Of a DNA stretch of 64,000 nt, positions 1 through 64,000 are shown piece by piece. The notes beneath the pieces were generated by a model, which was not told the origin of the DNA, did no database searches, and was given only the letters and a program-made list of their open reading frames with translations. The stretch comes from Candidatus Nitrotoga sp. CP45 (GTDB lineage: Bacteria > Pseudomonadota > Gammaproteobacteria > Burkholderiales > Gallionellaceae). Positions within the stretch are counted from its first letter, which is position 1. Each line of letters opens with the position of its first letter. The stretch is from NCBI GenBank assembly GCA_945874105.1, contig CAMCFJ010000009.1, forward strand, positions 16,592 to 80,591, read 5' to 3'. The position numbers and the translations under genes are program-made.

Positions 1-2
1 TG

Positions 3-1892
3 GTATTGAGTGCCAAGGAAATGCATAAGGCGTTGCATGGCGATACTGTCGTGGCACGTGAAACGGGCACCGACCGGCGCGGACGCCGCGAGGCCAGTAT
101 AGTGGAGGTGCTGGAGCGCGCCACCCAGCGTCTGGTCGGGCGCTTGTATGAGGAGCATGGCATTCAGTTCGTGGTAGCGGAAAATCGTCGCATTAGCCAG
201 GATATTCTTGTTGCTTCAGGTGAGCACATCGGGGCAAAGGCGGGGCAGGTGGTGATGCTGGAAATTGTGCAGCAACCCAGCAAAAATACACAACCCATAG
301 GCCGCATTGTGCAGATTTTGGGCAATTATGCCGATCCTGGCATGGAAATTGAAATTGCGTTGCGCAAGCACGATCTGCCGTATGAGTTTCCAGCCGACAC
401 GAAACACCAAGCTGAACAAATCGCGCCCCAAGTGCAGCCGGAAGATTATGCAGGACGCGAAGATGTACGCAAGTTGCCACTGGTCACCATAGACGGCGAG
501 ACTGCGCGGGATTTTGATGATGCGGTGTATTGCGAGCCGCATGCCAATGGCTTCCGCCTGGTGGTGGCAATTGCCGATGTAAGTCATTACGTAAAGCCCG
601 GCGATGCGCTGGATAAGGAAGCTTTGAATCGCGGTAACTCGGTATATTTCCCTCGCCGCGTTATTCCAATGTTGCCGGAAGAGCTTTCCAACGGCCTTTG
701 TTCGCTTAATCCGCATGTTGAACGCCTGTGCATGGTATGTGATATGCAGATCAGCGCTCAAGGCGGTATTGAAGCTTACCGCTTCTATCCATCGGTTATG
801 TTCTCGCAGGCGCGCCTGACCTACAACCAGGTAGCCGATATGCTGGATCACCCACAAGGCGAAATGGCACAAAAGTTTGCCTCCGTACTGCCGCAAGTCA
901 ATCATTTGCATGCCTTATTCAAGACCTTGCTGCAAGCCCGCGAGAAGCGTGGTGCGATTGACTTCGAGACCATAGAAACCCAGATGATGTTTACCGATCA
1001 GGGCAAGATTGATCGCATCGTACCGTTGGTGCGAAATGATGCGCATCGCTTGATCGAGGAATGCATGCTGGCGGCCAACGTGTGCACCGCCAATTTCCTC
1101 AACGAAAGTAAGCACCCGGTGTTATACCGTGTGCATGAAGGTCCCACACCCGAAAAATTGGAAGCTGTGCGCGAGTTCTTTAAGGAATTCGGCATGGAAC
1201 TTGGCGGGGGCGAAAAACCTGAGGCTGGCGATTACGCCAAGCTGCTCAAGCAGGTCAAGGGGCGACCTGACGCAGCCTTATTGCAAACAGTGATGTTGCG
1301 TTCATTGCGCCAAGCGCGTTATTGCCCGGAAAATGCTGGTCATTTCGGTCTCGGCTACGATGCTTATACACACTTCACATCGCCCATTCGCCGTTATCCC
1401 GATTTGCTGGTGCATCGCGCCATTAAGGCTGTGTTAAATAGCGTGCAATACAAACCAAAAGAGAAGTGGGAAGAGCTGGGCATACATTGTTCCATGACAG
1501 AGCGCCGGGCTGACGATGCCACGCGTGATGTAGAAGCATGGCTGAAATGTTTCTACATGCGGGATCATCTCGGCAGCAGCTTCGAAGGCACCATATCTTC
1601 AGTGACTGGCTTCGGCCTGTTCGTTGCGCTGGACGATCTTTTCATCGAAGGGCTGGTTCATGTGTCAGAACTCGGCGCGGATTATTTCCATTACGATGCG
1701 ACCAAGCACCAGATGCTAGGCGAGCGCTCTGGCAAGCGTTATCGCCTGGGGGATCGCGTGCGCGTCAAAGTTGTGAGAGTGGATATGGAAAGTACCAAGC
1801 TCGACTTCATGCTGGATCTGCCAGCTGGGGAAGCGCCAGCCAAGGACGCGAAAATCAAGAAACCGAAAAAAACCAAAGAACGTCATGGCTGA
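3..1892 (+). CDS. rnr: Ribonuclease R, 5'-truncated by window edge
   Basis: 3'-5' exoribonuclease that degrades structured RNA in the cytoplasm. The frame is open to the first base and the first codons (L-S-A-K-E-M) read as the middle of a cold-shock domain, so the listed TTG start is not real; the family usually runs 750-830 residues and about 628 are visible. The RNB catalytic domain shows the acidic ARDFDDAVY motif about 168 residues in. An S1 RNA-binding domain follows near the C-terminus ([13 protein letters not shown], then LVHVSEL), and the tail is basic and lysine-rich, as is usual. The stop overlaps the rlmB start by 8 bp, giving the rnr-rlmB pair common in proteobacteria. Confidence 0.96.
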
Positions 1893-2622
1893 AACTCGTG
1901 TAATTCATGGCTTTCATGCCGTCACTGCGCGCATTCGCCAGCAGGCGGACAGCGTGCTGGAACTTTATGTCGATACCCAACGCCGCGATCCACGTGCTCG
2001 TGATCTGTTGAAGCTGGCGGAAAGTAACAACGTGCGCGTGGTTCCAGTGGACACAAAACGCCTTGATGGCATGGCTGGCAATGCTCGTCATCAAGGGGTC
2101 GCTGCTCGCGTAGATGCCGCGCAAAAGGTGAGGCATCTGGACGACGTGCTGGATACCCTCACCGAACCCGCGTTATTACTAGTGCTGGACGGTGTACAAG
2201 ATCCGCATAACCTGGGTGCTTGTTTGCGCAGTGCCGATGCTTTCGGCATACATGCCGTTATTGCTCCCAAAGATCGCGCCGTTGGCCTGAATGCGACCGT
2301 GGAAAAAGTTGCCTGCGGCGCGGCAGAAACTGTCCCCTACATTACCGTCACCAACCTCGCGCGTACTCTGCGCGAACTACAGGAGCGCGATATCTGGGTA
2401 GTCGGTGCGGATAGCGAGGCCAAAACTGATTTGTATGAATTCCGGCATACCGGCGCATTGGCCTGGGTGCTGGGAGCGGAAGGAGAAGGCCTGCGCCGGC
2501 TTACCAAAGAGACCTGCGACCAGCTGGTGCGCATCCCCATGCTGGGCAGCGTGGAAAGCTTGAATGTATCTGTGAGCGCCGGCGTGTGTCTGTTTGAGTC
2601 GAGAAGACAACGGACGGGGTAA
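1885..2622 (+). CDS. rlmB: 23S rRNA (guanosine(2251)-2'-O)-methyltransferase RlmB
   Basis: SpoU/TrmH-family (SPOUT) methyltransferase that 2'-O-methylates G2251 in the P loop of 23S rRNA using S-adenosylmethionine. The N-terminal 75 residues form the SpoU substrate-binding domain. The three catalytic motifs follow: [17 protein letters not shown] with the essential N and [13 protein letters not shown], and [17 protein letters not shown]. At 245 residues it has normal full length. The ATG lies inside the last codons of rnr (ATGGCTGA), so the two genes are probably translationally coupled. Confidence 0.96.
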
Positions 2623-2631
2623 ACAAAAGAG

Positions 2632-2752
2632 CTTGAGGCTACGCTGAACAAATCCGTTCGCATTGAGCTTGTCGAAACGAACATCCTGAATCAGTAAGTT
2701 GCAAATAGCTTCGACAGGCTCAGCCCGAACGGAGGGACTTGTTCAGCATGAC
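2632..2752. repeat. MITE-like palindromic repeat, copy 1
   Basis: Intergenic element of about 110 bp. Its left arm (CTGAACAAATCCGTTCG..., then GAGCTTGTCGAA) and right arm (TTCGACAGGCTCAGCCCG..., then CTTGTTCAG) are imperfect inverted repeats. A second copy at 24936-25047 lies in the opposite orientation. It fills the gap between convergent rlmB and rep, where it may also act as a hairpin terminator. No ORF is visible in it. Confidence 0.8.
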
Positions 2753-2790
2753 CTGAACTTTACGTTCCGAGCTTAACCATCCAGTTTTCG

Positions 2791-4779
2791 TCAGCCTAAC
2801 ATCGCCTTCAATCGAGCTAGTTTAGCCATCCCCACATCTTTGCTTACTTCGGGTGTGCTGCCTGTTGGTAATACACCCGAAAAGATTAGTTCATCTGCGG
2901 GCAATTCTTGCAAGAAGCGGCTTGCTTCGCATACTCGCCATTCTTTTCCGAGTTTGCGTTTGGTGCAATAGCTGATTTGCAGCGAGCGTTCTGCGCGAGT
3001 TATGCCTACGTACATCAGGCGACGTTCTTCCTCAATCTGTTCCGGTTGCTCGCTTTGGTGGTGCGGCAGGGTGCCTTCTTCCACGCCAACCATGAACACA
3101 TGGCCGAATTCCAGACCCTTGGCCGCATGCAGAGTGGATAATGAAACTGCATCCGCTTCTTCTTCGCGGGATTCGAGCAGATTCATCAGCGCGATGGTTT
3201 GTGTCATCGCCAGTAACGTTTTGTCGTCGGCTTCCGATTTGCGGTTGATCCAGCCGACAAAATCCGTAACATTCGCCCATTTGCTTTCCGCCTGACGCGG
3301 TTCATGGCTGTCGAAAAGCCATGCCTCGTAATCGATCGCGCTCATTAAATCTGCCATCACCGTTGCGCACTCCTCCTTGTCGGCACGCGCTTCCATGCGA
3401 TTAATGAAATTGCAAAAGGTTAGTAACTCTTCATGTTGTCGCGCAGGAAGTTGATGTGCCATGGCGCTCTCGAAAGCTGCTGCGAACAAGCTGATATTGC
3501 GTGTGCCGGCATAGCTAGCAAGCTTCTCCAGTGTCTGGTTGCCGATACCTCGTTTAGGCGTGGTAATGGCGCGAATGAAGGCCGGATCATCATCCGTGTT
3601 TGCAATTAAGCGCAAATAGGCAGTGAGATCTTTGATCTCCGCGCGATCGAAGAAGGAGCTGCCACCACTGACGGTATAAGGCACTTTCTGCCCACGCAGT
3701 TGTTCCTCAAAAGTACGCGATAAGTGGTTGCTGCGATACAGGATGGCATAGTCGGAAAAGCGTGTATTGTGTTCAAATTTATGGGCCAGCAAACGCATTA
3801 CTACGGACTCTGCTTCGTTCTCGCCGTCCTTGGCTGCGAAGATGCGGATAGGGTCGCCCGGTCCATGATCGCTCCACAATTTTTTTTCAAATAGCTTGGT
3901 GTTGTTGCGTATTAAATGATTGGCACAGGTCAAAATACGTTGCGAAGAGCGGTAGTTCTGTTCCAGCTTGATGACGCGCAAATTCACGTGGTCATTTTGT
4001 AAATTCTGTAAATTCGCAGTGCTCGCTCCGCGCCAGGCGTAGATCGCCTGATCATCGTCGCCCACTGCCGTCAGTGCTGCGCGACTGCCAGCCAGCAAGC
4101 GGGTCATTTGATACTGGCAATCATTGGTATCCTGATATTCGTCGATCAACAAATAGCGAAAACGTTGCTGCCAGCGGAGCAGGGCTTCAGGAAAACCCTG
4201 AAATAAATCCACTGGCAAACGGATCAAATCATCAAAATCCATCGCCTGATAGGCGCGTAATGTTTCCTGATAACGCGCATAAAGTAATGCCATGCGTTGA
4301 TCTGCTTCGTTTTCCACCAGACTTAACGCTTGTTCCGGCGAGGTGAAAGAGGATTTCCATTTGGACATCACGCTTTGTGCGATACGGATATCTTGCTTGT
4401 CCGGTGCACCCAACAGCTCACTGATGATCTTTGCGGTGTCAGCACTATCGAAGATGGAAAACTGTTTTTTGTAGCCAAGCAGACCAGCCTCCTCACGCAA
4501 GATTTGCATACCCAGCGCATGAAAGGTGCTAATGGTTAAACCCTTGGTATTGCGCCCGGATAACAGCTTGCCCACACGCTCACGCATTTCATTCGCAGCC
4601 TTGTTGGTGAAGGTGATTGCGGCGATGTTGCGCGGCGCATAGCCGCATTGTTCAATCAGATAGGCAAGCTTATGAGTGATAACACGCGTTTTGCCGCTGC
4701 CTGCGCCAGCCAGCACCAACAGGGGGCCATCCAGATATTTAACTGCTTCGTATTGAGAGGGGTTGAGTTTGCTCAGCAT
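2791..4779 (-). CDS. rep: ATP-dependent DNA helicase Rep (UvrD/Rep superfamily 1)
   Basis: 3'-5' DNA helicase that assists replication forks past protein blocks. At 662 residues it matches Rep rather than the longer UvrD. Walker A is GAGSGKT at residues 25-31. The usual superfamily 1 motifs follow in order: ITFTNKAANEMRERV, the DEYQD Walker B box, GDDDQAIYAWRGA, LEQNYRSS, STLHAAKGLEFGHVF and MYVGITRAERSL. It stands alone and convergent to rlmB, across a palindromic repeat. UvrD is the main alternative; the length and short C-terminus favour Rep. Confidence 0.93.
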   Translation of the reverse strand: MLSKLNPSQYEAVKYLDGPLLVLAGAGSGKTRVITHKLAYLIEQCGYAPRNIAAITFTNKAANEMRERVGKLLSGRNTKGLTISTFHALGMQILREEAGLLGYKKQFSIFDSADTAKIISELLGAPDKQDIRIAQSVMSKWKSSFTSPEQALSLVENEADQRMALLYARYQETLRAYQAMDFDDLIRLPVDLFQGFPEALLRWQQRFRYLLIDEYQDTNDCQYQMTRLLAGSRAALTAVGDDDQAIYAWRGASTANLQNLQNDHVNLRVIKLEQNYRSSQRILTCANHLIRNNTKLFEKKLWSDHGPGDPIRIFAAKDGENEAESVVMRLLAHKFEHNTRFSDYAILYRSNHLSRTFEEQLRGQKVPYTVSGGSSFFDRAEIKDLTAYLRLIANTDDDPAFIRAITTPKRGIGNQTLEKLASYAGTRNISLFAAAFESAMAHQLPARQHEELLTFCNFINRMEARADKEECATVMADLMSAIDYEAWLFDSHEPRQAESKWANVTDFVGWINRKSEADDKTLLAMTQTIALMNLLESREEEADAVSLSTLHAAKGLEFGHVFMVGVEEGTLPHHQSEQPEQIEEERRLMYVGITRAERSLQISYCTKRKLGKEWRVCEASRFLQELPADELIFSGVLPTGSTPEVSKDVGMAKLARLKAMLG

Positions 4780-4901
4780 TAGGACACCTCTAAAAAATCC
4801 AAATTTCTTCCCGGCTGACGCTGTGAAAAATGGGTGTTTGCGGCGATACTCAAAGATGAAATGATCAGGCTAGCGGGAATGCTTTGATGGGCTGAGCAAA
4901 A

Positions 4902-5813
4902 CTACAACGGAAAGTCAGATTGTGCATTGAATGGAAACTTTGTTTTGACCAGTTCCACGATCGCAGCACCGATTTTATTTCCATGCGGTACCGTGAGTGC
5001 TTGTACTGTCATTTCCAGCGCGTTATCAAGCACGGCCCACTTATTCATCCATTCTTGAGAGAGCGGCACGCCGGGTAGTTGAAGCGCCGGAATAAGTCGA
5101 TGTGCCATCCAGCAGACTTCGAAATATAGATTCACAAACATAGCGAACTGTTCCGCGTCGAATCGGGGCAGAGCTGGTTGCAGCTCAGTTCCTTTCATAA
5201 AGCCCAGTGTAGCAGCAAGCGACAAATGGACGCCGTGGACTTCGGAATGAAATAATGCATCCCAATTACTAAGTTCATCTTGTGTTTGCTGTGTCAGGCC
5301 ACTCTCTTTTCCGGTCATTTTTTGGCATATGTCAAACTCTGTACGCTTGCGTAGCTCTCGCACCTGCGCGATATCAACCGGTTTGCCTGGAGTTACACCA
5401 TCAACGCTATAGAAGTCTGTAACTTTTTGTAGGGCAGCAGAGGACAGCACAAGGTCGTTGAAAACATCCTGAAGTAGCGTGTAGGCTTGATAAGGATATC
5501 CGCATATCGCGACTCGATCAGCGCCACATAAAGATTTAAAACTGTAAATCAATCGAGTGACGAAAATTTCATGAAGCTCGGAGAGTGGCTCCGTCATGTT
5601 TTTTCGGCTAGCCGGATTGATTAATTCGACCGTTTCAAGAAAAAAACACTTGAAGGCATCCGACAGGGCAAGATACACAGTGTACTGAAGAATTGCTCGC
5701 TGATGTCTTTGCTCTGCATCGGAAAGAAGGCGAGCACGGCCATACAGCATGCCATCATTTTCCGAAATGGCATCAAGCTGCTTAACGAAATCTTCAAGAG
5801 ATGGTGAGGTCAT
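4902..5813 (-). CDS. Hypothetical protein, 303 aa
   Basis: I do not recognise a family. The protein looks soluble and largely helical, with no signal peptide and no clear membrane segment. Its N-terminal 80 residues are charged and leucine-rich, and a short hydrophobic patch near residue 180 (LSLAATLGFMKG) probably packs in a helix core. Its ATG overlaps by 4 bp (ATGA) the stop of a 47-residue ORF upstream, so the two form a coupled unit. The pair sits between the rep helicase and a tRNA cluster, a common landing place for accessory genes, but no mobile-element genes flank it. Confidence 0.7.
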   Translation of the reverse strand: MTSPSLEDFVKQLDAISENDGMLYGRARLLSDAEQRHQRAILQYTVYLALSDAFKCFFLETVELINPASRKNMTEPLSELHEIFVTRLIYSFKSLCGADRVAICGYPYQAYTLLQDVFNDLVLSSAALQKVTDFYSVDGVTPGKPVDIAQVRELRKRTEFDICQKMTGKESGLTQQTQDELSNWDALFHSEVHGVHLSLAATLGFMKGTELQPALPRFDAEQFAMFVNLYFEVCWMAHRLIPALQLPGVPLSQEWMNKWAVLDNALEMTVQALTVPHGNKIGAAIVELVKTKFPFNAQSDFPL

Positions 5814-5953
5814 AGTCTATGTTGCCCGGTAGTATTTTCAGCTGATTGTGATCTTGGGTTCGCAGAGCTAACCGTAAGAATGTCGCCGTTAATTTTGGCG
5901 GCAGCCTTGAAAGTCCGATCATTGCATTTAATTTCAATATCGAAATTATTCAT
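5810..5953 (-). CDS. Small ORF, 47 aa, coupled to the 303-aa gene
   Basis: Too short for the ORF track. It starts MNNFDIEIK and ends GQHRL. A strong ribosome-binding site (GGAGAGGG) lies 5 nt before the ATG, and the stop overlaps the next gene's ATG as ATGA. The predicted peptide is polar, with a beta-strand-like start (FDIEIKCNDRTFKAAAKINGDILTV). Nothing identifies a function. The ribosome-binding site and overlap are the reasons to treat it as a gene: a leader peptide driving coupled translation, or a small partner of the larger protein. Confidence 0.55.
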   Translation of the reverse strand: MNNFDIEIKCNDRTFKAAAKINGDILTVSSANPRSQSAENTTGQHRL

Positions 5954-6043
5954 TGACCCTCTCCGGTTGCTTACATAGTGCTTACGTGAGATGTCGTTAC
6001 AGTCGCCAGAAAAATTAGCAAATTCTGTAACTTGTTGATTGTT

Positions 6044-6132
6044 TGGTGCCCGGGACCGGACTTGAACCGGTACAGCCGTTTCCAGCCGACGGATTTTAAG
6101 TCCGTTGTGTCTACCAATTTCACCACCCGGGC
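6044..6132 (-). tRNA. tRNA-Leu(TAA)
   Basis: Minus-strand class II tRNA with encoded CCA. The 7-bp acceptor stem is GCCCGGG/CCCGGGC with A as discriminator. The anticodon loop CTTAAAA gives anticodon TAA. The long variable arm (CGGCTGGAAACGGCTG region) and TTCAAGTCC T loop are present. It is divergent from the Gly-Cys-Pro tRNAs that follow. Confidence 0.96.
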
Positions 6133-6276
6133 GAGATAAAGCAAGTTTTGAGTGAGGGTTATTAACAGACTCATTTCACGGTGTGCATTATACAGAGATG
6201 CCTGTCACGTTAGCAAAAACATCGTGGTTTTCCTCAATCAAACCGGGTAATTGGTGAATTAACTTATGCCGTTTTC

Positions 6277-6304
6277 TTGACACTGATAGCAATATCTTTA
6301 TAAT
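6277..6304 (+). promoter_or_regulatory. Consensus sigma-70 promoter for the tRNA cluster
   Basis: TTGACA and TATAAT are separated by 16 bp, both perfect consensus hexamers. The -10 box ends 16 bp before tRNA-Gly, as expected for a strong stable-RNA promoter. Confidence 0.85.
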
Positions 6305-6320
6305 GCGGACTTCGTTTTTT

Positions 6321-6396
<76 letters not shown>

Positions 6397-6452
6397 CCTT
6401 CTTGGGAGAGTATCTTTCTTTCCCTCATTTTTGCTTAAAGCATGCGTAACAT

Positions 6453-6526
6453 GGCGGGGTGGCAGAGTGGTCATGCAGCGGCCTGCAAAGCCGTGTACGC
6501 CGGTTCGATTCCGACCCCCGCCTCCA
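6453..6526 (+). tRNA. tRNA-Cys(GCA)
   Basis: 74 nt with encoded CCA. The acceptor stem is GGCGGGG/CCCCGCC. The anticodon loop CTGCAAA gives GCA. It follows tRNA-Gly by 56 bp, the usual Gly-Cys order. Confidence 0.96.
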
Positions 6527-6593
6527 TCTTCAAGTGTACTTTCCCCAAATTTTTATCCGTGGATTTTTGTTGCTCTGTTATAATTTGCACCTT

Positions 6594-6670
<77 letters not shown>

Positions 6671-6720
6671 TATAATCAAGGTGTTAGGATATAAATCTAG
6701 CTCCGTTGTTTTTTCTGTAG

Positions 6721-6734
6721 TCAAAAACGTACCA
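6721..6734 (+). promoter_or_regulatory. Putative integrase/excisionase arm site, left end
   Basis: TCAAAAACGTACCA, close to TCAAAACTGTACCA at 15928 and to TCAAACAGCG motifs near the other element ends. The position just inside the left junction suits an arm-type site; binding is inference. Confidence 0.4.
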
Positions 6735-6748
6735 CTTTCCAATAAATC

Positions 6749-7744
6749 TTAAGCCAAAACAGCAGGCTTGCGATCTACCCATTGTGCAAGATGTTCACTG
6801 GACAGGTGCGCATACTTCTGCACCATCTCCGGTGATGACCATCCGCCCAATTCCTGCAATACATGCATCGGAGTGCCTTCTTGAATGTGCCAGCTTGCCC
6901 AAGTGTGCCTGAGATCATGCCAGCGAAAATTCTCGATGCCTGTTCGCTTTAATGCCTTGTGCCATGCCTTGGTGTTCACATGAGAAACGGACATGCCGTT
7001 GAAGGTGAACACATAAGCTAGATGCTTGCCGATCTGTTTGTGCAGCACTAAAACCGCTGCGCTTGACAGTGGAACGGGAATCGCTTTTCTGGCCTTGGCT
7101 TGATCGGGGTGTATCCATGCCGTTTTGCGCAATAAATCCACCTGTGACCATTGCAGACCAGTGACATTGGAACGCCGCAAGCCTGTTTCCAGACTGAATC
7201 GCGCCATGTCAGCAAGATGCAAAGGCAATTCGGTAATCAGCCGGTCAGCTTCATTCCGAGTTAGCCAGCGCACTCGCTTGGTCGGTTCCGGCAGCATACG
7301 CACCACCGGAGCACGATCCAGCCATTCCCATTCATTGCAGGCTTTCCTGAGAATTGCCCGGACAACTTCCTGCATACGATTGACCGTTGAGTTTGCGACC
7401 CCTTCGGCTTGCTTCGCGGCAGAAATCCTGTCCAGCACATCTCGTTTGATTGCCTGCAATTCGATGCCTGTCAGATATTGATCCAGCCAGCGCAAATGAT
7501 AAATGTCGCTGACCTGCGAGGCTTTATGTTTCGTCTCGCCCAGATACTTAACAACAGCATCGTTCCACTTGTAGATCGGCTTGGCTCCTAGCCTTTCCTG
7601 CTCCCACAAGGACGACTTCAGCTTTGCTTCGTACTCTTCCGCTTTATCGCGGACGGGAGTGCCAGAACTTTGCTGTACTCGCTTGCCCTTGTGGGTGAAA
7701 CGAACCCACCAGACTGATGAGTCCTCACGCTTGTAGAGTGACAT
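6749..7744 (-). CDS. Tyrosine recombinase/phage-type integrase
   Basis: Site-specific recombinase that inserts element 1 into tRNA-Pro and excises it. An N-terminal SAM-like core-binding domain spans roughly residues 55-150. The catalytic domain shows the first Arg (ETGLRRSN), the HDLRHTWASWH box and the tyrosine in VQKYAHLSSEHL close to the C-terminus. At 331 residues it is normal for the family. The ATG is supported by AAGGAG 8 nt upstream, which lies within the excisionase ORF, so int and xis overlap by 127 bp in different frames. The stop is 78 bp from the tRNA. Confidence 0.93.
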   Translation of the reverse strand: MSLYKREDSSVWWVRFTHKGKRVQQSSGTPVRDKAEEYEAKLKSSLWEQERLGAKPIYKWNDAVVKYLGETKHKASQVSDIYHLRWLDQYLTGIELQAIKRDVLDRISAAKQAEGVANSTVNRMQEVVRAILRKACNEWEWLDRAPVVRMLPEPTKRVRWLTRNEADRLITELPLHLADMARFSLETGLRRSNVTGLQWSQVDLLRKTAWIHPDQAKARKAIPVPLSSAAVLVLHKQIGKHLAYVFTFNGMSVSHVNTKAWHKALKRTGIENFRWHDLRHTWASWHIQEGTPMHVLQELGGWSSPEMVQKYAHLSSEHLAQWVDRKPAVLA

Positions 7745-7950
7745 GGTAAATTCTCCTTTGTGTCACCTTCCAGCGTTCGCCACTTGGAAGAATAGAGCGA
7801 ACGCAGGTACGACACAAGGTCTTCTTGGATGAATGCCCAGCACTTGCCGGGCTTGGCTGCTGGTATCTCGCCAGAACGTGCCTTGGCTTGAACCGTGACA
7901 GGGTGCATTTTTAGAAATGCGGCGGCTTCTTGTAGATTCAAGATTTGCAT
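7618..7950 (-). CDS. Excisionase-like HTH (MerR/HTH_17 type) protein
   Basis: Small DNA-binding protein of 110 residues. Residues 1-50 form a winged helix-turn-helix of the AlpA/HTH_17 sort (LQEAAAFLKMHPVTVQAKARSGEIPAAKPGKCWAF). Such proteins between rep and int usually act as excisionase or as control of int. The last 42 codons overlap the integrase start in another frame and look low in structure, so only the first 60-70 residues may be folded. It starts 2 bp after the stop of the upstream initiator gene, in one leftward operon rep-xis-int. Confidence 0.75.
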   Translation of the reverse strand: MQILNLQEAAAFLKMHPVTVQAKARSGEIPAAKPGKCWAFIQEDLVSYLRSLYSSKWRTLEGDTKENLPCHSTSVRTHQSGGFVSPTRASEYSKVLALPSAIKRKSTKQS

Positions 7951-7952
7951 CT

Positions 7953-9335
7953 CTAACCGCCTTTAGATGCCTTGCGATAAGCTTCAGCAGCAATTTCAGT
8001 TTCTAGTCGCTTTTGTTCTTCGAGTCTTCGTTCTTCGTCAGAGTTATTCGAAAGTGTGTTGAACTCTCTTGCACGCAGACGGACTTTCTCAAGTAAAAAT
8101 TCTTCCGCAGCCAACCCCATAAATTGCCCGCTAGTTTGCAAATACGCATAGAAGTCGTAAAGAAAACGATCAAGACCATTCCCATAATTCGTAATGCCAT
8201 ACTTTGCCATGTACGAAGCAATCGAACTTGCCCCCAAAGAAAATATCCTTTTATCGTCTGGTAATCGTGTTGCCTTGAATGACCTTGTAAGCGCCCCTCC
8301 ATCGGTTTCCCAGTCAATTGAAGATAGATATGCCCATAGAGGATGAACAGGCCATCGGGAACGCGTCTGGTCGTCTGGATTAGGCAGGGTCAGGCGCAAC
8401 CACTCTGTTGAGGCGTAGCTCCAGAGGCCGTTCAGATTCGCCAATACACTGTCGAGACTTACAAGGCCATGCTGTGCCAATACTTCACGCCTGAATTGAA
8501 ATTCCACGCGCCAGATGGATTCGTCACTCTTCCACCCTGCTGCTTGCCATAACGGGATAAGGTCACCACGACCACTGCTAAATGTTTCCAGCAATTTGTT
8601 ATATAAACGGCAAGCCATGATGCCACCCAGACCAACAGTCCAGCCTGTGAACTGTTCCGCTACAGCGTAGGCAGCTATGTTTTTGCCGCGAGTTACCCAT
8701 GCTTTACGATCCCATGACTCCATGTCTTCATTGGAGACAAAATCAGCACATAGATCGAGGCGGCTAACGTGAGCAGAATCGGTGAGCTTGCCCAACTCTT
8801 CCAAAATTGAGCGCAAGTGTATTTCTGCTTCTTTGGGTGTGACGCTAGATAGATACTGCGAAGATAGCTTTACATAGGCCATAGGCGTTCGTTTACTGGC
8901 TCTAGATAGGCTAATGCGGAATGCACCATCTTCTAGGACGTATGGGAACACCGACGAGCCTTTATCCTTGACCTCGAAGATATGACCCGCAATGGAGTAT
9001 TGCGCAAGAGCTTGCTGATCTATTTCGGTATGTTGGGCGAGTTGCTTGAGCTTGGTTAAATGTTCCTGAACCGGCGGGAAAATCTCACCCTGATAGGAAA
9101 GATAAAGACTATCAACCCCAAACCTTAAAAGCTTGAAATACTCATTATTGCTGTTATAGGGTTCTCTGTTAGTAGGCGTCGAACCCTTTGCCACCTCGAC
9201 ACGAGTCCGGTCGGCCGCACCGCGCACGCTGGCGCGTGCACCCGTGCGACCGGCCGGACTCGTGTCTGCGGCGGCTTGAATGGTTGTATCGCTCTCTGAA
9301 CCGAGAGACTGACGATCTGTTGATTTTTTCTGCAT
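7953..9335 (-). CDS. Replication initiation factor-like protein (Rep_trans/RstA type)
   Basis: Probably starts replication of the excised element by nicking an origin (rolling-circle type). The core resembles Rep_trans initiators of small plasmids and filamentous phages: VSRLDLCADF, then GWTVGLGG...RLYNKLLE with a candidate nicking tyrosine, then WRVEFQFRREVL. Family assignment is from motif pattern only. I place the start at the second ATG (MQKKSTD, 460 residues), because AAGGAG lies 6 nt before it; the ORF-track start is six codons further upstream. The N-terminal 60 residues are low-complexity, and a large DNA palindrome lies within their codons. Confidence 0.65.
   Translation of the reverse strand: MQKKSTDRQSLGSESDTTIQAAADTSPAGRTGARASVRGAADRTRVEVAKGSTPTNREPYNSNNEYFKLLRFGVDSLYLSYQGEIFPPVQEHLTKLKQLAQHTEIDQQALAQYSIAGHIFEVKDKGSSVFPYVLEDGAFRISLSRASKRTPMAYVKLSSQYLSSVTPKEAEIHLRSILEELGKLTDSAHVSRLDLCADFVSNEDMESWDRKAWVTRGKNIAAYAVAEQFTGWTVGLGGIMACRLYNKLLETFSSGRGDLIPLWQAAGWKSDESIWRVEFQFRREVLAQHGLVSLDSVLANLNGLWSYASTEWLRLTLPNPDDQTRSRWPVHPLWAYLSSIDWETDGGALTRSFKATRLPDDKRIFSLGASSIASYMAKYGITNYGNGLDRFLYDFYAYLQTSGQFMGLAAEEFLLEKVRLRAREFNTLSNNSDEERRLEEQKRLETEIAAEAYRKASKGG
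9198..9266. repeat. Long GC-rich palindrome inside the rep-like gene (candidate origin)
   Basis: Two 23-bp arms (GACACGAGTCCGGTCGGC... and its inverse) match at 21 of 23 positions. They enclose a second inverted repeat, GCACGC/GCGTGC. The stretch is far richer in G+C than its surroundings. Large hairpins inside or next to rep genes are typical of rolling-circle double-strand origins; that role is inference. Confidence 0.6.
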
Positions 9336-9435
9336 GATAAACTCCTTGACCATTGGCGGACATGCGATTGCTTTCCGCTACTGACAAGGAATTTATGCTT
9401 CAGGAAGGATTGATTCGAGGCACTAAAAAATAATT

Positions 9436-10338
9436 TCAGTGCCTTGACCTTTTGTTGATAGTCTGAAACTCGCGATATTCGCGTAAGCGCTTAGACAAAT
9501 AACCGACATCCTCTATTCTGTTCTCGTAACCACCAACACCTGCATCCTCACAAATATCAAGAATTTCACGGTGCTTGAGCGATCCGTCCAGATAGCCGCC
9601 TTCATCCAAAAAGGCGAAAGTCAGCCACAGAGTTTTGTAGCGTATTTTACTGCGTAGGAGTGGACTTGTGAGACGATAGTGCAACTTGTCCAGGAAGCCT
9701 ACTTCACCGCCTGAAATTGCTTTTTCATAACGTTCCTTGAAGTAGGGTAAGGCCGACAAAATACGCTTGTCAATCTGCACGGCAAGGCAATATGCGTCGT
9801 CATCGCCTCGTTCTGCCGCCGGTACCAAGTCAGTCATTTTGCGCCCATGAACCATAATGGCAATAGTGTTAAAGAAAGCTGCAAAGAATGCAGACATGCT
9901 AATCCGGGTCTGTTTAATAAATTCAGCTTGTTCTTCCGGTTTAAGTTCGCCGAATTCCTTATTTACATCCTGTTCCTTTTGTGGGGTGTCCGGCAGATTC
10001 TCTAAAATGGTATCGGTGGACTCACCCATAAACTGGATTAGTTCTTCTGCGCAGCATACTTGCTCATCCTGGGACATCAGTTTGAATTTTGTGCCCAATT
10101 CATTTATTTGTTCGGCTGGCATATAAGCTAAAAACAACATCTTAATAAATATTTCCTCGCTTCTATAGAGTTCAGGATAATTGTGGATTTTGAGCCTATC
10201 TACCAATTCAGCCATTTTGGGAGGAAGGCTGATCCAGCCACCATGCTGTTCAATGTAAATCAGCATTTCTTCATACTCAGGGATGTTTTCCTTGAGAGAT
10301 GAGGAAATGAATTCGCGAGTGAGTTTCAGTCGTTGCAC
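9436..10338 (-). CDS. Hypothetical protein, 300 aa
   Basis: No family recognised. It appears soluble, acidic and helical, with no signal peptide. A hydrophobic stretch near residue 150 (MSAFFAAFFNTIAIMVHG) could be a single membrane-associated helix. It lies 100 bp upstream of the rep-like gene on the same strand and diverges from the restriction-modification gene, so it may belong either to the replication module or to the cargo. A, T-rich codons and position within the element mark it as accessory. Confidence 0.7.
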   Translation of the reverse strand: MQRLKLTREFISSSLKENIPEYEEMLIYIEQHGGWISLPPKMAELVDRLKIHNYPELYRSEEIFIKMLFLAYMPAEQINELGTKFKLMSQDEQVCCAEELIQFMGESTDTILENLPDTPQKEQDVNKEFGELKPEEQAEFIKQTRISMSAFFAAFFNTIAIMVHGRKMTDLVPAAERGDDDAYCLAVQIDKRILSALPYFKERYEKAISGGEVGFLDKLHYRLTSPLLRSKIRYKTLWLTFAFLDEGGYLDGSLKHREILDICEDAGVGGYENRIEDVGYLSKRLREYREFQTINKRSRH

Positions 10339-10420
10339 TTAAAGGGCTTGGGCTAATTTTGCGGGAGGCGCCGCATACTATACACTGGCGCGCAAATAGA
10401 AACACACAGGGGCGGGGACG

Positions 10421-10522
10421 GTGGCTGTTAACGCGATATACAAGGACTATCTGGCTAAAATATTGAAAAAGCCTTTCCGCTTTTCGTCGCCCATTGGCGC
10501 GGATGTGCTAAGTGGGAAGTAG
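10421..10522 (+). CDS. Possible 33-aa leader ORF before the R-M gene
   Basis: GTG-started ORF preceded by the G-rich GGGGCGGGG. It encodes a basic peptide (ending PIGADVLSGK), and its stop lies 4 bp before the R-M start codon. Could be a leader peptide, a remnant, or chance. Confidence 0.25.
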   Translation: MAVNAIYKDYLAKILKKPFRFSSPIGADVLSGK

Positions 10523-10526
10523 TTTG

Positions 10527-13500
10527 ATGGCCTACATATCTAAAACTCCAAGCAAATCACTGTCTCCGGCATTGCTGAAAATCAAGCCGGGCAGGGAACA
10601 ATTCGAGCAATTCAAGGCAAAGCTGTCTGGGCTTGAGGGGCAGATAAATGGCAGCCCGAACGAAAGCGAAGAGCATCACAAAAACCATATTTCTGATTTC
10701 CTGAAATACGCTTTTAAATTTCCTGCTTACTTCATTAACACCAATGACCGAATCGATCTGGTCATCCACAACGGCAAAGCTCCCACGGATCCGGTTGGCG
10801 TCATCATTGAGGCCAAGCGTCCATCCAGCCAGACGGAAATGCCGTCGCAGGACAGTCTCAACGTCAAGGCGATGCAGGAGCTGGTACTTTATTACCTGCG
10901 CGAGCGTGTTACGGCGAACAATCTGAACGTAAAGCACCTTGTCATTACCAACGGCTACGAATGGTTTATTTTCGATGCTCATGTTTTTGAGAAAGCCTTT
11001 GCCAACAACAAAGCCCTGGTCAAGCAATTCAACGAGTTTGAGGCGGGACATTTATCTGGCAACACCACGGACTTTTTTTACAGGGAAATCGCCAAGCCTA
11101 CCATTGAAAAAATGGGCGATGTCGAATTTACCCGTTTCGATTTGCGTGAAGAGAATAGTGACAAAAAACTCATTGCCTTGCTCAAGGTGTTTTCGCCGGA
11201 GCATTTGCTCAAACTCCCGTTTGCCAATGACAGCAACAGCCTAAACAAAGATTTTTATTCGGAGTTGCTACACCTCATTGGTTTGATCGAAGTCAAAGAG
11301 GGCAGTAAAAAACTCATCCAGCGCAAACAGGAGGGCGAACGCAATCGTGGCTCGTTGCTGGAAAACGCCATCGCCAAACTGGATGCACAAGACAGGCTGC
11401 GCCATTTTGAAAAGCCGAGTTTGTTTGGCGAAACCAAACAGGAGCAGTTGTTCAACGTCGGGCTGGAGCTGGTTATCACATGGGTCAACCGCATCCTGTT
11501 CCTCAAACTGCTCGAAGCCCAGCTCATCACTTACCACAAGGGCGATAACTCCTACGCATTCCTCAACTCGCAAAGAATAAAAAGCTTTGATGAGTTGGAC
11601 ACCCTTTTTTTTGAAGTGCTGGCGCGCAAACTTGATGAGCGTGAAGAGCCCATCAAACAGGCCTTCGCCAAGGTGCCCTATTTGAACAGCTCCCTGTTTG
11701 AGCCGACCGAGATAGAAAGCAAGTCGCTATTCATAGGCAATCTGGTGGGAGAGGTAACGCTGCCGCTCTTCGGTTCAACCGTGCTCAAAGACGCAAAGGT
11801 GAAACGCAGGACGGGCGAGCTGAATACGCTGGAATACCTATTCGCTTTTCTGGATGCTTACGACTTTGCCAGCGAAGGCAAGGGCGAGCTTAAAGACGAC
11901 AACAAAGCGCTGATTAACGCCTCCGTGCTGGGGCTGATTTTCGAAAAGATCAACGGTTACAAAGACGGCTCGTTCTTCACGCCCGGCTTCATCACAATGT
12001 ACATGTGCCGCGAAACCTTGCGGCGCGCAGTGGTGCAAAAGTTTAACGAAGTGAAGGGCTGGAATTGCAACAGCCTCACCGATCTTTATAACAAAATTGA
12101 AGACCGCACCGAAGCCAACACCCTCATCAACAGCCTGAAGGTATGCGACCCCGCCGTTGGGTCGGGGCACTTTTTGGTCTCCGCGCTGAATGAGTTGATC
12201 GCCATCAAAAGCGAACTGGGTATCCTGCAGGATGCCGAGGGTAAGCGGCTCAAGAATTATTCCATCGAGATCATCAATGACGAGTTGCTTGTTCTGGATG
12301 AGGAGGGAGACGAATTCAGTTACAGCCCGGCCAACCCGGAAAGCGCGCGCATCCAAAAAACGCTGTTCAACGAAAAGCAGACCCTCATCGAGAATTGCCT
12401 GTTCGGCGTGGATATCAACCCCAACTCCGTCAAGATATGCCGCCTGCGCCTGTGGATCGAGCTGCTGAAAAACGCCTATTACAACGCCGACGGGCAACTC
12501 GAAACCCTGCCGAATATTGACATCAACATCAAGGTCGGCAACTCGCTCATCAGCCGCTTTGCGCTGGATACGGATTTGAAGGATGCTCTGAAGAAAAGCA
12601 AGCTGACTTTGGCTGGCTACAGGAAGGCGGTGGATACATACCGCAACGCCACCAGCAAAGAGCAGAAGCGCGAAATGGAGAAGTTAATTGCGGAAATCAA
12701 GAATGATTTTCGCACCGAAATTCTATATCACGACCCCAAAGCCAAGAAGCTGGAAAACATGCGGGCAGAGCTTAAGCTCTTGGAGCTTCCGCAAACTCTG
12801 TTGGAAGAACCAGCAAAAGAAAAAAAAGAACGGAAACAGAAACAGGAAAAACTGAAACTACAATTCGATAAACTGAATGTCGAAATCGAAGAGATCAAGA
12901 ACAACAAGATTTACGAAAATGCTTTCGAGTGGCGCTTTGAATTTCCAGAAGCATTGAATGACGAAGGTGTATTCGCGGGCTTTGATGTTGTGATTGGGAA
13001 TCCACCATATATCTTTACTCGTGAGTTAATTAGCGAAGAAGATAAGGTTTATTTCAATACCAACTACATGCAAACACAGTTCAAAATTAATTTATATTTT
13101 TTGTTTGTTGAGCGTGCGTGGAGATTGTTAAATGTTAAAGGTGCATTTGCTTTCATTATCCCTAATAACTGGCTTACGCTTGAGACCGCATCAAATTTTA
13201 GAAAATTTATTCTTGGTGATACTAAGAATACGTTAATTGTTAATTGCAGAGATAATATTTTCGATAACGCAAGTGTGGATTCAAGTATATTAATTTTTGA
13301 CAAGTTTGGCGAGCAAGAAACTATTGTTTTTGAGCTTATTAATGGAAGCCTCACACTCACAAAACAATCTCCTTCTTCTATCTATCTTAACAACAAAAAT
13401 CATATTATTAATTATAGTCAAGTAGGTGGCGGGAGCAACTCTTCGTTGTTGGAGAAGATTGATGTTAATAGTGTGAAATTAGAAAGTATCGCTGAAGTCA

Positions 13501-14222
13501 GAAATGGAATTCAAGCTTATACAGTTGGTGAGGGTACCCCACCATTAACAGATGAGATGAAAAATGCTCGTGTATATCATAGCAAAGTCAAAAAGGGGGA
13601 TGATTGGCTTAAGTATGTTGATGGTGTAGATGTAGGTAGGTATAAATTAGGATGGAGCGGGCAATTTGTTAAATATGGAAATAACTTGTCGCGTCCTCGT
13701 AAAAATGAACTCTTCATTAACGAAAGACTATTAGTCAGGCAAATTCCTTCTAAGCCCCCGTACTCTATTTTTTCTTGTTATGTAAATGAAATTGTTGTTA
13801 ATGACAACAACAGCATGGTTGTTACTAACGTAACTAATGGATATAACTTAAAAACTATTCTTGCATTAATTAACTCTCGCCTAATTTCATATTGGTTTTT
13901 ACAAAAATTCGGCAAGTTGCAGAGGAAAGTTTTTCCTCAATTCAAAGTTAAAGAGCTTAGAGAGTTCCCTATTAAATATTTAGATTTTTCATCAGCCAAA
14001 GATATTGAATTGCAAAATATCTTAATTAATTTGGTCGATGACTATGAAAGACTAAGTCTAAATGGGGAGCTTGCTGATACATTAGAAGCTGTAAATATCA
14101 AAATTGATCGCATTGTTTATGCGCTGTATGGTTTAACCCCAGAAGAAATCGCCCTCGTTGAAGGCAATGCGGAAGAAGTTCTTTCAGTGCCGAACGCAGA
14201 TGCGGCGGAGGTGTGCGAGTGA
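10527..14222 (+). CDS. Type IIG restriction-modification enzyme (Eco57I-like)
   Basis: Single-chain enzyme that cleaves DNA and protects it by N6-adenine methylation. An N-terminal nuclease domain shows a PD-(D/E)XK-type core (IDLVIHNGKAP...VIIEAKRP, near residues 75-97). The methyltransferase follows: SAM-binding CDPAVGSGHFLVSA near residue 540, FGVDINPNSVKICRLRLW, and the catalytic NPPY near residue 824. The C-terminal 350 residues form the TaqI-like target recognition part. I start at ATG 10527 (MAYISKT), 1231 residues, rather than the GTG 15 bp upstream. Codons from about 13000 on are much more AT-rich than before. The AlbA_2 gene overlaps its stop. Confidence 0.9.
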   Translation: MAYISKTPSKSLSPALLKIKPGREQFEQFKAKLSGLEGQINGSPNESEEHHKNHISDFLKYAFKFPAYFINTNDRIDLVIHNGKAPTDPVGVIIEAKRPSSQTEMPSQDSLNVKAMQELVLYYLRERVTANNLNVKHLVITNGYEWFIFDAHVFEKAFANNKALVKQFNEFEAGHLSGNTTDFFYREIAKPTIEKMGDVEFTRFDLREENSDKKLIALLKVFSPEHLLKLPFANDSNSLNKDFYSELLHLIGLIEVKEGSKKLIQRKQEGERNRGSLLENAIAKLDAQDRLRHFEKPSLFGETKQEQLFNVGLELVITWVNRILFLKLLEAQLITYHKGDNSYAFLNSQRIKSFDELDTLFFEVLARKLDEREEPIKQAFAKVPYLNSSLFEPTEIESKSLFIGNLVGEVTLPLFGSTVLKDAKVKRRTGELNTLEYLFAFLDAYDFASEGKGELKDDNKALINASVLGLIFEKINGYKDGSFFTPGFITMYMCRETLRRAVVQKFNEVKGWNCNSLTDLYNKIEDRTEANTLINSLKVCDPAVGSGHFLVSALNELIAIKSELGILQDAEGKRLKNYSIEIINDELLVLDEEGDEFSYSPANPESARIQKTLFNEKQTLIENCLFGVDINPNSVKICRLRLWIELLKNAYYNADGQLETLPNIDINIKVGNSLISRFALDTDLKDALKKSKLTLAGYRKAVDTYRNATSKEQKREMEKLIAEIKNDFRTEILYHDPKAKKLENMRAELKLLELPQTLLEEPAKEKKERKQKQEKLKLQFDKLNVEIEEIKNNKIYENAFEWRFEFPEALNDEGVFAGFDVVIGNPPYIFTRELISEEDKVYFNTNYMQTQFKINLYFLFVERAWRLLNVKGAFAFIIPNNWLTLETASNFRKFILGDTKNTLIVNCRDNIFDNASVDSSILIFDKFGEQETIVFELINGSLTLTKQSPSSIYLNNKNHIINYSQVGGGSNSSLLEKIDVNSVKLESIAEVRNGIQAYTVGEGTPPLTDEMKNARVYHSKVKKGDDWLKYVDGVDVGRYKLGWSGQFVKYGNNLSRPRKNELFINERLLVRQIPSKPPYSIFSCYVNEIVVNDNNSMVVTNVTNGYNLKTILALINSRLISYWFLQKFGKLQRKVFPQFKVKELREFPIKYLDFSSAKDIELQNILINLVDDYERLSLNGELADTLEAVNIKIDRIVYALYGLTPEEIALVEGNAEEVLSVPNADAAEVCE

Positions 14223-15676
14223 CTAAGCATTGGGTTGCCCAAGCGCTGAACTGGCTCACGCAAAGCCTTGAGCCGGTTCCTCACGAGCTCAACGAGCTGG
14301 ATTGGAAAGCGAGTTTGACTGGCAATAAGGAGCGTTTAATTGAACACCTGATTGCTTTTGCTAATCATTCGAATGGCGGCTTCCTCGTGTTCGGTGTGCA
14401 GGATGATGCCACTCTGACAGGCGTGGAACAGATTGCGGTGGCGCAAATCGTTAATACGCTCGCCAACCTTGGGCGCGATGCAGTGGAGCCACCCTTGGTG
14501 ATTGACCATGCGGTGGTTGATTATCGGGGGGTGGCGCTGCTGATCGTTTACGTGGCCGAGCAAAGCAATAAACCTGTGCATCGGCGCGGTAAATCTATCG
14601 AGGAAGCATGGATACGTTCGGGAGGCACTACCCGCAAGGCATCGCGTCAGGATGTGGGCGGCTTGATGTTGAACAGCAAGGCGCCGCGATGGGAGTCACT
14701 GCGTGCATCCAATCTTTTGCAAGGTACAGCGCTTTTAGTTTTGCTCGATCTTTCGGTCATTGCGAATTTGCTCCAGCGCCCTTTGCCTGTCGAGGAGAAC
14801 GAGCTTTTGCGCTGGCTGGCAGATGAGGGCATGATTACCCCGGATGGCAATGGTTACTACATCACTAATTTCGGCGCGATTGCGGCTGCGCGCAACCTTG
14901 AACAGTTCGACACGCTTAAACGCAAGCGCATTCGTCTCATCCGCTACCGGGGCATGAACAAGGTAGAGACCATAGATGAGATGATGGGTCAGAAGGGGTA
15001 TGCTGCGGGATTCGAGGGGTTGATTGCTCATCTCAAGCGTGTGCTGCCGCACTCCGAAGTGATCCAGCAATCGTTGCGCACGGAAGTCTGTATTTATCCT
15101 GAAATCGCTTTGCGCGAACTGGTCGCCAACGCGCTTATCCATCAGGATTTCACCATTACCGGTAGCGGGCCGATGATTGAGGTTTTCGATGATCGTATTG
15201 AGTTTACCAACCCCGGTAGTTTGTTGCCGGGCAAGCGACCGGACAGGTTGATCGGCACTACGCCTGAATCGCGTAACGAAATTCTGGCATCTGCATTCAG
15301 GCGTTATCGAATTTGTGAAGAACGTGGTACTGGTTTTCAAAAAGTCGTCGCAAGTATTGAGCTATTCGGGTTGCCTCCGGTGGTGTTTACCCCGATGGAG
15401 AATGCGTTTAAGGTTACGCTCTATGCACCGAAGAAATTTGATGACATGTCACAAACTGAACGCATAGAGGCTTGTTATCAGCACGCTGTGCTTCAATATT
15501 TGTCGAGTCAGGCTGTGACTAACACCACAGCACGAAAACGTTTCAAGCTACATGAAAAACGTCGCACCGCAGTATCCAATTTGCTCAAAGAAGCGGCAGA
15601 AAAAGGGCGGATTAAGCGTAAAGACCCTGATGCAACCTCGTCTAAATTTGTCGAGTACGTTCCTTACTGGGCATGA
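14219..15676 (+). CDS. AlbA_2 (Schlafen-type) domain and GHKL ATPase protein
   Basis: Putative nucleic-acid-binding ATPase of the group often labelled RecG-like or transcriptional regulator. The N-terminal AlbA_2 domain spans about residues 15-130 (LDWKASLTGNKERLIEHLIAFANHSNGGFLVFGV). A GHKL/HATPase_c_4 domain follows at about 290-400 (ALRELVANALIHQDF, ERGTGFQKVV). A short winged-helix-like tail ends it. I choose GTG 14219 because GGAGG lies 7 nt before it; this gives a GTGA overlap with the R-M stop. Coupled translation suggests a shared job in DNA restriction or its control; that is inference. Confidence 0.8.
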   Translation: MTKHWVAQALNWLTQSLEPVPHELNELDWKASLTGNKERLIEHLIAFANHSNGGFLVFGVQDDATLTGVEQIAVAQIVNTLANLGRDAVEPPLVIDHAVVDYRGVALLIVYVAEQSNKPVHRRGKSIEEAWIRSGGTTRKASRQDVGGLMLNSKAPRWESLRASNLLQGTALLVLLDLSVIANLLQRPLPVEENELLRWLADEGMITPDGNGYYITNFGAIAAARNLEQFDTLKRKRIRLIRYRGMNKVETIDEMMGQKGYAAGFEGLIAHLKRVLPHSEVIQQSLRTEVCIYPEIALRELVANALIHQDFTITGSGPMIEVFDDRIEFTNPGSLLPGKRPDRLIGTTPESRNEILASAFRRYRICEERGTGFQKVVASIELFGLPPVVFTPMENAFKVTLYAPKKFDDMSQTERIEACYQHAVLQYLSSQAVTNTTARKRFKLHEKRRTAVSNLLKEAAEKGRIKRKDPDATSSKFVEYVPYWA

Positions 15677-15927
15677 GTGTCGTGAGAATTTCTTTACTTC
15701 ATTTGAAAACGGAAAGCTGCAAAAATAATAATGAAATCAATTGGACTTTACTTCATTTGAAAATGGAAATGCTAGGTCTGCCTGATTGGATTCACAACAG
15801 CGATGCTCTTGTGAGGGCTTGGTCACAGACTGGCAAGGCCAGACTGTGGAAATTTAATGGGCACAACAGAGATTCTCTTGTGCAATGCGTAGTCACAGAC
15901 TTGCGATGCAAGACTGTGGGGCTGTAG
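15673..15927 (+). CDS. Doubtful 84-aa ORF over repeat array
   Basis: Begins with an ATGA overlap with the upstream stop, which argues for translation. The sequence is, however, built from two 54-bp-spaced and two 69-bp-spaced direct repeats. The 69-bp units fold into hairpins whose stems covary between copies, which points to structure rather than protein as the selected trait. Both periods are multiples of three, so the frame stays open either way. Confidence 0.25.
   Translation: MSVVRISLLHLKTESCKNNNEINWTLLHLKMEMLGLPDWIHNSDALVRAWSQTGKARLWKFNGHNRDSLVQCVVTDLRCKTVGL
15692..15763 (+). repeat. Direct repeat pair, 54-bp period
   Basis: CTTTACTTCATTTGAAAA occurs at 15692 and again at 15746, followed by CGGAAA or TGGAAA. 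It sits directly before the hairpin array and may be part of the same unit. Confidence 0.7.
15793..15918 (+). ncRNA. Array of four covarying hairpins (two 69-bp units)
   Basis: Each unit holds a 21-nt hairpin (CACAA-C-NNN-GAT-NNN-C-TTGTG) and a 25-nt hairpin (CACAG-A-NNNNN-loop-NNNNN-A-CTGTG). Positions are 15793-15813, 15824-15848, 15862-15882 and 15894-15918. Outer stems and the central mismatch are conserved between units. Inner stems differ but stay paired: AGC/GCT against AGA/TCT, and CTGGC/GCCAG against CTTGC/GCAAG. Whether it acts as RNA or as DNA sites is unknown. Confidence 0.5.
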
Positions 15928-15941
15928 TCAAAACTGTACCA
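15928..15941 (+). promoter_or_regulatory. Putative arm site, right end of element 1
   Basis: TCAAAACTGTACCA within GTAGTCAAAACTGTACCACTT, almost the same as the left-end copy at 6721. The direct repeat at both ends suits an integrase or excisionase binding site. Confidence 0.4.
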
Positions 15942-15980
15942 CTTCCACGCTTTGTAGGTGTTCCTGTAGCTGTTTTATAC

Positions 15981-16102
<122 letters not shown>

Positions 16103-16103
16103 T

Positions 16104-16141
16104 GGGTTAGATCGTAAATGATCTAGCCCGTTTTCTTTTTA
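16104..16141 (+). terminator. Rho-independent terminator after core copy 2
   Basis: Stem GGGTTAGATC/GATCTAGCCC with a 6-nt loop, then TTTTCTTTTTA. Similar hairpins follow core copies 1 (weak) and 3, as if each element brings a terminator for the tRNA. Confidence 0.75.
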
Positions 16142-16430
16142 TAGGCTCCATGGGTACACCAGAGAGGTGCTTGGCACTTAATACTGCGTTAGTAAGTACC
16201 TTTAGCAGCACACCTTCATATTGTCGTTAAATATTGAAAATTCAGAAAAATATTATTTTCGAACTTCCATCAATACCAAACCTGATGATCGCCACACTCG
16301 TGTTCATAGTGGCAACGTGGCGCGTGAATCGCATTCTTGATGCACAGAACATTTCCAAAAGTGCTGCGCGCAGTTTATCGGTGTTTGCACTGGCCTATCT
16401 ATTGTCATGGGGTAGGGGTGGGGCTGTATG

Positions 16431-16574
16431 TCAAACAGCGTGTTGAAATTTCCATTTTTTGTGAATTCAGCATCTGTGGAAACAACTCACAACCCCCTTG
16501 TAGTATGTGGATTCTTGGAAAGACCACTGGCAAATATGAGCGCTGCTTGGCAGAAAATTTTGTACGCTGTTTGA
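16431..16574. promoter_or_regulatory. Inverted TCAAACAGCG motif pair in element 2 left half
   Basis: TCAAACAGCGTGTT at 16431-16444 on the plus strand and TCAAACAGCGTACA at 16561-16574 on the minus strand. The same inverted pair recurs at 17671-17738, so these are likely protein-binding sites at element ends. Confidence 0.4.
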
Positions 16575-16713
16575 GGGGCGAGAGCCTGTTCTCTACCAAT
16601 TGATTTCTCTTGATTTACCCGGCCATGGCCGTTCAGCGGTGCTGCTGGCCGCGTGACCCTAGTTGCGCAACTACACGAAAGTTGACTCAACGCTGTGAGA
16701 ATTGGGTGATTGC

Positions 16714-16755
16714 ACTGGGGTATTTCACCCAGTCGACGGGGTGAAATACCCCAGT
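16714..16755. repeat. Perfect 17-bp inverted repeat
   Basis: ACTGGGGTATTTCACCC and its exact inverse, separated by 8 bp (AGTCGACG). A run TTTTTT follows after a short C-rich spacer, so it could terminate rightward transcripts, or be a cruciform or operator. Confidence 0.75.
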
Positions 16756-16965
16756 CCCCCATTTTTTCTGCTCCGGCAGTAGAGCGCTGTGCTTCGATTA
16801 TCTGAAACAAATTAAAAAATCAAATAGTTATATATAAAGTGCCAATGTGGCCTAATTTTTGCTTATATATGGATAAGTTATTCGCGCAAACCCAAAGGCG
16901 CGCGTCTAGCAGCAGCAAATATTAAACCCGTTTGCTAACAGTTAGATTTTTTTCGAGGAGTTTTT

Positions 16966-17658
16966 ATGAGAAAGTTGATTGCGTTGTTCCTGCTCACGAC
17001 TTCAGCCGTTGCACAGGCATTTGATGTCAATACCACATCCAGCCCATTGAGTTTTCCAGAATGGGTCAATGTGAAAACTTATACCACTGTCTTTGTCGAC
17101 ACCCGCAAGCTCAAAACGTCGCTGCAAGTAGCGTTGCAGCAGTGGCCGAATGAGGAATGCCTAGTGGTCAACGACGTAAATGCGCAGCTGCATTGCAAGG
17201 GTGCGTTGGTCGAAGGTGCATGGAGTTACTCGATTTCGGATGGCTTTCCTTGTTATGCCGATCCCAGGGATCCGCGCAAGTGCCTGAAAATCGACGGACT
17301 AAAACAAAAGAGTTTCACTAATTTTATATCGCCGACGACATGCACGGCTACGAGTTGCCCGCCCGGGCCACCCCCTGTGCCGATGACTTTGACGTTCGAT
17401 CATGACGTGAGGCATTTCGCGATGATTTATCGCTTCAACTGGGATATTGCCGGCTTCCCGCAGTGGAGCAAGAGTATGGTTGTTGCGGTCAACGGTGTAG
17501 AAATCGGCACCTATGACATCCCGTTAATGGCCGGTCATTCCATGATCAGCATATCGGCTGCGGAAGGCGAGATTATTGGGAGCGTCACGTTTACGCCTAT
17601 CGATGTAAACGGAAACACAACCGGCGCCCTTGTTGCGTCGAGGTTTTATTTCGAATAA
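16966..17658 (+). CDS. Secreted hypothetical protein, 230 aa
   Basis: A clear Sec signal peptide (MRKLIALFLLTTSAVAQA, cleavage likely after AQA) sends it to the periplasm or outside. The mature part is rich in beta-strand patterns, Thr, Ser and Pro, with six to eight cysteines in its middle (EECLVV, HCKG, PCYADP, KCLK, TTCTATSCPPGPPP) that could form disulfides. No known family is evident. The start has a good ribosome-binding site (GAGGAG). It is the only convincing gene of the 1760-bp element 2. Confidence 0.8.
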   Translation: MRKLIALFLLTTSAVAQAFDVNTTSSPLSFPEWVNVKTYTTVFVDTRKLKTSLQVALQQWPNEECLVVNDVNAQLHCKGALVEGAWSYSISDGFPCYADPRDPRKCLKIDGLKQKSFTNFISPTTCTATSCPPGPPPVPMTLTFDHDVRHFAMIYRFNWDIAGFPQWSKSMVVAVNGVEIGTYDIPLMAGHSMISISAAEGEIIGSVTFTPIDVNGNTTGALVASRFYFE

Positions 17659-17670
17659 TGCTTGCGCATG

Positions 17671-17738
17671 TCAAACAGCGCGTTGAAATTCTCACTTTTA
17701 TGCACGCTATTTGGTGGATAAAATTGTACGCTGTTTGA
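17671..17738. promoter_or_regulatory. Inverted TCAAACAGCG motif pair at element 2 right end
   Basis: TCAAACAGCGCGTT at 17671-17684 (plus) and TCAAACAGCGTACA at 17725-17738 (minus), just inside the right end. Same arrangement as 16431-16574. Confidence 0.4.
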
Positions 17739-17740
17739 TA

Positions 17741-17861
<121 letters not shown>

Positions 17862-17862
<1 letters not shown>

Positions 17863-17902
17863 TGGCTTATCGGAATTAACCTGTAAGCCATTTTTATTTT
17901 TA
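17862..17902 (+). terminator. Rho-independent terminator after core copy 3
   Basis: Stem ATGGCTTA/TAAGCCAT with a 14-nt loop, then TTTTTATTTTT. Probably the original chromosomal terminator of tRNA-Pro, displaced 11 kb by the two insertions. Confidence 0.7.
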
Positions 17903-18095
17903 CGTGCTTAGTGGTAAACAAAGGGGTACCCCTAATAGTTGCTAGGCGCACAAGTCGTATTCAGTAATTTCCATACGCAGTTCACTCAAACTCATTTTCA
18001 TACTCGCCAACAAGTACCGTTCAGTTGATCGCATAAAGCTCACAAAAAATTTAACGAAGATCAGCGAAATTTGTTTAAGAAGCGCAAAATGAACA

Positions 18096-18722
18096 ATGGC
18101 TCGTTACGGCACAGATCAATTAACCGAAGCTCGATTTGAATTGGGTTCGCGTGGGCGTGTTCTGAAAAATCTCCTTGGCATTTGTAGCAAGCGCGAAATG
18201 GATGAGATGGAGGCAACCAAGCTAGTCGCGGTAACTGACTGGGCAATCCGGCACGTTTCTGCTGACCAGCGTATCACCTCCGCCGATATTTGCCTGCTGC
18301 ACAAGCAATGGCTAGGTGAAGTGTATCCGTGGGCAGGCGAGTATCGGCAGGTGAATATTAGCAAGGGTAGTTTTGTATTTGCGATGGCGGCGCAAGTGCC
18401 GCGCTTGATGTTGGAGTTTGAGCGGAAGGAGCTGGCACGATTTACGCCATGCGCTTTTGACGACCTGGATGATGTGCTGGAAGCATTGGCTATCACACAT
18501 TGCGAGTTGGTGCTGATCCATCCTTTCCGCGAGGGCAATGGGCGCGTGTCACGTTTGCTATCTACGCTTATGGCTTTGCAAGCGGGTTTGCCGTTGCTAA
18601 ATTTTTCCAGCATCAAAGGAAAACAGCGCGAGGCTTACTTTGCCGCAGTGCGGGCAGGGATCGGGCGCGACTATCAGCCGATGATAGAGGTTTTCAGAAA
18701 AGTGGTAGCTGCCAACAGCTAG
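18096..18722 (+). CDS. Fic/DOC family protein (putative AMP transferase toxin)
   Basis: Fic-fold enzyme, expected to transfer AMP or another nucleotide moiety to a target protein. The catalytic motif HPFREGNGR at residues 142-150 matches the active consensus HPFx(D/E)GNGR, and a flap-like WAGEYRQVNISKG precedes it. At 208 residues it has a compact Fic core. I find no (S/T)xxxE(G/N) inhibitory motif in it, so it resembles class I Fic toxins that need a separate antitoxin. A small gene with exactly such a motif lies convergent and overlapping at its 3' end. Confidence 0.88.
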   Translation: MARYGTDQLTEARFELGSRGRVLKNLLGICSKREMDEMEATKLVAVTDWAIRHVSADQRITSADICLLHKQWLGEVYPWAGEYRQVNISKGSFVFAMAAQVPRLMLEFERKELARFTPCAFDDLDDVLEALAITHCELVLIHPFREGNGRVSRLLSTLMALQAGLPLLNFSSIKGKQREAYFAAVRAGIGRDYQPMIEVFRKVVAANS

Positions 18723-18889
18723 CGGGTTTTTGCTGGCTTATTACGGGGGATGGAAGTGAGTGCTCGTTCAGCCGCTTTCTTCACGCCTTCAATCGCGGTC
18801 GAAGAAAGCACGTTCGCACGCAAGGCGCATTGATAGTCTCGCGCATTGTGCAAGTGTCGATTTTGTTGAAGCAGAGATTTTGGAGTCAT
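18719..18889 (-). CDS. Putative Fic antitoxin, 56 aa (inhibitory motif STAIEG)
   Basis: Starts MTPKSLLQQNRH and ends NKPAKTR. LRANVLSSTAIEGVKKAAE contains S-T-A-I-E-G, an exact (S/T)xxxE(G/N) Fic-inhibition motif, set in a helix-like stretch as in VbhA or YhfG antitoxins. The track lists a 75-aa form from 18946; neither ATG has a strong ribosome-binding site. It overlaps the fic stop by 4 bp on the other strand. The gene begins 80 bp (or 23 bp for the long form) after the recQ stop, so it may share the recQ transcript. Function is inferred from motif and position. Confidence 0.5.
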   Translation of the reverse strand: MTPKSLLQQNRHLHNARDYQCALRANVLSSTAIEGVKKAAERALTSIPRNKPAKTR

Positions 18890-18969
18890 GGCCGCACTAT
18901 AAGGCACACGGTGTGATAACTCAACAGCCACAAACGCCGCAAACATCGTGTCAATTACGCTGATCTTTT

Positions 18970-20817
18970 TTATGGCCTACTAACGCCATTTCCCTCATCC
19001 TCAATTACTTTCAGAAAATCATTTCCATAACGGGCTAACTTGGCTAAGCCGACTCCGCTAATTTTTCCTAAATTGGTGAGATTGCCGGGACGATGGTTGA
19101 GAATTTCCAGCAAAGTGCTGTCGTGAAAAATCACGTAAGGCGGTACGCCTTGTTCGCGGGCGAGCTCCATGCGCTTGGCTTTAAGCGCCAGCCACAGCGG
19201 GTCTTCATTTGCACCGGCAAATGCTTCACGCATTCTTGCGCCGCGTTCGACCTTGCTGATTTTGTTTTTAGCCGGTTCAGCATCGCGCCGCAGCCATACT
19301 TCAGATTCACCGCGTAGCACCGGGCGCGCTTGTTCGGTAAGACGCAATCCGCCGTAAGCTTCCATGTCCACATTGAGCAAACCAGCAGCAACCAACTGGC
19401 GATAGACACTGCTCCATTGAGCCTGCGCGAGCGACTGGCCAATCCCAAAAGTACTCAGTTGCTGGTGGCGAAATTTTTCGACCTGTGCAGTGGCCTTGCC
19501 CAGTAGCACGTCGATCAAATAACCAACGCCGAAGCGCTGCCCAGTGCGGTAAACACACGACAATGCCATACGTGCCGCTTGAGTCGCGTCCCAAGTATCC
19601 ATCGGCTCCAGGCAATTGTCGCACTGAGCACAGTTGCCTGGATGCTCCTCTCCAAAGTAACGCAAGATAATTTGGTGGCGGCAGGCAGTGGATTCGCAAA
19701 ACCCCAGCAGAGCGTCAAGTTTATGCAGCTCTAACCGTTTGCGCTCCTCGGGCGCATCGCCGGATGCCAGCATCTGACGCATGGAAACCACATCGCCCAA
19801 ACCGTAAGTCATCCATGCATCTGCGGGCAAGCCGTCGCGTCCGGCACGGCCAGTTTCCTGATAATAGCCTTCCATGCTTTTGGGTAGATCAAGGTGAGCG
19901 ACAAAGCGCACGTTGGGCTTGTCGATGCCCATGCCGAAAGCGACTGTGGCAACTATGATGACGCCCTCCTTGCGCAGGAAAGAACGTTGATTCTCGCTAC
20001 GCACGGCCGCATCCAGCCCGGCATGGTAAGGCAATGCATTCCAGCCGCGCTCCTGAAGCCACGCGGCAGTTTCATCCACTTTTTTACGCGACAGGCAATA
20101 TACGATGCCAGCATCATTAGCATGTTCCGTTTCCAGGAAGGTCAGCAATTGCTGCCGGGCATTGGCTTTCAACGTTATCCGGTAACGAATGTTGGGACGG
20201 TCGAAGCTGGAAATAAATTGGCGCGCCTGCTCCAGCGCCAACCGCTCGACGATCTCCCCTCGCGTTGGCGCATCCGCCGTGGCCGTCAGCGCGATGCGTG
20301 GCACATCCGGAAAGCGTTCATGCAATACAGTCAAACCGCGATACTCTGGACGGAAATCATGCCCCCATTGCGATACGCAATGCGCCTCATCAATGGCAAA
20401 CAACGCTATGCCATGCTCGGCTTGCACCTGTTCCAGCATGGACAAAAATCCAGACATCAGCAACCGCTCTGGAGCCACATACAAGAGATCTAAATCACCC
20501 CGCAACAAACGGCTCGACACGGCGCGCGCCGTGTTCGCATCCAGGCTGGAGTTAAGAAAGGCGGCGCGCACACCAAGCTGGTTAAGTGCGTCCACCTGAT
20601 CCTGCATCAGCGCAATTAACGGTGACACCACAATGCCCACCCCACGCCGCATCAATGCCGGAAGCTGATAGCACAACGACTTGCCGCCGCCGGTTGGCAT
20701 TAATACCAGCGCATCACCCCCAGCAACAACATATTCAACTATAGATTGCTGTTCACCACGAAAAGACGAATAGCCGAAAACATCGTGGAGAATTTGTTGG
20801 GCGGTAGGAGTAGTCAT
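18970..20817 (-). CDS. recQ: ATP-dependent DNA helicase RecQ
   Basis: 3'-5' superfamily 2 helicase of recombination and fork repair. Walker A is PTGGGKS at residues 41-47, followed by [12 protein letters not shown], the DEAH box ([20 protein letters not shown]), TATAD, and [10 protein letters not shown]. The zinc-binding region has its cysteines (STACRHQI...NCAQCDNC). A winged-helix domain and a C-terminal HRDC domain ([14 protein letters not shown]) complete the usual E. coli-like layout at 615 residues. It separates the Fic cassette from a RelE-type toxin-antitoxin pair. Confidence 0.96.
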
Positions 20818-21044
20818 AAAAAGAAAGGTATCACACTCGAAGTTAATCTGCCCCGGCGCATATGCTTGCTACAGAATTATTCATAGTGAACAGATATTTA
20901 TGTGGTTGCTTATTACTTGCAAGATGACATGTTTACCTTTGCGGGCAAACAAGTAAAATCCATCGGTGACTTTGAGCTCATCACTTGGTTGGTCATCAAG
21001 TAAACTGTGCGAACAGTACCCCATTAACGAATAGGAGCAAACAA

Positions 21045-21248
21045 TTGAGACCCGAAAATTCACCACCTTCTCCAAGATCCATTATTCGCACCATCGTCGA
21101 GAACCAGCCAGAGGATGCCTCTTACGATGAAATCATGCGCGAGTTAGCGTTTGACCGTATGGTCGAACGCGGCTTGCAGGATGTGCGCGCTAACCGCGTA
21201 GTGAGCAACAACGAAGCCGCACAGAAAATCCGGTCATGGCGGAATTAA
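21045..21248 (+). CDS. Type II antitoxin (RelB/ParD-like)
   Basis: 67-residue partner of the RelE/ParE-type toxin. I start at TTG 21045 because AGGAG lies 8 nt upstream; the longer ORF in the track has no such support. The first 15 residues are proline-rich and flexible, followed by an acidic helix-rich part (YDEIMRELAFDRMVERGLQDVRANRVVSNNEAAQKIRSW), typical of addition-type antitoxins that wrap around the toxin. It probably also represses its own promoter. It overlaps the toxin start by 13 bp. Confidence 0.75.
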   Translation: MRPENSPPSPRSIIRTIVENQPEDASYDEIMRELAFDRMVERGLQDVRANRVVSNNEAAQKIRSWRN

Positions 21249-21535
21249 AGTGGACGAACGAAGCGCTAGATTGGCTGGAAGAAATTTATCGCTACATTGC
21301 CCATGATATTCCTGAAGCGGCGGCGCAAGTCGTGGATGGGATATTCGAAAAGGCACAAGTGCTGCTTCAGCATCCAGACATCGGCACCAGATTGCGTCAA
21401 GTCGAAGAGGGGGATGTACGTTTTATCTTGTATGGTCATTACCGCATTGCCTATTTACGGCACACCAACGATGAACTTATACATGTAATTGGCGTGCTTC
21501 ATGGCGCGCTCGACATAGAAAAATACCTGCCATGA
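21236..21535 (+). CDS. RelE/ParE family toxin
   Basis: 99-residue toxin of the ParE/RelE fold, acting either on gyrase or on ribosome-bound mRNA. The order is typical: WTNEALDWLEEIYRYIAHDIPEAA helices, then HPDIGTRLRQ, then strands VRFILYGHYRIAYL and a C-terminal ELIHVIGVLHGALD. The Tyr-Arg pair in HYRIAYLR is common in ParE-like members, and no classic mRNase triad is obvious. The start codon lies within the antitoxin gene, so expression is coupled. Confidence 0.88.
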   Translation: MAELKWTNEALDWLEEIYRYIAHDIPEAAAQVVDGIFEKAQVLLQHPDIGTRLRQVEEGDVRFILYGHYRIAYLRHTNDELIHVIGVLHGALDIEKYLP

Positions 21536-21573
21536 CTGGCCTCACCGTTTAATCCCTGAGTACAAGAGCCAGC

Positions 21574-21942
21574 ATGTCATCCGCAACTACACGACGCGAA
21601 CAAGTCCAAGCAGCACTCAAGGCGTTTGCGGACACGTCAGTCCAGAAAACAGCTACGAACCTGCTCAATGCGCTCGGCTACGTCAGCGAGAAGACCACCG
21701 ACCTTGGGAACAATGTTGAATCCCTACTCGGCAACATCGAACAGTTCAAACCGGAACTTGGCAACATTATCCGCGACAAGATCAAGGCCGACCGTTGGAA
21801 ATCCTGTGCCTTCTTGTTCCAACTTCCCAACGACGAAATCCCTTTGCTGGCGATGGGGCAGCAAGCATTTTCCAACGATAACAAGCTGGCGCGCAGCCAC
21901 CCGAAGCTGGCAGCCGGTTCTCGTTGCGCACTTGAATCCTGA
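21574..21942 (+). pseudogene. Truncated restriction-modification methylase N-terminus
   Basis: 122 codons that resemble the conserved first ~100 residues of large Eco57I-type restriction-methylases (REQVQAALKAFADTSVQKTATNLLNALGY, then KADRWKSCAFLFQLPNDEIPLL). After NDNKLARS the likeness ends and a stop follows; the methylase domain (NPPY) is missing altogether. The break point is followed directly by an unrelated asparagine-synthase-like gene, so the deletion probably came with that insertion. The remaining ORF may still be translated. Confidence 0.55.
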
Positions 21943-22034
21943 TCGGTGCTCATAAAAAATATTTCCTTGCGTATCACCCATGAATAATCCGTGCCAAGCT
22001 CCTTTAATTCTACGAACACATTGCACCCACCAAG

Positions 22035-23615
22035 ATGAAAATAATTAACGCCAGTCAGTGGCAATGCCTGAAAACTCAGGACATATCTCACTATTATGTT
22101 GGCCAGCACGTAGCTTCACCATCGTTGTGTGCTCAAAGTTTTAGGCCTTTTGCGTGGCTGGAATTTAATCATCAGAGCGGTGAATTGAGTGCGGCTCGTG
22201 ATCATTTTGGCCAAGAGCCGTTCTATTACCATTACCACGAGCATGCCCAGCTCTTTATTTTTGGTTCAAATATTCCCGATATATTGCGGCATTTACTTAC
22301 TCACCCGAATTCGAATGAAAAGTGCGAGCAAGAAATTTTTGATCGGCCTCGGGACAATGATGACCCACCTTACAGCACAGAAACTTATTTTCAGGGGATT
22401 TTTCGCCTTACGCCTGCCCATATTCTGCGCATCAACAAGAAAGGAGTAAGCGAAAGCGCCTATTGGTCATTGGATCCGAAAGTGGAATCACTCAACTACT
22501 CTCGTGACGAGGAGTATCTCGAACATTTTTCAGCACTTATGGATGAAGCACTCAGCTGCCTTCTTCCAAAAGACACTAAATTTGCTGCAGAATTCAGCGG
22601 CGGTCTTGACTCATCAGCTATTTTTGTAGCCTGCCGTAAAGCTCATTTGAGCCCGGCTTTATTTACTCAGCCACCGCCAGCAAGCTACAGAATCAGCGAT
22701 GAAGATCTCAATGTTCAGCACCTTCTTAAATATTTTCAATGGCATGACCATCATTGTTTCGTAGATGCCCGAGATTTTGACCCCATTTCAGTTTTCAAAT
22801 ATTTTTCTCAAGTCTATGCTGGCTGCCCGCCTTATTGGCTATCCATGTTGGCCAGCAATGTATACAAAAAAGCTGTGGAGCAAGGCTACACCACTATCGT
22901 TTCTGGTTATGCCGGCGATGAATGCGTGTCACTGGATTGCCCGCCTTATTTAAGCTATTTTCAGCACCTGCAAGAGCACGGCCTATTCTCACTCCTGAGA
23001 TTATGGAGACAAGACTCCGCCAAAAGTGCGCCCGGCTTACCACGATTAAAATTATTTTTTCGTCTACTTCAATACCTGAACCCCCAAGTTGGCTCCAGAA
23101 TCTTCCAGATATCTAAACTTTTGGGGTTTCGTGAACAGCAAATACAATTTTACCGTTCCCTTCGCGACTATGAATTCGCTGTCCTGCAAGGAGACATATC
23201 CCATGAAGTACGGATGAAGGTTGAGTGTAGCGCCGTACTCGCAAAATCCTTAGGCTTTACTTTTGTCTATCCGTTCTTGTACCCACCCCTGATTGAATTT
23301 TGTTTCCGCTTACCATTGCACAAAAAAAAACAAGGAACGCTAATGCGATGCCTTATCCGAGAGTATCTATCCGCCCATGTTAGCGGCCTAAAATCAAATA
23401 CCAAAGGCGGGGCTTTTGTGCCGAGCACCATGCAGAAGTGTCGAGATTATGCGGCGCAGGGCGCATTTTTAGAACATTTCTCCAATCTACCTTTCCAGTA
23501 TAAAATCAACGCGAACAAACCTTCTGAATTTAGGTTTATGTTAGAAGCACGAGCCTTCATGCTCAAACATTATCGTTTAACCCAAACACATACCCCACAC
23601 AAATGCGAGAAATAA
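22035..23615 (+). CDS. Asparagine synthase-like ATP-dependent amide ligase
   Basis: 526-residue protein with the two-domain AsnB layout. The N-terminal half-domain resembles class II glutamine amidotransferase (ARDHFGQEPFYYHYHE, TYFQGIFRLTPAHILRI) but lacks the catalytic Cys2, since the protein starts MKIINAS. The synthetase domain has the PP-loop FSGGLDSS at about residues 187-194 and SGYAGDECVS later. Without glutaminase activity it likely uses another amine, as lasso-peptide cyclases and beta-lactam synthetases do. It overlaps an LpxL-like acyltransferase by 13 bp. I see no precursor-peptide ORF. Product unknown. Confidence 0.75.
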   Translation: MKIINASQWQCLKTQDISHYYVGQHVASPSLCAQSFRPFAWLEFNHQSGELSAARDHFGQEPFYYHYHEHAQLFIFGSNIPDILRHLLTHPNSNEKCEQEIFDRPRDNDDPPYSTETYFQGIFRLTPAHILRINKKGVSESAYWSLDPKVESLNYSRDEEYLEHFSALMDEALSCLLPKDTKFAAEFSGGLDSSAIFVACRKAHLSPALFTQPPPASYRISDEDLNVQHLLKYFQWHDHHCFVDARDFDPISVFKYFSQVYAGCPPYWLSMLASNVYKKAVEQGYTTIVSGYAGDECVSLDCPPYLSYFQHLQEHGLFSLLRLWRQDSAKSAPGLPRLKLFFRLLQYLNPQVGSRIFQISKLLGFREQQIQFYRSLRDYEFAVLQGDISHEVRMKVECSAVLAKSLGFTFVYPFLYPPLIEFCFRLPLHKKKQGTLMRCLIREYLSAHVSGLKSNTKGGAFVPSTMQKCRDYAAQGAFLEHFSNLPFQYKINANKPSEFRFMLEARAFMLKHYRLTQTHTPHKCEK

Positions 23616-24412
23616 TAAAGAAACTATTCAAGCAATTTCTTGAAATTCTCATCACGGTTTCAGGGTTTATTATTTCCAAAATGCGCACTCCGCAACAGCG
23701 CTATCGGGTTGCACTTCTCTGGGTAAAATGGCTTTTTCCCTTGGCTGCCTTTGTTCATTGCTGGGTTTTTCGGCTACACAAAAAAGCACCCCTCAAAAAA
23801 TCATCGCTCTTGAAATATATTCTTTCTGCCATAACTCGCTACGCTTATATTGAAATTCCTCTCCGTAGTATTAACGAACAGGCGCTCTTGGAATACCACC
23901 GTAGATACGGTGGATTCATACTATGCACCGCTCATTTTGGTTTAACCTTGGCCGTCTTGGGTTTGCAAAGAAAACACGGGCTACCATGTACGATTATCTC
24001 TAGTGGCGGTCCCAGCAAAAAAGCCTATGGTTGGAATTGGGGCTGCACCGAGCCCCTACGTTTAATTAAACCCGATGCAAAATCCTTCATCAAAGTTCGC
24101 AAAGCAATAGCCAATGATGAGATTGTTCTGGTTTGCTGTGACTATGCATCAGTTGAGGATATGCAAAATAACGTACTGTTCCTATCCCCCAATATTTTTG
24201 AATATGCGCACAGAGCAAACGTCCCCCTGCTTTTTTTAGGAGCCGCATTGGCTGATGACACAATTATTGAGATCGAATTTGTCGAAGCGTCGCATCCCAT
24301 CCCTGCATCGGCAGAAGAATTGGCCGTGGTGATGGAGGAATTTCGCTTCTTCGTGGCACAGCGCATGGACAAAAACGTCATCTTCAAAAAAAGCTTACTT
24401 TCGTGGGTGTGA
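23603..24412 (+). CDS. LpxL/HtrB-like lysophospholipid acyltransferase-family protein
   Basis: 269 residues. A basic and hydrophobic N-terminus (one membrane helix near residues 42-60) is followed by the acyltransferase block FILCTAHFGLTLAVLGLQR. Lipid A acyltransferases carry H-x4-(D/E); here the position after HFGLT is Leu, so the general acid is missing or placed elsewhere. Later blocks (LVCCDYASVED, PLLFLGAALADD) keep the family order. Overlap with the asparagine-synthase-like gene implies a shared product, perhaps an acylated amide or peptide; that is inference. True LpxL activity is doubtful. Confidence 0.65.
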   Translation: MREIIKKLFKQFLEILITVSGFIISKMRTPQQRYRVALLWVKWLFPLAAFVHCWVFRLHKKAPLKKSSLLKYILSAITRYAYIEIPLRSINEQALLEYHRRYGGFILCTAHFGLTLAVLGLQRKHGLPCTIISSGGPSKKAYGWNWGCTEPLRLIKPDAKSFIKVRKAIANDEIVLVCCDYASVEDMQNNVLFLSPNIFEYAHRANVPLLFLGAALADDTIIEIEFVEASHPIPASAEELAVVMEEFRFFVAQRMDKNVIFKKSLLSWV

Positions 24413-24486
24413 TGATTGTGGGCACGACTTCAAAGGCTTCTCTTTGCTCAGGCTGATTTCTGGATTAAAAAATACTGGAGAGTTTT

Positions 24487-24816
24487 ATGTCACAAGGTTT
24501 GTGCACTTCATGCGGCTATGTAGGTGAGACGGAATCTATAACCAAAGGCAGCACCGATACTGAAATCATCCTCTGGTTTTGTTTTTTGATTCCGGGCTTG
24601 ATTTATTCAATTTGGCGTTTCCGTTCCCGGTATGAAGAATGCCCAATCTGTGATCAGGCAACGATCATTCCGGCTGATTCTACCGAAGCCCAGCAGATCA
24701 TTCGCGAGAACCTTGCAAAACAGGTTGCGGCGATTCCGGAATTCAGGCCGCCATCGAAAGCAGCTATTGGAGCAGGCAGGGTGGTTGGGCGTTTCGTTGG
24801 TCGGTTACTCAAATGA
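24487..24816 (+). CDS. Small zinc-ribbon membrane protein
   Basis: 109 residues. CTSCG at the start and CPIC at about residues 52-55 form a split zinc ribbon. A single membrane helix lies between them (EIILWFCFLIPGLIYSIW), so both cysteine pairs flank the membrane segment. The C-terminus is basic and glycine-rich. The ribosome-binding site is GGAG, 6 nt before the ATG. Function unknown; it follows the acyltransferase by 74 bp on the same strand and might be cotranscribed. Confidence 0.7.
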   Translation: MSQGLCTSCGYVGETESITKGSTDTEIILWFCFLIPGLIYSIWRFRSRYEECPICDQATIIPADSTEAQQIIRENLAKQVAAIPEFRPPSKAAIGAGRVVGRFVGRLLK

Positions 24817-24935
24817 CTCCCAAAAATATTGAGAGCCTGTGAAGAAAACAGCCCTATCGTTCAGTCTTCTTGCTGCATATCATGCTGCATGGCAGCATAG
24901 AAAATGCGTGCCTTTGAATTAAGGCAATGCTGCAC

Positions 24936-25047
24936 GAGTCCCTCCGTTCGGGCTGAGCCTGTCGAAGCCATTGGCAACTTATCGATCTGCAAGAAGTGCG
25001 TTTCGACAAGCTCAACGCGAACGGATTTGTTCAGCGTAGCCTTAACC
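24936..25047. repeat. MITE-like palindromic repeat, copy 2 (inverted)
   Basis: Opposite-orientation copy of 2632-2752: GTCCCTCCGTTCGGGCTGAG then CCTGTCGAAG in one arm, and TTTCGACAAGCTCAACGCGA then ACGGATTTGTTCAGCGTAG in the other. The central spacers differ from copy 1, while the arms are nearly identical. Confidence 0.8.
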
Positions 25048-25186
25048 TGACTTGAAGTAAATTTACTTGTTATTCACGCAAGAAGAGTTCAACCTCCGTT
25101 TCTACTATCATGTAGCTAGTATCGTAAATAACGAAACATATTGTTTTTGGATTTAGCCGCAGCATGGCAGTTGAGTTGCGGTAATT

Positions 25187-25236
25187 ACCCTCTCCCTAAC
25201 CCTCTCCCGTTTACGGGAGAGAGTTGGAGAGAGGGT
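25187..25236. repeat. CT-rich palindromic repeat
   Basis: ACCCTCTCCCTAACCCTCTC followed after a short loop by GGGAGAGAGTTGGAGAGAGG, an imperfect inverted repeat of about 22 bp per arm. Such sequences are dispersed repeats in many proteobacteria; only one copy is in this window. Confidence 0.65.
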
Positions 25237-25318
25237 GTGCGTAACTGAGTATCACACCATGCAACGTATGTTTCGCAATTAACAGGTCGTGATACCAGTC
25301 TGTTGAGAGGAGAGAAAA

Positions 25319-27703
25319 ATGGAACAGCAACGGTATATCGTGTGGCTTGAGGCATTGCGTATGAGCGATGTGGCCACGGTGGGCGGCAAAAATGCATCGC
25401 TCGGAGAAATGATCAGCCAGCTTGCCCATCTCGGGGTGCGTGTGCCGGGTGGTTTTGCTACCACGGCCGCAGCCTATCGTGATTTTCTCGCGCAGAGTGG
25501 TTTGGATAATCGCATTCGGGTAGTGCTTGAGGATCTTGCTGTGACCGATGTGACTGCGCTGGCTGAGGTGGGTAGCCGGATACGCCAGTGGATTGTAGAC
25601 ACGCCTTTGCCGCCGCGTTTGGAAAGTGAAGTACGCGTCGCTTATGGAAAGATGCAGGCTGAGGCCGGTGTGGATATTTCCTGGGCTATTCGTTCCTCTG
25701 CCACGGCGGAAGATTTGCCGGACGCTTCGTTCGCCGGGCAGCAGGAAACCTTTCTCAATATTAATGGCGTGGATCATGTCTTGTCAGCCATTAAGCTGGT
25801 GTTCGCTTCGCTGTATAACGATCGTGCCATCGCCTACCGTGTCCACCAGGGATTTAAACATCAGGATGTGGCATTGTCGGCTGGCGTGCAGCGCATGGTG
25901 CGTAGCGATTTAGGCGCAAGCGGCGTGATGTTTACGCTGGATACTGAGTCTGGTTTTGATCAGGTGGTACTCATCAATTCCGCATATGGGCTGGGCGAAA
26001 CGGTCGTGCAAGGTTCGGTCAACCCGGACGAATTTTATGTGTACAAGCCTGCATTAAAGCAAGGTAAAGCTGCGGTGATCAGCCGTAATCTTGGCGGCAA
26101 GGCGATAAAAATGATATTCGGTGCAGGACTCGAAACAGGGCGTTCAGTTCTCACGGTAGAGGTGCCGCCGGCTGAGAGGCAGCACTTCTCCATTACCGAT
26201 GCAGAGGTGGAAGAGCTGGCGCGTTATGGGCTGATTATTGAGCAGCATTATGGTCGCGCGATGGATATCGAGTGGGGCAAGGACGGGTTGGATGGCAAGC
26301 TCTATATATTGCAGGCACGGCCAGAGACTGTTCAGTCACATGAAACTCAAGGCAAGCTGAGGCGTTATCGGTTAAAGCAACATTCCCAAATATTGGTTAG
26401 CGGGCGGGCCGTCGGGCAACGCATAGGCGGCGGCCCGGTATGTTTGGTAGCGGATGCCAGCAAGATGAACCAAGTGCAGCCAGGCGACGTGTTGGTGACG
26501 GATATGACCGACCCTGACTGGGAGCCGGTAATGAAGCGCGCCTCTGCGATTGTCACCAACCGGGGTGGGCGCACCTGTCATGCGGCCATAGTGGCGCGCG
26601 AACTCGGCATTCCGGCGGTAGTGGGGTGCGGTGATGCAACACAAATTCTTGAACATGGCGATGCGGTAACAGTTTCTTGTGCCGAGGGAGATATCGGCAA
26701 GGTGTATCAGGGCAAGCTCGACATCGAGGTGTCGGATTTGGCGCTGGATAAAATGCCGACCCCGCCAATTAAAATCAGTCTGAATGTGGCGAACCCTGAA
26801 TTGGCGTTTGAGTCCAGCCGCCTGCCCAATGCTGGTGTGGGGCTGGCGCGGCTGGAATTTATCATTGCACGGATGATAGGCATACATCCCAGGGCGGTGC
26901 TCGACTATCCCAATTTGTCAGCAGAGTTAAAAGTGCAGGTGGAGGCAAAGACCGCAGGCTATGCCACGCCGGTAGATTTTTATGTTGAGAAGTTGACCGA
27001 AGGCATCGCCATGCTGGGCGCGGCTTTTGCACCTAAGCCGGTGATTGTTCGCTTTTCGGATTTCAAGTCCAACGAATATTCCAGCTTGCTCGGGGGGTCT
27101 CAATACGAGCCGAATGAAGAAAATCCGATGATCGGTTTACGCGGTGCCTCACGTTACATCGTGGACAGCTTCCGTGATTGTTTTGCGCTGGAGTGCCGTG
27201 CCATACGCCGGGTGCGCGAAGAAATCGGGCTGACCAATATTGAAGTGATGATTCCCTTCGTACGCACGCTGGACGAAGCCGAGATGGTGATAAAAGAACT
27301 GGCTAAAAATGGCTTGCGACGGGGCGAGAACGGCCTGCGCCTGATAATGATGTGCGAGATTCCGTCCAACGCATTGCTGGCCGCGCAGTTCCTGGAATAT
27401 TTCGATGGCTTCTCCATTGGTTCAAATGACCTGACCCAGCTTACTCTCGGCATAGACCGTGAATCGGGGTTGATAGCGGGGGCATTCGATGAGCGCAATC
27501 CGGCAGTGAAGGTGTTGCTCAGCATGGCGATTCAGGCTTGCCGCAAGGCCAATAAATACATCGGCATTTGTGGACAGGGGCCGTCCGATTATCCGGATTT
27601 GGCGCAGTGGCTGGTAGAGCAGGGTATTGAGGCGGTTTCGTTGAATCCGGATACCATCGTGGAGACATGGCTATATCTGGCTGAACAGGCCGCTAAAAAA
27701 TAA
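25319..27703 (+). CDS. ppsA: Phosphoenolpyruvate synthase
   Basis: Converts pyruvate, ATP and water to PEP, AMP and phosphate, the entry to gluconeogenesis from three-carbon compounds. At 794 residues it is full length. The N-terminal ATP-grasp pyruvate-binding domain begins [11 protein letters not shown] and has [19 protein letters not shown]. The phosphohistidine domain has [15 protein letters not shown], with the phosphorylated His near residue 421. The C-terminal TIM barrel carries [16 protein letters not shown] and the [11 protein letters not shown] block. The start has a strong GAGGAGAG site. No ppsR regulator gene is adjacent. Confidence 0.96.
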
Positions 27704-27712
27704 TAGGCAAAG

Positions 27713-28468
27713 TTATATCTCAAGCATTCCGCCTTTACAGGTATGTACTTGCTCCAATCGCGTCAGGGTTGGCAGCAGGTTGAGGCCAATTTCTTTTTTT
27801 AAAATAGCCGCCTTCTCCTTCAAGTCATCCATCGAAATGCAGACTGGTTCGCCCGCTACGGCAAAGGCAATGGCATTGCCACTGTCACAGGAAGGAAAAG
27901 CCAGGGCGCGGCCATCAAAGGCGCTGCGGATGCGTTCGACACTGTCCTTGAAGCCACGGCTGTGCCCCAAAAGATTGACGGCCATGATGCCAGCTTCGCT
28001 CAGATGGGCGCGTGCAACCTGGTAGAACGGCAAGGTGTCGAGGGCACCAGCGCGGGCATCGGCATCAAATCCATCCACCAGTATCAGGTCATAGGTCTGG
28101 TCGCTATTGACGAGAAATTCGGCACCATCAGCTATCACTATTTTCAATCGCTTGGGGTCTTCCGGCAGCTTGAAGAATTGGCGGGCGGCAGCAACTACTG
28201 AGGGTTCGATTTCTACCACAGTGAGGTTGGCCAGAGGTTGGTTGCGATAAAGAAACTTGGTGAGCGAAGCGGCACCGAGACCAATCAATAATACCTTGCG
28301 GGGAAATCTGGACTCATCGCGTAATAGTAAGCTCGCCATCATTTCTTTGGTGTAATCGAGCTCCAGGTTCCATGGACGCGCGATGCGCATCGCACCTTGG
28401 GTCCACTCAGAACCAAAGTGCAGGGTGCGGATGCCGGATTCCTCGCGAATATCAATCGAGACGCTCAT
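27713..28468 (-). CDS. Spermidine synthase-like (SpeE-family) methyltransferase-fold protein
   Basis: 251 residues with the Rossmann core of polyamine synthases: VLLIGLGAASLTKFLYR, VEIEPSVVAAARQFF, and DLILVDGFDADARAG. The N-terminal beta-domain of true spermidine synthases is reduced, and the substrate-binding residues cannot be confirmed, so it may be one of the many paralogues of unknown substrate. It converges on ppsA with only 9 bp between stops and lies 63 bp downstream of nnrD on the same strand, perhaps in one transcript with it. Confidence 0.75.
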   Translation of the reverse strand: MSVSIDIREESGIRTLHFGSEWTQGAMRIARPWNLELDYTKEMMASLLLRDESRFPRKVLLIGLGAASLTKFLYRNQPLANLTVVEIEPSVVAAARQFFKLPEDPKRLKIVIADGAEFLVNSDQTYDLILVDGFDADARAGALDTLPFYQVARAHLSEAGIMAVNLLGHSRGFKDSVERIRSAFDGRALAFPSCDSGNAIAFAVAGEPVCISMDDLKEKAAILKKEIGLNLLPTLTRLEQVHTCKGGMLEI

Positions 28469-28531
28469 AATTTTTACCGTAACTTGTTTTTGTTGTGCAG
28501 GTGCTGTGCTTGGATGCAGGTCTGCGTGGCC

Positions 28532-29386
28532 TCATGTTATCCATTGATTCAATAACCAGCGCGCCCATTCTGTTACTTCAGTGGCTGTCATGCCGATTGT
28601 AACTTTTTGTTTTGCAATTGCATCACCTGCCGCGCCATGCAGGTGCACTGCCAACAATAAGGCTTGATCCACATTTAATCCTTGGGCGATAAAAGCGGCG
28701 ATCATACCAGTCAACACATCGCCCATGCCGGGGCTGCTCATGCCGGGGTTGCCGGTCTTGTTTACAACTATCTTGCCATTGCGAGTGACGCACAGGCTGT
28801 GAGCACCTTTCAGTACTACGGTGCAATGAAAGCGTTTAGCTAGTTCTCGTGCGGCTTCGGCGCGTGCGGCCTGTACCGCTTCAGTGTTGCAGCCGAGTAG
28901 GTGTGCGGCTTCTCCCGGATGAGGGGTCATTACGCTGGCATTCTTGCGTGAAATTAATGCAGTGCGCAAATCTGGGCGGAGGGCGAGAATGTTAAGCGCG
29001 TCAGCATCCAGTACCAGCACGGTATCCAGCTTGAGTGCATCTTGCAAAATTTGCTGAGCAGCATCGTTATGCCCCAACCCGCAGCCGATGGCCAGCACAT
29101 CCAGCTTGGGTAGGCGCAATGCAGCTTGTGCGCTATGCAGCATTAGCTCGGGTTGCAATATATCGACACTCGGGGCGTTGTTCGCCAGCATGCCTACATG
29201 TACGCAGCCAGCTCCCAGTTTGAGCGCCGCACGCGCAGCCAGCAGCGGTGCGCCGACCATGCCGCTGGCACCTCCTATAACGGCCACTGTGCCAAACTTG
29301 CCCTTATGGCTGTCAGGCGGGCGAGGGGAGAGAAACGCGGCGACTTGTTTTTGTGTAATGGTGGGGATGCGCGGCGCAGCTGGCAT
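28532..29386 (-). CDS. nnrD: ADP-dependent (S)-NAD(P)H-hydrate dehydratase
   Basis: Repairs hydrated NAD(P)H using ADP. It is the stand-alone YjeF C-terminal (ribokinase-like) domain, without the epimerase domain. Motifs: GGASGMVGAPLLAARAALKLGAG, LDADALN, TPHPGEAAHLLG, KGAHS and the catalytic GMSSPGMGDVLTG. The last motif has SSP where most homologues have an A/T-G-G sequence, but the key GMGDVLTG is kept. I start at ATG 29386 (MPAAPRI), 284 residues, since AGGAAA lies upstream; the ORF track starts eight codons earlier. It is divergent from purL. Confidence 0.9.
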   Translation of the reverse strand: MPAAPRIPTITQKQVAAFLSPRPPDSHKGKFGTVAVIGGASGMVGAPLLAARAALKLGAGCVHVGMLANNAPSVDILQPELMLHSAQAALRLPKLDVLAIGCGLGHNDAAQQILQDALKLDTVLVLDADALNILALRPDLRTALISRKNASVMTPHPGEAAHLLGCNTEAVQAARAEAARELAKRFHCTVVLKGAHSLCVTRNGKIVVNKTGNPGMSSPGMGDVLTGMIAAFIAQGLNVDQALLLAVHLHGAAGDAIAKQKVTIGMTATEVTEWARWLLNQWIT

Positions 29387-29467
29387 GAATGAATTTTCCT
29401 TCGAGTGCAAATGAGGTCACATAGTATAATGGCAAGCTGTTTTTAACAGCCCCCTGAGAGCCTGTTT

Positions 29468-32400
29468 ATGTTCCGCGTGTCCCCCGGCAAGTCCTCGCTG
29501 TCTTCCTTCCGTCTCGAAAAATTGCGTGCTGTCATCAGCAACGCCCTTCCAAATGTATATTTAGCAGATGCATGCCATTGGTATTTCGTGGCGCTCAATG
29601 CGGATTTGTCAGCCACTGAAGCCAGCTTGCTGGATAAGTTGCTTGATTTGGATGATGCGGGAGAACTTAGTGGCAAGGGCAAGTTGCAACATCTGCTGGT
29701 TGTGCCGCGCTTGGGCACCATCTCGCCGTGGTCCTCCAAGGCCACGGATATTGCGCAGCATTGCAGTCTGCATAGGGTAGAGCGCATTGAGCGCGGCGTT
29801 GTGTACGCCGTCAAGACCAAGGATGGCAAAGCGCTGACGCAAGCAGAATTGAAAGTGTTGCTGCTGCTAATGCATGACCGCATGACAGAGTCCGTGTTTG
29901 ATCCTGTGGTTAGTCTCAAAACAGGCTTCAATGATGTGGCAAAAAAGATTTTCCGTCATGGTGAGCCACTGCCGCTGTCTACTGTGGATATTATGCACGG
30001 CGGCAGTGCGGCGCTGGCAGCGGCTAATATCGAGATGGGGCTGGCGTTGTCCAGCGATGAGATTGACTATTTGGTGGAGAGTTTCCGTCGAATCGGGCGC
30101 AATCCTACCGATGTAGAGTTGATGATGTTTGCACAGGCGAACTCCGAACATTGCCGCCACAAAATTTTCAATGCGGATTGGGTGATAGACGATGAGCAGC
30201 AAGCGATCTCGCTGTTCGGCATGATCCGCAATACCCATAAGCTGCATCCTGAAGGTACGGTGGTTGCGTATTCCGATAATTCTTCTGTGATCGAAGGAGC
30301 GCGCATTGAGCGCTTCTATCCGCGCGCCGATGGCAGCTATGCCTACAACGACGAGCTGACGCACACGCTGATGAAAGTGGAAACGCATAACCATCCCACA
30401 GCCATCTCACCCTTCGCCGGTGCAGCCACCGGAGCGGGTGGCGAGATACGCGATGAAGGCGCGACTGGTTCCGGTTCCAAACCCAAGGCGGGGCTAACCG
30501 GGTTCTCAGTGTCCAATTTGAATATTCCTGGCTTTGAGCAGCCGTGGGAAACTTATGGCAGCGCACTCGCTAACCCCATTGCGGGTGGAGAGGGAGCCCC
30601 TCCGATTTATGGCAAGCCGTCACGCATCGCTTCAGCATTGCAGATCATGCTGGAAGGACCACTTGGCGGTGCAGCGTTCAATAATGAGTTTGGCCGTCCC
30701 AATCTGGCCGGTTATTTTCGCACCTTTGAAGAGACCGTCAACGACGAGGTGCGCGGTTATCACAAGCCCATTATGCTGGCCGGCGGGGTGGGCAGTATCG
30801 CGGCGCAGCATACGCACAAGCATGCATTGCCTGTGGGCGCGCTGCTGATCCAGCTGGGCGGGGCAGGGATGTTGATCGGTCTGGGCGGCGGTGCGGCATC
30901 CAGCATGGATACCGGTGCCAATGCGGAAAATCTGGATTTTGCTTCGGTGCAGCGCGGCAATCCCGAGATGCAACGTCGTGCGCAGGAAGTCATTGACCGG
31001 TGCTGGCAGATGCGTGAGAACAATCTCATCTTGTCCATACACGATGTTGGTGCGGGCGGCATCTCCAACGCTTTGCCGGAACTGGTACATGGCGGCGGAC
31101 GCGGCGCTCGTTTTGAATTGCGTGCTGTTCCATCTGAAGAGCGCGGGATGTCGCCGATGCAGATTTGGAGCAATGAAGCGCAGGAACGCTATGTGCTGGC
31201 GATTGATCCGTCACGTTTGGATGAGTTTAAAGCGTTGTGCGAGCGTGAACGCTGTCCCTTCGCCGTGCTGGGGCGCGCAATTGCCGATGACCAATTGATC
31301 GTGCATGACGAACTATTTAAAAATAATGCGGTGGATATGCCGTTGTCGGTACTGTTGGGCAAGCCACCTAAAATGACGCGCAATGTAAAGCGCGAGGGTG
31401 TGAAGCTGCCTGCATTTGATGTCAGCAAAATAAATCTTAAAGATGCAATCGAGCGCACGCTGCGCTTACCCTCCGTGGCCGACAAAACTTTCCTTATCAG
31501 CATCGGTGATCGCACTGTGGGTGGATTGACTGCACGCGACCAGATGGTGGGGCCGTGGCAAGTTCCAGTCGCGGATGTGGCAGTGACCTTGATGGGCTTC
31601 AATACGGCATTGGGTGAGGCTTTCGCCTTGGGTGAGCGCACCCCGCTGGCGGTGTTGAACCCTCCGGCTTCCGGACGAATGGCTGTGGGAGAGGCGATTA
31701 CCAACATTGCAGCGGCGCGCATCGAAAAGATCGGCGACATTAAGCTATCGGCCAACTGGATGGCGGCTGCCGGTCATCACGGAGAAGATGCTGCGCTGTT
31801 TGACACCGTGCGTGCGGTGGGCATGGAACTGTGTCCGCAACTCGGCATTAGCATTCCGGTAGGCAAGGACTCCATGTCCATGCGAACAGCATGGCAGGAA
31901 GGCACCGAGAAAAAGGCGGTAACGGCCCCATTGTCGCTCATCGTGACAGCCTTCGCGCCGTGCATGGATGCACGTTTGACATTGACGCCGCAATTGGCAG
32001 CCAATTTGGATACCGTATTGCTGCTGATTGATCTGGGCGAAGGCAAGAACCGCATGGGCGGCTCGGCGCTGGCGCAGGTGTATAAACAGGTGGGTAATGT
32101 TGGACCCGACCTCGACGATGCGGGCAAGCTCAAAATATTTTTTGACGTTGTCCAGCGCATGAATAGTGAGGGCAAGTTGCTGGCTTATCATGACCGTTCG
32201 GACGGCGGATTGTTTACCACGCTGTGCGAAATGGCGTTTGCTTCCCATGTCGGCCTGACCATAAATCTTGATGAATTGCAGGGAGATGTCCTAAGCACAT
32301 TGTTCAACGAAGAGCTGGGAGCGGTGGTGCAGGTATATGGCCGCGATTTACAGTATGTGCTGGGCGTGTGCCATAGCGCAGGGCTGTCGGCGGTTCGTTC

Positions 32401-33418
32401 GGTTGCCAAGCTAAATGTAAGCGGCACGATAGATATTGTGCAGCAAGGCAAAACATTGTTCAGCGAGACGGGTGTTAACCTGAAGCGCATCTGGTCGGAA
32501 ACGACTTACCGGATGCAGATGCTACGCGACAACCCGGCTTGCGCCCAGCAGGAATATGATCGCATCCTGGACGCTGCCGATCCTGGCTTGCAAGTGAAAC
32601 TCACTTACGATCTGAACGAAAATATTGTCGCGCCTGCGCTGCTGAAATGTCGTCCAACAATCGCCATCTTGCGTGAACAGGGTGTGAACGGCCATGTCGA
32701 GATGGCGGCGGCGTTTGACCGTGCCGGCTTCGCGGCGGTGGACGTGCACATGAGCGACATCATCACTGGCCGCGTTAAGTTGGCGGATTTTAAAGGGGTG
32801 GCGGCGTGCGGCGGTTTTTCCTATGGCGATGTACTAGGGGCGGGCGAAGGCTGGGCAAAATCCATCTTGTTCAACCCACGTGCACGGGATGAATTCGAAG
32901 CCTTCTTCAAGCGTGATGATACGTTTGCTCTGGGCGTGTGTAATGGCTGCCAGATGATGAGCAATTTGCACGAAATTATTCCAGGGGCAGAACATTGGGC
33001 CCATTTTGGGCGCAATTTGTCGGAGCAGTTTGAGGCGCGTTTCGTGATGGTAGAAGTGCAGCCCTCGCCCTCGATTTTATTTGATGGCATGGCAGGTAGC
33101 CGTATGCCCATCGTGGTGGCGCACGGCGAGGGATACGCCCATTTCGGCAGCAACAAGCGCTTGAAGACGGCGCAGCCGTTGGTCACACTTCGTTATATAG
33201 ACAACTACGGCCAGCCGACAGAAACTTATCCACTTAATCCAAACGGTTCGCCACAGGGTATTACCGGACTGACCACAGCTGACGGACGATTCAGCATCAT
33301 GATGCCGCACCCGGAACGGCTGTTTCGGGCGTTGCAGCATTCCTGGCATCCAGCAGAATGGAAGGAAAGTGGAGCATGGTTGAAAATGTTCCAGAATGCG
33401 CGCAAGTGGGTTAACTAG
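29468..33418 (+). CDS. purL: Phosphoribosylformylglycinamidine synthase (large single-chain PurL)
   Basis: Fourth step of purine synthesis: FGAR plus glutamine and ATP gives FGAM. At 1316 residues it is the fused beta/gammaproteobacterial form. Order: PurS-like N-terminal domain, linker, two repeats of the synthetase domain ([21 protein letters not shown] and later [13 protein letters not shown]), then the glutamine amidotransferase domain with the nucleophile in GVCNGCQMM (Cys near residue 1158) and the catalytic MPHPERLFR near the end. A TATAAT at 29425-29430 lies 38 bp before the ATG, a probable -10 box. Confidence 0.97.
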
Positions 33419-33500
33419 CTCTTATCCAAAATGCGCGGAACCACACATACCGAACGCTGCCCTAACTTTCTACCTATCACAATTCTAATGTTTGAATAAC

Positions 33501-33911
33501 ATGCACGAAAAAATGGACGAAAAAAAAGATAACGCCAAGTTTCGCATAGACAAATGGCTATGGGCTGCACGGTTTTTCAAAACCCGATCTTTAGCTGTGG
33601 ATGCATTAGAGTGCGGCAAAATATTATGCAATGGCGTGCGCGTTAAGCCTGCAAAATCTGTAGCAGTAGGCGATATGCTTTCTATCCGCCTTGGACCATA
33701 TCAATTCATGGTAGAGGTATTAGCGCTGTCCAGTAAACGAGGGCCGGCTCCCCAAGCGCAGATGCTTTACAGTGAGACGGAAGAAAGTCTCCTACGGAGG
33801 AAAGCGCTATCTGATGAGTTAAAAGCACAGCCTATGCCCACTTTCCCCGGAGGGAGGCCGACCAAACGCGATCGAAGAGAAATTGAGAAGCTGAAGGGTG
33901 GTGTTTGGTAA
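33501..33911 (+). CDS. hslR: Heat shock protein Hsp15 (S4 RNA-binding protein)
   Basis: Binds 50S subunits carrying a stalled nascent chain to help recycle them. The S4 domain is at the start (FRIDKWLWAARFFKTRSLAVDAL...GKILCNGVRVKPAKSVAVGDML), followed by a basic tail (GGRPTKRDRREIEKLKGG), the usual layout. I use ATG 33501 (MHEKMDEK, 136 residues) over the track's TTG. No strong ribosome-binding site is visible. It lies 82 bp after purL. A short minus-strand ORF with a Fur-like site enters its 3' end from the other side. Confidence 0.9.
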   Translation: MHEKMDEKKDNAKFRIDKWLWAARFFKTRSLAVDALECGKILCNGVRVKPAKSVAVGDMLSIRLGPYQFMVEVLALSSKRGPAPQAQMLYSETEESLLRRKALSDELKAQPMPTFPGGRPTKRDRREIEKLKGGVW

Positions 33912-33974
33912 ATTCATGTTGAGCACTTGGTAAAGATATTGCTTGTCCAGGGTGGATGGGTTTAGTGTCGTCAT
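33819..33974 (-). CDS. Possible Fur-controlled short ORF, 51 aa
   Basis: Begins MTTLNPSTLDKQYLYQVLNM. AAAGGA lies 6 nt before the ATG, and a Fur-box-like site (33990-34004) just before that. The last 30 codons run antisense to hslR and may be random, so this could be the front of a truncated gene. No family recognised. Confidence 0.35.
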   Translation of the reverse strand: MTTLNPSTLDKQYLYQVLNMNLPNTTLQLLNFSSIAFGRPPSGESGHRLCF

Positions 33975-33989
33975 ACGAGTCCTTTCTAT

Positions 33990-34004
33990 TGAAACTCATT
34001 ATCA
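33990..34004 (-). promoter_or_regulatory. Fur-box-like operator
   Basis: Minus strand TGATAATGAGTTTCA matches the 7-1-7 Fur consensus TGATAATnATTATCA at 12 of 14 defined positions. It lies 15 bp upstream of a start codon with a good ribosome-binding site. A 9-bp inverted repeat (GTCATACGA/TCGTATGAC) brackets the region. Confidence 0.5.
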
Positions 34005-34129
34005 TCGTATGACTTCTTTCACACAAAAATTCTGATAGGCTCAGAATTCGCGTCCAGTACCGTTTGCACAAAACTAATAACGCTCTCGTTTAGTTTGAAC
34101 AGGAACCAAAACCCCTTCGAAATCACATA

Positions 34130-35059
34130 TTACTTTTTATGTTTCATCATCCACTCAGTAGCCCGTCGCTGAGCTTCGGTAATTTCTGCTGGTGTCATGA
34201 ATGATTCCACAATCCCCAGTCCGTCCCCTATATCTGCATCATCGCCCATGCCCGCAATATTATTGACCCATTCACCAGCAACTTTAAACCATTTGCCACC
34301 TGCGCCAGCAATATTGAACCACTTATGCGCTTCAATGTAGTCACGGGGAACACCCAAGCCCATGTCATACATGACCCCCAGATTGTTTTGGGCCTCCACA
34401 TCGCCCTGTTCAGCAGCCTTGTTCCACCAAAATACAGCTTGCTGGGTATCCTGAGGAACGCCTATGCCGTTGTCATACATGAACCCCAGCTTAAATTGCG
34501 CGTGTACGACTCCCTGCTCTGCGGCCTTGCTATACCAGAACACAGCCTGCTCGTCGTCCTGAACAACGCCGTTGCCCTCTTCGTACATAACGCCCAGTTT
34601 GTATTGCGCCTGCGCAATCCCCTGCTCTGCGGCCTTGCTATACCAAGATACGGCCTGCTTGTGGTCCTGCGTAACGCCTTGGCCTTTTTCGTACATAAGA
34701 CCTAGCGTGTATTGCGCCAATGCATCGCCCTTTTCCACAGCCTTGTTATACCAATGCACAGCCTGTTCGTAGTCTTGCGTAACGCCCTGGCCTTTGTAAT
34801 ACATCACTCCCAAATTAAATTGGGCCTCCGCAAAACCCTGATCTGCGACCTTACGATACCAATGCATAGCCTGCGGGTAGTCTTTTTTAATGCCTTGACC
34901 ATCGGCATACATATTTGCCAGATAAAATTGCGCTTCCACATGTCCATGCTCCGCCGCTTTTTTTAAAGATTCAGCAGCTTTAACATAGTCCTTGCGGTCG
35001 ATAAATTTCATTCCATCCTCAAAGTCTTTTTTAAAATTTTGAGGTGTCAGTGCTGCCAT
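34130..35059 (-). CDS. Sel1-repeat (TPR-like) protein
   Basis: 309 residues made of about six tandem Sel1-like repeats of 36 residues (pattern AAEQGxAxAQYxLGxMYxxGxGVxQDxxQAVxWYxK), from about residue 33 to 250. No signal peptide is visible, so it is probably cytoplasmic and works as a protein-protein scaffold. The C-terminal 60 residues leave the repeat (GGKWFKVAGEWVNNIAG, then TPAEITEAQRRATEWM). Repeats are very alike at DNA level, implying recent expansion. No neighbour suggests a partner. Confidence 0.88.
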   Translation of the reverse strand: MAALTPQNFKKDFEDGMKFIDRKDYVKAAESLKKAAEHGHVEAQFYLANMYADGQGIKKDYPQAMHWYRKVADQGFAEAQFNLGVMYYKGQGVTQDYEQAVHWYNKAVEKGDALAQYTLGLMYEKGQGVTQDHKQAVSWYSKAAEQGIAQAQYKLGVMYEEGNGVVQDDEQAVFWYSKAAEQGVVHAQFKLGFMYDNGIGVPQDTQQAVFWWNKAAEQGDVEAQNNLGVMYDMGLGVPRDYIEAHKWFNIAGAGGKWFKVAGEWVNNIAGMGDDADIGDGLGIVESFMTPAEITEAQRRATEWMMKHKK

Positions 35060-35380
35060 GAAGTCATCCTTCCCATTAATAGACGCATAATTTATTCCTT
35101 GAGTTTAATGTGAAGAAAAATAAACAATTGTGGTGCTGTATATCGCGTTAAAAATTCTCTGTTTCATTACTATATCAACTTCTCCCAGATAGTCCATTAG
35201 ACCTGATTCACGCGATGACGACGCATGCCCCCCTTTGAAAAAGGGGGGCTAGGGGGGATTTAAGCGTTGCAGGGACACAAAAATCCCCCTCAGTCCCCCT
35301 TTTTCAAAGGGGGAGGCTGGTTAAATTTATCCGGGTTTATTGCCCTCGTCGGTATTGCTGGGCTAGCGCTCTCAATAGCT
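35060..35380. other. Intergenic stretch with C-rich repeat
   Basis: No gene seen. The first 160 bp are AT-rich and probably hold the promoter of the Sel1 gene. The rest is the C-rich palindromic repeat (35227-35340) lying between two minus-strand genes. Confidence 0.7.
35227..35340. repeat. C-rich palindromic repeat, copy 1
   Basis: CCCCCCTTTGAAAAAGGGGG, a spacer containing GGGGGGATTT and AAATCCCCCT, then CCCCCTTTTTCAAAGGGGGA and GGCTGGTTAAATTTATCCGG. Each half is itself palindromic and the halves are inverted to each other. A shorter, oppositely oriented copy lies at 62790-62866. Confidence 0.8.
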
Positions 35381-36076
35381 TCATACAACCGTTCCAAACA
35401 GTGCGCCAACGCCAGCGGTCAACCCCATGGCTAGCGCGCCCCAAAATGTGACGCGTATTGCACCTGCAGCCACTCGCGCTCCACCGGCACGCGCAGCCAC
35501 ACCACCCAGAAGCGCCAGGAACACAAGTGAAGTAACTGAGATGATGGGAATCAGGCTTGCTTCCGGAGCAAATGCTGTGACGACGAGAGGCATGGCTGCT
35601 CCAACAGCGAAGCTGCCGGCTGAAGCAAAGGTAGCCTGAAGCGGACGCGCATTATGTGCTTCAGATATCCCAAGTTCGTCGCGAATGTGTGCACCAAGCG
35701 CGTCATGCGCCATGAGTTGATCGGCTACCTGCTTCGCAAGGGCAGGATCAAGGCCGCGACCGACATAGATTGCTACCAGCTCTTTGCGCTCGCCAGGATC
35801 ATCTGTCTCGAGTTCTTTTCGTTCACGCTCAATGTCTGCTCGTTCGGAATCTGCCTGTGACTTGACGGACACATACTCGCCTGCAGCCATCGACATGGCC
35901 CCTGCGACAAGACCAGCAATTCCCGCAAGCATTATGTTGTCGTGGCTTGCATGTGCAGCTGCAACACCCAGCACCAGGCTTGCAGTGGAAACGATACCGT
36001 CGTTTGCGCCCAACACTGCGGGGCGGAGCCAGCCGATTTGTCCAGCGAGATGTCGTTCAATGTGGCGTGAGCGCAT
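35381..36076 (-). CDS. VIT1/CCC1 family iron/manganese transporter
   Basis: Inner-membrane protein of 231 residues with about five membrane helices. The first carries the family signature GANDGIVSTASLVLGVAAA, the second AGAMSMAAGEYVSVKSQAD. A charged cytoplasmic stretch (residues about 80-150, ERERKELETDDPGERKELVAIY) holds acidic residues that bind metal in plant VIT1. The last three helices follow. Homologues move Fe2+ or Mn2+ out of the cytoplasm. It stands alone, with no Fur-like site seen directly upstream. Confidence 0.9.
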   Translation of the reverse strand: MRSRHIERHLAGQIGWLRPAVLGANDGIVSTASLVLGVAAAHASHDNIMLAGIAGLVAGAMSMAAGEYVSVKSQADSERADIERERKELETDDPGERKELVAIYVGRGLDPALAKQVADQLMAHDALGAHIRDELGISEAHNARPLQATFASAGSFAVGAAMPLVVTAFAPEASLIPIISVTSLVFLALLGGVAARAGGARVAAGAIRVTFWGALAMGLTAGVGALFGTVV

Positions 36077-36461
36077 TTTTTAATGTTTCCGTGAAATGAT
36101 GTGTGTTAAGTAAAGAAATTTGTATTGACCCTTGGGAGCTATGCCAAAGTGGCAAAGGGCGAGAATAATTACAATACGCCCCAAAATGCAAATGATAGCC
36201 TGTCTTGGTTGACTGATGGGTTAAGAAAAAAATTCCATTGAGTTAGACGGTCTAATCAAATAGTGAATGTGTTACGTATACAAGTATAGCGGGCTGCGTC
36301 CTGTTATTCGTGGCGGGCAGTGGCAAACATTCAACGGATATACCCCAATCAGCTTGCAAGAAAGGAGGGCGCATTTGGTGCGCGGTCGTTATAATTAAAA
36401 ACGGACGTCAAAGCACATTGGCGGGTGTCAAGCCCACACAGAACAAAAGGATAGTAGCAAT
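36077..36461. other. Intergenic stretch, 385 bp
   Basis: Between divergent VIT-family and surE genes. I see no ORF of note and no clear riboswitch. A few weak hairpins (TGCCAAAGTGGCA near 36140) and AT-rich patches probably hold the two promoters. Confidence 0.5.
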
Positions 36462-37214
36462 ATGATGCTTATGCTTAGCAATGATGATGGTTATTTTTCA
36501 CCTGGCTTGGCTTGCCTTGCGGAAACGCTGTCTACTATTGCCGAAATAATAGTGGTGGCGCCAGAGCGCGACCGCAGCGGTGCAAGCAATTCTCTGACGC
36601 TGGATCGCCCACTCAATTTACGCCGCGCAGCCAACGGTTTTTATTATGTAAATGGAACGCCGACCGACTGCGTGCATTTGGCGGTTACCGGCATGCTGGA
36701 TACTCAACCGGACATGGTCATTTCTGGCATTAATGCGGGTGCCAACATGGGTGACGATACAATTTATTCAGGCACGGTGGCAGCTGCGACAGAAGGTTTT
36801 TTGCTGGGCATTCCGGCCATTGCCGTATCGTTGGCGGGCAAGGGGTTGGCGCATTACGATACTGCGGCACGTGTGGTGGCTGATCTGGTACGGCAATTTG
36901 AAAAGCGCACTCATCCTCTTCCGTGGCTGCTCAACGTGAATGTGCCAGACATTCCCTACGAGCAATTACAAGGCCGCGAAGTGACCCGCTTGGGCAAGCG
37001 CCATAAGGCCGAGCCAGTGGTGAAGAGTACCAATCCGCACGGAGAGACTGTGTACTGGGTCGGTGCGGCTGGCAAGGCGCAGGATGCGGGTGCGGGTACG
37101 GATTTTTATGCCATTGCTCAGCACCGTGTATCAATTACGCCGTTACAGATTGATCTGACGCAATATAGCCAGCTTGATGCGGTGGGAACGTGGCTGGCAG
37201 GTGACGCCGCATGA
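36462..37214 (+). CDS. surE: 5'/3'-nucleotidase SurE
   Basis: Metal-dependent nucleoside monophosphatase. The active-site motif [12 protein letters not shown] is at the N-terminus, with later [30 protein letters not shown], and [22 protein letters not shown], all standard for SurE. 250 residues is normal length. Two consecutive ATGs open the gene; the first is used here. Its stop overlaps the pcm start (ATGA), giving the classic surE-pcm-nlpD operon. Confidence 0.96.
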
Positions 37215-37867
37215 GCGGACGCCATAGTGGCATTGGCATGACCTCGCAGCGCACACGCGGGCGGTTGATAGAACGGTTGCGTGCGCAGGGGATTGAGGAT
37301 GAGGTGGTATTGGCGGCAATGAATGCGGTGCCGCGCCACATATTTATCGACGAAGCGCTGGCCAGTCGTGCCTATGATGATGTGTCGTTGCCGCTGGGTT
37401 TTGGCCAGACCATTTCGCAGCCTTACATTGTGGCGCGCATGATTGAAATTCTGCGCAATGGCATGGCGCTAAAGCGCGTGCTGGAAGTGGGTACCGGTTG
37501 CGGTTATCAGGCGGCGGTGCTGGCGCAGGTGGCACAAGAGGTATATTCGGTGGAACGCGTGCAGCCTCTGTACGAGCGCGCAGTAAGCCACATGAAAGAA
37601 TTGCAAATAAGAAATGTTACCTTGCGTTATGCGGACGGCAACATTGGTTTGCCGGCAGTCGCACCGTTTGATGGCATCATTATGGCGGCAGCAGCGACGC
37701 ATGTATCACCGGCATTGCTGGAGCAGCTGGCCGTGGGTGGTAGAATGGTGCTGCCATTGGGCGCACAGGAGCAGTTTCTATGCCTGATTGAGCGTGGGAC
37801 ACAGGGCTATCGAGAAACTCGCCTGGAGGCGGTGAAATTCGTGCCACTATTGATGGGGAAAGTATGA
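37211..37867 (+). CDS. pcm: Protein-L-isoaspartate O-methyltransferase
   Basis: Uses S-adenosylmethionine to methylate isoaspartyl residues in damaged proteins and so start their repair. The SAM-binding motif [17 protein letters not shown] is near residue 95, with [17 protein letters not shown] before it and [21 protein letters not shown] after. 218 residues, full length. It overlaps surE by 4 bp and nlpD by 4 bp, so all three are translationally coupled. Confidence 0.96.
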
Positions 37868-38832
37868 CGTTGAAAAAATTCACTTTTCGATTACAGATCA
37901 TTGCAATTGCAGTCATTGCCGCAGCGCTAGTGGCAGGCTGTTCTTCCGGCGGGGCTCACGCGCCCGTAGTGGAACGTGGGGTAGAGCGCGAAATGGATAG
38001 CGGAGCCAAGTTGAAAAAACCGGCTGCATCGGTAGTTGCACCAGCCATGAAAGCTGTGCCACGCGATAAAGAGGAGCGTCCGCAGATTTACGTAGTACAA
38101 AAAGGCGATACTTTGTATAGCATAGCCTTTAACTATGGTCTGGATTATCGCGAAATTGCCGAACTGAATAGCATTCAAAATCATGGCATGATCCAGATAG
38201 GCAAGGAGTTGCGTTTGCCCGCTGCCAGCACTTCGGTCGTGGCTAAAACTTCGGTTGAAAGCAAGCCTCTGGAAGTTCCTGTCAAAAGTCAGCCTAAGGT
38301 GGCTCAGCTGCCATATACCGAGCAGGCTGTGGCACAGATTGAAAAAATGCAGGAAGGCTTGCAAAAACCTGAAGTGATGGCGGTGGCAAAAGTTCAGGCC
38401 AAGTCTGAAATCAGAGCCGAGGCCAGGATCGATAGTGATGCCGATGGCGATGGCAGTACGTTGGAGTGGAGTATGCCAACGTCCGGAAAGTTAATAAGCG
38501 AATTTTCTGAAACTGCCAACCGCAAGGGAATCGATATTGCCGGTAAACTGGGCCAAGCCATAGTTGCCACTTCGGCGGGCAAGGTAGTCTATAGCGGCAA
38601 TGGCCTGCGCGGATATGGCAAGCTAATCATCATCAAGCATAACAAGACTTATCTCAGCGCTTACGCCCATAACGACCAGCTGCTGGTAAAGGAAGGGCAG
38701 ATCGTAAGCAAAGGGCAGAAGATCGCAGAGATGGGCAACACTGATACAGATCAGGTTCGTCTGCACTTCGAGATACGCCGCTTTGGCAAGCCAGTTGATC
38801 CTGCCAAATTCCTGCCACTCGTAAAGTTTTGA
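37864..38832 (+). CDS. nlpD: Lipoprotein NlpD (LysM and degenerate M23 domain)
   Basis: Outer-membrane lipoprotein that activates the cell-division amidase AmiC. The signal peptide ends in the lipobox LVAGC (Cys near residue 26). One LysM peptidoglycan-binding domain spans about residues 78-122 (YVVQKGDTLYSIAFNYGL). The C-terminal LytM/M23 domain lacks the first zinc ligand (KGIDIAG in place of an H-x3-D motif) and keeps only LHFE, the degenerate state typical of NlpD. In many proteobacteria rpoS comes next; here a radical SAM gene does. Confidence 0.93.
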   Translation: MTLKKFTFRLQIIAIAVIAAALVAGCSSGGAHAPVVERGVEREMDSGAKLKKPAASVVAPAMKAVPRDKEERPQIYVVQKGDTLYSIAFNYGLDYREIAELNSIQNHGMIQIGKELRLPAASTSVVAKTSVESKPLEVPVKSQPKVAQLPYTEQAVAQIEKMQEGLQKPEVMAVAKVQAKSEIRAEARIDSDADGDGSTLEWSMPTSGKLISEFSETANRKGIDIAGKLGQAIVATSAGKVVYSGNGLRGYGKLIIIKHNKTYLSAYAHNDQLLVKEGQIVSKGQKIAEMGNTDTDQVRLHFEIRRFGKPVDPAKFLPLVKF

Positions 38833-38844
38833 GCAACACTGGCC

Positions 38845-39699
38845 TTGAGTAATACTGGTCTTGATGTAACCGACCACAGTCGCGACAGCGCGGGATTGCG
38901 CTATGTCTATCCGGTGGTGTCGCGGCGGGCGGGCGGGGTGTCAGTTGGCATCAATCTCAATACCGATAATGCCTGCAATTGGCGCTGCATATATTGTCAG
39001 GTGCCGGAGCTCAAGCGCGGCACAGCTCCACCGGTTGATCTGGTGTTGCTGGAGCAGGAGTTGCGTGGTTTTTTTCATGAGTTGCTGCACGGTGATTTCA
39101 TGCAGCGCCGCGTGCCGGAAGGGGCGCGCCGCATTAACGATATTGCGTTGTCAGGCAATGGTGAACCGACCAGCGCCAAAGAGTTTGAGCAAGTTATTAC
39201 GCTCATCGGCAAGCTGCGACAAGAGCTGGCGCTGCCCGCCCATATCAAACTGGTTCTCATCACCAATGGCAGCCTAATGCACCGCAAAAACGTGCAGCAA
39301 GGCCTGCGCAAGATGGCTCAACTTAATGGTGAAGTGTGGTTCAAGGTTGACCGTGCCAGCAAGGCGGGCATGCAACGAATCAACAACAACCGCACAAGTC
39401 TGGTTAAGGTACGCGAAAACTTTGCCACCTCCATCGCGTTGTGCCCGACTTGGCTGCAAACCTGCTGGTTCATGATGGAAGGCGAGCCGCCGGGCAAGCA
39501 GGACGAGGACGATTATCTGAATTTTCTGGCTACATTGCTGCATGACAATATCAAACCTGAAGGTGTGTTGCTTTACAGCCTGGCACGCCCCACGTTACAG
39601 CCGGAAGCGCCGAAACTGGCTACGCTGTCAGAGCAACAATTGGAAGCGTTCGCTACGCGCATTCGAGCATTAGGAGTAGAAACGAAGGTGGCAACTTGA
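38845..39699 (+). CDS. Radical SAM protein of unknown substrate
   Basis: 284 residues. The 4Fe-4S cluster motif is CNWRCIYC, the CxxxCxxC pattern, at about residues 44-51. GNGEPTSAKEFEQVI matches the second SAM-binding motif of the family. No auxiliary cluster domain is visible. No good ATG exists near the start; TTG 38845 (MSNTGLDV) is the best guess and lies just after nlpD, beside a 16-bp tandem duplication. It may be cotranscribed with nlpD. Members resembling it are widespread, but I cannot name the reaction. Confidence 0.8.
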   Translation: MSNTGLDVTDHSRDSAGLRYVYPVVSRRAGGVSVGINLNTDNACNWRCIYCQVPELKRGTAPPVDLVLLEQELRGFFHELLHGDFMQRRVPEGARRINDIALSGNGEPTSAKEFEQVITLIGKLRQELALPAHIKLVLITNGSLMHRKNVQQGLRKMAQLNGEVWFKVDRASKAGMQRINNNRTSLVKVRENFATSIALCPTWLQTCWFMMEGEPPGKQDEDDYLNFLATLLHDNIKPEGVLLYSLARPTLQPEAPKLATLSEQQLEAFATRIRALGVETKVAT

Positions 39700-39868
39700 G
39701 TTGGGAAAAACGGTTTCCAAGCGTGCAAGCTTTTTTCGATTCTGAAAACTGTTCTGTTACATATCATATTTTTGAAAAAATAAATCCGCTGCAATTAACC
39801 GCGCACTTGGAGAATGGCTTGCCTGCCTTTAGGTATAATCCGCGCCTCATTTATTTCTTGAACTCTCC

Positions 39869-40648
39869 ATGAGCATTTTGGTCTGGATTATTACCACCTG
39901 CATTGTAGGTGGCACGTTGAGCGTAGTTTGCGCAGCAATATTTGCGCTCAATAACCGTACACAGCATTACCTTGGTGGCATGGTGAGCTATGCAATTGGT
40001 GCGTTGCTTGGAGCAGTATTTCTCAATATTTTGCCCGAGGCAATAAAACTAACCCCTAATGTAGCTATTTTGAGCGGTACGGTGTTGTTTGGCATCCTGC
40101 TGTTTTTCATTCTGGAAAAACTGGTGTTGTGGAGGCATTGCCACCATGAGCATTGCGAAGCACATTTAGCAATGGATGCAGAGCATGGGAACGACCATGG
40201 TCGCAGTGGCATGATGATTATCATCGGTGACACTTTCCATAACTTTGTGGATGGCATCATCATAGCAGCGGCTTTTCTGACTGACGTGCATCTGGGCCTC
40301 GTCACGGCTTTGGCCATCATCGCACACGAGATTCCGCAGGAAGTGGGCGATTTCGCGATCCTGCTGCATTCTGGTTATAGCAAACTGCGTGCCTTTCAAT
40401 TGAATTTAATATCCAGCTTCGCCTCTGTAGCGGGCGGCATACTTGGATACTTTACCTTGCAGACCATGCAGTCATGGATACCATCGTTGCTGGCGCTGGC
40501 AGCTGCGAGCATGATTTATGTTGCGGTGGCAGATCTGATACCCGGCTTGCACAAGCGCGCGCAGTTACGCGATACCGTGCAGCAAGTGGTGCTGATTGTA
40601 TCGGGCGTAGGAACAGTGTGGTTGATGAGCGTGTTAATGGTGGAGTAA
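39869..40648 (+). CDS. ZIP family metal transporter
   Basis: Inner-membrane divalent-metal transporter of 259 residues with about eight helices. A histidine-rich loop lies between helices 3 and 4 (HCHHEHCEAH...EHGNDHG, residues about 90-112). The metal site is in helix 4 (DTFHNFVDGI) and helix 5 (AHEIPQEVGDFAIL), the two ZIP signatures. Likely substrates are Zn2+ or Fe2+; direction is usually inward. A TATAAT at 39834-39839 lies 30 bp before the ATG. Confidence 0.92.
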   Translation: MSILVWIITTCIVGGTLSVVCAAIFALNNRTQHYLGGMVSYAIGALLGAVFLNILPEAIKLTPNVAILSGTVLFGILLFFILEKLVLWRHCHHEHCEAHLAMDAEHGNDHGRSGMMIIIGDTFHNFVDGIIIAAAFLTDVHLGLVTALAIIAHEIPQEVGDFAILLHSGYSKLRAFQLNLISSFASVAGGILGYFTLQTMQSWIPSLLALAAASMIYVAVADLIPGLHKRAQLRDTVQQVVLIVSGVGTVWLMSVLMVE

Positions 40649-40762
40649 AAAACGTTTCCTCCTGCACTATCCTATACCGCTCTTTGAGCAACTATTGAGG
40701 GCGCAGCAAAGATAAAGATGGCTGCAAAAAAATATGTTCAATCCAATATACAAAGTTAAAAC

Positions 40763-42085
40763 ATGAGCAAACAGAACACAGCGCCACGCGTCGGCTTCGT
40801 ATCTCTCGGTTGTCCTAAGGCGACGGTGGATTCCGAGCATATCCTTACGCGCTTGCGCGCTGAGGGTTACATTATTTCTCCCAACTATGCGGATTCCGAT
40901 CTGGTGGTAGTCAACACGTGCGGTTTCATCGACAGTGCGGTGGCAGAATCGCTTGAATCAATCGGCGAGGCACTGGCCGAGAATGGAAAAGTTATTGTTA
41001 CCGGCTGCCTGGGTGCCAAGGGCAATGTGGTGAAAGAAGCGCATCCAAAAGTATTGGCAGTCACTGGTCCGCATGCGACAGATGAGGTGATGGAAGCCAT
41101 ACATGCCCATTTACCCAAGCTGCATGATCCATACAGCGATCTGGTCCCGCCGCAAGGCATACGGCTGACACCCAGGCATTATGCTTATGTGAAAATTTCC
41201 GAGGGCTGTAACCATCGCTGCACCTTTTGCATCATCCCCAGCATGCGCGGCGACTTGGTGAGCCGTCCGGTGGGTGACGTTATGCAGGAAGCGCAGAATC
41301 TGGTGAACGCGGGCGTTAAAGAATTGCTGGTGATCTCGCAAGACACCAGCGCCTATGGCGTGGACATAAAATACCGCACGGGTTTCTGGGGCGGTCGACC
41401 GATCAAGACGCGTATGACCGAGCTAGTGCAGGCGATGGGGGAGTTGGGCGTATGGGTGCGATTACATTACGTTTACCCTTATCCACATGTAGATGAAGTC
41501 ATCCCGCTAATGGCGCAGGGAAAAATTCTGCCTTATCTGGATATTCCTTTTCAGCACGCCAATGCGCGCATTCTTAAACTAATGAAACGTCCCGCCAGCA
41601 GTGAGAACGTGCTTACGCGCATTCAGCAATGGCGAAAAATTTGTCCGGATATCACTTTACGCAGCACGTTTATCGTCGGATTCCCCGGCGAAACAGAAGA
41701 AGAATTTGAAGAGCTGCTCGATTTTCTCGAAATGGCTCAACTGGATCGCGTTGGCGCATTTATGTATTCGCCGGTGGAAGGTGCTGTAGCCAATAATTTA
41801 CCGGATCACATCCCGCTTGAAGTCCAGCAAGAACGTTTGGGACGTTTGATGCAATTGCAGGAAGAGATCAGTGGCGAACGCCTCGCATGTAAGATAGGCA
41901 AGACCATGCAGGTGTTGGTGGATGAAGTGGACGAGGAGGGCGCAATTGCACGTAGTTCAGCTGATGCACCAGAAATCGATGGTCTGGTTTACATCGGCAA
42001 CGGCCAGACATTAAATGTAGGTGATTTTGTGAGTGTCCGAATAATTGATTCTGATGAACACGATTTGTGGGCGGAAACGGTTTAA
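40763..42085 (+). CDS. rimO: Ribosomal protein S12 methylthiotransferase RimO
   Basis: Radical SAM enzyme that methylthiolates Asp89 of ribosomal protein S12. The N-terminal UPF0004 domain has its cluster cysteines ([34 protein letters not shown]). The radical SAM cluster is [17 protein letters not shown]-terminal TRAM domain (residues about 370-440) binds the substrate. SLGCPKA and CGFIDSA mark RimO rather than MiaB. At 440 residues it is full length. Confidence 0.96.
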
Positions 42086-42279
42086 CCAGTCAGCTACGCT
42101 TACAGCGAGTAAAAAAATGTTCGGGTTTGAATAACTGGAGTCCCGTTTTGTATCAGCGGATTAAAGTTCGAAGTGCAACAACCTGTGGTTGCTTGGTGTA
42201 ACGTAATTCCGAAAGTCGAATTCTCAGATTTCCTGGACCACCGCAGTTTACAATCCGCTGTTTGCGGCGTGGCGCTTTA

Positions 42280-43467
42280 TTACACTAGCAAGTTAAGAAT
42301 TCTATTCCTTGATTTTTGATAGGCGTATTTAAGTTTTATCCAGTATTTTCCAGGTATCAATGGCTTAAATTCTTTAATCACCTTTGTTTTAATTTTTCTG
42401 ATAATGAGATACAAAACAATTGCATGATGATCTTTATTTGGAATGTACTTCCAAACGCAATAACGATTGATTACGAGCTCCCATAATTTAATTCTTGAAA
42501 AATATGGCAAGAGAATTTCATCAGGATATGCGTGATTAATCGGATAAGGATGCTGTAATGTATGGCCATTCGAAAAAAACTTTCTAATTTGAACGGCTGG
42601 GTCATCCCCGAAGAATTTTGAGAAATCTACCCAAGCGGTTGGCCTCATATCTGCTTCCAAAAAATATATTTTTTGATCGTGATCCGATTGGATACAACCA
42701 ACATTTACAAAGCCATTTGCGCCAAGCGCCTTTCCTAACAAGTCTAACTCATCAAAAATCTCTTTTTGTAGATGTCCTATTTGTACATACGTTCTTAGTG
42801 CAGATGCGCCAAATTTACCATTGATTCTTTCTATCCTCGAATAGCTAAAGTGTATCAACTTGGCATTCTGATAAAAGCCACTTAAATCCAACCCAATACC
42901 TTGAATTTTTTTCTGTAACAGCACAGGATATGTCTGCAATTTATTCAATAAAACTTCAACATCGCCATTGCTCGAGCATTCAAATACGCCGAAACCGCCA
43001 CCCGAGGAATCAACCTTGACGAAAACTGGATATCCTAAAGATTCAGCGGATGGTTTTAATTCTGATTTATCGTTTGCAATGCGAAATTCAGGCGTGTTAA
43101 TTCCGAACCCTTGAAATACCTTTGAAAGCCCAATTTTGGAATAAATGTGATCAAGATTTTTTATTGTCTGAATGGGTAGCAACTCTGATTTTTCTTCAGC
43201 TGACAAATCCGAATTCAAGATTTTTTGTAATGTGTTGTCGTCTCCAATAACAATTAACGAGTAATTATTTTTGAGATTTTCAGAAGCAACTCTAGCGATG
43301 TCATCAGAATTAGCTACAAATTCAAAACTTCTTATAGCTGGATGTTTTTTAAAAATATAGCTATTCGTTATGACGTCCACAGCAAAACCTGCCCTACTCA
43401 ATAAAGTTGGCACCGCCATCATTAATTCAACATTTTCGCCCACTAGCAAGGCTTGCAAATTTTGCAT
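42280..43467 (-). CDS. ATP-grasp domain protein, AT-rich orphan
   Basis: 395 residues. The N-terminal 100 residues form a Rossmann-like pre-ATP-grasp domain (QALLVGENVELMMAVPTLLSRAGFAVDVI). The ATP-grasp fold follows, with GYPVFVKVDSSGGGFGVF near residue 150 and the metal-binding end (YFLEADMRPTAWVDF) near 270. The last 90 residues are basic. Such enzymes join a carboxylate to an amine or similar; the substrate cannot be told. It is far more AT-rich than its neighbours, lacks a clear ribosome-binding site and has no partner gene, all signs of transfer. Confidence 0.8.
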   Translation of the reverse strand: MQNLQALLVGENVELMMAVPTLLSRAGFAVDVITNSYIFKKHPAIRSFEFVANSDDIARVASENLKNNYSLIVIGDDNTLQKILNSDLSAEEKSELLPIQTIKNLDHIYSKIGLSKVFQGFGINTPEFRIANDKSELKPSAESLGYPVFVKVDSSGGGFGVFECSSNGDVEVLLNKLQTYPVLLQKKIQGIGLDLSGFYQNAKLIHFSYSRIERINGKFGASALRTYVQIGHLQKEIFDELDLLGKALGANGFVNVGCIQSDHDQKIYFLEADMRPTAWVDFSKFFGDDPAVQIRKFFSNGHTLQHPYPINHAYPDEILLPYFSRIKLWELVINRYCVWKYIPNKDHHAIVLYLIIRKIKTKVIKEFKPLIPGKYWIKLKYAYQKSRNRILNLLV

Positions 43468-43559
43468 TTTTTTTGTTTTTGATTTCTAAAAATGTAAAGG
43501 TAAACTATACATCACCTCAGAGAATGCAAGTTTTTAATGTACGGAAAGCTGTGTAACTA

Positions 43560-43778
43560 ATGTGTATTCGCGGTCCACCAGACTCAGAATGCTCTGAAAT
43601 TGATTATACGGTTGCTGGGATGCAAAGGATATTTGATAGCGATCTACTCCATGATCATAGGTATGCTGTAAACCGGTTATCAAAGGGATGTGGAATTGAG
43701 GCGCGTGGCTTTGGAAGCTTTACTCTGAATGACAATCCGCCACTGCAGGTAATCGGTACTAACAAGTGGGGAAGCTAA
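43560..43778 (+). pseudogene. Decayed IHF/HU-like gene fragment
   Basis: 72-codon ORF. Its second half (GCGIEARGFGSFTLNDNPPL) lines up with the conserved GDRIEIRGFGSF block and DNA-binding arm start of integration host factor beta, and an earlier DYTVAGMQRIFDSDL recalls the preceding helix. The family start, the rest of the arm and the C-terminal helix are missing. It is either a remnant beside the AT-rich ATP-grasp gene or, less likely, a miniature protein. Confidence 0.5.
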
Positions 43779-43859
43779 AATGTCGTCAGACGCAGCCGAC
43801 CTTGATTCATCGTACAAGCGTTCTCTGACTCATTGGGTATCCGTTGTTATATATTAATC

Positions 43860-43890
43860 AAACCCGGCGGCCTGACAGGTTGCCGGGTTT
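43860..43890. terminator. Hairpin, possible bidirectional terminator
   Basis: AAACCCGGC and GCCGGGTTT, a perfect 9-bp stem around a GC-rich loop. No long T run follows on the plus strand. Confidence 0.45.
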
Positions 43891-43975
43891 GTGGAAGGCT
43901 ATCACCTCCCAGTCAATCGACTGACCACCACGTCAGCCAAGTTGCGCCCGCACGCAACGCGCCATGCTTACGCAC

Positions 43976-44005
43976 CAATAAAAAAGGCGACCATTGGTCG
44001 CCTTT
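43976..44005 (-). terminator. Rho-independent terminator of the parvulin gene
   Basis: Perfect stem AAAGGCGACC/GGTCGCCTTT with a 3-nt loop; on the minus strand it ends in TTTTTTATT. It lies 20 bp after the stop of the parvulin-type isomerase gene. Confidence 0.88.
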
Positions 44006-44025
44006 GTATTTTCACTTAAATCAGT

Positions 44026-44811
44026 TTATTCAATCTTTGCTTTGGCGCGCATGTCAACGATTGCCTTCTGTATGGTTTGCTGTTGCAGGCGTTGCATTAT
44101 GTTCGCTTTCACGTCCCGGTAAGAAGGGAACTTGAAATCACGCACATCGTCTTGCTTAATCAGATGCCAGCCAGCATCAGATTTCACCGGTGCACTCACA
44201 CCACCTTTTTTCAGATTTACCAGCGCGTCAGCAAACGTCTGCATGAAATTGCCTGGCAGAGCCCAACCCAGAGAACCACCCTTGTCGCGCGAACCCTGGT
44301 CCAAAGAGTGTTTTTTTGCCATATCTTCAAACTTGGCTCCCTTTTTTAGTTGAGCAGCAATAGATTTCGCTTCACTTTCATCTTTTACCAAAATGTGACG
44401 CGCATTGTATTCCTTGCTGCCAGTGGTTTGTTTGACGTTTTCATATTCCTGCTTGATTGCATCTTCGCTAATGGGATGGTTTTTAAGATGATCCTGTAAA
44501 AATGCATTTACCAGCACGGTCTGTTTGGCTAGCTCAAATTGGCTAATGGTTTCAGGTAGTTTATCGACCCCCTGCTTTATCGCTTCTTGCGCCATTATTT
44601 CACGGTTGATTAGTTCATCTTTAATGGCAAGACGCATCTCCGGGGAATCCATTTTCCCTTGCGAAGCGGCAGCCTTGACGTGCATGTTCACGCGTGCTTG
44701 CGGGATGACGACGCCATTCACTACTGCGGCGGGTTTTTCTTGCGCATAAACCTGATTAATTGCAAATGCAGAAAATAGAGCGATAGTGGCAAGTTTTGAA
44801 TATTTCAGCAT
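44026..44811 (-). CDS. Periplasmic parvulin-type peptidyl-prolyl isomerase
   Basis: Folding factor of the PpiC/PrsA/SurA type, 261 residues. The signal peptide (LATIALFSAFAINQVYA) ends near residue 23. A SurA-like N-terminal helical region follows to about residue 130. The parvulin domain is at about 135-230 (ARHILVKDESEAKSIAAQLKKGAKFEDMAKKHSLDQGSRDKGGSLGW...DAGWHLIKQDDVR). It is a single-parvulin form, like PpiD-lite or PrsA proteins, and probably helps outer-membrane or periplasmic proteins fold. It heads a minus-strand group with bolA 36 bp upstream. Confidence 0.92.
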   Translation of the reverse strand: MLKYSKLATIALFSAFAINQVYAQEKPAAVVNGVVIPQARVNMHVKAAASQGKMDSPEMRLAIKDELINREIMAQEAIKQGVDKLPETISQFELAKQTVLVNAFLQDHLKNHPISEDAIKQEYENVKQTTGSKEYNARHILVKDESEAKSIAAQLKKGAKFEDMAKKHSLDQGSRDKGGSLGWALPGNFMQTFADALVNLKKGGVSAPVKSDAGWHLIKQDDVRDFKFPSYRDVKANIMQRLQQQTIQKAIVDMRAKAKIE

Positions 44812-44846
44812 TGTTCAGTCCTCGTTGGAAGTTTAAATAAAAGAAA

Positions 44847-45137
44847 TTATAGTTCTTCTGGTGTATAGGCAGCAATGGCCAGTGCATGAATATCGTGCTT
44901 CATCATGTCTCCCAGCGCGGAATATATCATACGGTGCCGTGTCAGAGTAGGCTTGCTAGCAAACTGTGAGGACACAATCAGGAGCCGATAATGTCCGCCA
45001 CCACCCCGTGCGCCAACGTGTCCTGCATGCTTATGGCTATCATCGGCAATCTCAATTTTTGTGGGTTGGAGCGCCGCAAGAAGGGCATTCATCTGATCTA
45101 TGCGGTTGTTTGCGTGATTGGCTGCGGGATGGTTCAT
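44847..45137 (-). CDS. bolA: BolA family protein
   Basis: 96-residue protein with the BolA/KH-like fold. The signature [25 protein letters not shown] is complete, followed by [29 protein letters not shown]. BolA proteins pair with monothiol glutaredoxins and iron-sulfur clusters and affect cell shape and motility genes. It overlaps the YciI gene stop by 4 bp (ATGA). Together with yciI and yciB this is a conserved betaproteobacterial gene run. Confidence 0.93.
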
Positions 45138-45436
45138 GTTGGAAATACTTTCTTAAACGGTTTGACCAGAATTTGCGCATATATCCCGGCAGCCATATAG
45201 GGGTCAGCCTGTGCCCATACTTCCGCGTCCGTCAACGTAGCGAATTCAGCTACGATCAAGCTGCCGGAAAATCCCGCAGCACCGGGGTCAACAGCATCCA
45301 CAGTGGGGAAAGGGCCAGCCAGAATTAAACGCCCTTCGTTTTGCAATATCTGTAGCCGTGCCATATGAGCGGGTCGTGTCGCCAGACGTTTTGTCAGGCT
45401 GTCAGGTACGTCATGGCCGATAATGGCGTACAGCAT
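45134..45436 (-). CDS. yciI: YciI family protein
   Basis: 100-residue protein of the YciI/YCII fold (ferredoxin-like dimeric alpha-beta barrel). Family features: [24 protein letters not shown] with a conserved His, GRLILAGPF, and [28 protein letters not shown]. The exact reaction is unknown in the family. It abuts yciB directly (the yciB stop is one base from its start) and overlaps bolA, so it lies within an operon. Confidence 0.92.
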
Positions 45437-45982
45437 TTAGTTACTTTCCTTCTCTTCTTCAGGCATGTATTTTGACAGCACCATTGCTTGTAGCAGCACG
45501 AATACTAGCATCATTCCGGTGGCACCGAAGAGTTTGAAATTAACCCATGCATCTGTAGAAAAATTAAATGCAACATATAAATTTACAATGCCGAGCAGGA
45601 CAAAAAACAGACTCCAGCCCAGGTTGACTTGGTTCCATACCTTAGTCGGAAGCGTAAGTTTTTCCTTCAGTAAAGTACGCATCAGGTTCTTTTTTAAAAA
45701 CAGATTAGAACCCAACAATATGGTGGCGAAAACCCAATACAGAATAGTGGGTTTAAATTTGATGAAGGTCTCATCGTGAAGAATGAGTGTCGCGCCACCG
45801 AATACGCCAATGATGGCAAAGCTTACCCATAGCATGGTGTCTACCTTGCCGTGCCGCCATTTAACCCATCCAATTTGGGCAATAGTGGCGGCAATTGCAG
45901 TGCCCGTGGCAACATAAACGTTGAATATCTTGAAAGCGACAAAGAACAGGATAACGGGGAATAGGTCAAATAGTAGTTTCAT
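45437..45982 (-). CDS. yciB: Inner-membrane septation protein YciB
   Basis: 181 residues with about five membrane helices. The N-terminus MKLLFDLFPVILFFVAFK is the family signature, followed by GWVKWRHGKVDTMLWVS and WNQVNLGWSLFFVLLGIVNLYVAF. YciB (also called IspZ/IspA) is linked to intracellular septation and envelope integrity. It starts the yciB-yciI-bolA unit and lies downstream of msrB by 24 bp, so msrB may be in the same transcript. Confidence 0.95.
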   Translation of the reverse strand: MKLLFDLFPVILFFVAFKIFNVYVATGTAIAATIAQIGWVKWRHGKVDTMLWVSFAIIGVFGGATLILHDETFIKFKPTILYWVFATILLGSNLFLKKNLMRTLLKEKLTLPTKVWNQVNLGWSLFFVLLGIVNLYVAFNFSTDAWVNFKLFGATGMMLVFVLLQAMVLSKYMPEEEKESN

Positions 45983-46006
45983 GGCGACAGGTTATGTTGG
46001 GGGAAT

Positions 46007-46402
46007 TTATTCTCGGTCTAGCGTCAGAGCGGCGGAGTTGATGCAGTAGCGTAGTCCAGTCGGTTTCGGGCCATCTTCGAATACATGGCCAAGATGGGCG
46101 TCACAGCGGCTACACAGAACTTCCGCGCGCTCCATGCCATGCCTGTCATCTTTTTTCACGGCAATGCTGTCAGATAGGTGCGGCTGCCAGAAGCTGGGCC
46201 AGCCGCTGCCGGATTCGAATTTCACATTTGAATCGAACAGTGCGTTACCACAGCACACACAGCGATATAGTCCGCTGTCATGGCAATCCCAATAGGTACC
46301 AGTAAACGCGGGTTCAGTGCCGCACTGGCGGCATACTTTGTATTGTTCGGGGGTCAGTTCGTCGCGCCAGATGGCGTCAGGTTTTTGGATTTTTTCGCTC
46401 AT
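46007..46402 (-). CDS. msrB: Peptide-methionine (R)-S-oxide reductase MsrB
   Basis: Reduces methionine-R-sulfoxide in proteins. The catalytic Cys120 is in [11 protein letters not shown]. Zinc-binding CxxC pairs are at Cys48/Cys51 and Cys97/Cys100. [14 protein letters not shown] is the usual substrate-binding segment, and [11 protein letters not shown] is also conserved. At 131 residues it is a cytoplasmic stand-alone MsrB. Confidence 0.96.
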
Positions 46403-46502
46403 TAGGCAATCTTAAAAACAGGGGTAATCGGCAAATACTTGCCCAATTTGAGTGCAAGGGAAGCTGGAAGGGTTGAAATTGGGATAACGGAATGACGGTA
46501 AC

Positions 46503-47918
46503 TCACAGCACCTCTCCGGCATGGTCGGCCAGACGTGAGCGTTCTCCTCTTTGCAAGGTGACATGCCCACTGTGTTGCCAGCCCTTGAAACGATCCACCA
46601 CATAAGTCAGCCCGGAGCTGCCTTCGGTCAGGTAAGGTGTGTCAATCTGTGCGATATTGCCCATACAGACTACCTTGGTACCTGGGCCAGCGCGCGTGAT
46701 CAGCGTTTTCATCTGCTTGGGCGTGAGGTTCTGGGCTTCATCAATGATCAGATATTTATTCAAAAAAGTGCGTCCACGCATGAAGTTAAGGGATTTGATC
46801 TTGATGCGCGAACGGATCAGGTCGCGCGTGGCGGCTCGCCCCCATTCTCCGCTTTCGTCGCTGGGCTTGTTGAGTACATCCAAATTGTCATCTAGCGCGC
46901 CCATCCAGGGCGACATTTTTTCTTCCTCGGTACCTGGTAAAAAACCAATGTCTTCACCAACCGGCACGGTAACGCGGGTCATGATGATTTCTGAGTACAA
47001 CTTGTGTTCCAGCATTTGCACCAACCCAGCGGCGAGTGTCAGCAGAGTCTTGCCGGTACCAGCCTGGCCGAGCAGGGTGACAAAATCAATCTCCGGGTTC
47101 ATCAGCAAATTGAGCACAAAGCTCTGTTCGCGATTGCGTGCAGTAATTCCCCAAGTGGCATTTTTGCTGTGAGTATAGTCAGTCAAAGTGCGCAGCATGG
47201 CAGTGCTGTTATTCTGTTCTGTGACTACTGCATAGAAAGGTTGACTGCCGTTTTCTTGATAGACAAACTGATTTAGCAGCATGTCACGGCATAGCGGCCC
47301 CTGAATATTGTAAAAAGTGTGCTCACCTTGTGGCCCGGATTTCATGTCCTTGCCGTGTTTGTCCCAGAAATCCTCTGGTAACGCCAGTACGCCGGTGTAA
47401 AGCAGGTCGGTATCTTCCAGCACCTTGTCATTAAAATAATCCTGCGCATCCAGTCCCAGTGCACGCGCTTTAATGCGCATGTTGATATCCTTGCTGACCA
47501 GGATCACGGAACGCTTGGGTTGCTGATTGTGGAGGAACATTACTACCCCAAGGATAGCGTTGTCCGCTTTGCCAATCGCCATATTGGCAGGCAATTCGTT
47601 GTCGATGAACTGGGTTTGTAAAAACAGGCGGCCGGTAGCGCCCTTGTTGCCGGGCATTTGTAACGGTACGCCGGCATCAATGTTATGTGTGCTTTCGCAT
47701 ATCAAAGAGTCGAGGAAACGGCTGGCCTGCCGCGCATTGCGTGCGACTTCAGTCATGCCCTTTTTATTGTTGTCCAGCTCTTCCAGCACGAATATCGGTA
47801 AATAAATGTCATGTTCCTCAAAACGGAACAGGCTGGTTGGATCGTGCATTAGCACATTGGTATCCAGCACGAACAACTTGGTCGTATGATTTGCAGCCAA
47901 TTCTTTGCGGGAGGGCAT
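46503..47918 (-). CDS. PhoH-like ATPase with N-terminal PIN domain
   Basis: 471 residues. A PIN nuclease domain (residues about 12-150) starts FVLDTNVLMHDPTSLFRF, with later acidic residues in GKADNAILG and SKDINMRIKA. The PhoH ATPase follows at about 230-460: Walker A GQAGTGKT, then IIDEAQNLTPKQMKTLITR and GNIAQIDTPYLTEGSSGL. PIN-PhoH fusions (PhoH2 type) are RNA helicase-RNases. It is 8 bp downstream of bcp and on the same strand. Confidence 0.93.
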   Translation of the reverse strand: MPSRKELAANHTTKLFVLDTNVLMHDPTSLFRFEEHDIYLPIFVLEELDNNKKGMTEVARNARQASRFLDSLICESTHNIDAGVPLQMPGNKGATGRLFLQTQFIDNELPANMAIGKADNAILGVVMFLHNQQPKRSVILVSKDINMRIKARALGLDAQDYFNDKVLEDTDLLYTGVLALPEDFWDKHGKDMKSGPQGEHTFYNIQGPLCRDMLLNQFVYQENGSQPFYAVVTEQNNSTAMLRTLTDYTHSKNATWGITARNREQSFVLNLLMNPEIDFVTLLGQAGTGKTLLTLAAGLVQMLEHKLYSEIIMTRVTVPVGEDIGFLPGTEEEKMSPWMGALDDNLDVLNKPSDESGEWGRAATRDLIRSRIKIKSLNFMRGRTFLNKYLIIDEAQNLTPKQMKTLITRAGPGTKVVCMGNIAQIDTPYLTEGSSGLTYVVDRFKGWQHSGHVTLQRGERSRLADHAGEVL

Positions 47919-47926
47919 GATGCTCC

Positions 47927-48388
47927 TTATGTGGTTTGAGATTGCACGAATTGCAACACTTCCTGAGCGTGGCCGTCGGCTTTAACACCGCGCCATTCAC
48001 CACGCAGTATGCCATCCCGGTCGAGCACGAAAGTGCTGCGCTCGATGCCGCGCACTTGTTTGCCATACAGATTTTTCAGCTTGATTACGCCGAACTGTTC
48101 ACATACTGTTTCGTCTGAATCGGCAAGTAGAGCGAACGGCAGATTAAACTTGGCTTTGAATTTTTCATGCGACTCCATGCTGTCGCGTGAAATACCAACC
48201 ACCTCACAATCAGCTTTTAAAAAAGCTGCATACAGGTCGCGGAATTGTTGGCTCTCAGTCGTGCAACCCGGAGTGTTGTCCTTGGGGTAGAAATAAATCA
48301 CTAGCGATTTGCCGCGAGCGGCAAAGAGTTTGAAAGTCACTCCACCAGTGGCTGGTATTACAAAATCGGCAATCGCTTGATTAAGCAT
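47927..48388 (-). CDS. bcp: Peroxiredoxin, Bcp/PrxQ type
   Basis: Thiol peroxidase of 153 residues. The peroxidatic Cys42 is in DNTPGCTTESQQFRD. Many PrxQ proteins have a resolving cysteine five residues later; that position is Gln here, so it probably works as a 1-Cys enzyme or uses a cysteine elsewhere (KADCEV or ETVCEQFG). The remaining thioredoxin fold is standard (LYGKQVRGIERSTFVLDRDG). It is the first gene of a minus-strand pair with the PhoH gene. Confidence 0.93.
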   Translation of the reverse strand: MLNQAIADFVIPATGGVTFKLFAARGKSLVIYFYPKDNTPGCTTESQQFRDLYAAFLKADCEVVGISRDSMESHEKFKAKFNLPFALLADSDETVCEQFGVIKLKNLYGKQVRGIERSTFVLDRDGILRGEWRGVKADGHAQEVLQFVQSQTT

Positions 48389-48515
48389 CTAGGTAAATTC
48401 TCATTAGGAGATGCCATTGTTGACAAAATTCTCGCACAAGGCAAGCATCTCATGGGCTAATGCGTGAAAAGCTTTTTAGCTCAGCCTGTTATTCCACATG
48501 GGAAGTGGCTCGCGT

Positions 48516-48544
48516 TTGAGTTGATGGGGCGCTTAGGTTACAAT
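48516..48544 (+). promoter_or_regulatory. Likely promoter of the rpsB operon
   Basis: TTGAGT, 17 bp, TACAAT, a good sigma-70 match, giving a leader of about 115 nt before rpsB. The leader contains short hairpins (GTGCGCCC and CTGCATATTCGGCAG) that may take part in S2 autoregulation. Confidence 0.6.
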
Positions 48545-48667
48545 GTGCGCCCTGCATATTCGGCAGGAGTTTAAATAGCAGTAAATTCGCACACTCGTTC
48601 ACGTTGGGGTGCCTGCAAAGGTCGATCTGACGAGTGGAAGACTTAACCCTTAACACATGGAGTGATT

Positions 48668-49393
48668 ATGGCTGTAATTATGCGTCAAATGTTGGAAGCG
48701 GGCGTCCATTTTGGGCATCAAACTCGTTATTGGAATCCCAAGATGGCTCCTTTTATTTTCGGCCATCGCAATAAAATTCATATCATCAATCTGGAAAAAA
48801 CCGTTGTTATGTATAACGACGCGTTGAAGTATGTACGCAAGGTTGCTGCCAATAAGGGCACGATATTGTTTGTTGCTACCAAGCGGCAAGCTCGTGAAAT
48901 TATTAAAGAAGAGGCTCTTCGTTGTGGCAGCCCTTTTGTTGATCACCGCTGGCTGGGCGGTATGCTAACTAATTTCAAGACGGTACAGCAATCTGTCAAG
49001 CGTCTGCATGAGCTGGAAGCGATGATGCTGGATAGCGTAGCCATGGAAAAAATTTCCAAGAAGGAAGGTCTGATGATGCAGCGCGAGCTGGAAAAGCTGG
49101 ACCGCAGCCTTGGTGGCATCAAGAATATGCAGAATCTGCCTACCGCGATTTTTGTGATCGATGTTGGATATCAAAAGGGCGCTATCGTCGAAGCTCAGAA
49201 ATTGAGTATTCCGGTGATTGGCGTGGTAGACACCAACCATAGCCCACTAGGTGTGGATTATGTTATTCCGGGTAACGACGACTCCAGTCAGGCAATACGT
49301 TTGTATGCGCGCGGAATGGCCGACGCAGTGTTGGAAGGGCGCGAACAGGCGCTTAACGAGATTGTGGCGCAGGTCGAAGAACCGACGGCGTAA
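48668..49393 (+). CDS. rpsB: 30S ribosomal protein S2
   Basis: 241 residues. Signature [22 protein letters not shown] opens it; [16 protein letters not shown] and [24 protein letters not shown] follow. I start at ATG 48668 (MAVIMRQ), with GGAG 6 nt upstream, instead of the track's upstream GTG. First gene of the conserved rpsB-tsf-pyrH-frr group; a terminator-like hairpin separates it from tsf. Confidence 0.97.
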
Positions 49394-49412
49394 GCATATT
49401 TCGATTGGCCAA

Positions 49413-49435
49413 AAGGGGCGAGAGCCCCTTTTTTT
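49413..49435 (+). terminator. Attenuator-type terminator between rpsB and tsf
   Basis: AAGGGGC/GCCCCTT stem with a GAGA tetraloop, then a run of seven T. It would lower tsf transcription relative to rpsB, as in other bacteria. Confidence 0.88.
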
Positions 49436-49460
49436 AGGTTATGTTTTAAAGGAGTGGGAA

Positions 49461-50339
49461 ATGGCAGAAATTACCGCAGGCATGGTAAAGGATCTGCGTG
49501 AGGCAACTGGTCTCGGCATGATGGATTGCAAGAAGGCGCTAGTTGAAACTGATGGCGACTTCAAGGCAGCTGAAGAGCTGCTGCGCATAAAGAGTGGCGC
49601 CAAGGCTAGCAAGGCGGCTTCGCGTATAGCGGCCGAGGGCTTGGTGAGTGCTTTTATCAGTGCGGATGGCAAAGTCGGTGCGCTGGTGGAAGTGAACTGC
49701 GAAACTGATTTTATGGCAAAAAATGATGATTTCATGGCATTCGCGAATAATGTGGCGCAAGCCATTGCCCAAAATAATCCAAGTGATGCTGTGGCTTTGT
49801 CCTCAGCTGTGTTGGCGGGTGGCGGCAGTGTTGAAGATGCGCGCAAATCGCTAATCATGAAGTTGGGCGAGAATGTCAGTTTGCGTCGTTTCGTGCGTTA
49901 TAGCACAGCGGGCAAGGTGGTGGCTTATTTGCACGGCAGCAAAATCGGCGTGCTCTTGGATGTCAGCGGCGGCGACGATGCATTGGGTAAAGATTTGGCG
50001 ATGCATATCGCTGCGAGCAAGCCGATTTGTGTTTCCAAAGATCAAGTATCTCAAGAGTTGCTTGATACGGAACGCAAGGTGTATACCGCACAAGCCGCAG
50101 AAAGCGGAAAGCCGGCCAACATTGTTGAAAAGATGGTGGACGGACGTATTGCCAAGTACTTGGCCGAAGTTACTCTGTTGGGCCAGCCTTTCGTGAAAGA
50201 TGCCGATATTTTGGTAGAAAAATTATTGTCCACACATGGTGCGAAGGTCAATGCGTTTCAGATGTTCGTGGTGGGCGAGGGTATAGAAAAGGCGGTCGTG
50301 GATTACGCTGCCGAAGTTGCTGCTGCCGCAAAGGTATAA
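49461..50339 (+). CDS. tsf: Elongation factor Ts
   Basis: Guanine-nucleotide exchange factor for EF-Tu. 292 residues from ATG 49461 ([12 protein letters not shown]), with AGGAG 7 nt upstream; the track ORF begins 70 codons earlier inside rpsB. The N-terminal UBA-like domain with [16 protein letters not shown] is intact, as is the EF-Tu contact block ([14 protein letters not shown]). The stop lies 4 bp before pyrH. Confidence 0.97.
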
Positions 50340-50343
50340 ACAG

Positions 50344-51066
50344 ATGTCAGCTGTTCCAGCGTACAAGCGTATCCTGCTCAAGCTTTCCGGGGAAGCCCTG
50401 ATGGGCGATGATAGTTACGGCATTAATCGTGCCGTGATTGAGCGCATCGTTGGCGAAATTGGCGAGGTGGTTGGGCTGGGCATACAGGTGGCGTTGGTGA
50501 TCGGCGGCGGCAATATTTTTCGCGGAGTTGCCCCTGCCGCTGCTGGAATGGATCGCGCCACCGCCGACTATATGGGAATGTTGGCCACTGTGATGAACGC
50601 CATGGCCTTGCAGGATGCCATGAAACGTTTTGGTTTGGATTGTCGGGTGCAATCGGCCCTTAATCTGGAACAAGTGGCTGAACCATTTATACGAGGCAAG
50701 GCATTGCGCTACCTGGAAGATGGCAAAGTGGTGATATTTGCTGCCGGTACGGGCAATCCATTTTTTACCACCGATACCGCCGCCGCCTTGCGTGGCGTGG
50801 AAATGGATGCGGAAGTTGTCATTAAGGCAACCAAGGTGGACGGGGTGTACACCGCCGACCCGAAACTGGATCCCGCCGCTATTCGTTATCAGAAATTGAG
50901 TTTTGATGAGGCGATTAGCAGAAACCTTAAGGTAATGGATGCCACTGCATTGACCCTGTGCCGTGATCAGAGCTTACCAATCATTGTATTCAGCATCTTC
51001 AAGCATGGCGCGCTGAAGCGCGTAGTGATGGGGCAGGACGAAGGGACGTTGGTACACTGTAATTGA
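50344..51066 (+). CDS. pyrH: UMP kinase
   Basis: Phosphorylates UMP to UDP, hexameric amino-acid-kinase fold. 240 residues from ATG 50344 ([19 protein letters not shown]). Motifs: [43 protein letters not shown] and [11 protein letters not shown]. The track's longer ORF overlaps tsf and is not the real start. Confidence 0.97.
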
Positions 51067-51081
51067 TGGAGGACAAGTGTA

Positions 51082-51639
51082 ATGATTTCTGATATCAAAA
51101 AAAATGCTGAACAGAAGATGAATAAGACGCTGGAAACGCTCAAGGTGGATTTCGGCAAGATTCGTACTGGTAGGGCACACACTGGTATTCTGGATCATGT
51201 GACTGTGGATTATTACGGCAGTCCCACGTTGATTAGCCAAGTTGCTAATGTGACTCTGATTGATTCGCGCACCATCGGGGTACAGCCGTGGGAAAAAAAT
51301 ATGATAGCAGCGGTGGAAAAAGCGATACGCGACGCTGATCTGGGACTGAACCCAGCGACCAATGGGGATTTAATCCGCGTACCCATGCCGATGTTGACCG
51401 AAGAGCGTCGCCGTGACTTGATCAAGGTAGTGCGTAGTGAGTCGGAGAGCGCCAAGGTGGCTATACGAAACATACGTCGCGATGCCAACGAGCATCTCAA
51501 GAAGTTACTCAAGGATAAAGAAATTGGCGAGGATGATGAGCGCCGTGGTCAGGATGAGGTACAAAAACTTACTGACCATTTCGTAGTAGAAGTAGACAAG
51601 TCTCTGCAAATAAAAGAAGTAGACCTGATGGCGGTTTAA
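51082..51639 (+). CDS. frr: Ribosome recycling factor
   Basis: 185-residue tRNA-mimic that, with EF-G, splits post-termination ribosomes. Family blocks [52 protein letters not shown] and [22 protein letters not shown] are all present. GGAGG lies 9 nt before the ATG. Next gene is uppS, after a spacer with an AAGCGAG/CTCGCTT hairpin. Confidence 0.97.
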
Positions 51640-51742
51640 CTGAACTGCATATGGAGTCGTATATCATGAGAAAGCGAGTGCATTGCTCGCTTGTGCGACC
51701 AAAATGGTCGCTGCCTTCGCGAAATTGCTGCAGAGGCTCTTG

Positions 51743-52522
51743 ATGGCGTTATTTCAAAGTCCCACTCGCACCGTCCCGGCTATCCCTCAAGTGCCACGCC
51801 ATATTGCCATCATCATGGATGGTAATGGTCGCTGGGCGAAACAGCGCTTTCTACCACGTATTGCCGGGCATCAGCGCGGTGTGGAAACGGTACGCGAGAT
51901 GGTGAAAGTCTGCCGCGAACTGGGGGTCGAATACCTGACCCTGTTTGCCTTCAGTAGCGAGAACTGGCGTCGCCCGGCAGACGAGGTTTCTTTTCTGATG
52001 CAGTTATTCCTGAAAATGCTTGAACGTGAAGTACTCAAGTTGCATGAAAATAATATTCGGCTAAAAATAATCGGTGATCGCAGCCGTTTCGATGCCAATC
52101 TTAATCAATGCATTTTGGACGCGGAACAATTGACTGCAGGCAATGTTAGCTTGACGCTTACTGTTGCTGCCGACTACGGCGGACGCTGGGATATTATGCA
52201 AGCCATGCAGACGATGCTGCAAGCGCGCCCTGATCTGGTGGGCGGTTTTAATGAGGAAGACCTGGAGGCGTATCTTTCCATGCATTATGCGCCTGAGCCG
52301 GATTTATTTATCCGCACTGGCGGCGAACAACGCATCAGCAATTTCCTGTTATGGCAACTGGCTTATACCGAGTTATATTTCACCGATACGCTGTGGCCTT
52401 CCTTTGATGGCGAAGCATTGAAATTGGCTATCCAGTCCTACTATGCACGGGAGCGTCGCTTCGGTCGAACGAGTGATCAAGTTCAGAGCGAGCGAAAGCA
52501 GGATGGGGAAACTAATGCTTAA
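51743..52522 (+). CDS. uppS: Undecaprenyl diphosphate synthase
   Basis: Cis-prenyltransferase making the C55 lipid carrier for peptidoglycan and O antigen. 259 residues from ATG 51743 (MALFQSPTR), chosen because GAGG lies upstream and typical length fits; the track starts 20 codons earlier. Motifs: IIMDGNGRWAKQR with the catalytic Asp, HQRGVETVR, FAFSSENWRRP, and DLFIRTGGEQRISNFLLWQLAYTELYF. It overlaps cdsA by 8 bp. Confidence 0.96.
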   Translation: MALFQSPTRTVPAIPQVPRHIAIIMDGNGRWAKQRFLPRIAGHQRGVETVREMVKVCRELGVEYLTLFAFSSENWRRPADEVSFLMQLFLKMLEREVLKLHENNIRLKIIGDRSRFDANLNQCILDAEQLTAGNVSLTLTVAADYGGRWDIMQAMQTMLQARPDLVGGFNEEDLEAYLSMHYAPEPDLFIRTGGEQRISNFLLWQLAYTELYFTDTLWPSFDGEALKLAIQSYYARERRFGRTSDQVQSERKQDGETNA

Positions 52523-53336
52523 GCAGCGTGTGATCACCGCCGTCATCCTGCTGGCGCTGTTCCTGGCAGCACTCTTTTTATTGCCCACTTTGGGGTGGGC
52601 TGCACTGGTGATTATCATTGTGATGCAAGGATCACTGGAATGGGCGCGCTTATCCAAGCTGACCAGAATGCCTGTCAGTGTTTATGTGTGGCTGACTGTG
52701 GCTGTGATGCTGGGTATCGTTTGGCTGGATACGCAATATCCCGGGCAGCGTGAGTCATCGCATTTGCTGATATATGGTATGTCGGCGCTGTTATGGTTAA
52801 TAGTGGTGCCACTTTGGCTGAATGCCCGTTGGCAAGTGCGCCAACCGCTGTTGATGATGCTAACCGGTTGGATACTTTTGATTCCGACTGGCTTGGCGAT
52901 GATGGACTTGCGTTTACAAAATCCCTGGTGGCTATTGGGAGTGATGGGGCTGGTATGGGTGGCAGACACAGCTGCCTATTTCAGCGGACGCAAATTTGGC
53001 AAGAACAAGCTTGCGCCCAATATCAGTCCCGGTAAAACTTGGGAAGGAGTATTCGGCGCACTGCTCGGCGTTACCGTGTATGTACTGCTGATTGTTTGGA
53101 CAAACAACCTTTTTACTAACTACCAAGCGCTTTCCGGCATGCTAATAGCGTCCTGGGGATGGGTGGGACTGGCCGTGATCGGTGATTTGTTCGAGTCGGC
53201 TATTAAGCGCCAAGCTGGAGTTAAGGACAGCGGCTCATTGCTTCCCGGCCATGGTGGCCTACTGGATCGCATTGATGCACTGACCTCCACTTTGCCATTG
53301 GCTGCAATGGCGATTCTGCTGCTAAGGCTGGCATGA
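52515..53336 (+). CDS. cdsA: Phosphatidate cytidylyltransferase
   Basis: Makes CDP-diacylglycerol from CTP and phosphatidic acid, the branch point of phospholipid synthesis. About eight membrane helices in 273 residues. The family signature [20 protein letters not shown], then GLLDRIDAL, is complete, and [15 protein letters not shown] precedes it. Real start is ATG 52515 ([10 protein letters not shown]), overlapping uppS; the track start lies inside uppS. Stop overlaps dxr by 4 bp. Confidence 0.96.
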
Positions 53337-54541
53337 GAAATATAAGCCATCTCACCATACTGGGTTCCACTGGTAGCATAGGGATCAGCACGCTGGATGT
53401 AGTGGCGCGCCACCCTGAGCGCTACCGCATCATGGCGCTCACCGCACAGTGCCAAGACAATATTCTGTTTGAGCAATGCATTCGTTTCACGCCACGCTAT
53501 GCGGTATTGATGGATGAGGGAGCAGCCATGCGTCTGGCGCAGCGTATCGCCGCAGCTGGCTTGGATGTGGAAGTTTTATGCGGTGTCGAGGCGCTGGAGC
53601 GGGTGGCGTCATTGCCGGAGGTGGATACGGTAATGGCGGCCATTGTTGGTGCAGCAGGGTTGCGCCCTACGCTGGCTGCTGCACGCGCAGGCAAGAAAAT
53701 TCTGCTGGCGAACAAGGAAGCTCTGGTAATGGCGGGGCGAGTGTTCATGGACGTGGTACAAAAACACGGTGCCACTTTGTTGCCCATTGATAGTGAGCAT
53801 AACGCCATCTTCCAGGCTTTGCCCCATAATTATTCCCGCCATCACACGGATAGTTTAGCTGCCAGCGGGGTAAGTAAAATATTGCTCACTGCATCCGGCG
53901 GCCCGTTTCTAAATACTACGTTATCTGCATTACAACATGTCACGCCGGAGCAAGCGTGCGCGCACCCTAATTGGATAATGGGACGCAAGATTTCGGTAGA
54001 TTCCGCAACTATGATAAACAAGGGGCTGGAAGTTATTGAGGCACACTGGTTATTCAACGCGCCAGCCGATGCGATTCAGGTAGTGGTTCATCCGCAAAGC
54101 ATTATTCATTCGCTGGTGCAGTATGTTGACGGCTCGGTACTGGCGCAACTGAGCAACCCGGACATGCGCACCCCGATTGCTTATGCGTTGGCCTATCCGG
54201 AACGCATTGAAGCGGGTGTCGAACCGTTGGATCTGCTCAAGGTAGCTACACTCGATTTTGTTGCGCCGGATTTTATACGTTTCCCAGGCTTGGCTCTGGC
54301 CTACCAGGCTTTGCGCGCCGGTGGCACAGCACCTGCCGTGCTGAATGCGGCCAATGAAGTAGCCGTGGCTGCCTTCCTGAACAAACAGATTCCGTTCCTT
54401 GCCATTCCACGTCTGATAGAAGATGTCCTGGCTGACTTGCCGGTAACCACGGTTAACACGCTGGAGGATGTGATAAGCGCGGATGCCGCTGCGCGCGTAG
54501 TGGCAAATGATTTAATGAAAAGTACGATTTGTTTATCATGA
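53333..54541 (+). CDS. dxr: 1-deoxy-D-xylulose 5-phosphate reductoisomerase
   Basis: Second step of the methylerythritol phosphate route to isoprenoids, feeding uppS. 402 residues. NADPH-binding [19 protein letters not shown] at the start, [15 protein letters not shown] in the middle, metal/substrate binding [14 protein letters not shown], then [12 protein letters not shown] and [32 protein letters not shown] overlaps at both ends, with cdsA and rseP. Confidence 0.97.
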
Positions 54542-55890
54542 TTACACTACTGTCTTTCATTGCCGCAATAGCAATACTCGTAGTGATCCATGAGATGGGC
54601 CACTACTGGGTAGCACGATTGTGTGGTGTGAAGGTGTTGCGTTTTTCAGTCGGTTTCGGCAAGGCAATTTATACCAAACGCTTTGCAAATAGCGAGACAG
54701 ATTGGGTGGTCTCCGCCATTCCTTTAGGCGGTTATGTCAAGATGCTGGATGAGCGTGAAGGTGAAGTGGCAACGCATGAGCTGCATCTTGCATTTAATCG
54801 TCAGCCCGTGCTGCAGCGCATGGCTATCGTGGTGGCGGGGCCGGTGGCCAACCTGTTGCTGGCAATTATCCTGTTCTGGGCATTATTCATCTATGGCGTG
54901 CCTAGCCTTAAACCTGTGCTGGGCGAAGTATTACCGAATACCGCTGCCGCAGCAGCATCCATGCATGCGCAGGAAACCATCGTCAGCATTAATGAACAAG
55001 CCATTCCGAGCTGGGAGCAGGTGAGCTGGGAATTATTGGATATCGTTCTGCAAGGCGCTACCGAAGCTCGCATAGAAGCGCGCACTGCACAAGGAGATAT
55101 AGTCCGGCATGTGCTCGATCTGAAAGCGCTCACCCCTGATAATATGAATGAAGATTTTTTGCACTCTCTCGGTTTGCAACCTTATCAGCCATTGGTGCGC
55201 CCCGTCATCGGGAAGTTGGTAGAAGGCGGGGTTGCCCAACGTGCAGGGTTACGCCCGGACGATAAAATCCTGCGTGTGGATAGCCGGAGCATCGAAGATT
55301 GGAAAGACTTGGTGAAGGCAGTGCGCGGTCATCCGGGACAGCTACTGCAGTTGGAAATTGAACGGAACGGCACGCTTCAGGTTCTTCATCTCACACCTGA
55401 AGCAACCAGTGAAGCGAACATAACGGTAGGCAAGATTGGCGCTGCACCGCACATAGACCGGCGTGAGTTCGACGCCTTGTTGACTACAGTGCATTATGCG
55501 CCGCTTGCAGCATTTGGACATGCCGTGCGTAAAACCTGGGATATTTCCAAGGTGAGTTTGAAGTCGCTGGGCAAAATGGTGGTAGGTGAAATGTCGCTGA
55601 AAAATCTGAGCGGGCCAATTACGATTGCCGATTATGCTGGGCAGTCTGCACAGATGGGTGTGGTCGCATACCTGAGTTTTTTGGCGCTGATCAGTATTAG
55701 TCTCGGGGTGTTGAATTTGTTGCCTATTCCCTTATTAGATGGGGGGCATTTGCTGTATTATATGGTCGAGTTAATTAAGGGCAGTCCGATGTCAGAGAAG
55801 GTTTGGGGAGCAGGGCAAAAAGTTGGAATTGCACTGCTCGTTACTTTGATGGCTCTTGCGTTGTTTAACGATTTTAGTCGCCTGTTTTAG
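54538..55890 (+). CDS. rseP: RIP metalloprotease RseP
   Basis: Inner-membrane site-2 zinc protease that cuts RseA to free sigma-E and also clears signal peptides. HEMGH is at residues 18-22 in the first membrane helix; the LDGG zinc ligand ([12 protein letters not shown]) is near residue 400. Two PDZ domains fill the periplasmic part (second: [20 protein letters not shown]). Start is ATG 54538 (MITLLSFIA), 450 residues. It precedes bamA, the usual order. Confidence 0.96.
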
Positions 55891-55903
55891 GTTGAAACAA
55901 TAC

Positions 55904-58180
55904 ATGAAATTAAAAAATCTAGTGGGACTTATCCCGCTGCTGTATGCCGCGTCCGCCGTAGCTATCGAACCCTTCGTAGTTAAGGATATTCGTGTAGAAG
56001 GTATACAACGTACTGAGGCAGGCACTGTATTTAGTTATTTACCGGTCAAGGTCGGTGACAAGCTGGATGATGAGCATGCAGCTGCGGCAATCCGTGCACT
56101 GTTCGCCACTGGGTTTTTCAAGGACGTGCGCCTTGAGATGCAACAGGGCGTGTTAATTGTGTTGGTGCACGAGCGTCCGTCCATCGCCAGCATTGAAATT
56201 AACGGAGTGAAGGACATTCCGAAAGATACGCTACAGGACAATCTTAAGTCGGTGGGGCTGGCCGATGGTCGTATTTTCGACAAATCTGCCTTGGACAAAG
56301 CGGAGCAAGAACTCAAGCGTCAGTATGTGGCGCGCGGCAAATATGGGGTAAAAGTCAACACTACTGTCACCGAGTTAGAACGCAACCGCGTCGCCATCAT
56401 CTTTAATGTGGTAGAGGGTGAAACTGCCAAAATCAGGCAAATTAATATTATCGGTAACCAGGCTTTCAGCGAAAAAAAATTAAAGGGCTTGATGCAACTT
56501 GGCACGCCAAACTGGATAAGCTGGTTTACCAAAAATGATCAATACTCCAAGCAAAAACTGTCTGCCGATTTAGAAATTTTGCGTTCACTTTATCTTGATG
56601 CGGGTTATCTGGAGTTTGCCATAGACTCTACCCAGGTTTCCATTACACCGGACAAGGAGAACATTCACATCACCATTAATCTTAGCGAAGGCGCCAAGTA
56701 CACAGTTTCCGATGTTAAGGTATCTGGGCCGGAGAGTATCTTGCCGCATGTAGAGACGCGAAAATTGATTAAAGTACAAACGGGTGATGTGTTTTCTCGC
56801 AAGGAGCTGACCGAGTCCAGCAAGAAAATAGGCGACCGCCTTGGCGAGGATGGTTACGCCTTCGCTAATGTCAATGCGGTACCGGATGTAGATAAAGAAA
56901 AGCACCTGGTCGGGTTCACCTTTGTAGTCGACCCTGGCTCGCGAGCCTATGTACGACACATCGATATTACTGGCAACACTAAAACTCGCGATGTTGTGAT
57001 TCGACGCGAATTTCGTCAGATGGAGGGCGCGTGGTATTCAGCATCTAAAATTAAGACATCCAAACAAAAAGTCGATCGCCTGGACTTTTTTAGTGAGGTC
57101 AATATTGAGACCATCCCGGTGCCTGGTTCAGCCGACCAGGTAGATGTCAGTTTGGCGGTCAAGGAAAAGTCCACTGGGGATTTTTCGATCGGTGCCGGAA
57201 TATCCAGTAACGTTGGGCTGGTGTTTACTGGTTCTGTCACTCAGCGAAATTTGTTTGGTACCGGCAATGTTCTGTCTACACAGGTGAATACCGGCAAGAT
57301 TAATAGAGTATATTCAGTCTCTTATACCAATCCTTATTATACTGATAATGGAATGAGCCGAGGCTTTGATGTATACAAGCGCGACGTGAATTCCACCTTC
57401 ACGGCGGTCAGCCCATACCTGTCATCAACAATTGGTGGAGGCGTGCGTTTTGGCGTACCAATCAGCGACTTTGAAAGTACATCTTATGGTATATCGGCGG
57501 AAAAGACCGAACTGACACTTACCGATGCCAGCTCAATACAAATGAAAGATTACGTTAAGATATTTGGACCTTCCACAAGTAACCTTATAGGCTCGGTGGG
57601 CTGGAATCAGGATAGCCGTGACAGCGCTATTTACACAACGGCGGGGACGGTACAGCGTGCTTTTGTGGAAGTAGCTCTGCCGATCTCCAACCAGCAATTT
57701 TTCAAGCTTACTTATCAGCATCAGTGGTTCTACCCGATCAGTCAAAATGTGGCTCTCATGCTGAATGGCGAAGCGGGAGGTGCGGAAGGCTATGGCGGCA
57801 AGCCGGTGCCATTCTTCAAGAATTTCTATGCTGGTGGGCCAGGTTCGGTGCGTGGTTTCAAGCCGTTTTCTATTGGGCCGAAGGACATTAATAATAGTTC
57901 CTTGGGCGGCACAAGACGCATAGTCGGAAACGCTGAATTACTATTTCCCATGCCTGGAATGAACAAGGATAGATCAGTACGCTTGAGTGCTTTTGTGGAT
58001 GTGGGCGCGGTATTTGGCCTGGGTCTTACAGGGTCCGACAGCTTGCGTTATTCTACTGGTGTCGCCGTTACCTGGGTATCACCGATGGGTCCACTTAAAG
58101 TTAGCTTGGGTGTGCCGCTCAACAAGCAACCCGGTGATAACCTGCAAATGTTCCAGTTCACGTTGGGTTCGTTATTTTAA
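55904..58180 (+). CDS. bamA: Outer membrane protein assembly factor BamA
   Basis: Central Omp85 protein that inserts beta-barrels into the outer membrane. 758 residues from ATG 55904 (MKLKNLVGL), with a signal peptide cut near AVA-IEPF. Five POTRA domains (residues about 22-420) lead to a 16-strand barrel. VRGF in the barrel (GPGSVRGFKPFSIGP) is the conserved L6 motif. The C-terminus ends in Phe (FTLGSLF), the recognition signal for barrels. The track start overlaps rseP. Confidence 0.97.
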   Translation: MKLKNLVGLIPLLYAASAVAIEPFVVKDIRVEGIQRTEAGTVFSYLPVKVGDKLDDEHAAAAIRALFATGFFKDVRLEMQQGVLIVLVHERPSIASIEINGVKDIPKDTLQDNLKSVGLADGRIFDKSALDKAEQELKRQYVARGKYGVKVNTTVTELERNRVAIIFNVVEGETAKIRQINIIGNQAFSEKKLKGLMQLGTPNWISWFTKNDQYSKQKLSADLEILRSLYLDAGYLEFAIDSTQVSITPDKENIHITINLSEGAKYTVSDVKVSGPESILPHVETRKLIKVQTGDVFSRKELTESSKKIGDRLGEDGYAFANVNAVPDVDKEKHLVGFTFVVDPGSRAYVRHIDITGNTKTRDVVIRREFRQMEGAWYSASKIKTSKQKVDRLDFFSEVNIETIPVPGSADQVDVSLAVKEKSTGDFSIGAGISSNVGLVFTGSVTQRNLFGTGNVLSTQVNTGKINRVYSVSYTNPYYTDNGMSRGFDVYKRDVNSTFTAVSPYLSSTIGGGVRFGVPISDFESTSYGISAEKTELTLTDASSIQMKDYVKIFGPSTSNLIGSVGWNQDSRDSAIYTTAGTVQRAFVEVALPISNQQFFKLTYQHQWFYPISQNVALMLNGEAGGAEGYGGKPVPFFKNFYAGGPGSVRGFKPFSIGPKDINNSSLGGTRRIVGNAELLFPMPGMNKDRSVRLSAFVDVGAVFGLGLTGSDSLRYSTGVAVTWVSPMGPLKVSLGVPLNKQPGDNLQMFQFTLGSLF

Positions 58181-58198
58181 ATTAGGTTAGGAGAAAAA

Positions 58199-58702
58199 AT
58201 GAAAACTTTGAGTATGAAGTTTATGCAGATATTGCTGTTGGTCGGCTGCACTCAAGCATTTGCGGCCGATTTTCGGGTCGGCATAGTGAATACCGAACGC
58301 ATTTTGCGTGAATCTGCACCGGCTGTGAAGGCTGAGAAAAAGATTGAGAAGGAGTTTTCCGGACGTGATCAGGAAATCAAGAAAGTTGTTAAGCAGGCGA
58401 AAGATGTCCAAACACTCATGGAAAAGGAACGTCTGACCCTGTCGGATGCTGAGAAACGTAACAAGGAACGTGAGTTGGCCAATCTCAACATGAATCTGCA
58501 GCGTATGCAGCGCAGTTTCAGCGAAGACTTGAACCTGCGCAAAAATGAGGAAATGTCAGTGGTTCTGGAGCATGCCAACAAGGCCATTCAAGCACTTGCA
58601 GAAAAAGAAAAATATGATTTGATATTACAGGAGGCTGTATACCGCAACCCAAGTATTGATATTACCGAAAAGGTTTTGAAATATATGGCAAATGAAAAAT
58701 AA
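58199..58702 (+). CDS. skp: Periplasmic chaperone Skp/OmpH
   Basis: Holds unfolded outer-membrane proteins for BamA. Signal peptide to about residue 23 (ILLLVGCTQAFAADF). The mature part has the family opening RVGIVNTERILRESAPA and then long charged coiled-coil arms rich in Lys and Glu (residues 45-125). 167 residues. GGAG lies 7 nt upstream. Its stop overlaps the lpxD ORF. Confidence 0.94.
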   Translation: MKTLSMKFMQILLLVGCTQAFAADFRVGIVNTERILRESAPAVKAEKKIEKEFSGRDQEIKKVVKQAKDVQTLMEKERLTLSDAEKRNKERELANLNMNLQRMQRSFSEDLNLRKNEEMSVVLEHANKAIQALAEKEKYDLILQEAVYRNPSIDITEKVLKYMANEK

Positions 58703-59768
58703 GTCCAAGTCCTATTCAAATTGCATGAAGCTGACAGACTTTAGCCTTAAAGAAATCGCAGCACGTTTCGGTGGTTGTTTGCTGGGCGATGCCGAGATAA
58801 CAGTTAATCAAATAGCTACACTGGAAAACGCGCAAGCAGGGCATCTAACTTTTTTGGCAAGTGCAAAGTATCGCCCGCTGCTAGCTGTTACGCGTGCCAG
58901 CGCAATAATTGTAAGCACGGCAGACGCTGAGGCAACATCACTTCCCCGTATCGTATGCGACAACCCTTATGTTTATTTTGCCAAGGTTTCCGCATTCCTG
59001 AATCCTCCAGCTTTGGTTGCGCCGGGCATACACCCCAGCGCCGTGATTGAGGAAGGTGCTCAAATTGATCCAACCGCCTGTATTGGTCCGAATGTAGTAA
59101 TCGGTGCAGATGCCAGGATAGGAGCCGGCTGCACGATCATGGCAGGATGCAGTATCGGTGCCGGGGTATCCATAGGTATTAATTCACGCTTATATCCACG
59201 CGTCGTGGTCTATCACAATTGTGTTTTGGGAAACAGACTGATAGCGCATTCCGGCGTAGTGATTGGCTCGGACGGTTTCGGCATAGCGATGGATGAAGGC
59301 CGCTGGCTGAAAATTCCGCAGATCGGACGCGTAGTCATTGGCGATGATGTGGAGATCGGCGCGAATACCACTATAGATCGTGGCGCGTTGGATGACACCG
59401 TGATTGAGGACGGCGTCAAGTTAGATAATCTGATTCAGATTGCGCACAATGTTCGCATTGGTGCACATACCGCTATTGCCGGATGTGTTGGCATTGCAGG
59501 TAGCGCGATTATCGGGCGCCATTGTCGAATAGGGGGTGGAACCGGTATTTTAGGACATACAGAGATATCGGATCATGTAGAGATTTCTTCTTATACGATG
59601 ATAGGAAAATCTATTCGGGAGCCCGGTACCTATACTGGAATTTTTCCATTCAGTTCGCACAAAGTGTGGCAAAAAAATGCTGCCCAGCTGCGTCACTTGG
59701 ATGAGTTAGCCAACAAGATGAAAATGCTGCAGCAAGAGGTTGCGACTTTAAGAAAGGAACGTTCATGA
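58692..59768 (+). CDS. lpxD: UDP-3-O-(3-hydroxyacyl)glucosamine N-acyltransferase
   Basis: Third step of lipid A synthesis. N-terminal uridine-binding domain (to about residue 110), then a left-handed beta-helix of hexapeptide repeats ([16 protein letters not shown]..., [19 protein letters not shown]), then a C-terminal helix. The catalytic His is probably in [14 protein letters not shown]. The listed ATG overlaps skp by 11 bp; ATG 58725 (MKLTDFSL, 347 residues) is an equally good start and fits family N-termini better. Confidence 0.95.
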
Positions 59769-60217
59769 GCACAGATACCCAAATGGACATCCATGAAGTT
59801 TTGGAATACTTGCCGCACCGTTATCCGTTTCTACTAATCGATCGTGTGATGTCATACGAGCCCGGCAAGGATATCGTGGCATTGAAAAATGTTACTATTA
59901 ACGAACCTTTCTTTGGCGGTCATTTTCCGCACCATCCGGTTATGCCCGGTGTGCTGATCGTCGAAGCCATGGCGCAGGCAGCGGCAATCCTGACATTCAA
60001 GACACTGGGTACCAAGCCGGACGATAAATCAATTTATTATTTTGTTGGTATTGATGGAGCGCGTTTCAAAAAGCCAGTGAGCGCGGGCGACCAACTCATG
60101 TTAAAGGTATCGTTCCTACGTAATTCGCGCGGCCTATGGAAATTTTCCGCCACTGCGGAAGTAGATGGACAGGTTGCGGCAGAGGCTGAATTGATGTGTA
60201 CCGTACGGGAATTGTAA
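59765..60217 (+). CDS. fabZ: 3-hydroxyacyl-[acyl-carrier-protein] dehydratase FabZ
   Basis: Hot-dog-fold dehydratase of fatty acid elongation, controlling flow of 3-hydroxyacyl-ACP between membrane lipids and lipid A. Catalytic His53 in [13 protein letters not shown] and Glu67 in LIVEAMAQ. 150 residues. It sits between lpxD and lpxA, with which it shares substrate; ATGA overlap with lpxD and a 1-bp overlap with lpxA (TAATG). Confidence 0.97.
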
Positions 60218-60987
60218 TGCGTCACCCGACGGCTATCATCCACCCAAATGCCAAGCTGGCAGATGACGTTGAGGTGGGCGCGTATTCAATCATCGGCGAG
60301 CATGTCGAGATCGGCGAAAACACACAGATCGGTCCGCATGTAGTGATCGGTGGGCACACCAGCATCGGTCAGCACAACCGCATATTCCAGTTTTGTTCAC
60401 TGGGCGAAATCCCACAAGACAAGAAGTATGCCGGTGAGCCGACGCGTCTGGAAATTGGTGATAACAATACCATTCGCGAATTCTGCACCTTCAATATAGG
60501 CACCTCACAGGATGCTGGCGTGACGCGTGTCGGGAACAATAACTGGATCATGGCTTATGTGCATTTGGCGCATGACTGTCAGGTCGGAAGCCACACTATT
60601 TTTGCCAATAACGCAAGTCTGGCCGGGCATGTCAGGATTGCTGATTATGCAATATTGGGAGGGTTTTCCTTGGTGCACCAGTTCTGTCAAATTGGCATGC
60701 ATGCGATTACTGGAATGGGATCTGTTCTCTTGCAGGATGTTCCGCCTTATGTCACTGCCGCTGGCAACCCTGCTGCACCCCACGGAATTAATTCGGAAGG
60801 CTTGAAGCGGCGTGGTTTTTCAAGTGCAGCGGTGATGGCGATTAAGCGCGCCTATAAGACACTATATAAATCCGGGTTGATGCTGGAGCAGGCAAAAGTT
60901 GCCATTGAAGAACAGGCAGCAGAATATCCAGATCTAAATGCACTGGTTGATTTTCTAGGTCGTTCGCAACGCGGCGTTATTCGTTAA
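60217..60987 (+). CDS. lpxA: UDP-N-acetylglucosamine acyltransferase
   Basis: First step of lipid A synthesis, acylating UDP-GlcNAc at position 3. Hexapeptide-repeat beta-helix to about residue 190, then a helical C-terminus. The catalytic His lies in [12 protein letters not shown] near residue 120. 256 residues from ATG 60217 ([14 protein letters not shown]), the start that follows the fabZ stop directly; the track ORF begins seven codons earlier. Confidence 0.97.
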
Positions 60988-60996
60988 TCTCGTTAT

Positions 60997-62166
60997 ATGA
61001 CAGAGCAAGTAAAAGTGATCGGCATTGTTGCCGGTGAAGCTTCAGGTGATCTGCTCGCCAGTCATATGATGGAAGAGCTGAAACGGGCAGTGCCCGGTGT
61101 GAGATTCATCGGAATCGGTGGGCCCAAGATGCAGGCCGTTGGTATGCAAGTGTTATTCCCGCAGGAAAAACTTGCGGTGTTCGGTTATATCGAGGTGCTG
61201 AAACATTATTTCGAAATAGTGAGTATACGTCGCAAGCTTCGAGCGTATTTCTATGCCCATCCACCAGATTTGTTTATTGGTATTGATGCGCCAGATTTTA
61301 ATTTTGATCTGGAGTTGAAGCTCAAGGAACGTGGCATTCCCACCATACATTATGTGAGTCCATCTATTTGGGCATGGCGCGGCGAACGCATCCACAAGAT
61401 CAAGCGTGCGGTATCGCATATGCTGGCGTTATTTCCTTTTGAACCCCCGTTATATGAAAAAGCAGGCATTCCAGTAACCTATGTCGGGCACCCGCTGGCC
61501 GATATGTTGCCAGAGGAACCTGATCGGGACGCAATGCGCAAGCAGATGCGTTTGCCCACACAAAGCAAAGTGTTCGCCTTTCTGCCGGGAAGCCGCCAGA
61601 GTGAGGTACGAAATCTGGCCGCAACCTTCATTGACACCGCCAGAATTATTTTACAAATACTGCCTGAATCAAACTTTCTTGTACCATTGGCGACCAGTGA
61701 AACGCGTCGAATTTTTGAGGAAATTTTGTGGCAACGCGGGGGACAGGATTTGCCTATCAGGATCCTGTTTGGTCATGCGCACGATGCGGTAATCGCTGCA
61801 GATATTGTGCTGGTTGCATCGGGTACCGCTACGTTGGAAGTCGCGCTACTCAAACGTCCCATGGTTATCACTTACAAGATGCCAGCCTTGTTATATTGGC
61901 TATTGAAGCCCAAGGCATACCAGCCATATTTTGGCCTTCCAAACATACTTTCAGGTAAATTTATAGTGCCGGAGCTGTTGCAGAATGATGCAACACCGGA
62001 GAATCTTGCACAGGTGCTGCTAAATTTTCTTTCAAACAAGCAGGCAGTTGCTGAGCTAGAGGTAATTTTCACCGATATGCATTCCACCCTTAGGCAGGGT
62101 AATGCACATAAGGCGGCGCAAGCTATCCTGCCATATCTGGGCGTGCAAAACGGGGGGGGCAAGTGA
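60997..62166 (+). CDS. lpxB: Lipid-A-disaccharide synthase
   Basis: GT19 glycosyltransferase that joins UDP-diacylglucosamine to lipid X at the inner face of the inner membrane. 389 residues. N-terminus [20 protein letters not shown]; middle [51 protein letters not shown] near residue 270. Its stop overlaps the GTG start of rnhB (GTGA). Confidence 0.97.
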
Positions 62167-62747
62167 AAAACCACCTGCTTATCTGTGGAGTGGATGAGGC
62201 CGGGCGCGGCCCGTTAGCCGGGCCAGTCTTTGCCGCTGCGGTAATACTGGACAGCTGCCGGCCAATAGAGGGGCTGGGCGATTCCAAGAAGCTCAGCGAA
62301 AAGCGACGCAATTATCTGGCGTTGGAAATAAAGCAACATGCCTTGGCGTGGGCGATTGCAGAAGCTTCAGTCGAAGAGATTGATTCCATCAATATTTTGC
62401 GTGCCAGCTTGTTGGCTATGCGCCGTGCAATTGATATGCTGCACATCCGACCGCATGAGGTTTTGGTCGACGGCCTGTATTGCCCGGATACGGGACTACC
62501 AAGCCGTGCCATTGTGCGAGGGGATAGCAGTGTTGCGTCCATCTCGGCAGCCTCTATCTTGGCCAAGACCGCGCGTGATGCTGCCATGCTGATACTGCAT
62601 GAGACCTATCCACAATATGGTTTTGCTGCGCACAAGGGCTACCCGACTGAGGCACATCTGGTGGCATTGAGTACGCATGGCGCTTCCGCCGAACACAGAA
62701 AAAGTTTCCGACCCGTACGAGAAGTATTGCAACAGAAGAAGGGTTGA
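62163..62747 (+). CDS. rnhB: Ribonuclease HII
   Basis: Removes misincorporated ribonucleotides and cleaves RNA in RNA-DNA hybrids. Active-site motif [14 protein letters not shown] (Asp and Glu), then [26 protein letters not shown] and [13 protein letters not shown]. 194 residues from GTG 62163, coupled to lpxB. It closes the long rpsB-to-rnhB cluster; the downstream gap carries a C-rich repeat. Confidence 0.96.
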
Positions 62748-62789
62748 CGTCAAATCCCGAGCAGCAGTAAGCGCGGCTTCAGGTTTCTT

Positions 62790-62866
62790 TAATCCGGATA
62801 ATCCATTAGGAAATTTAACCAGCCTCACCCTCTGCAAAAGGGGGGCTGAGGGGGATTTTTGTGCCC
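62790..62866. repeat. C-rich palindromic repeat, copy 2 (inverted, shorter)
   Basis: TTAATCCGGATAATCC, AAATTTAACCAGCCTCACCC and GGGGGGCTGAGGGGGATTTT then TGTGCCCC align with the reverse complement of 35227-35340. It overlaps the upstream part of the hibernation-factor ORF in the track, supporting the later start. Confidence 0.75.
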
Positions 62867-62891
62867 CCCGCAAATTTCACTGGAGAAAATT

Positions 62892-63260
62892 GTGCAGACA
62901 CCCTTACAAATCACCATTCGCGATGTTGAACATTCAGAGGCGCTGGAAACACGTATTCGCGAAAAGGCGCAAAAACTCGAGGAATTCTTCAAACATATCA
63001 TGTCCTGCCGTGTCGTGGTCGAGGCGCCGCACAGGCATCATCATCAGGGCAAGCAATTTAATGTGCGCATCGACGTTGGTGTACCCGGTAATGAGATTGT
63101 GGTTAACCGCGATCATCACGAAGATGTTTATGTCGCCTTGCGCGATGCCTTTGATGCCGCCAAACGCCAACTGGAGGACTATGTGCGTATAACCCGTGGG
63201 GATATCAAAACTCACGAGCCAAAGCGCTCGGACGAACGCGATAATTCAATTGCAGAGTGA
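62892..63260 (+). CDS. Ribosome hibernation-promoting factor/RaiA family protein
   Basis: Binds the 30S decoding region and silences ribosomes in slow growth. 122 residues from GTG 62892 (MQTPLQITIRDVEHS), with GGAG 8 nt before it; the longer track ORF runs into a repeat. Sequence: EALETRIREKAQKLEEFF, RVVVEAPHRHHHQGKQFNVRIDV, then DVYVALRDAFDAAKRQLEDY. Longer than short HPF but without the C-terminal dimerisation domain of long HPF. Confidence 0.88.
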   Translation: MQTPLQITIRDVEHSEALETRIREKAQKLEEFFKHIMSCRVVVEAPHRHHHQGKQFNVRIDVGVPGNEIVVNRDHHEDVYVALRDAFDAAKRQLEDYVRITRGDIKTHEPKRSDERDNSIAE

Positions 63261-63307
63261 ATGGATGGGCGGTTCAATCAAATCGTAACGGCAAAAATCA
63301 AAAACCG

Positions 63308-64000
63308 CTACGTTGCTTCTATTTTTCTAACGGGCTGCGCTTCTGCAAATTCAAACGCCTCGTCGATCGCACTCATAAATTCATTGAATTTAAATGGTTT
63401 GGTAAGGTAACGAAAGAACCCTGATTCCAAGGCATTTGCAATATCACGGGGCAGGACATTTGCACTCAGGGCAATGACGGGAATATGTTTCGTTAACGGG
63501 TCACTGCGCAATATTCTCAGAACATCGACACCACTGATGCCCGGCAGATTGATGTCCATCAGGATAACATCCGGCAGATGAGCGAATGCCAGCTCGATAC
63601 CGACATTGCCGTTCATCGCACTCAACATGCTAATATCGGGGCGAGAATTAATAATATGCTCAACCAGCGACAAGGTAGCCGGGTTGTCTTCAATATACAT
63701 CAGGGTGCGCGGTTGAGATTCGTTATAAATTTTTGTTGCATCCGTTACGGATTCGTTGCGAACCTCTGCAAGCCGTAACTTATCAACCATAGCCAGTTCA
63801 AACCAGAACTCACTTCCCACGCCTACAGTGCTTTCCACACCGATAGTGCCGCCCATCTGTTCTATTAGTTTCTTGGCTACTACCAGACCGATGCCAGTCC
63901 CTTCGACTGCATTGGATTTTTGCCCGAGACGATTAAATGGCTGGAATAGTTGCGCAAGTTTTTCCGGGGGTAATCCCTCGCCGGTATCCTTGATGCTGAT
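63308..64000 (-). CDS. Hybrid sensor histidine kinase/response regulator, C-terminal part
   Basis: Gene runs in from beyond the right edge. At the edge the frame reads the HATPase domain: DTGEGLPPEKLAQLFQPF (N/G1 box), then GTGIGLVVAKKLIEQMGG (G2 box). A receiver domain follows with the phosphoacceptor Asp in VILMDINLPGISG, Lys in YLTKPFKF and Thr/Ser in VIALSANV. The track start (MGGTIGV) is internal. Sensor domain and signal cannot be seen. Confidence 0.9.
   Translation of the reverse strand: MSIKDTGEGLPPEKLAQLFQPFNRLGQKSNAVEGTGIGLVVAKKLIEQMGGTIGVESTVGVGSEFWFELAMVDKLRLAEVRNESVTDATKIYNESQPRTLMYIEDNPATLSLVEHIINSRPDISMLSAMNGNVGIELAFAHLPDVILMDINLPGISGVDVLRILRSDPLTKHIPVIALSANVLPRDIANALESGFFRYLTKPFKFNEFMSAIDEAFEFAEAQPVRKIEAT

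Follow-up and report, generated by a model that had tools for sequence, protein, structure and literature searches.

Lasso cyclases (C proteins; paeninodin-type, NF033535) combine the asparagine-synthetase fold and an SGGxDS motif with the lack of the glutaminase cysteine; asparagine synthetase B (AsnB) has the same fold and ATP-pyrophosphatase motif, and beta-lactam and carbapenam synthetases are likewise devoid of glutaminase activity. YxxPxL leaders, an isoleucine at position -2 and clusters that bring together a kinase, B1 and B2 are known from other lasso peptides (PMC10368454), and B1 and B2 act jointly on the leader (PMC5067487). An albusnodin-type lasso cluster additionally links the cyclase to an acyl-transferring enzyme, described as an acetyltransferase that modifies a peptide lysine, within a full A-B-C cluster (PMC9266682). 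The locus reported here also joins an acyltransferase-like gene to a ligase of the asparagine-synthetase fold, but it differs from the albusnodin type in having neither a full A-B-C cluster nor an acetyltransferase dedicated to a peptide lysine.

The two genes (Table 1) lie between a ParE-type toxin gene and ppsA in a 64-kb stretch of DNA, referred to here as the window, that belongs to a genome assembled in 50 contigs. An AMO model, run without a positive control, gave no hit, and a Nitrosomonas-like ammonia oxidiser was set aside as the host. The initial annotation had placed both open reading frames (ORFs) correctly and had called them 'fused by overlap'; the genes do overlap, the ligase stop codon (23613–23615) falling within the 5′ end of the second gene, which starts with an ATG at 23603, but there is no fusion protein. 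Both genes have a GC content of 44%, lower than the ~55% of recQ and ppsA and consistent with a joint horizontal gain; for the ligase we infer a horizontal origin.

Table 1 Coordinates of the gene pair and its motifs in the window
Feature	Position	Strand	Basis
Lasso-cyclase-type ligase (assigned by homology), 526 aa, asparagine-synthetase fold, N-terminally truncated glutaminase-like domain	22035..23615	+	PF00733, tree, model
ATP-pyrophosphatase motif SGGLDSS, ligase residues 188-194	22596..22616	+	kept throughout the clade and shared with AsnB
C-terminal helix region of the ligase, residues 498-526, counterpart of the congener remnant	23526..23612	+	AFMLKxY helix, remnants
13-bp overlap of ligase and acyltransferase-like gene	23603..23615	+	
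Acyltransferase-like protein of predicted LpxM/PatA fold, 269 aa	23603..24412	+	Foldseek, orthologues
Altered H-x4-acid motif HFGLTL, residues 111-116 of the second protein	23933..23950	+	L/M replaces D/E in 6/6 orthologues

The ligase matches PF00733 (E 4e-10), whereas its match to GATase_7 is confined to positions 78-122 of 123, the last third of that domain. Alignment with AsnB shows that the nucleophilic Cys2 has not been replaced by another residue but is missing outright, since the start of the domain, ~100 residues, is gone; the missing cysteine noted in the initial annotation is thus explained. The predicted model (pLDDT 83) matches AsnB in the PDB and, with a Foldseek probability of 1.00, TsnB9 and the carbapenam and beta-lactam synthetases. 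Despite the common fold, identity to the beta-lactam and carbapenam synthetases and to the TsnB9 hydroxyamidotransferase is only 11-15%, and no genes of such pathways stand beside the ligase. The best NCBIfam match is the lasso cyclase family NF033535, at 127 bits against a cut-off of 525, and this shortfall counts against reading the protein as an orphaned lasso cyclase; its lasso-linked relatives also remain below the cut-off, with 113-150 bits. In the phylogenetic tree 25 ligases with a short N-terminal domain, hereafter short-N ligases (that of the window and 24 others), form one clade with a support of 100/100, separate from AsnB, from the AsnB-type amidotransferases of the congeners and from the paeninodin cyclase. 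The tree and the missing N-domain together rule out an ordinary AsnB, and the comparison with lasso cyclases made in the initial annotation holds.

Within this clade the window ligase is sister to a ligase from a Legionellaceae metagenome-assembled genome (MAG) (L044; 44% identity, support 100/98), and further relatives are found in two Burkholderiales/Neisseriales MAGs (L045, L046), a Neisseriaceae MAG (L041), many genomes of the family of the Legionellaceae MAG and two more genomes of the class. The 24 other members of the clade derive from Legionellales-type and Neisseriales-type genomes, and the ATP-pyrophosphatase motif is conserved throughout. Their neighbourhoods are those of lasso biosynthesis to varying degrees. 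The L045 cluster comprises the ligase, an HprK-like kinase, a PqqD protein, a B2 protein above the cut-off of NF033537, an NTP_transf_5 protein and ABC genes, without a detected precursor; at L046 ligase, kinase and PqqD are followed by the end of the contig; and L062, L067, L068, L070, L071 and L072 carry differing subsets of lasso-type cluster genes. Judged by its sequence, the window ligase is a lasso-cyclase-type enzyme, an assignment that follows from the grouping in the clade together with the precursors, kinase, PqqD, B2 and ABC genes near other clade ligases. We know of no cyclase of this clade that has been tested, and a search of the open-access literature, into which few subscription papers fell, returned no paper on it; this branch of the lasso enzymes looks little studied.

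Signal-peptide-like proteins adjoin several of the cyclases (L061 2973-4070, L062 7605-8702, L063 8519-9499, L075 11723-12727, L077 3750-4793, L046 298-3318 and L072 4913-6274), with Pfam matches to Lcl_C (L061), RCC1 repeats (L046) and a propeller domain (L072). At L065 a single ORF of 690 aa (8165-10237) appears to start as a truncated short-N ligase and to continue into a C-terminal part that resembles these neighbouring secreted proteins. Three lasso-type clusters also include a secreted subtilase-like protein (L067 5674-7131, L070 13634-15085, L072 7897-9360), for which PF00082 was confirmed in L070.

Beside or near the short-N ligases, and mostly within a few bases of them, are ORFs of 50-65 aa in which a YxxP or WxxP leader precedes a core whose eighth residue is acidic, and which we regard as candidate lasso precursors on the strength of motif and gene order. 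A regular expression ([YW]xxP...E8), composed after inspection of the ORFs themselves, was run on 28 loci and found a single such ORF in each of 15 (L058, L059, L061-L063, L065, L067, L068, L070, L072, L075-L077, L102 and L104) and a dubious one in L103; the same pattern detected no adjacent precursor in L060, L064, L066, L069, L071, L073 and L074. A ring of seven residues, suggested by a Gly-Glu spacing, was set aside in favour of a putative ring of eight, because the latter places Ile, Thr or Pro at position -2 and so agrees better with the known Thr/Ile(-2) rule (PMC10368454). Gene order and motifs suggest that the substrate of these relatives is probably the core of the nearby precursor, which would be closed from residue 1 to the acidic residue 8. 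The clade would represent lasso cyclases in which half of the glutaminase domain is missing; Legionellales-type and other gammaproteobacterial genomes hold at least 15 candidate precursors linked to them. Clade and precursors together are a more notable result than the gene pair itself.

The genome of the window offers its ligase none of these partners in recognisable form. B2 was sought with PF13471, which detects the B2 of L045 and finds nothing in the window genome or in 18 congeners. The genome-wide search for a precursor relied on a profile that matched three Legionellales-type genomes and had no match here, and the precursor pattern is absent from both strands of the window. A stand-alone PqqD protein (B1) was likewise not found in this genome, where PqqD domains occur only in two long ORFs at contig C20. 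The absence of B2, of a stand-alone B1 and of a recognisable precursor makes canonical lasso maturation unlikely, with the reservation that a diverged precursor or B2 could escape such searches of a 50-contig assembly. Alternatively, the ligase could work in trans and cyclise a diverged lasso precursor, while unrecognised proteins encoded in the same genome take over the functions of B1 and B2. Membership of the clade speaks for this idea, as do the several clade members that also lack a detectable adjacent precursor and the PqqD domains at C20; we nevertheless regard it as very improbable in view of the negative searches for B2 and precursor, and the one C20 PqqD protein that was scanned, at 441 aa, is not a B1. 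The latter has as neighbours a 2OG-Fe(II) oxygenase and a protein that weakly matches O-FucT (L105, G000 contig C20, 6012-10931), possibly another peptide-modifying cluster.

Neither Pfam nor NCBIfam yields a match to the second protein, even when E values of 1-10 are admitted. Its predicted structure resembles LpxM (5knk, 5kn7) and PatA with Foldseek probabilities of 0.91-1.00, the value of 1.00 being reached with LpxM from a model of low confidence (pLDDT 55). The H-x4-D/E catalytic motif of LpxL and LpxM is not present: the histidine is kept and the acid is gone, the motif reading H111-F-G-L-T-L116 in the window copy and HFGLTM in the five orthologues. The initial description of an LpxL-like partner with an altered motif is borne out as to the motif, and the low-confidence predicted fold is in keeping with the rest. 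Five of 18 congeners have an orthologue with 71-75% identity (alignment A1), and none turned up elsewhere, whether among 149 relatives or across 399 genomes of the order, so that in these searches the protein, unlike LpxL/LpxM and PatA, is confined to one genus; plasmids hold no homologues of the gene, and comparison of the protein with the viral fold library brought no significant match. In several congeners the gene adjoins what we take, from a reading of its protein, to be mnmC, a genomic place different from that in the window. The gene is under purifying selection in the five congeners that lack the ligase, with dN/dS of 0.15-0.37 among them and 0.35-0.51 against the window copy. That they keep it in this way after losing the ligase suggests that this probable membrane acyltransferase relative of the LpxM/PatA fold has a function of its own, independent of its former neighbour.

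The pair was initially proposed as a possible new small-molecule cluster, and its distribution does not sustain a dedicated two-gene cluster. It is intact in a single genome, none of the five congeners with the second gene has the ligase, and no ligase homologue elsewhere was seen with an acyltransferase-like neighbour; the contig of L044 ends just past the ligase, and the L044 genome has no match to the acyltransferase-like gene. Four congeners (G006, G008, G016 and G007) do carry, directly upstream of the acyltransferase-like gene, a remnant of 65-81 bp that is 84-91% identical at the nucleotide level to the 3′ end of the ligase, far above shuffled controls, and G001 has a shorter match of 41 bp. 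As the AFMLKxY helix encoded there is native to the ligase family (it occurs in L044, L060 and L063), the congener segment derives from the ligase and was not picked up by it, from which it follows that the pair is ancestral and that the ligase was lost later. The pair thus existed in the ancestor of part of the genus, and the association is a loose one, not an obligate two-enzyme pathway. Lack of conservation and a firm grouping with ordinary AsnB had both been named beforehand as outcomes that would speak against a new cluster; the pair is largely not conserved, whereas the tree keeps the ligase apart from AsnB.

In a working two-gene route an amide would be formed by the ligase, and the acyltransferase-like protein would attach or transfer an acyl chain to yield an acylated amide or an amino-acid lipid. 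Co-transcription and joint inheritance are suggested by the 13-bp overlap and by the low GC that both genes share. The pair also goes back to an ancestor within the genus, the reading frame of the ligase is unbroken, and in the window, the one place with the intact ligase, the acyltransferase-like copy has diverged near its conserved CDH region. A two-gene unit in working order would likewise account for the intact overlap and for the constraint on the ORF. We still consider such a route unlikely, given the five congeners that keep the second gene alone, the want of a comparable neighbourhood among ligase homologues and the loss of the catalytic acid in all six acyltransferase-like copies.

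The frame of the ligase is open, with the SGGLDSS P-loop and the catalytic motifs intact. Had the gene drifted neutrally, 0.1-0.2 substitutions per site would be expected to produce 6-11 stops; this estimate borrows its branch length (~0.2 for the window branch) from synonymous distances between copies of the partner gene, and it does not hold if the pair arrived recently. The open frame argues for constraint, whether here or in a donor. That the ligase is instead a non-functional passenger, too recently arrived to have decayed, would be in keeping with its low GC, its loss in congeners and a truncated-looking ORF just upstream (21574-21942); we judge this to be distinctly unlikely, as ORF and motifs are intact and the remnants place the ligase in the genus before the acyltransferase-like genes diverged (dS ~0.3-0.4), unless the pair was re-imported. 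Neither protein has relatives on viral contigs, and plasmid matches to the ligase all stay below 60% identity and are mostly partial.

Taken together, we find it fairly probable that the ligase, which belongs to the short-N lasso-cyclase clade, was acquired horizontally and orphaned, and that it is loosely linked to an independent LpxM/PatA-like gene; the pair is probably not a new pathway. The orphaned ligase is apparently still constrained and would act on a carboxylate, which by homology it would activate with ATP as an AMP ester and then join to an amine to form an amide bond. If it is active, lasso-type ligases would be reusable outside RiPP biosynthesis. An extension of this thought, that a lasso-type ligase no longer tied to a leader peptidase, an RRE or a precursor was recruited together with an acid-less protein of the LpxM/PatA fold into a new two-enzyme amide or lipid pathway, strikes us as unlikely.

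Further genes were noted around the pair. The ParE-type toxin gene (PF05016) occupies positions 21236-21535 of the window, and a short ORF upstream of it is a possible antitoxin; the truncated-looking ORF directly upstream of the ligase encodes 122 aa, has no family match and resembles the truncated start of a larger gene; and a Fic/DOC family protein (PF02661) is encoded at 18096-18722. Between the pair and ppsA, at 24930-25030, lies an imperfect inverted repeat that by eye is REP-type-like.
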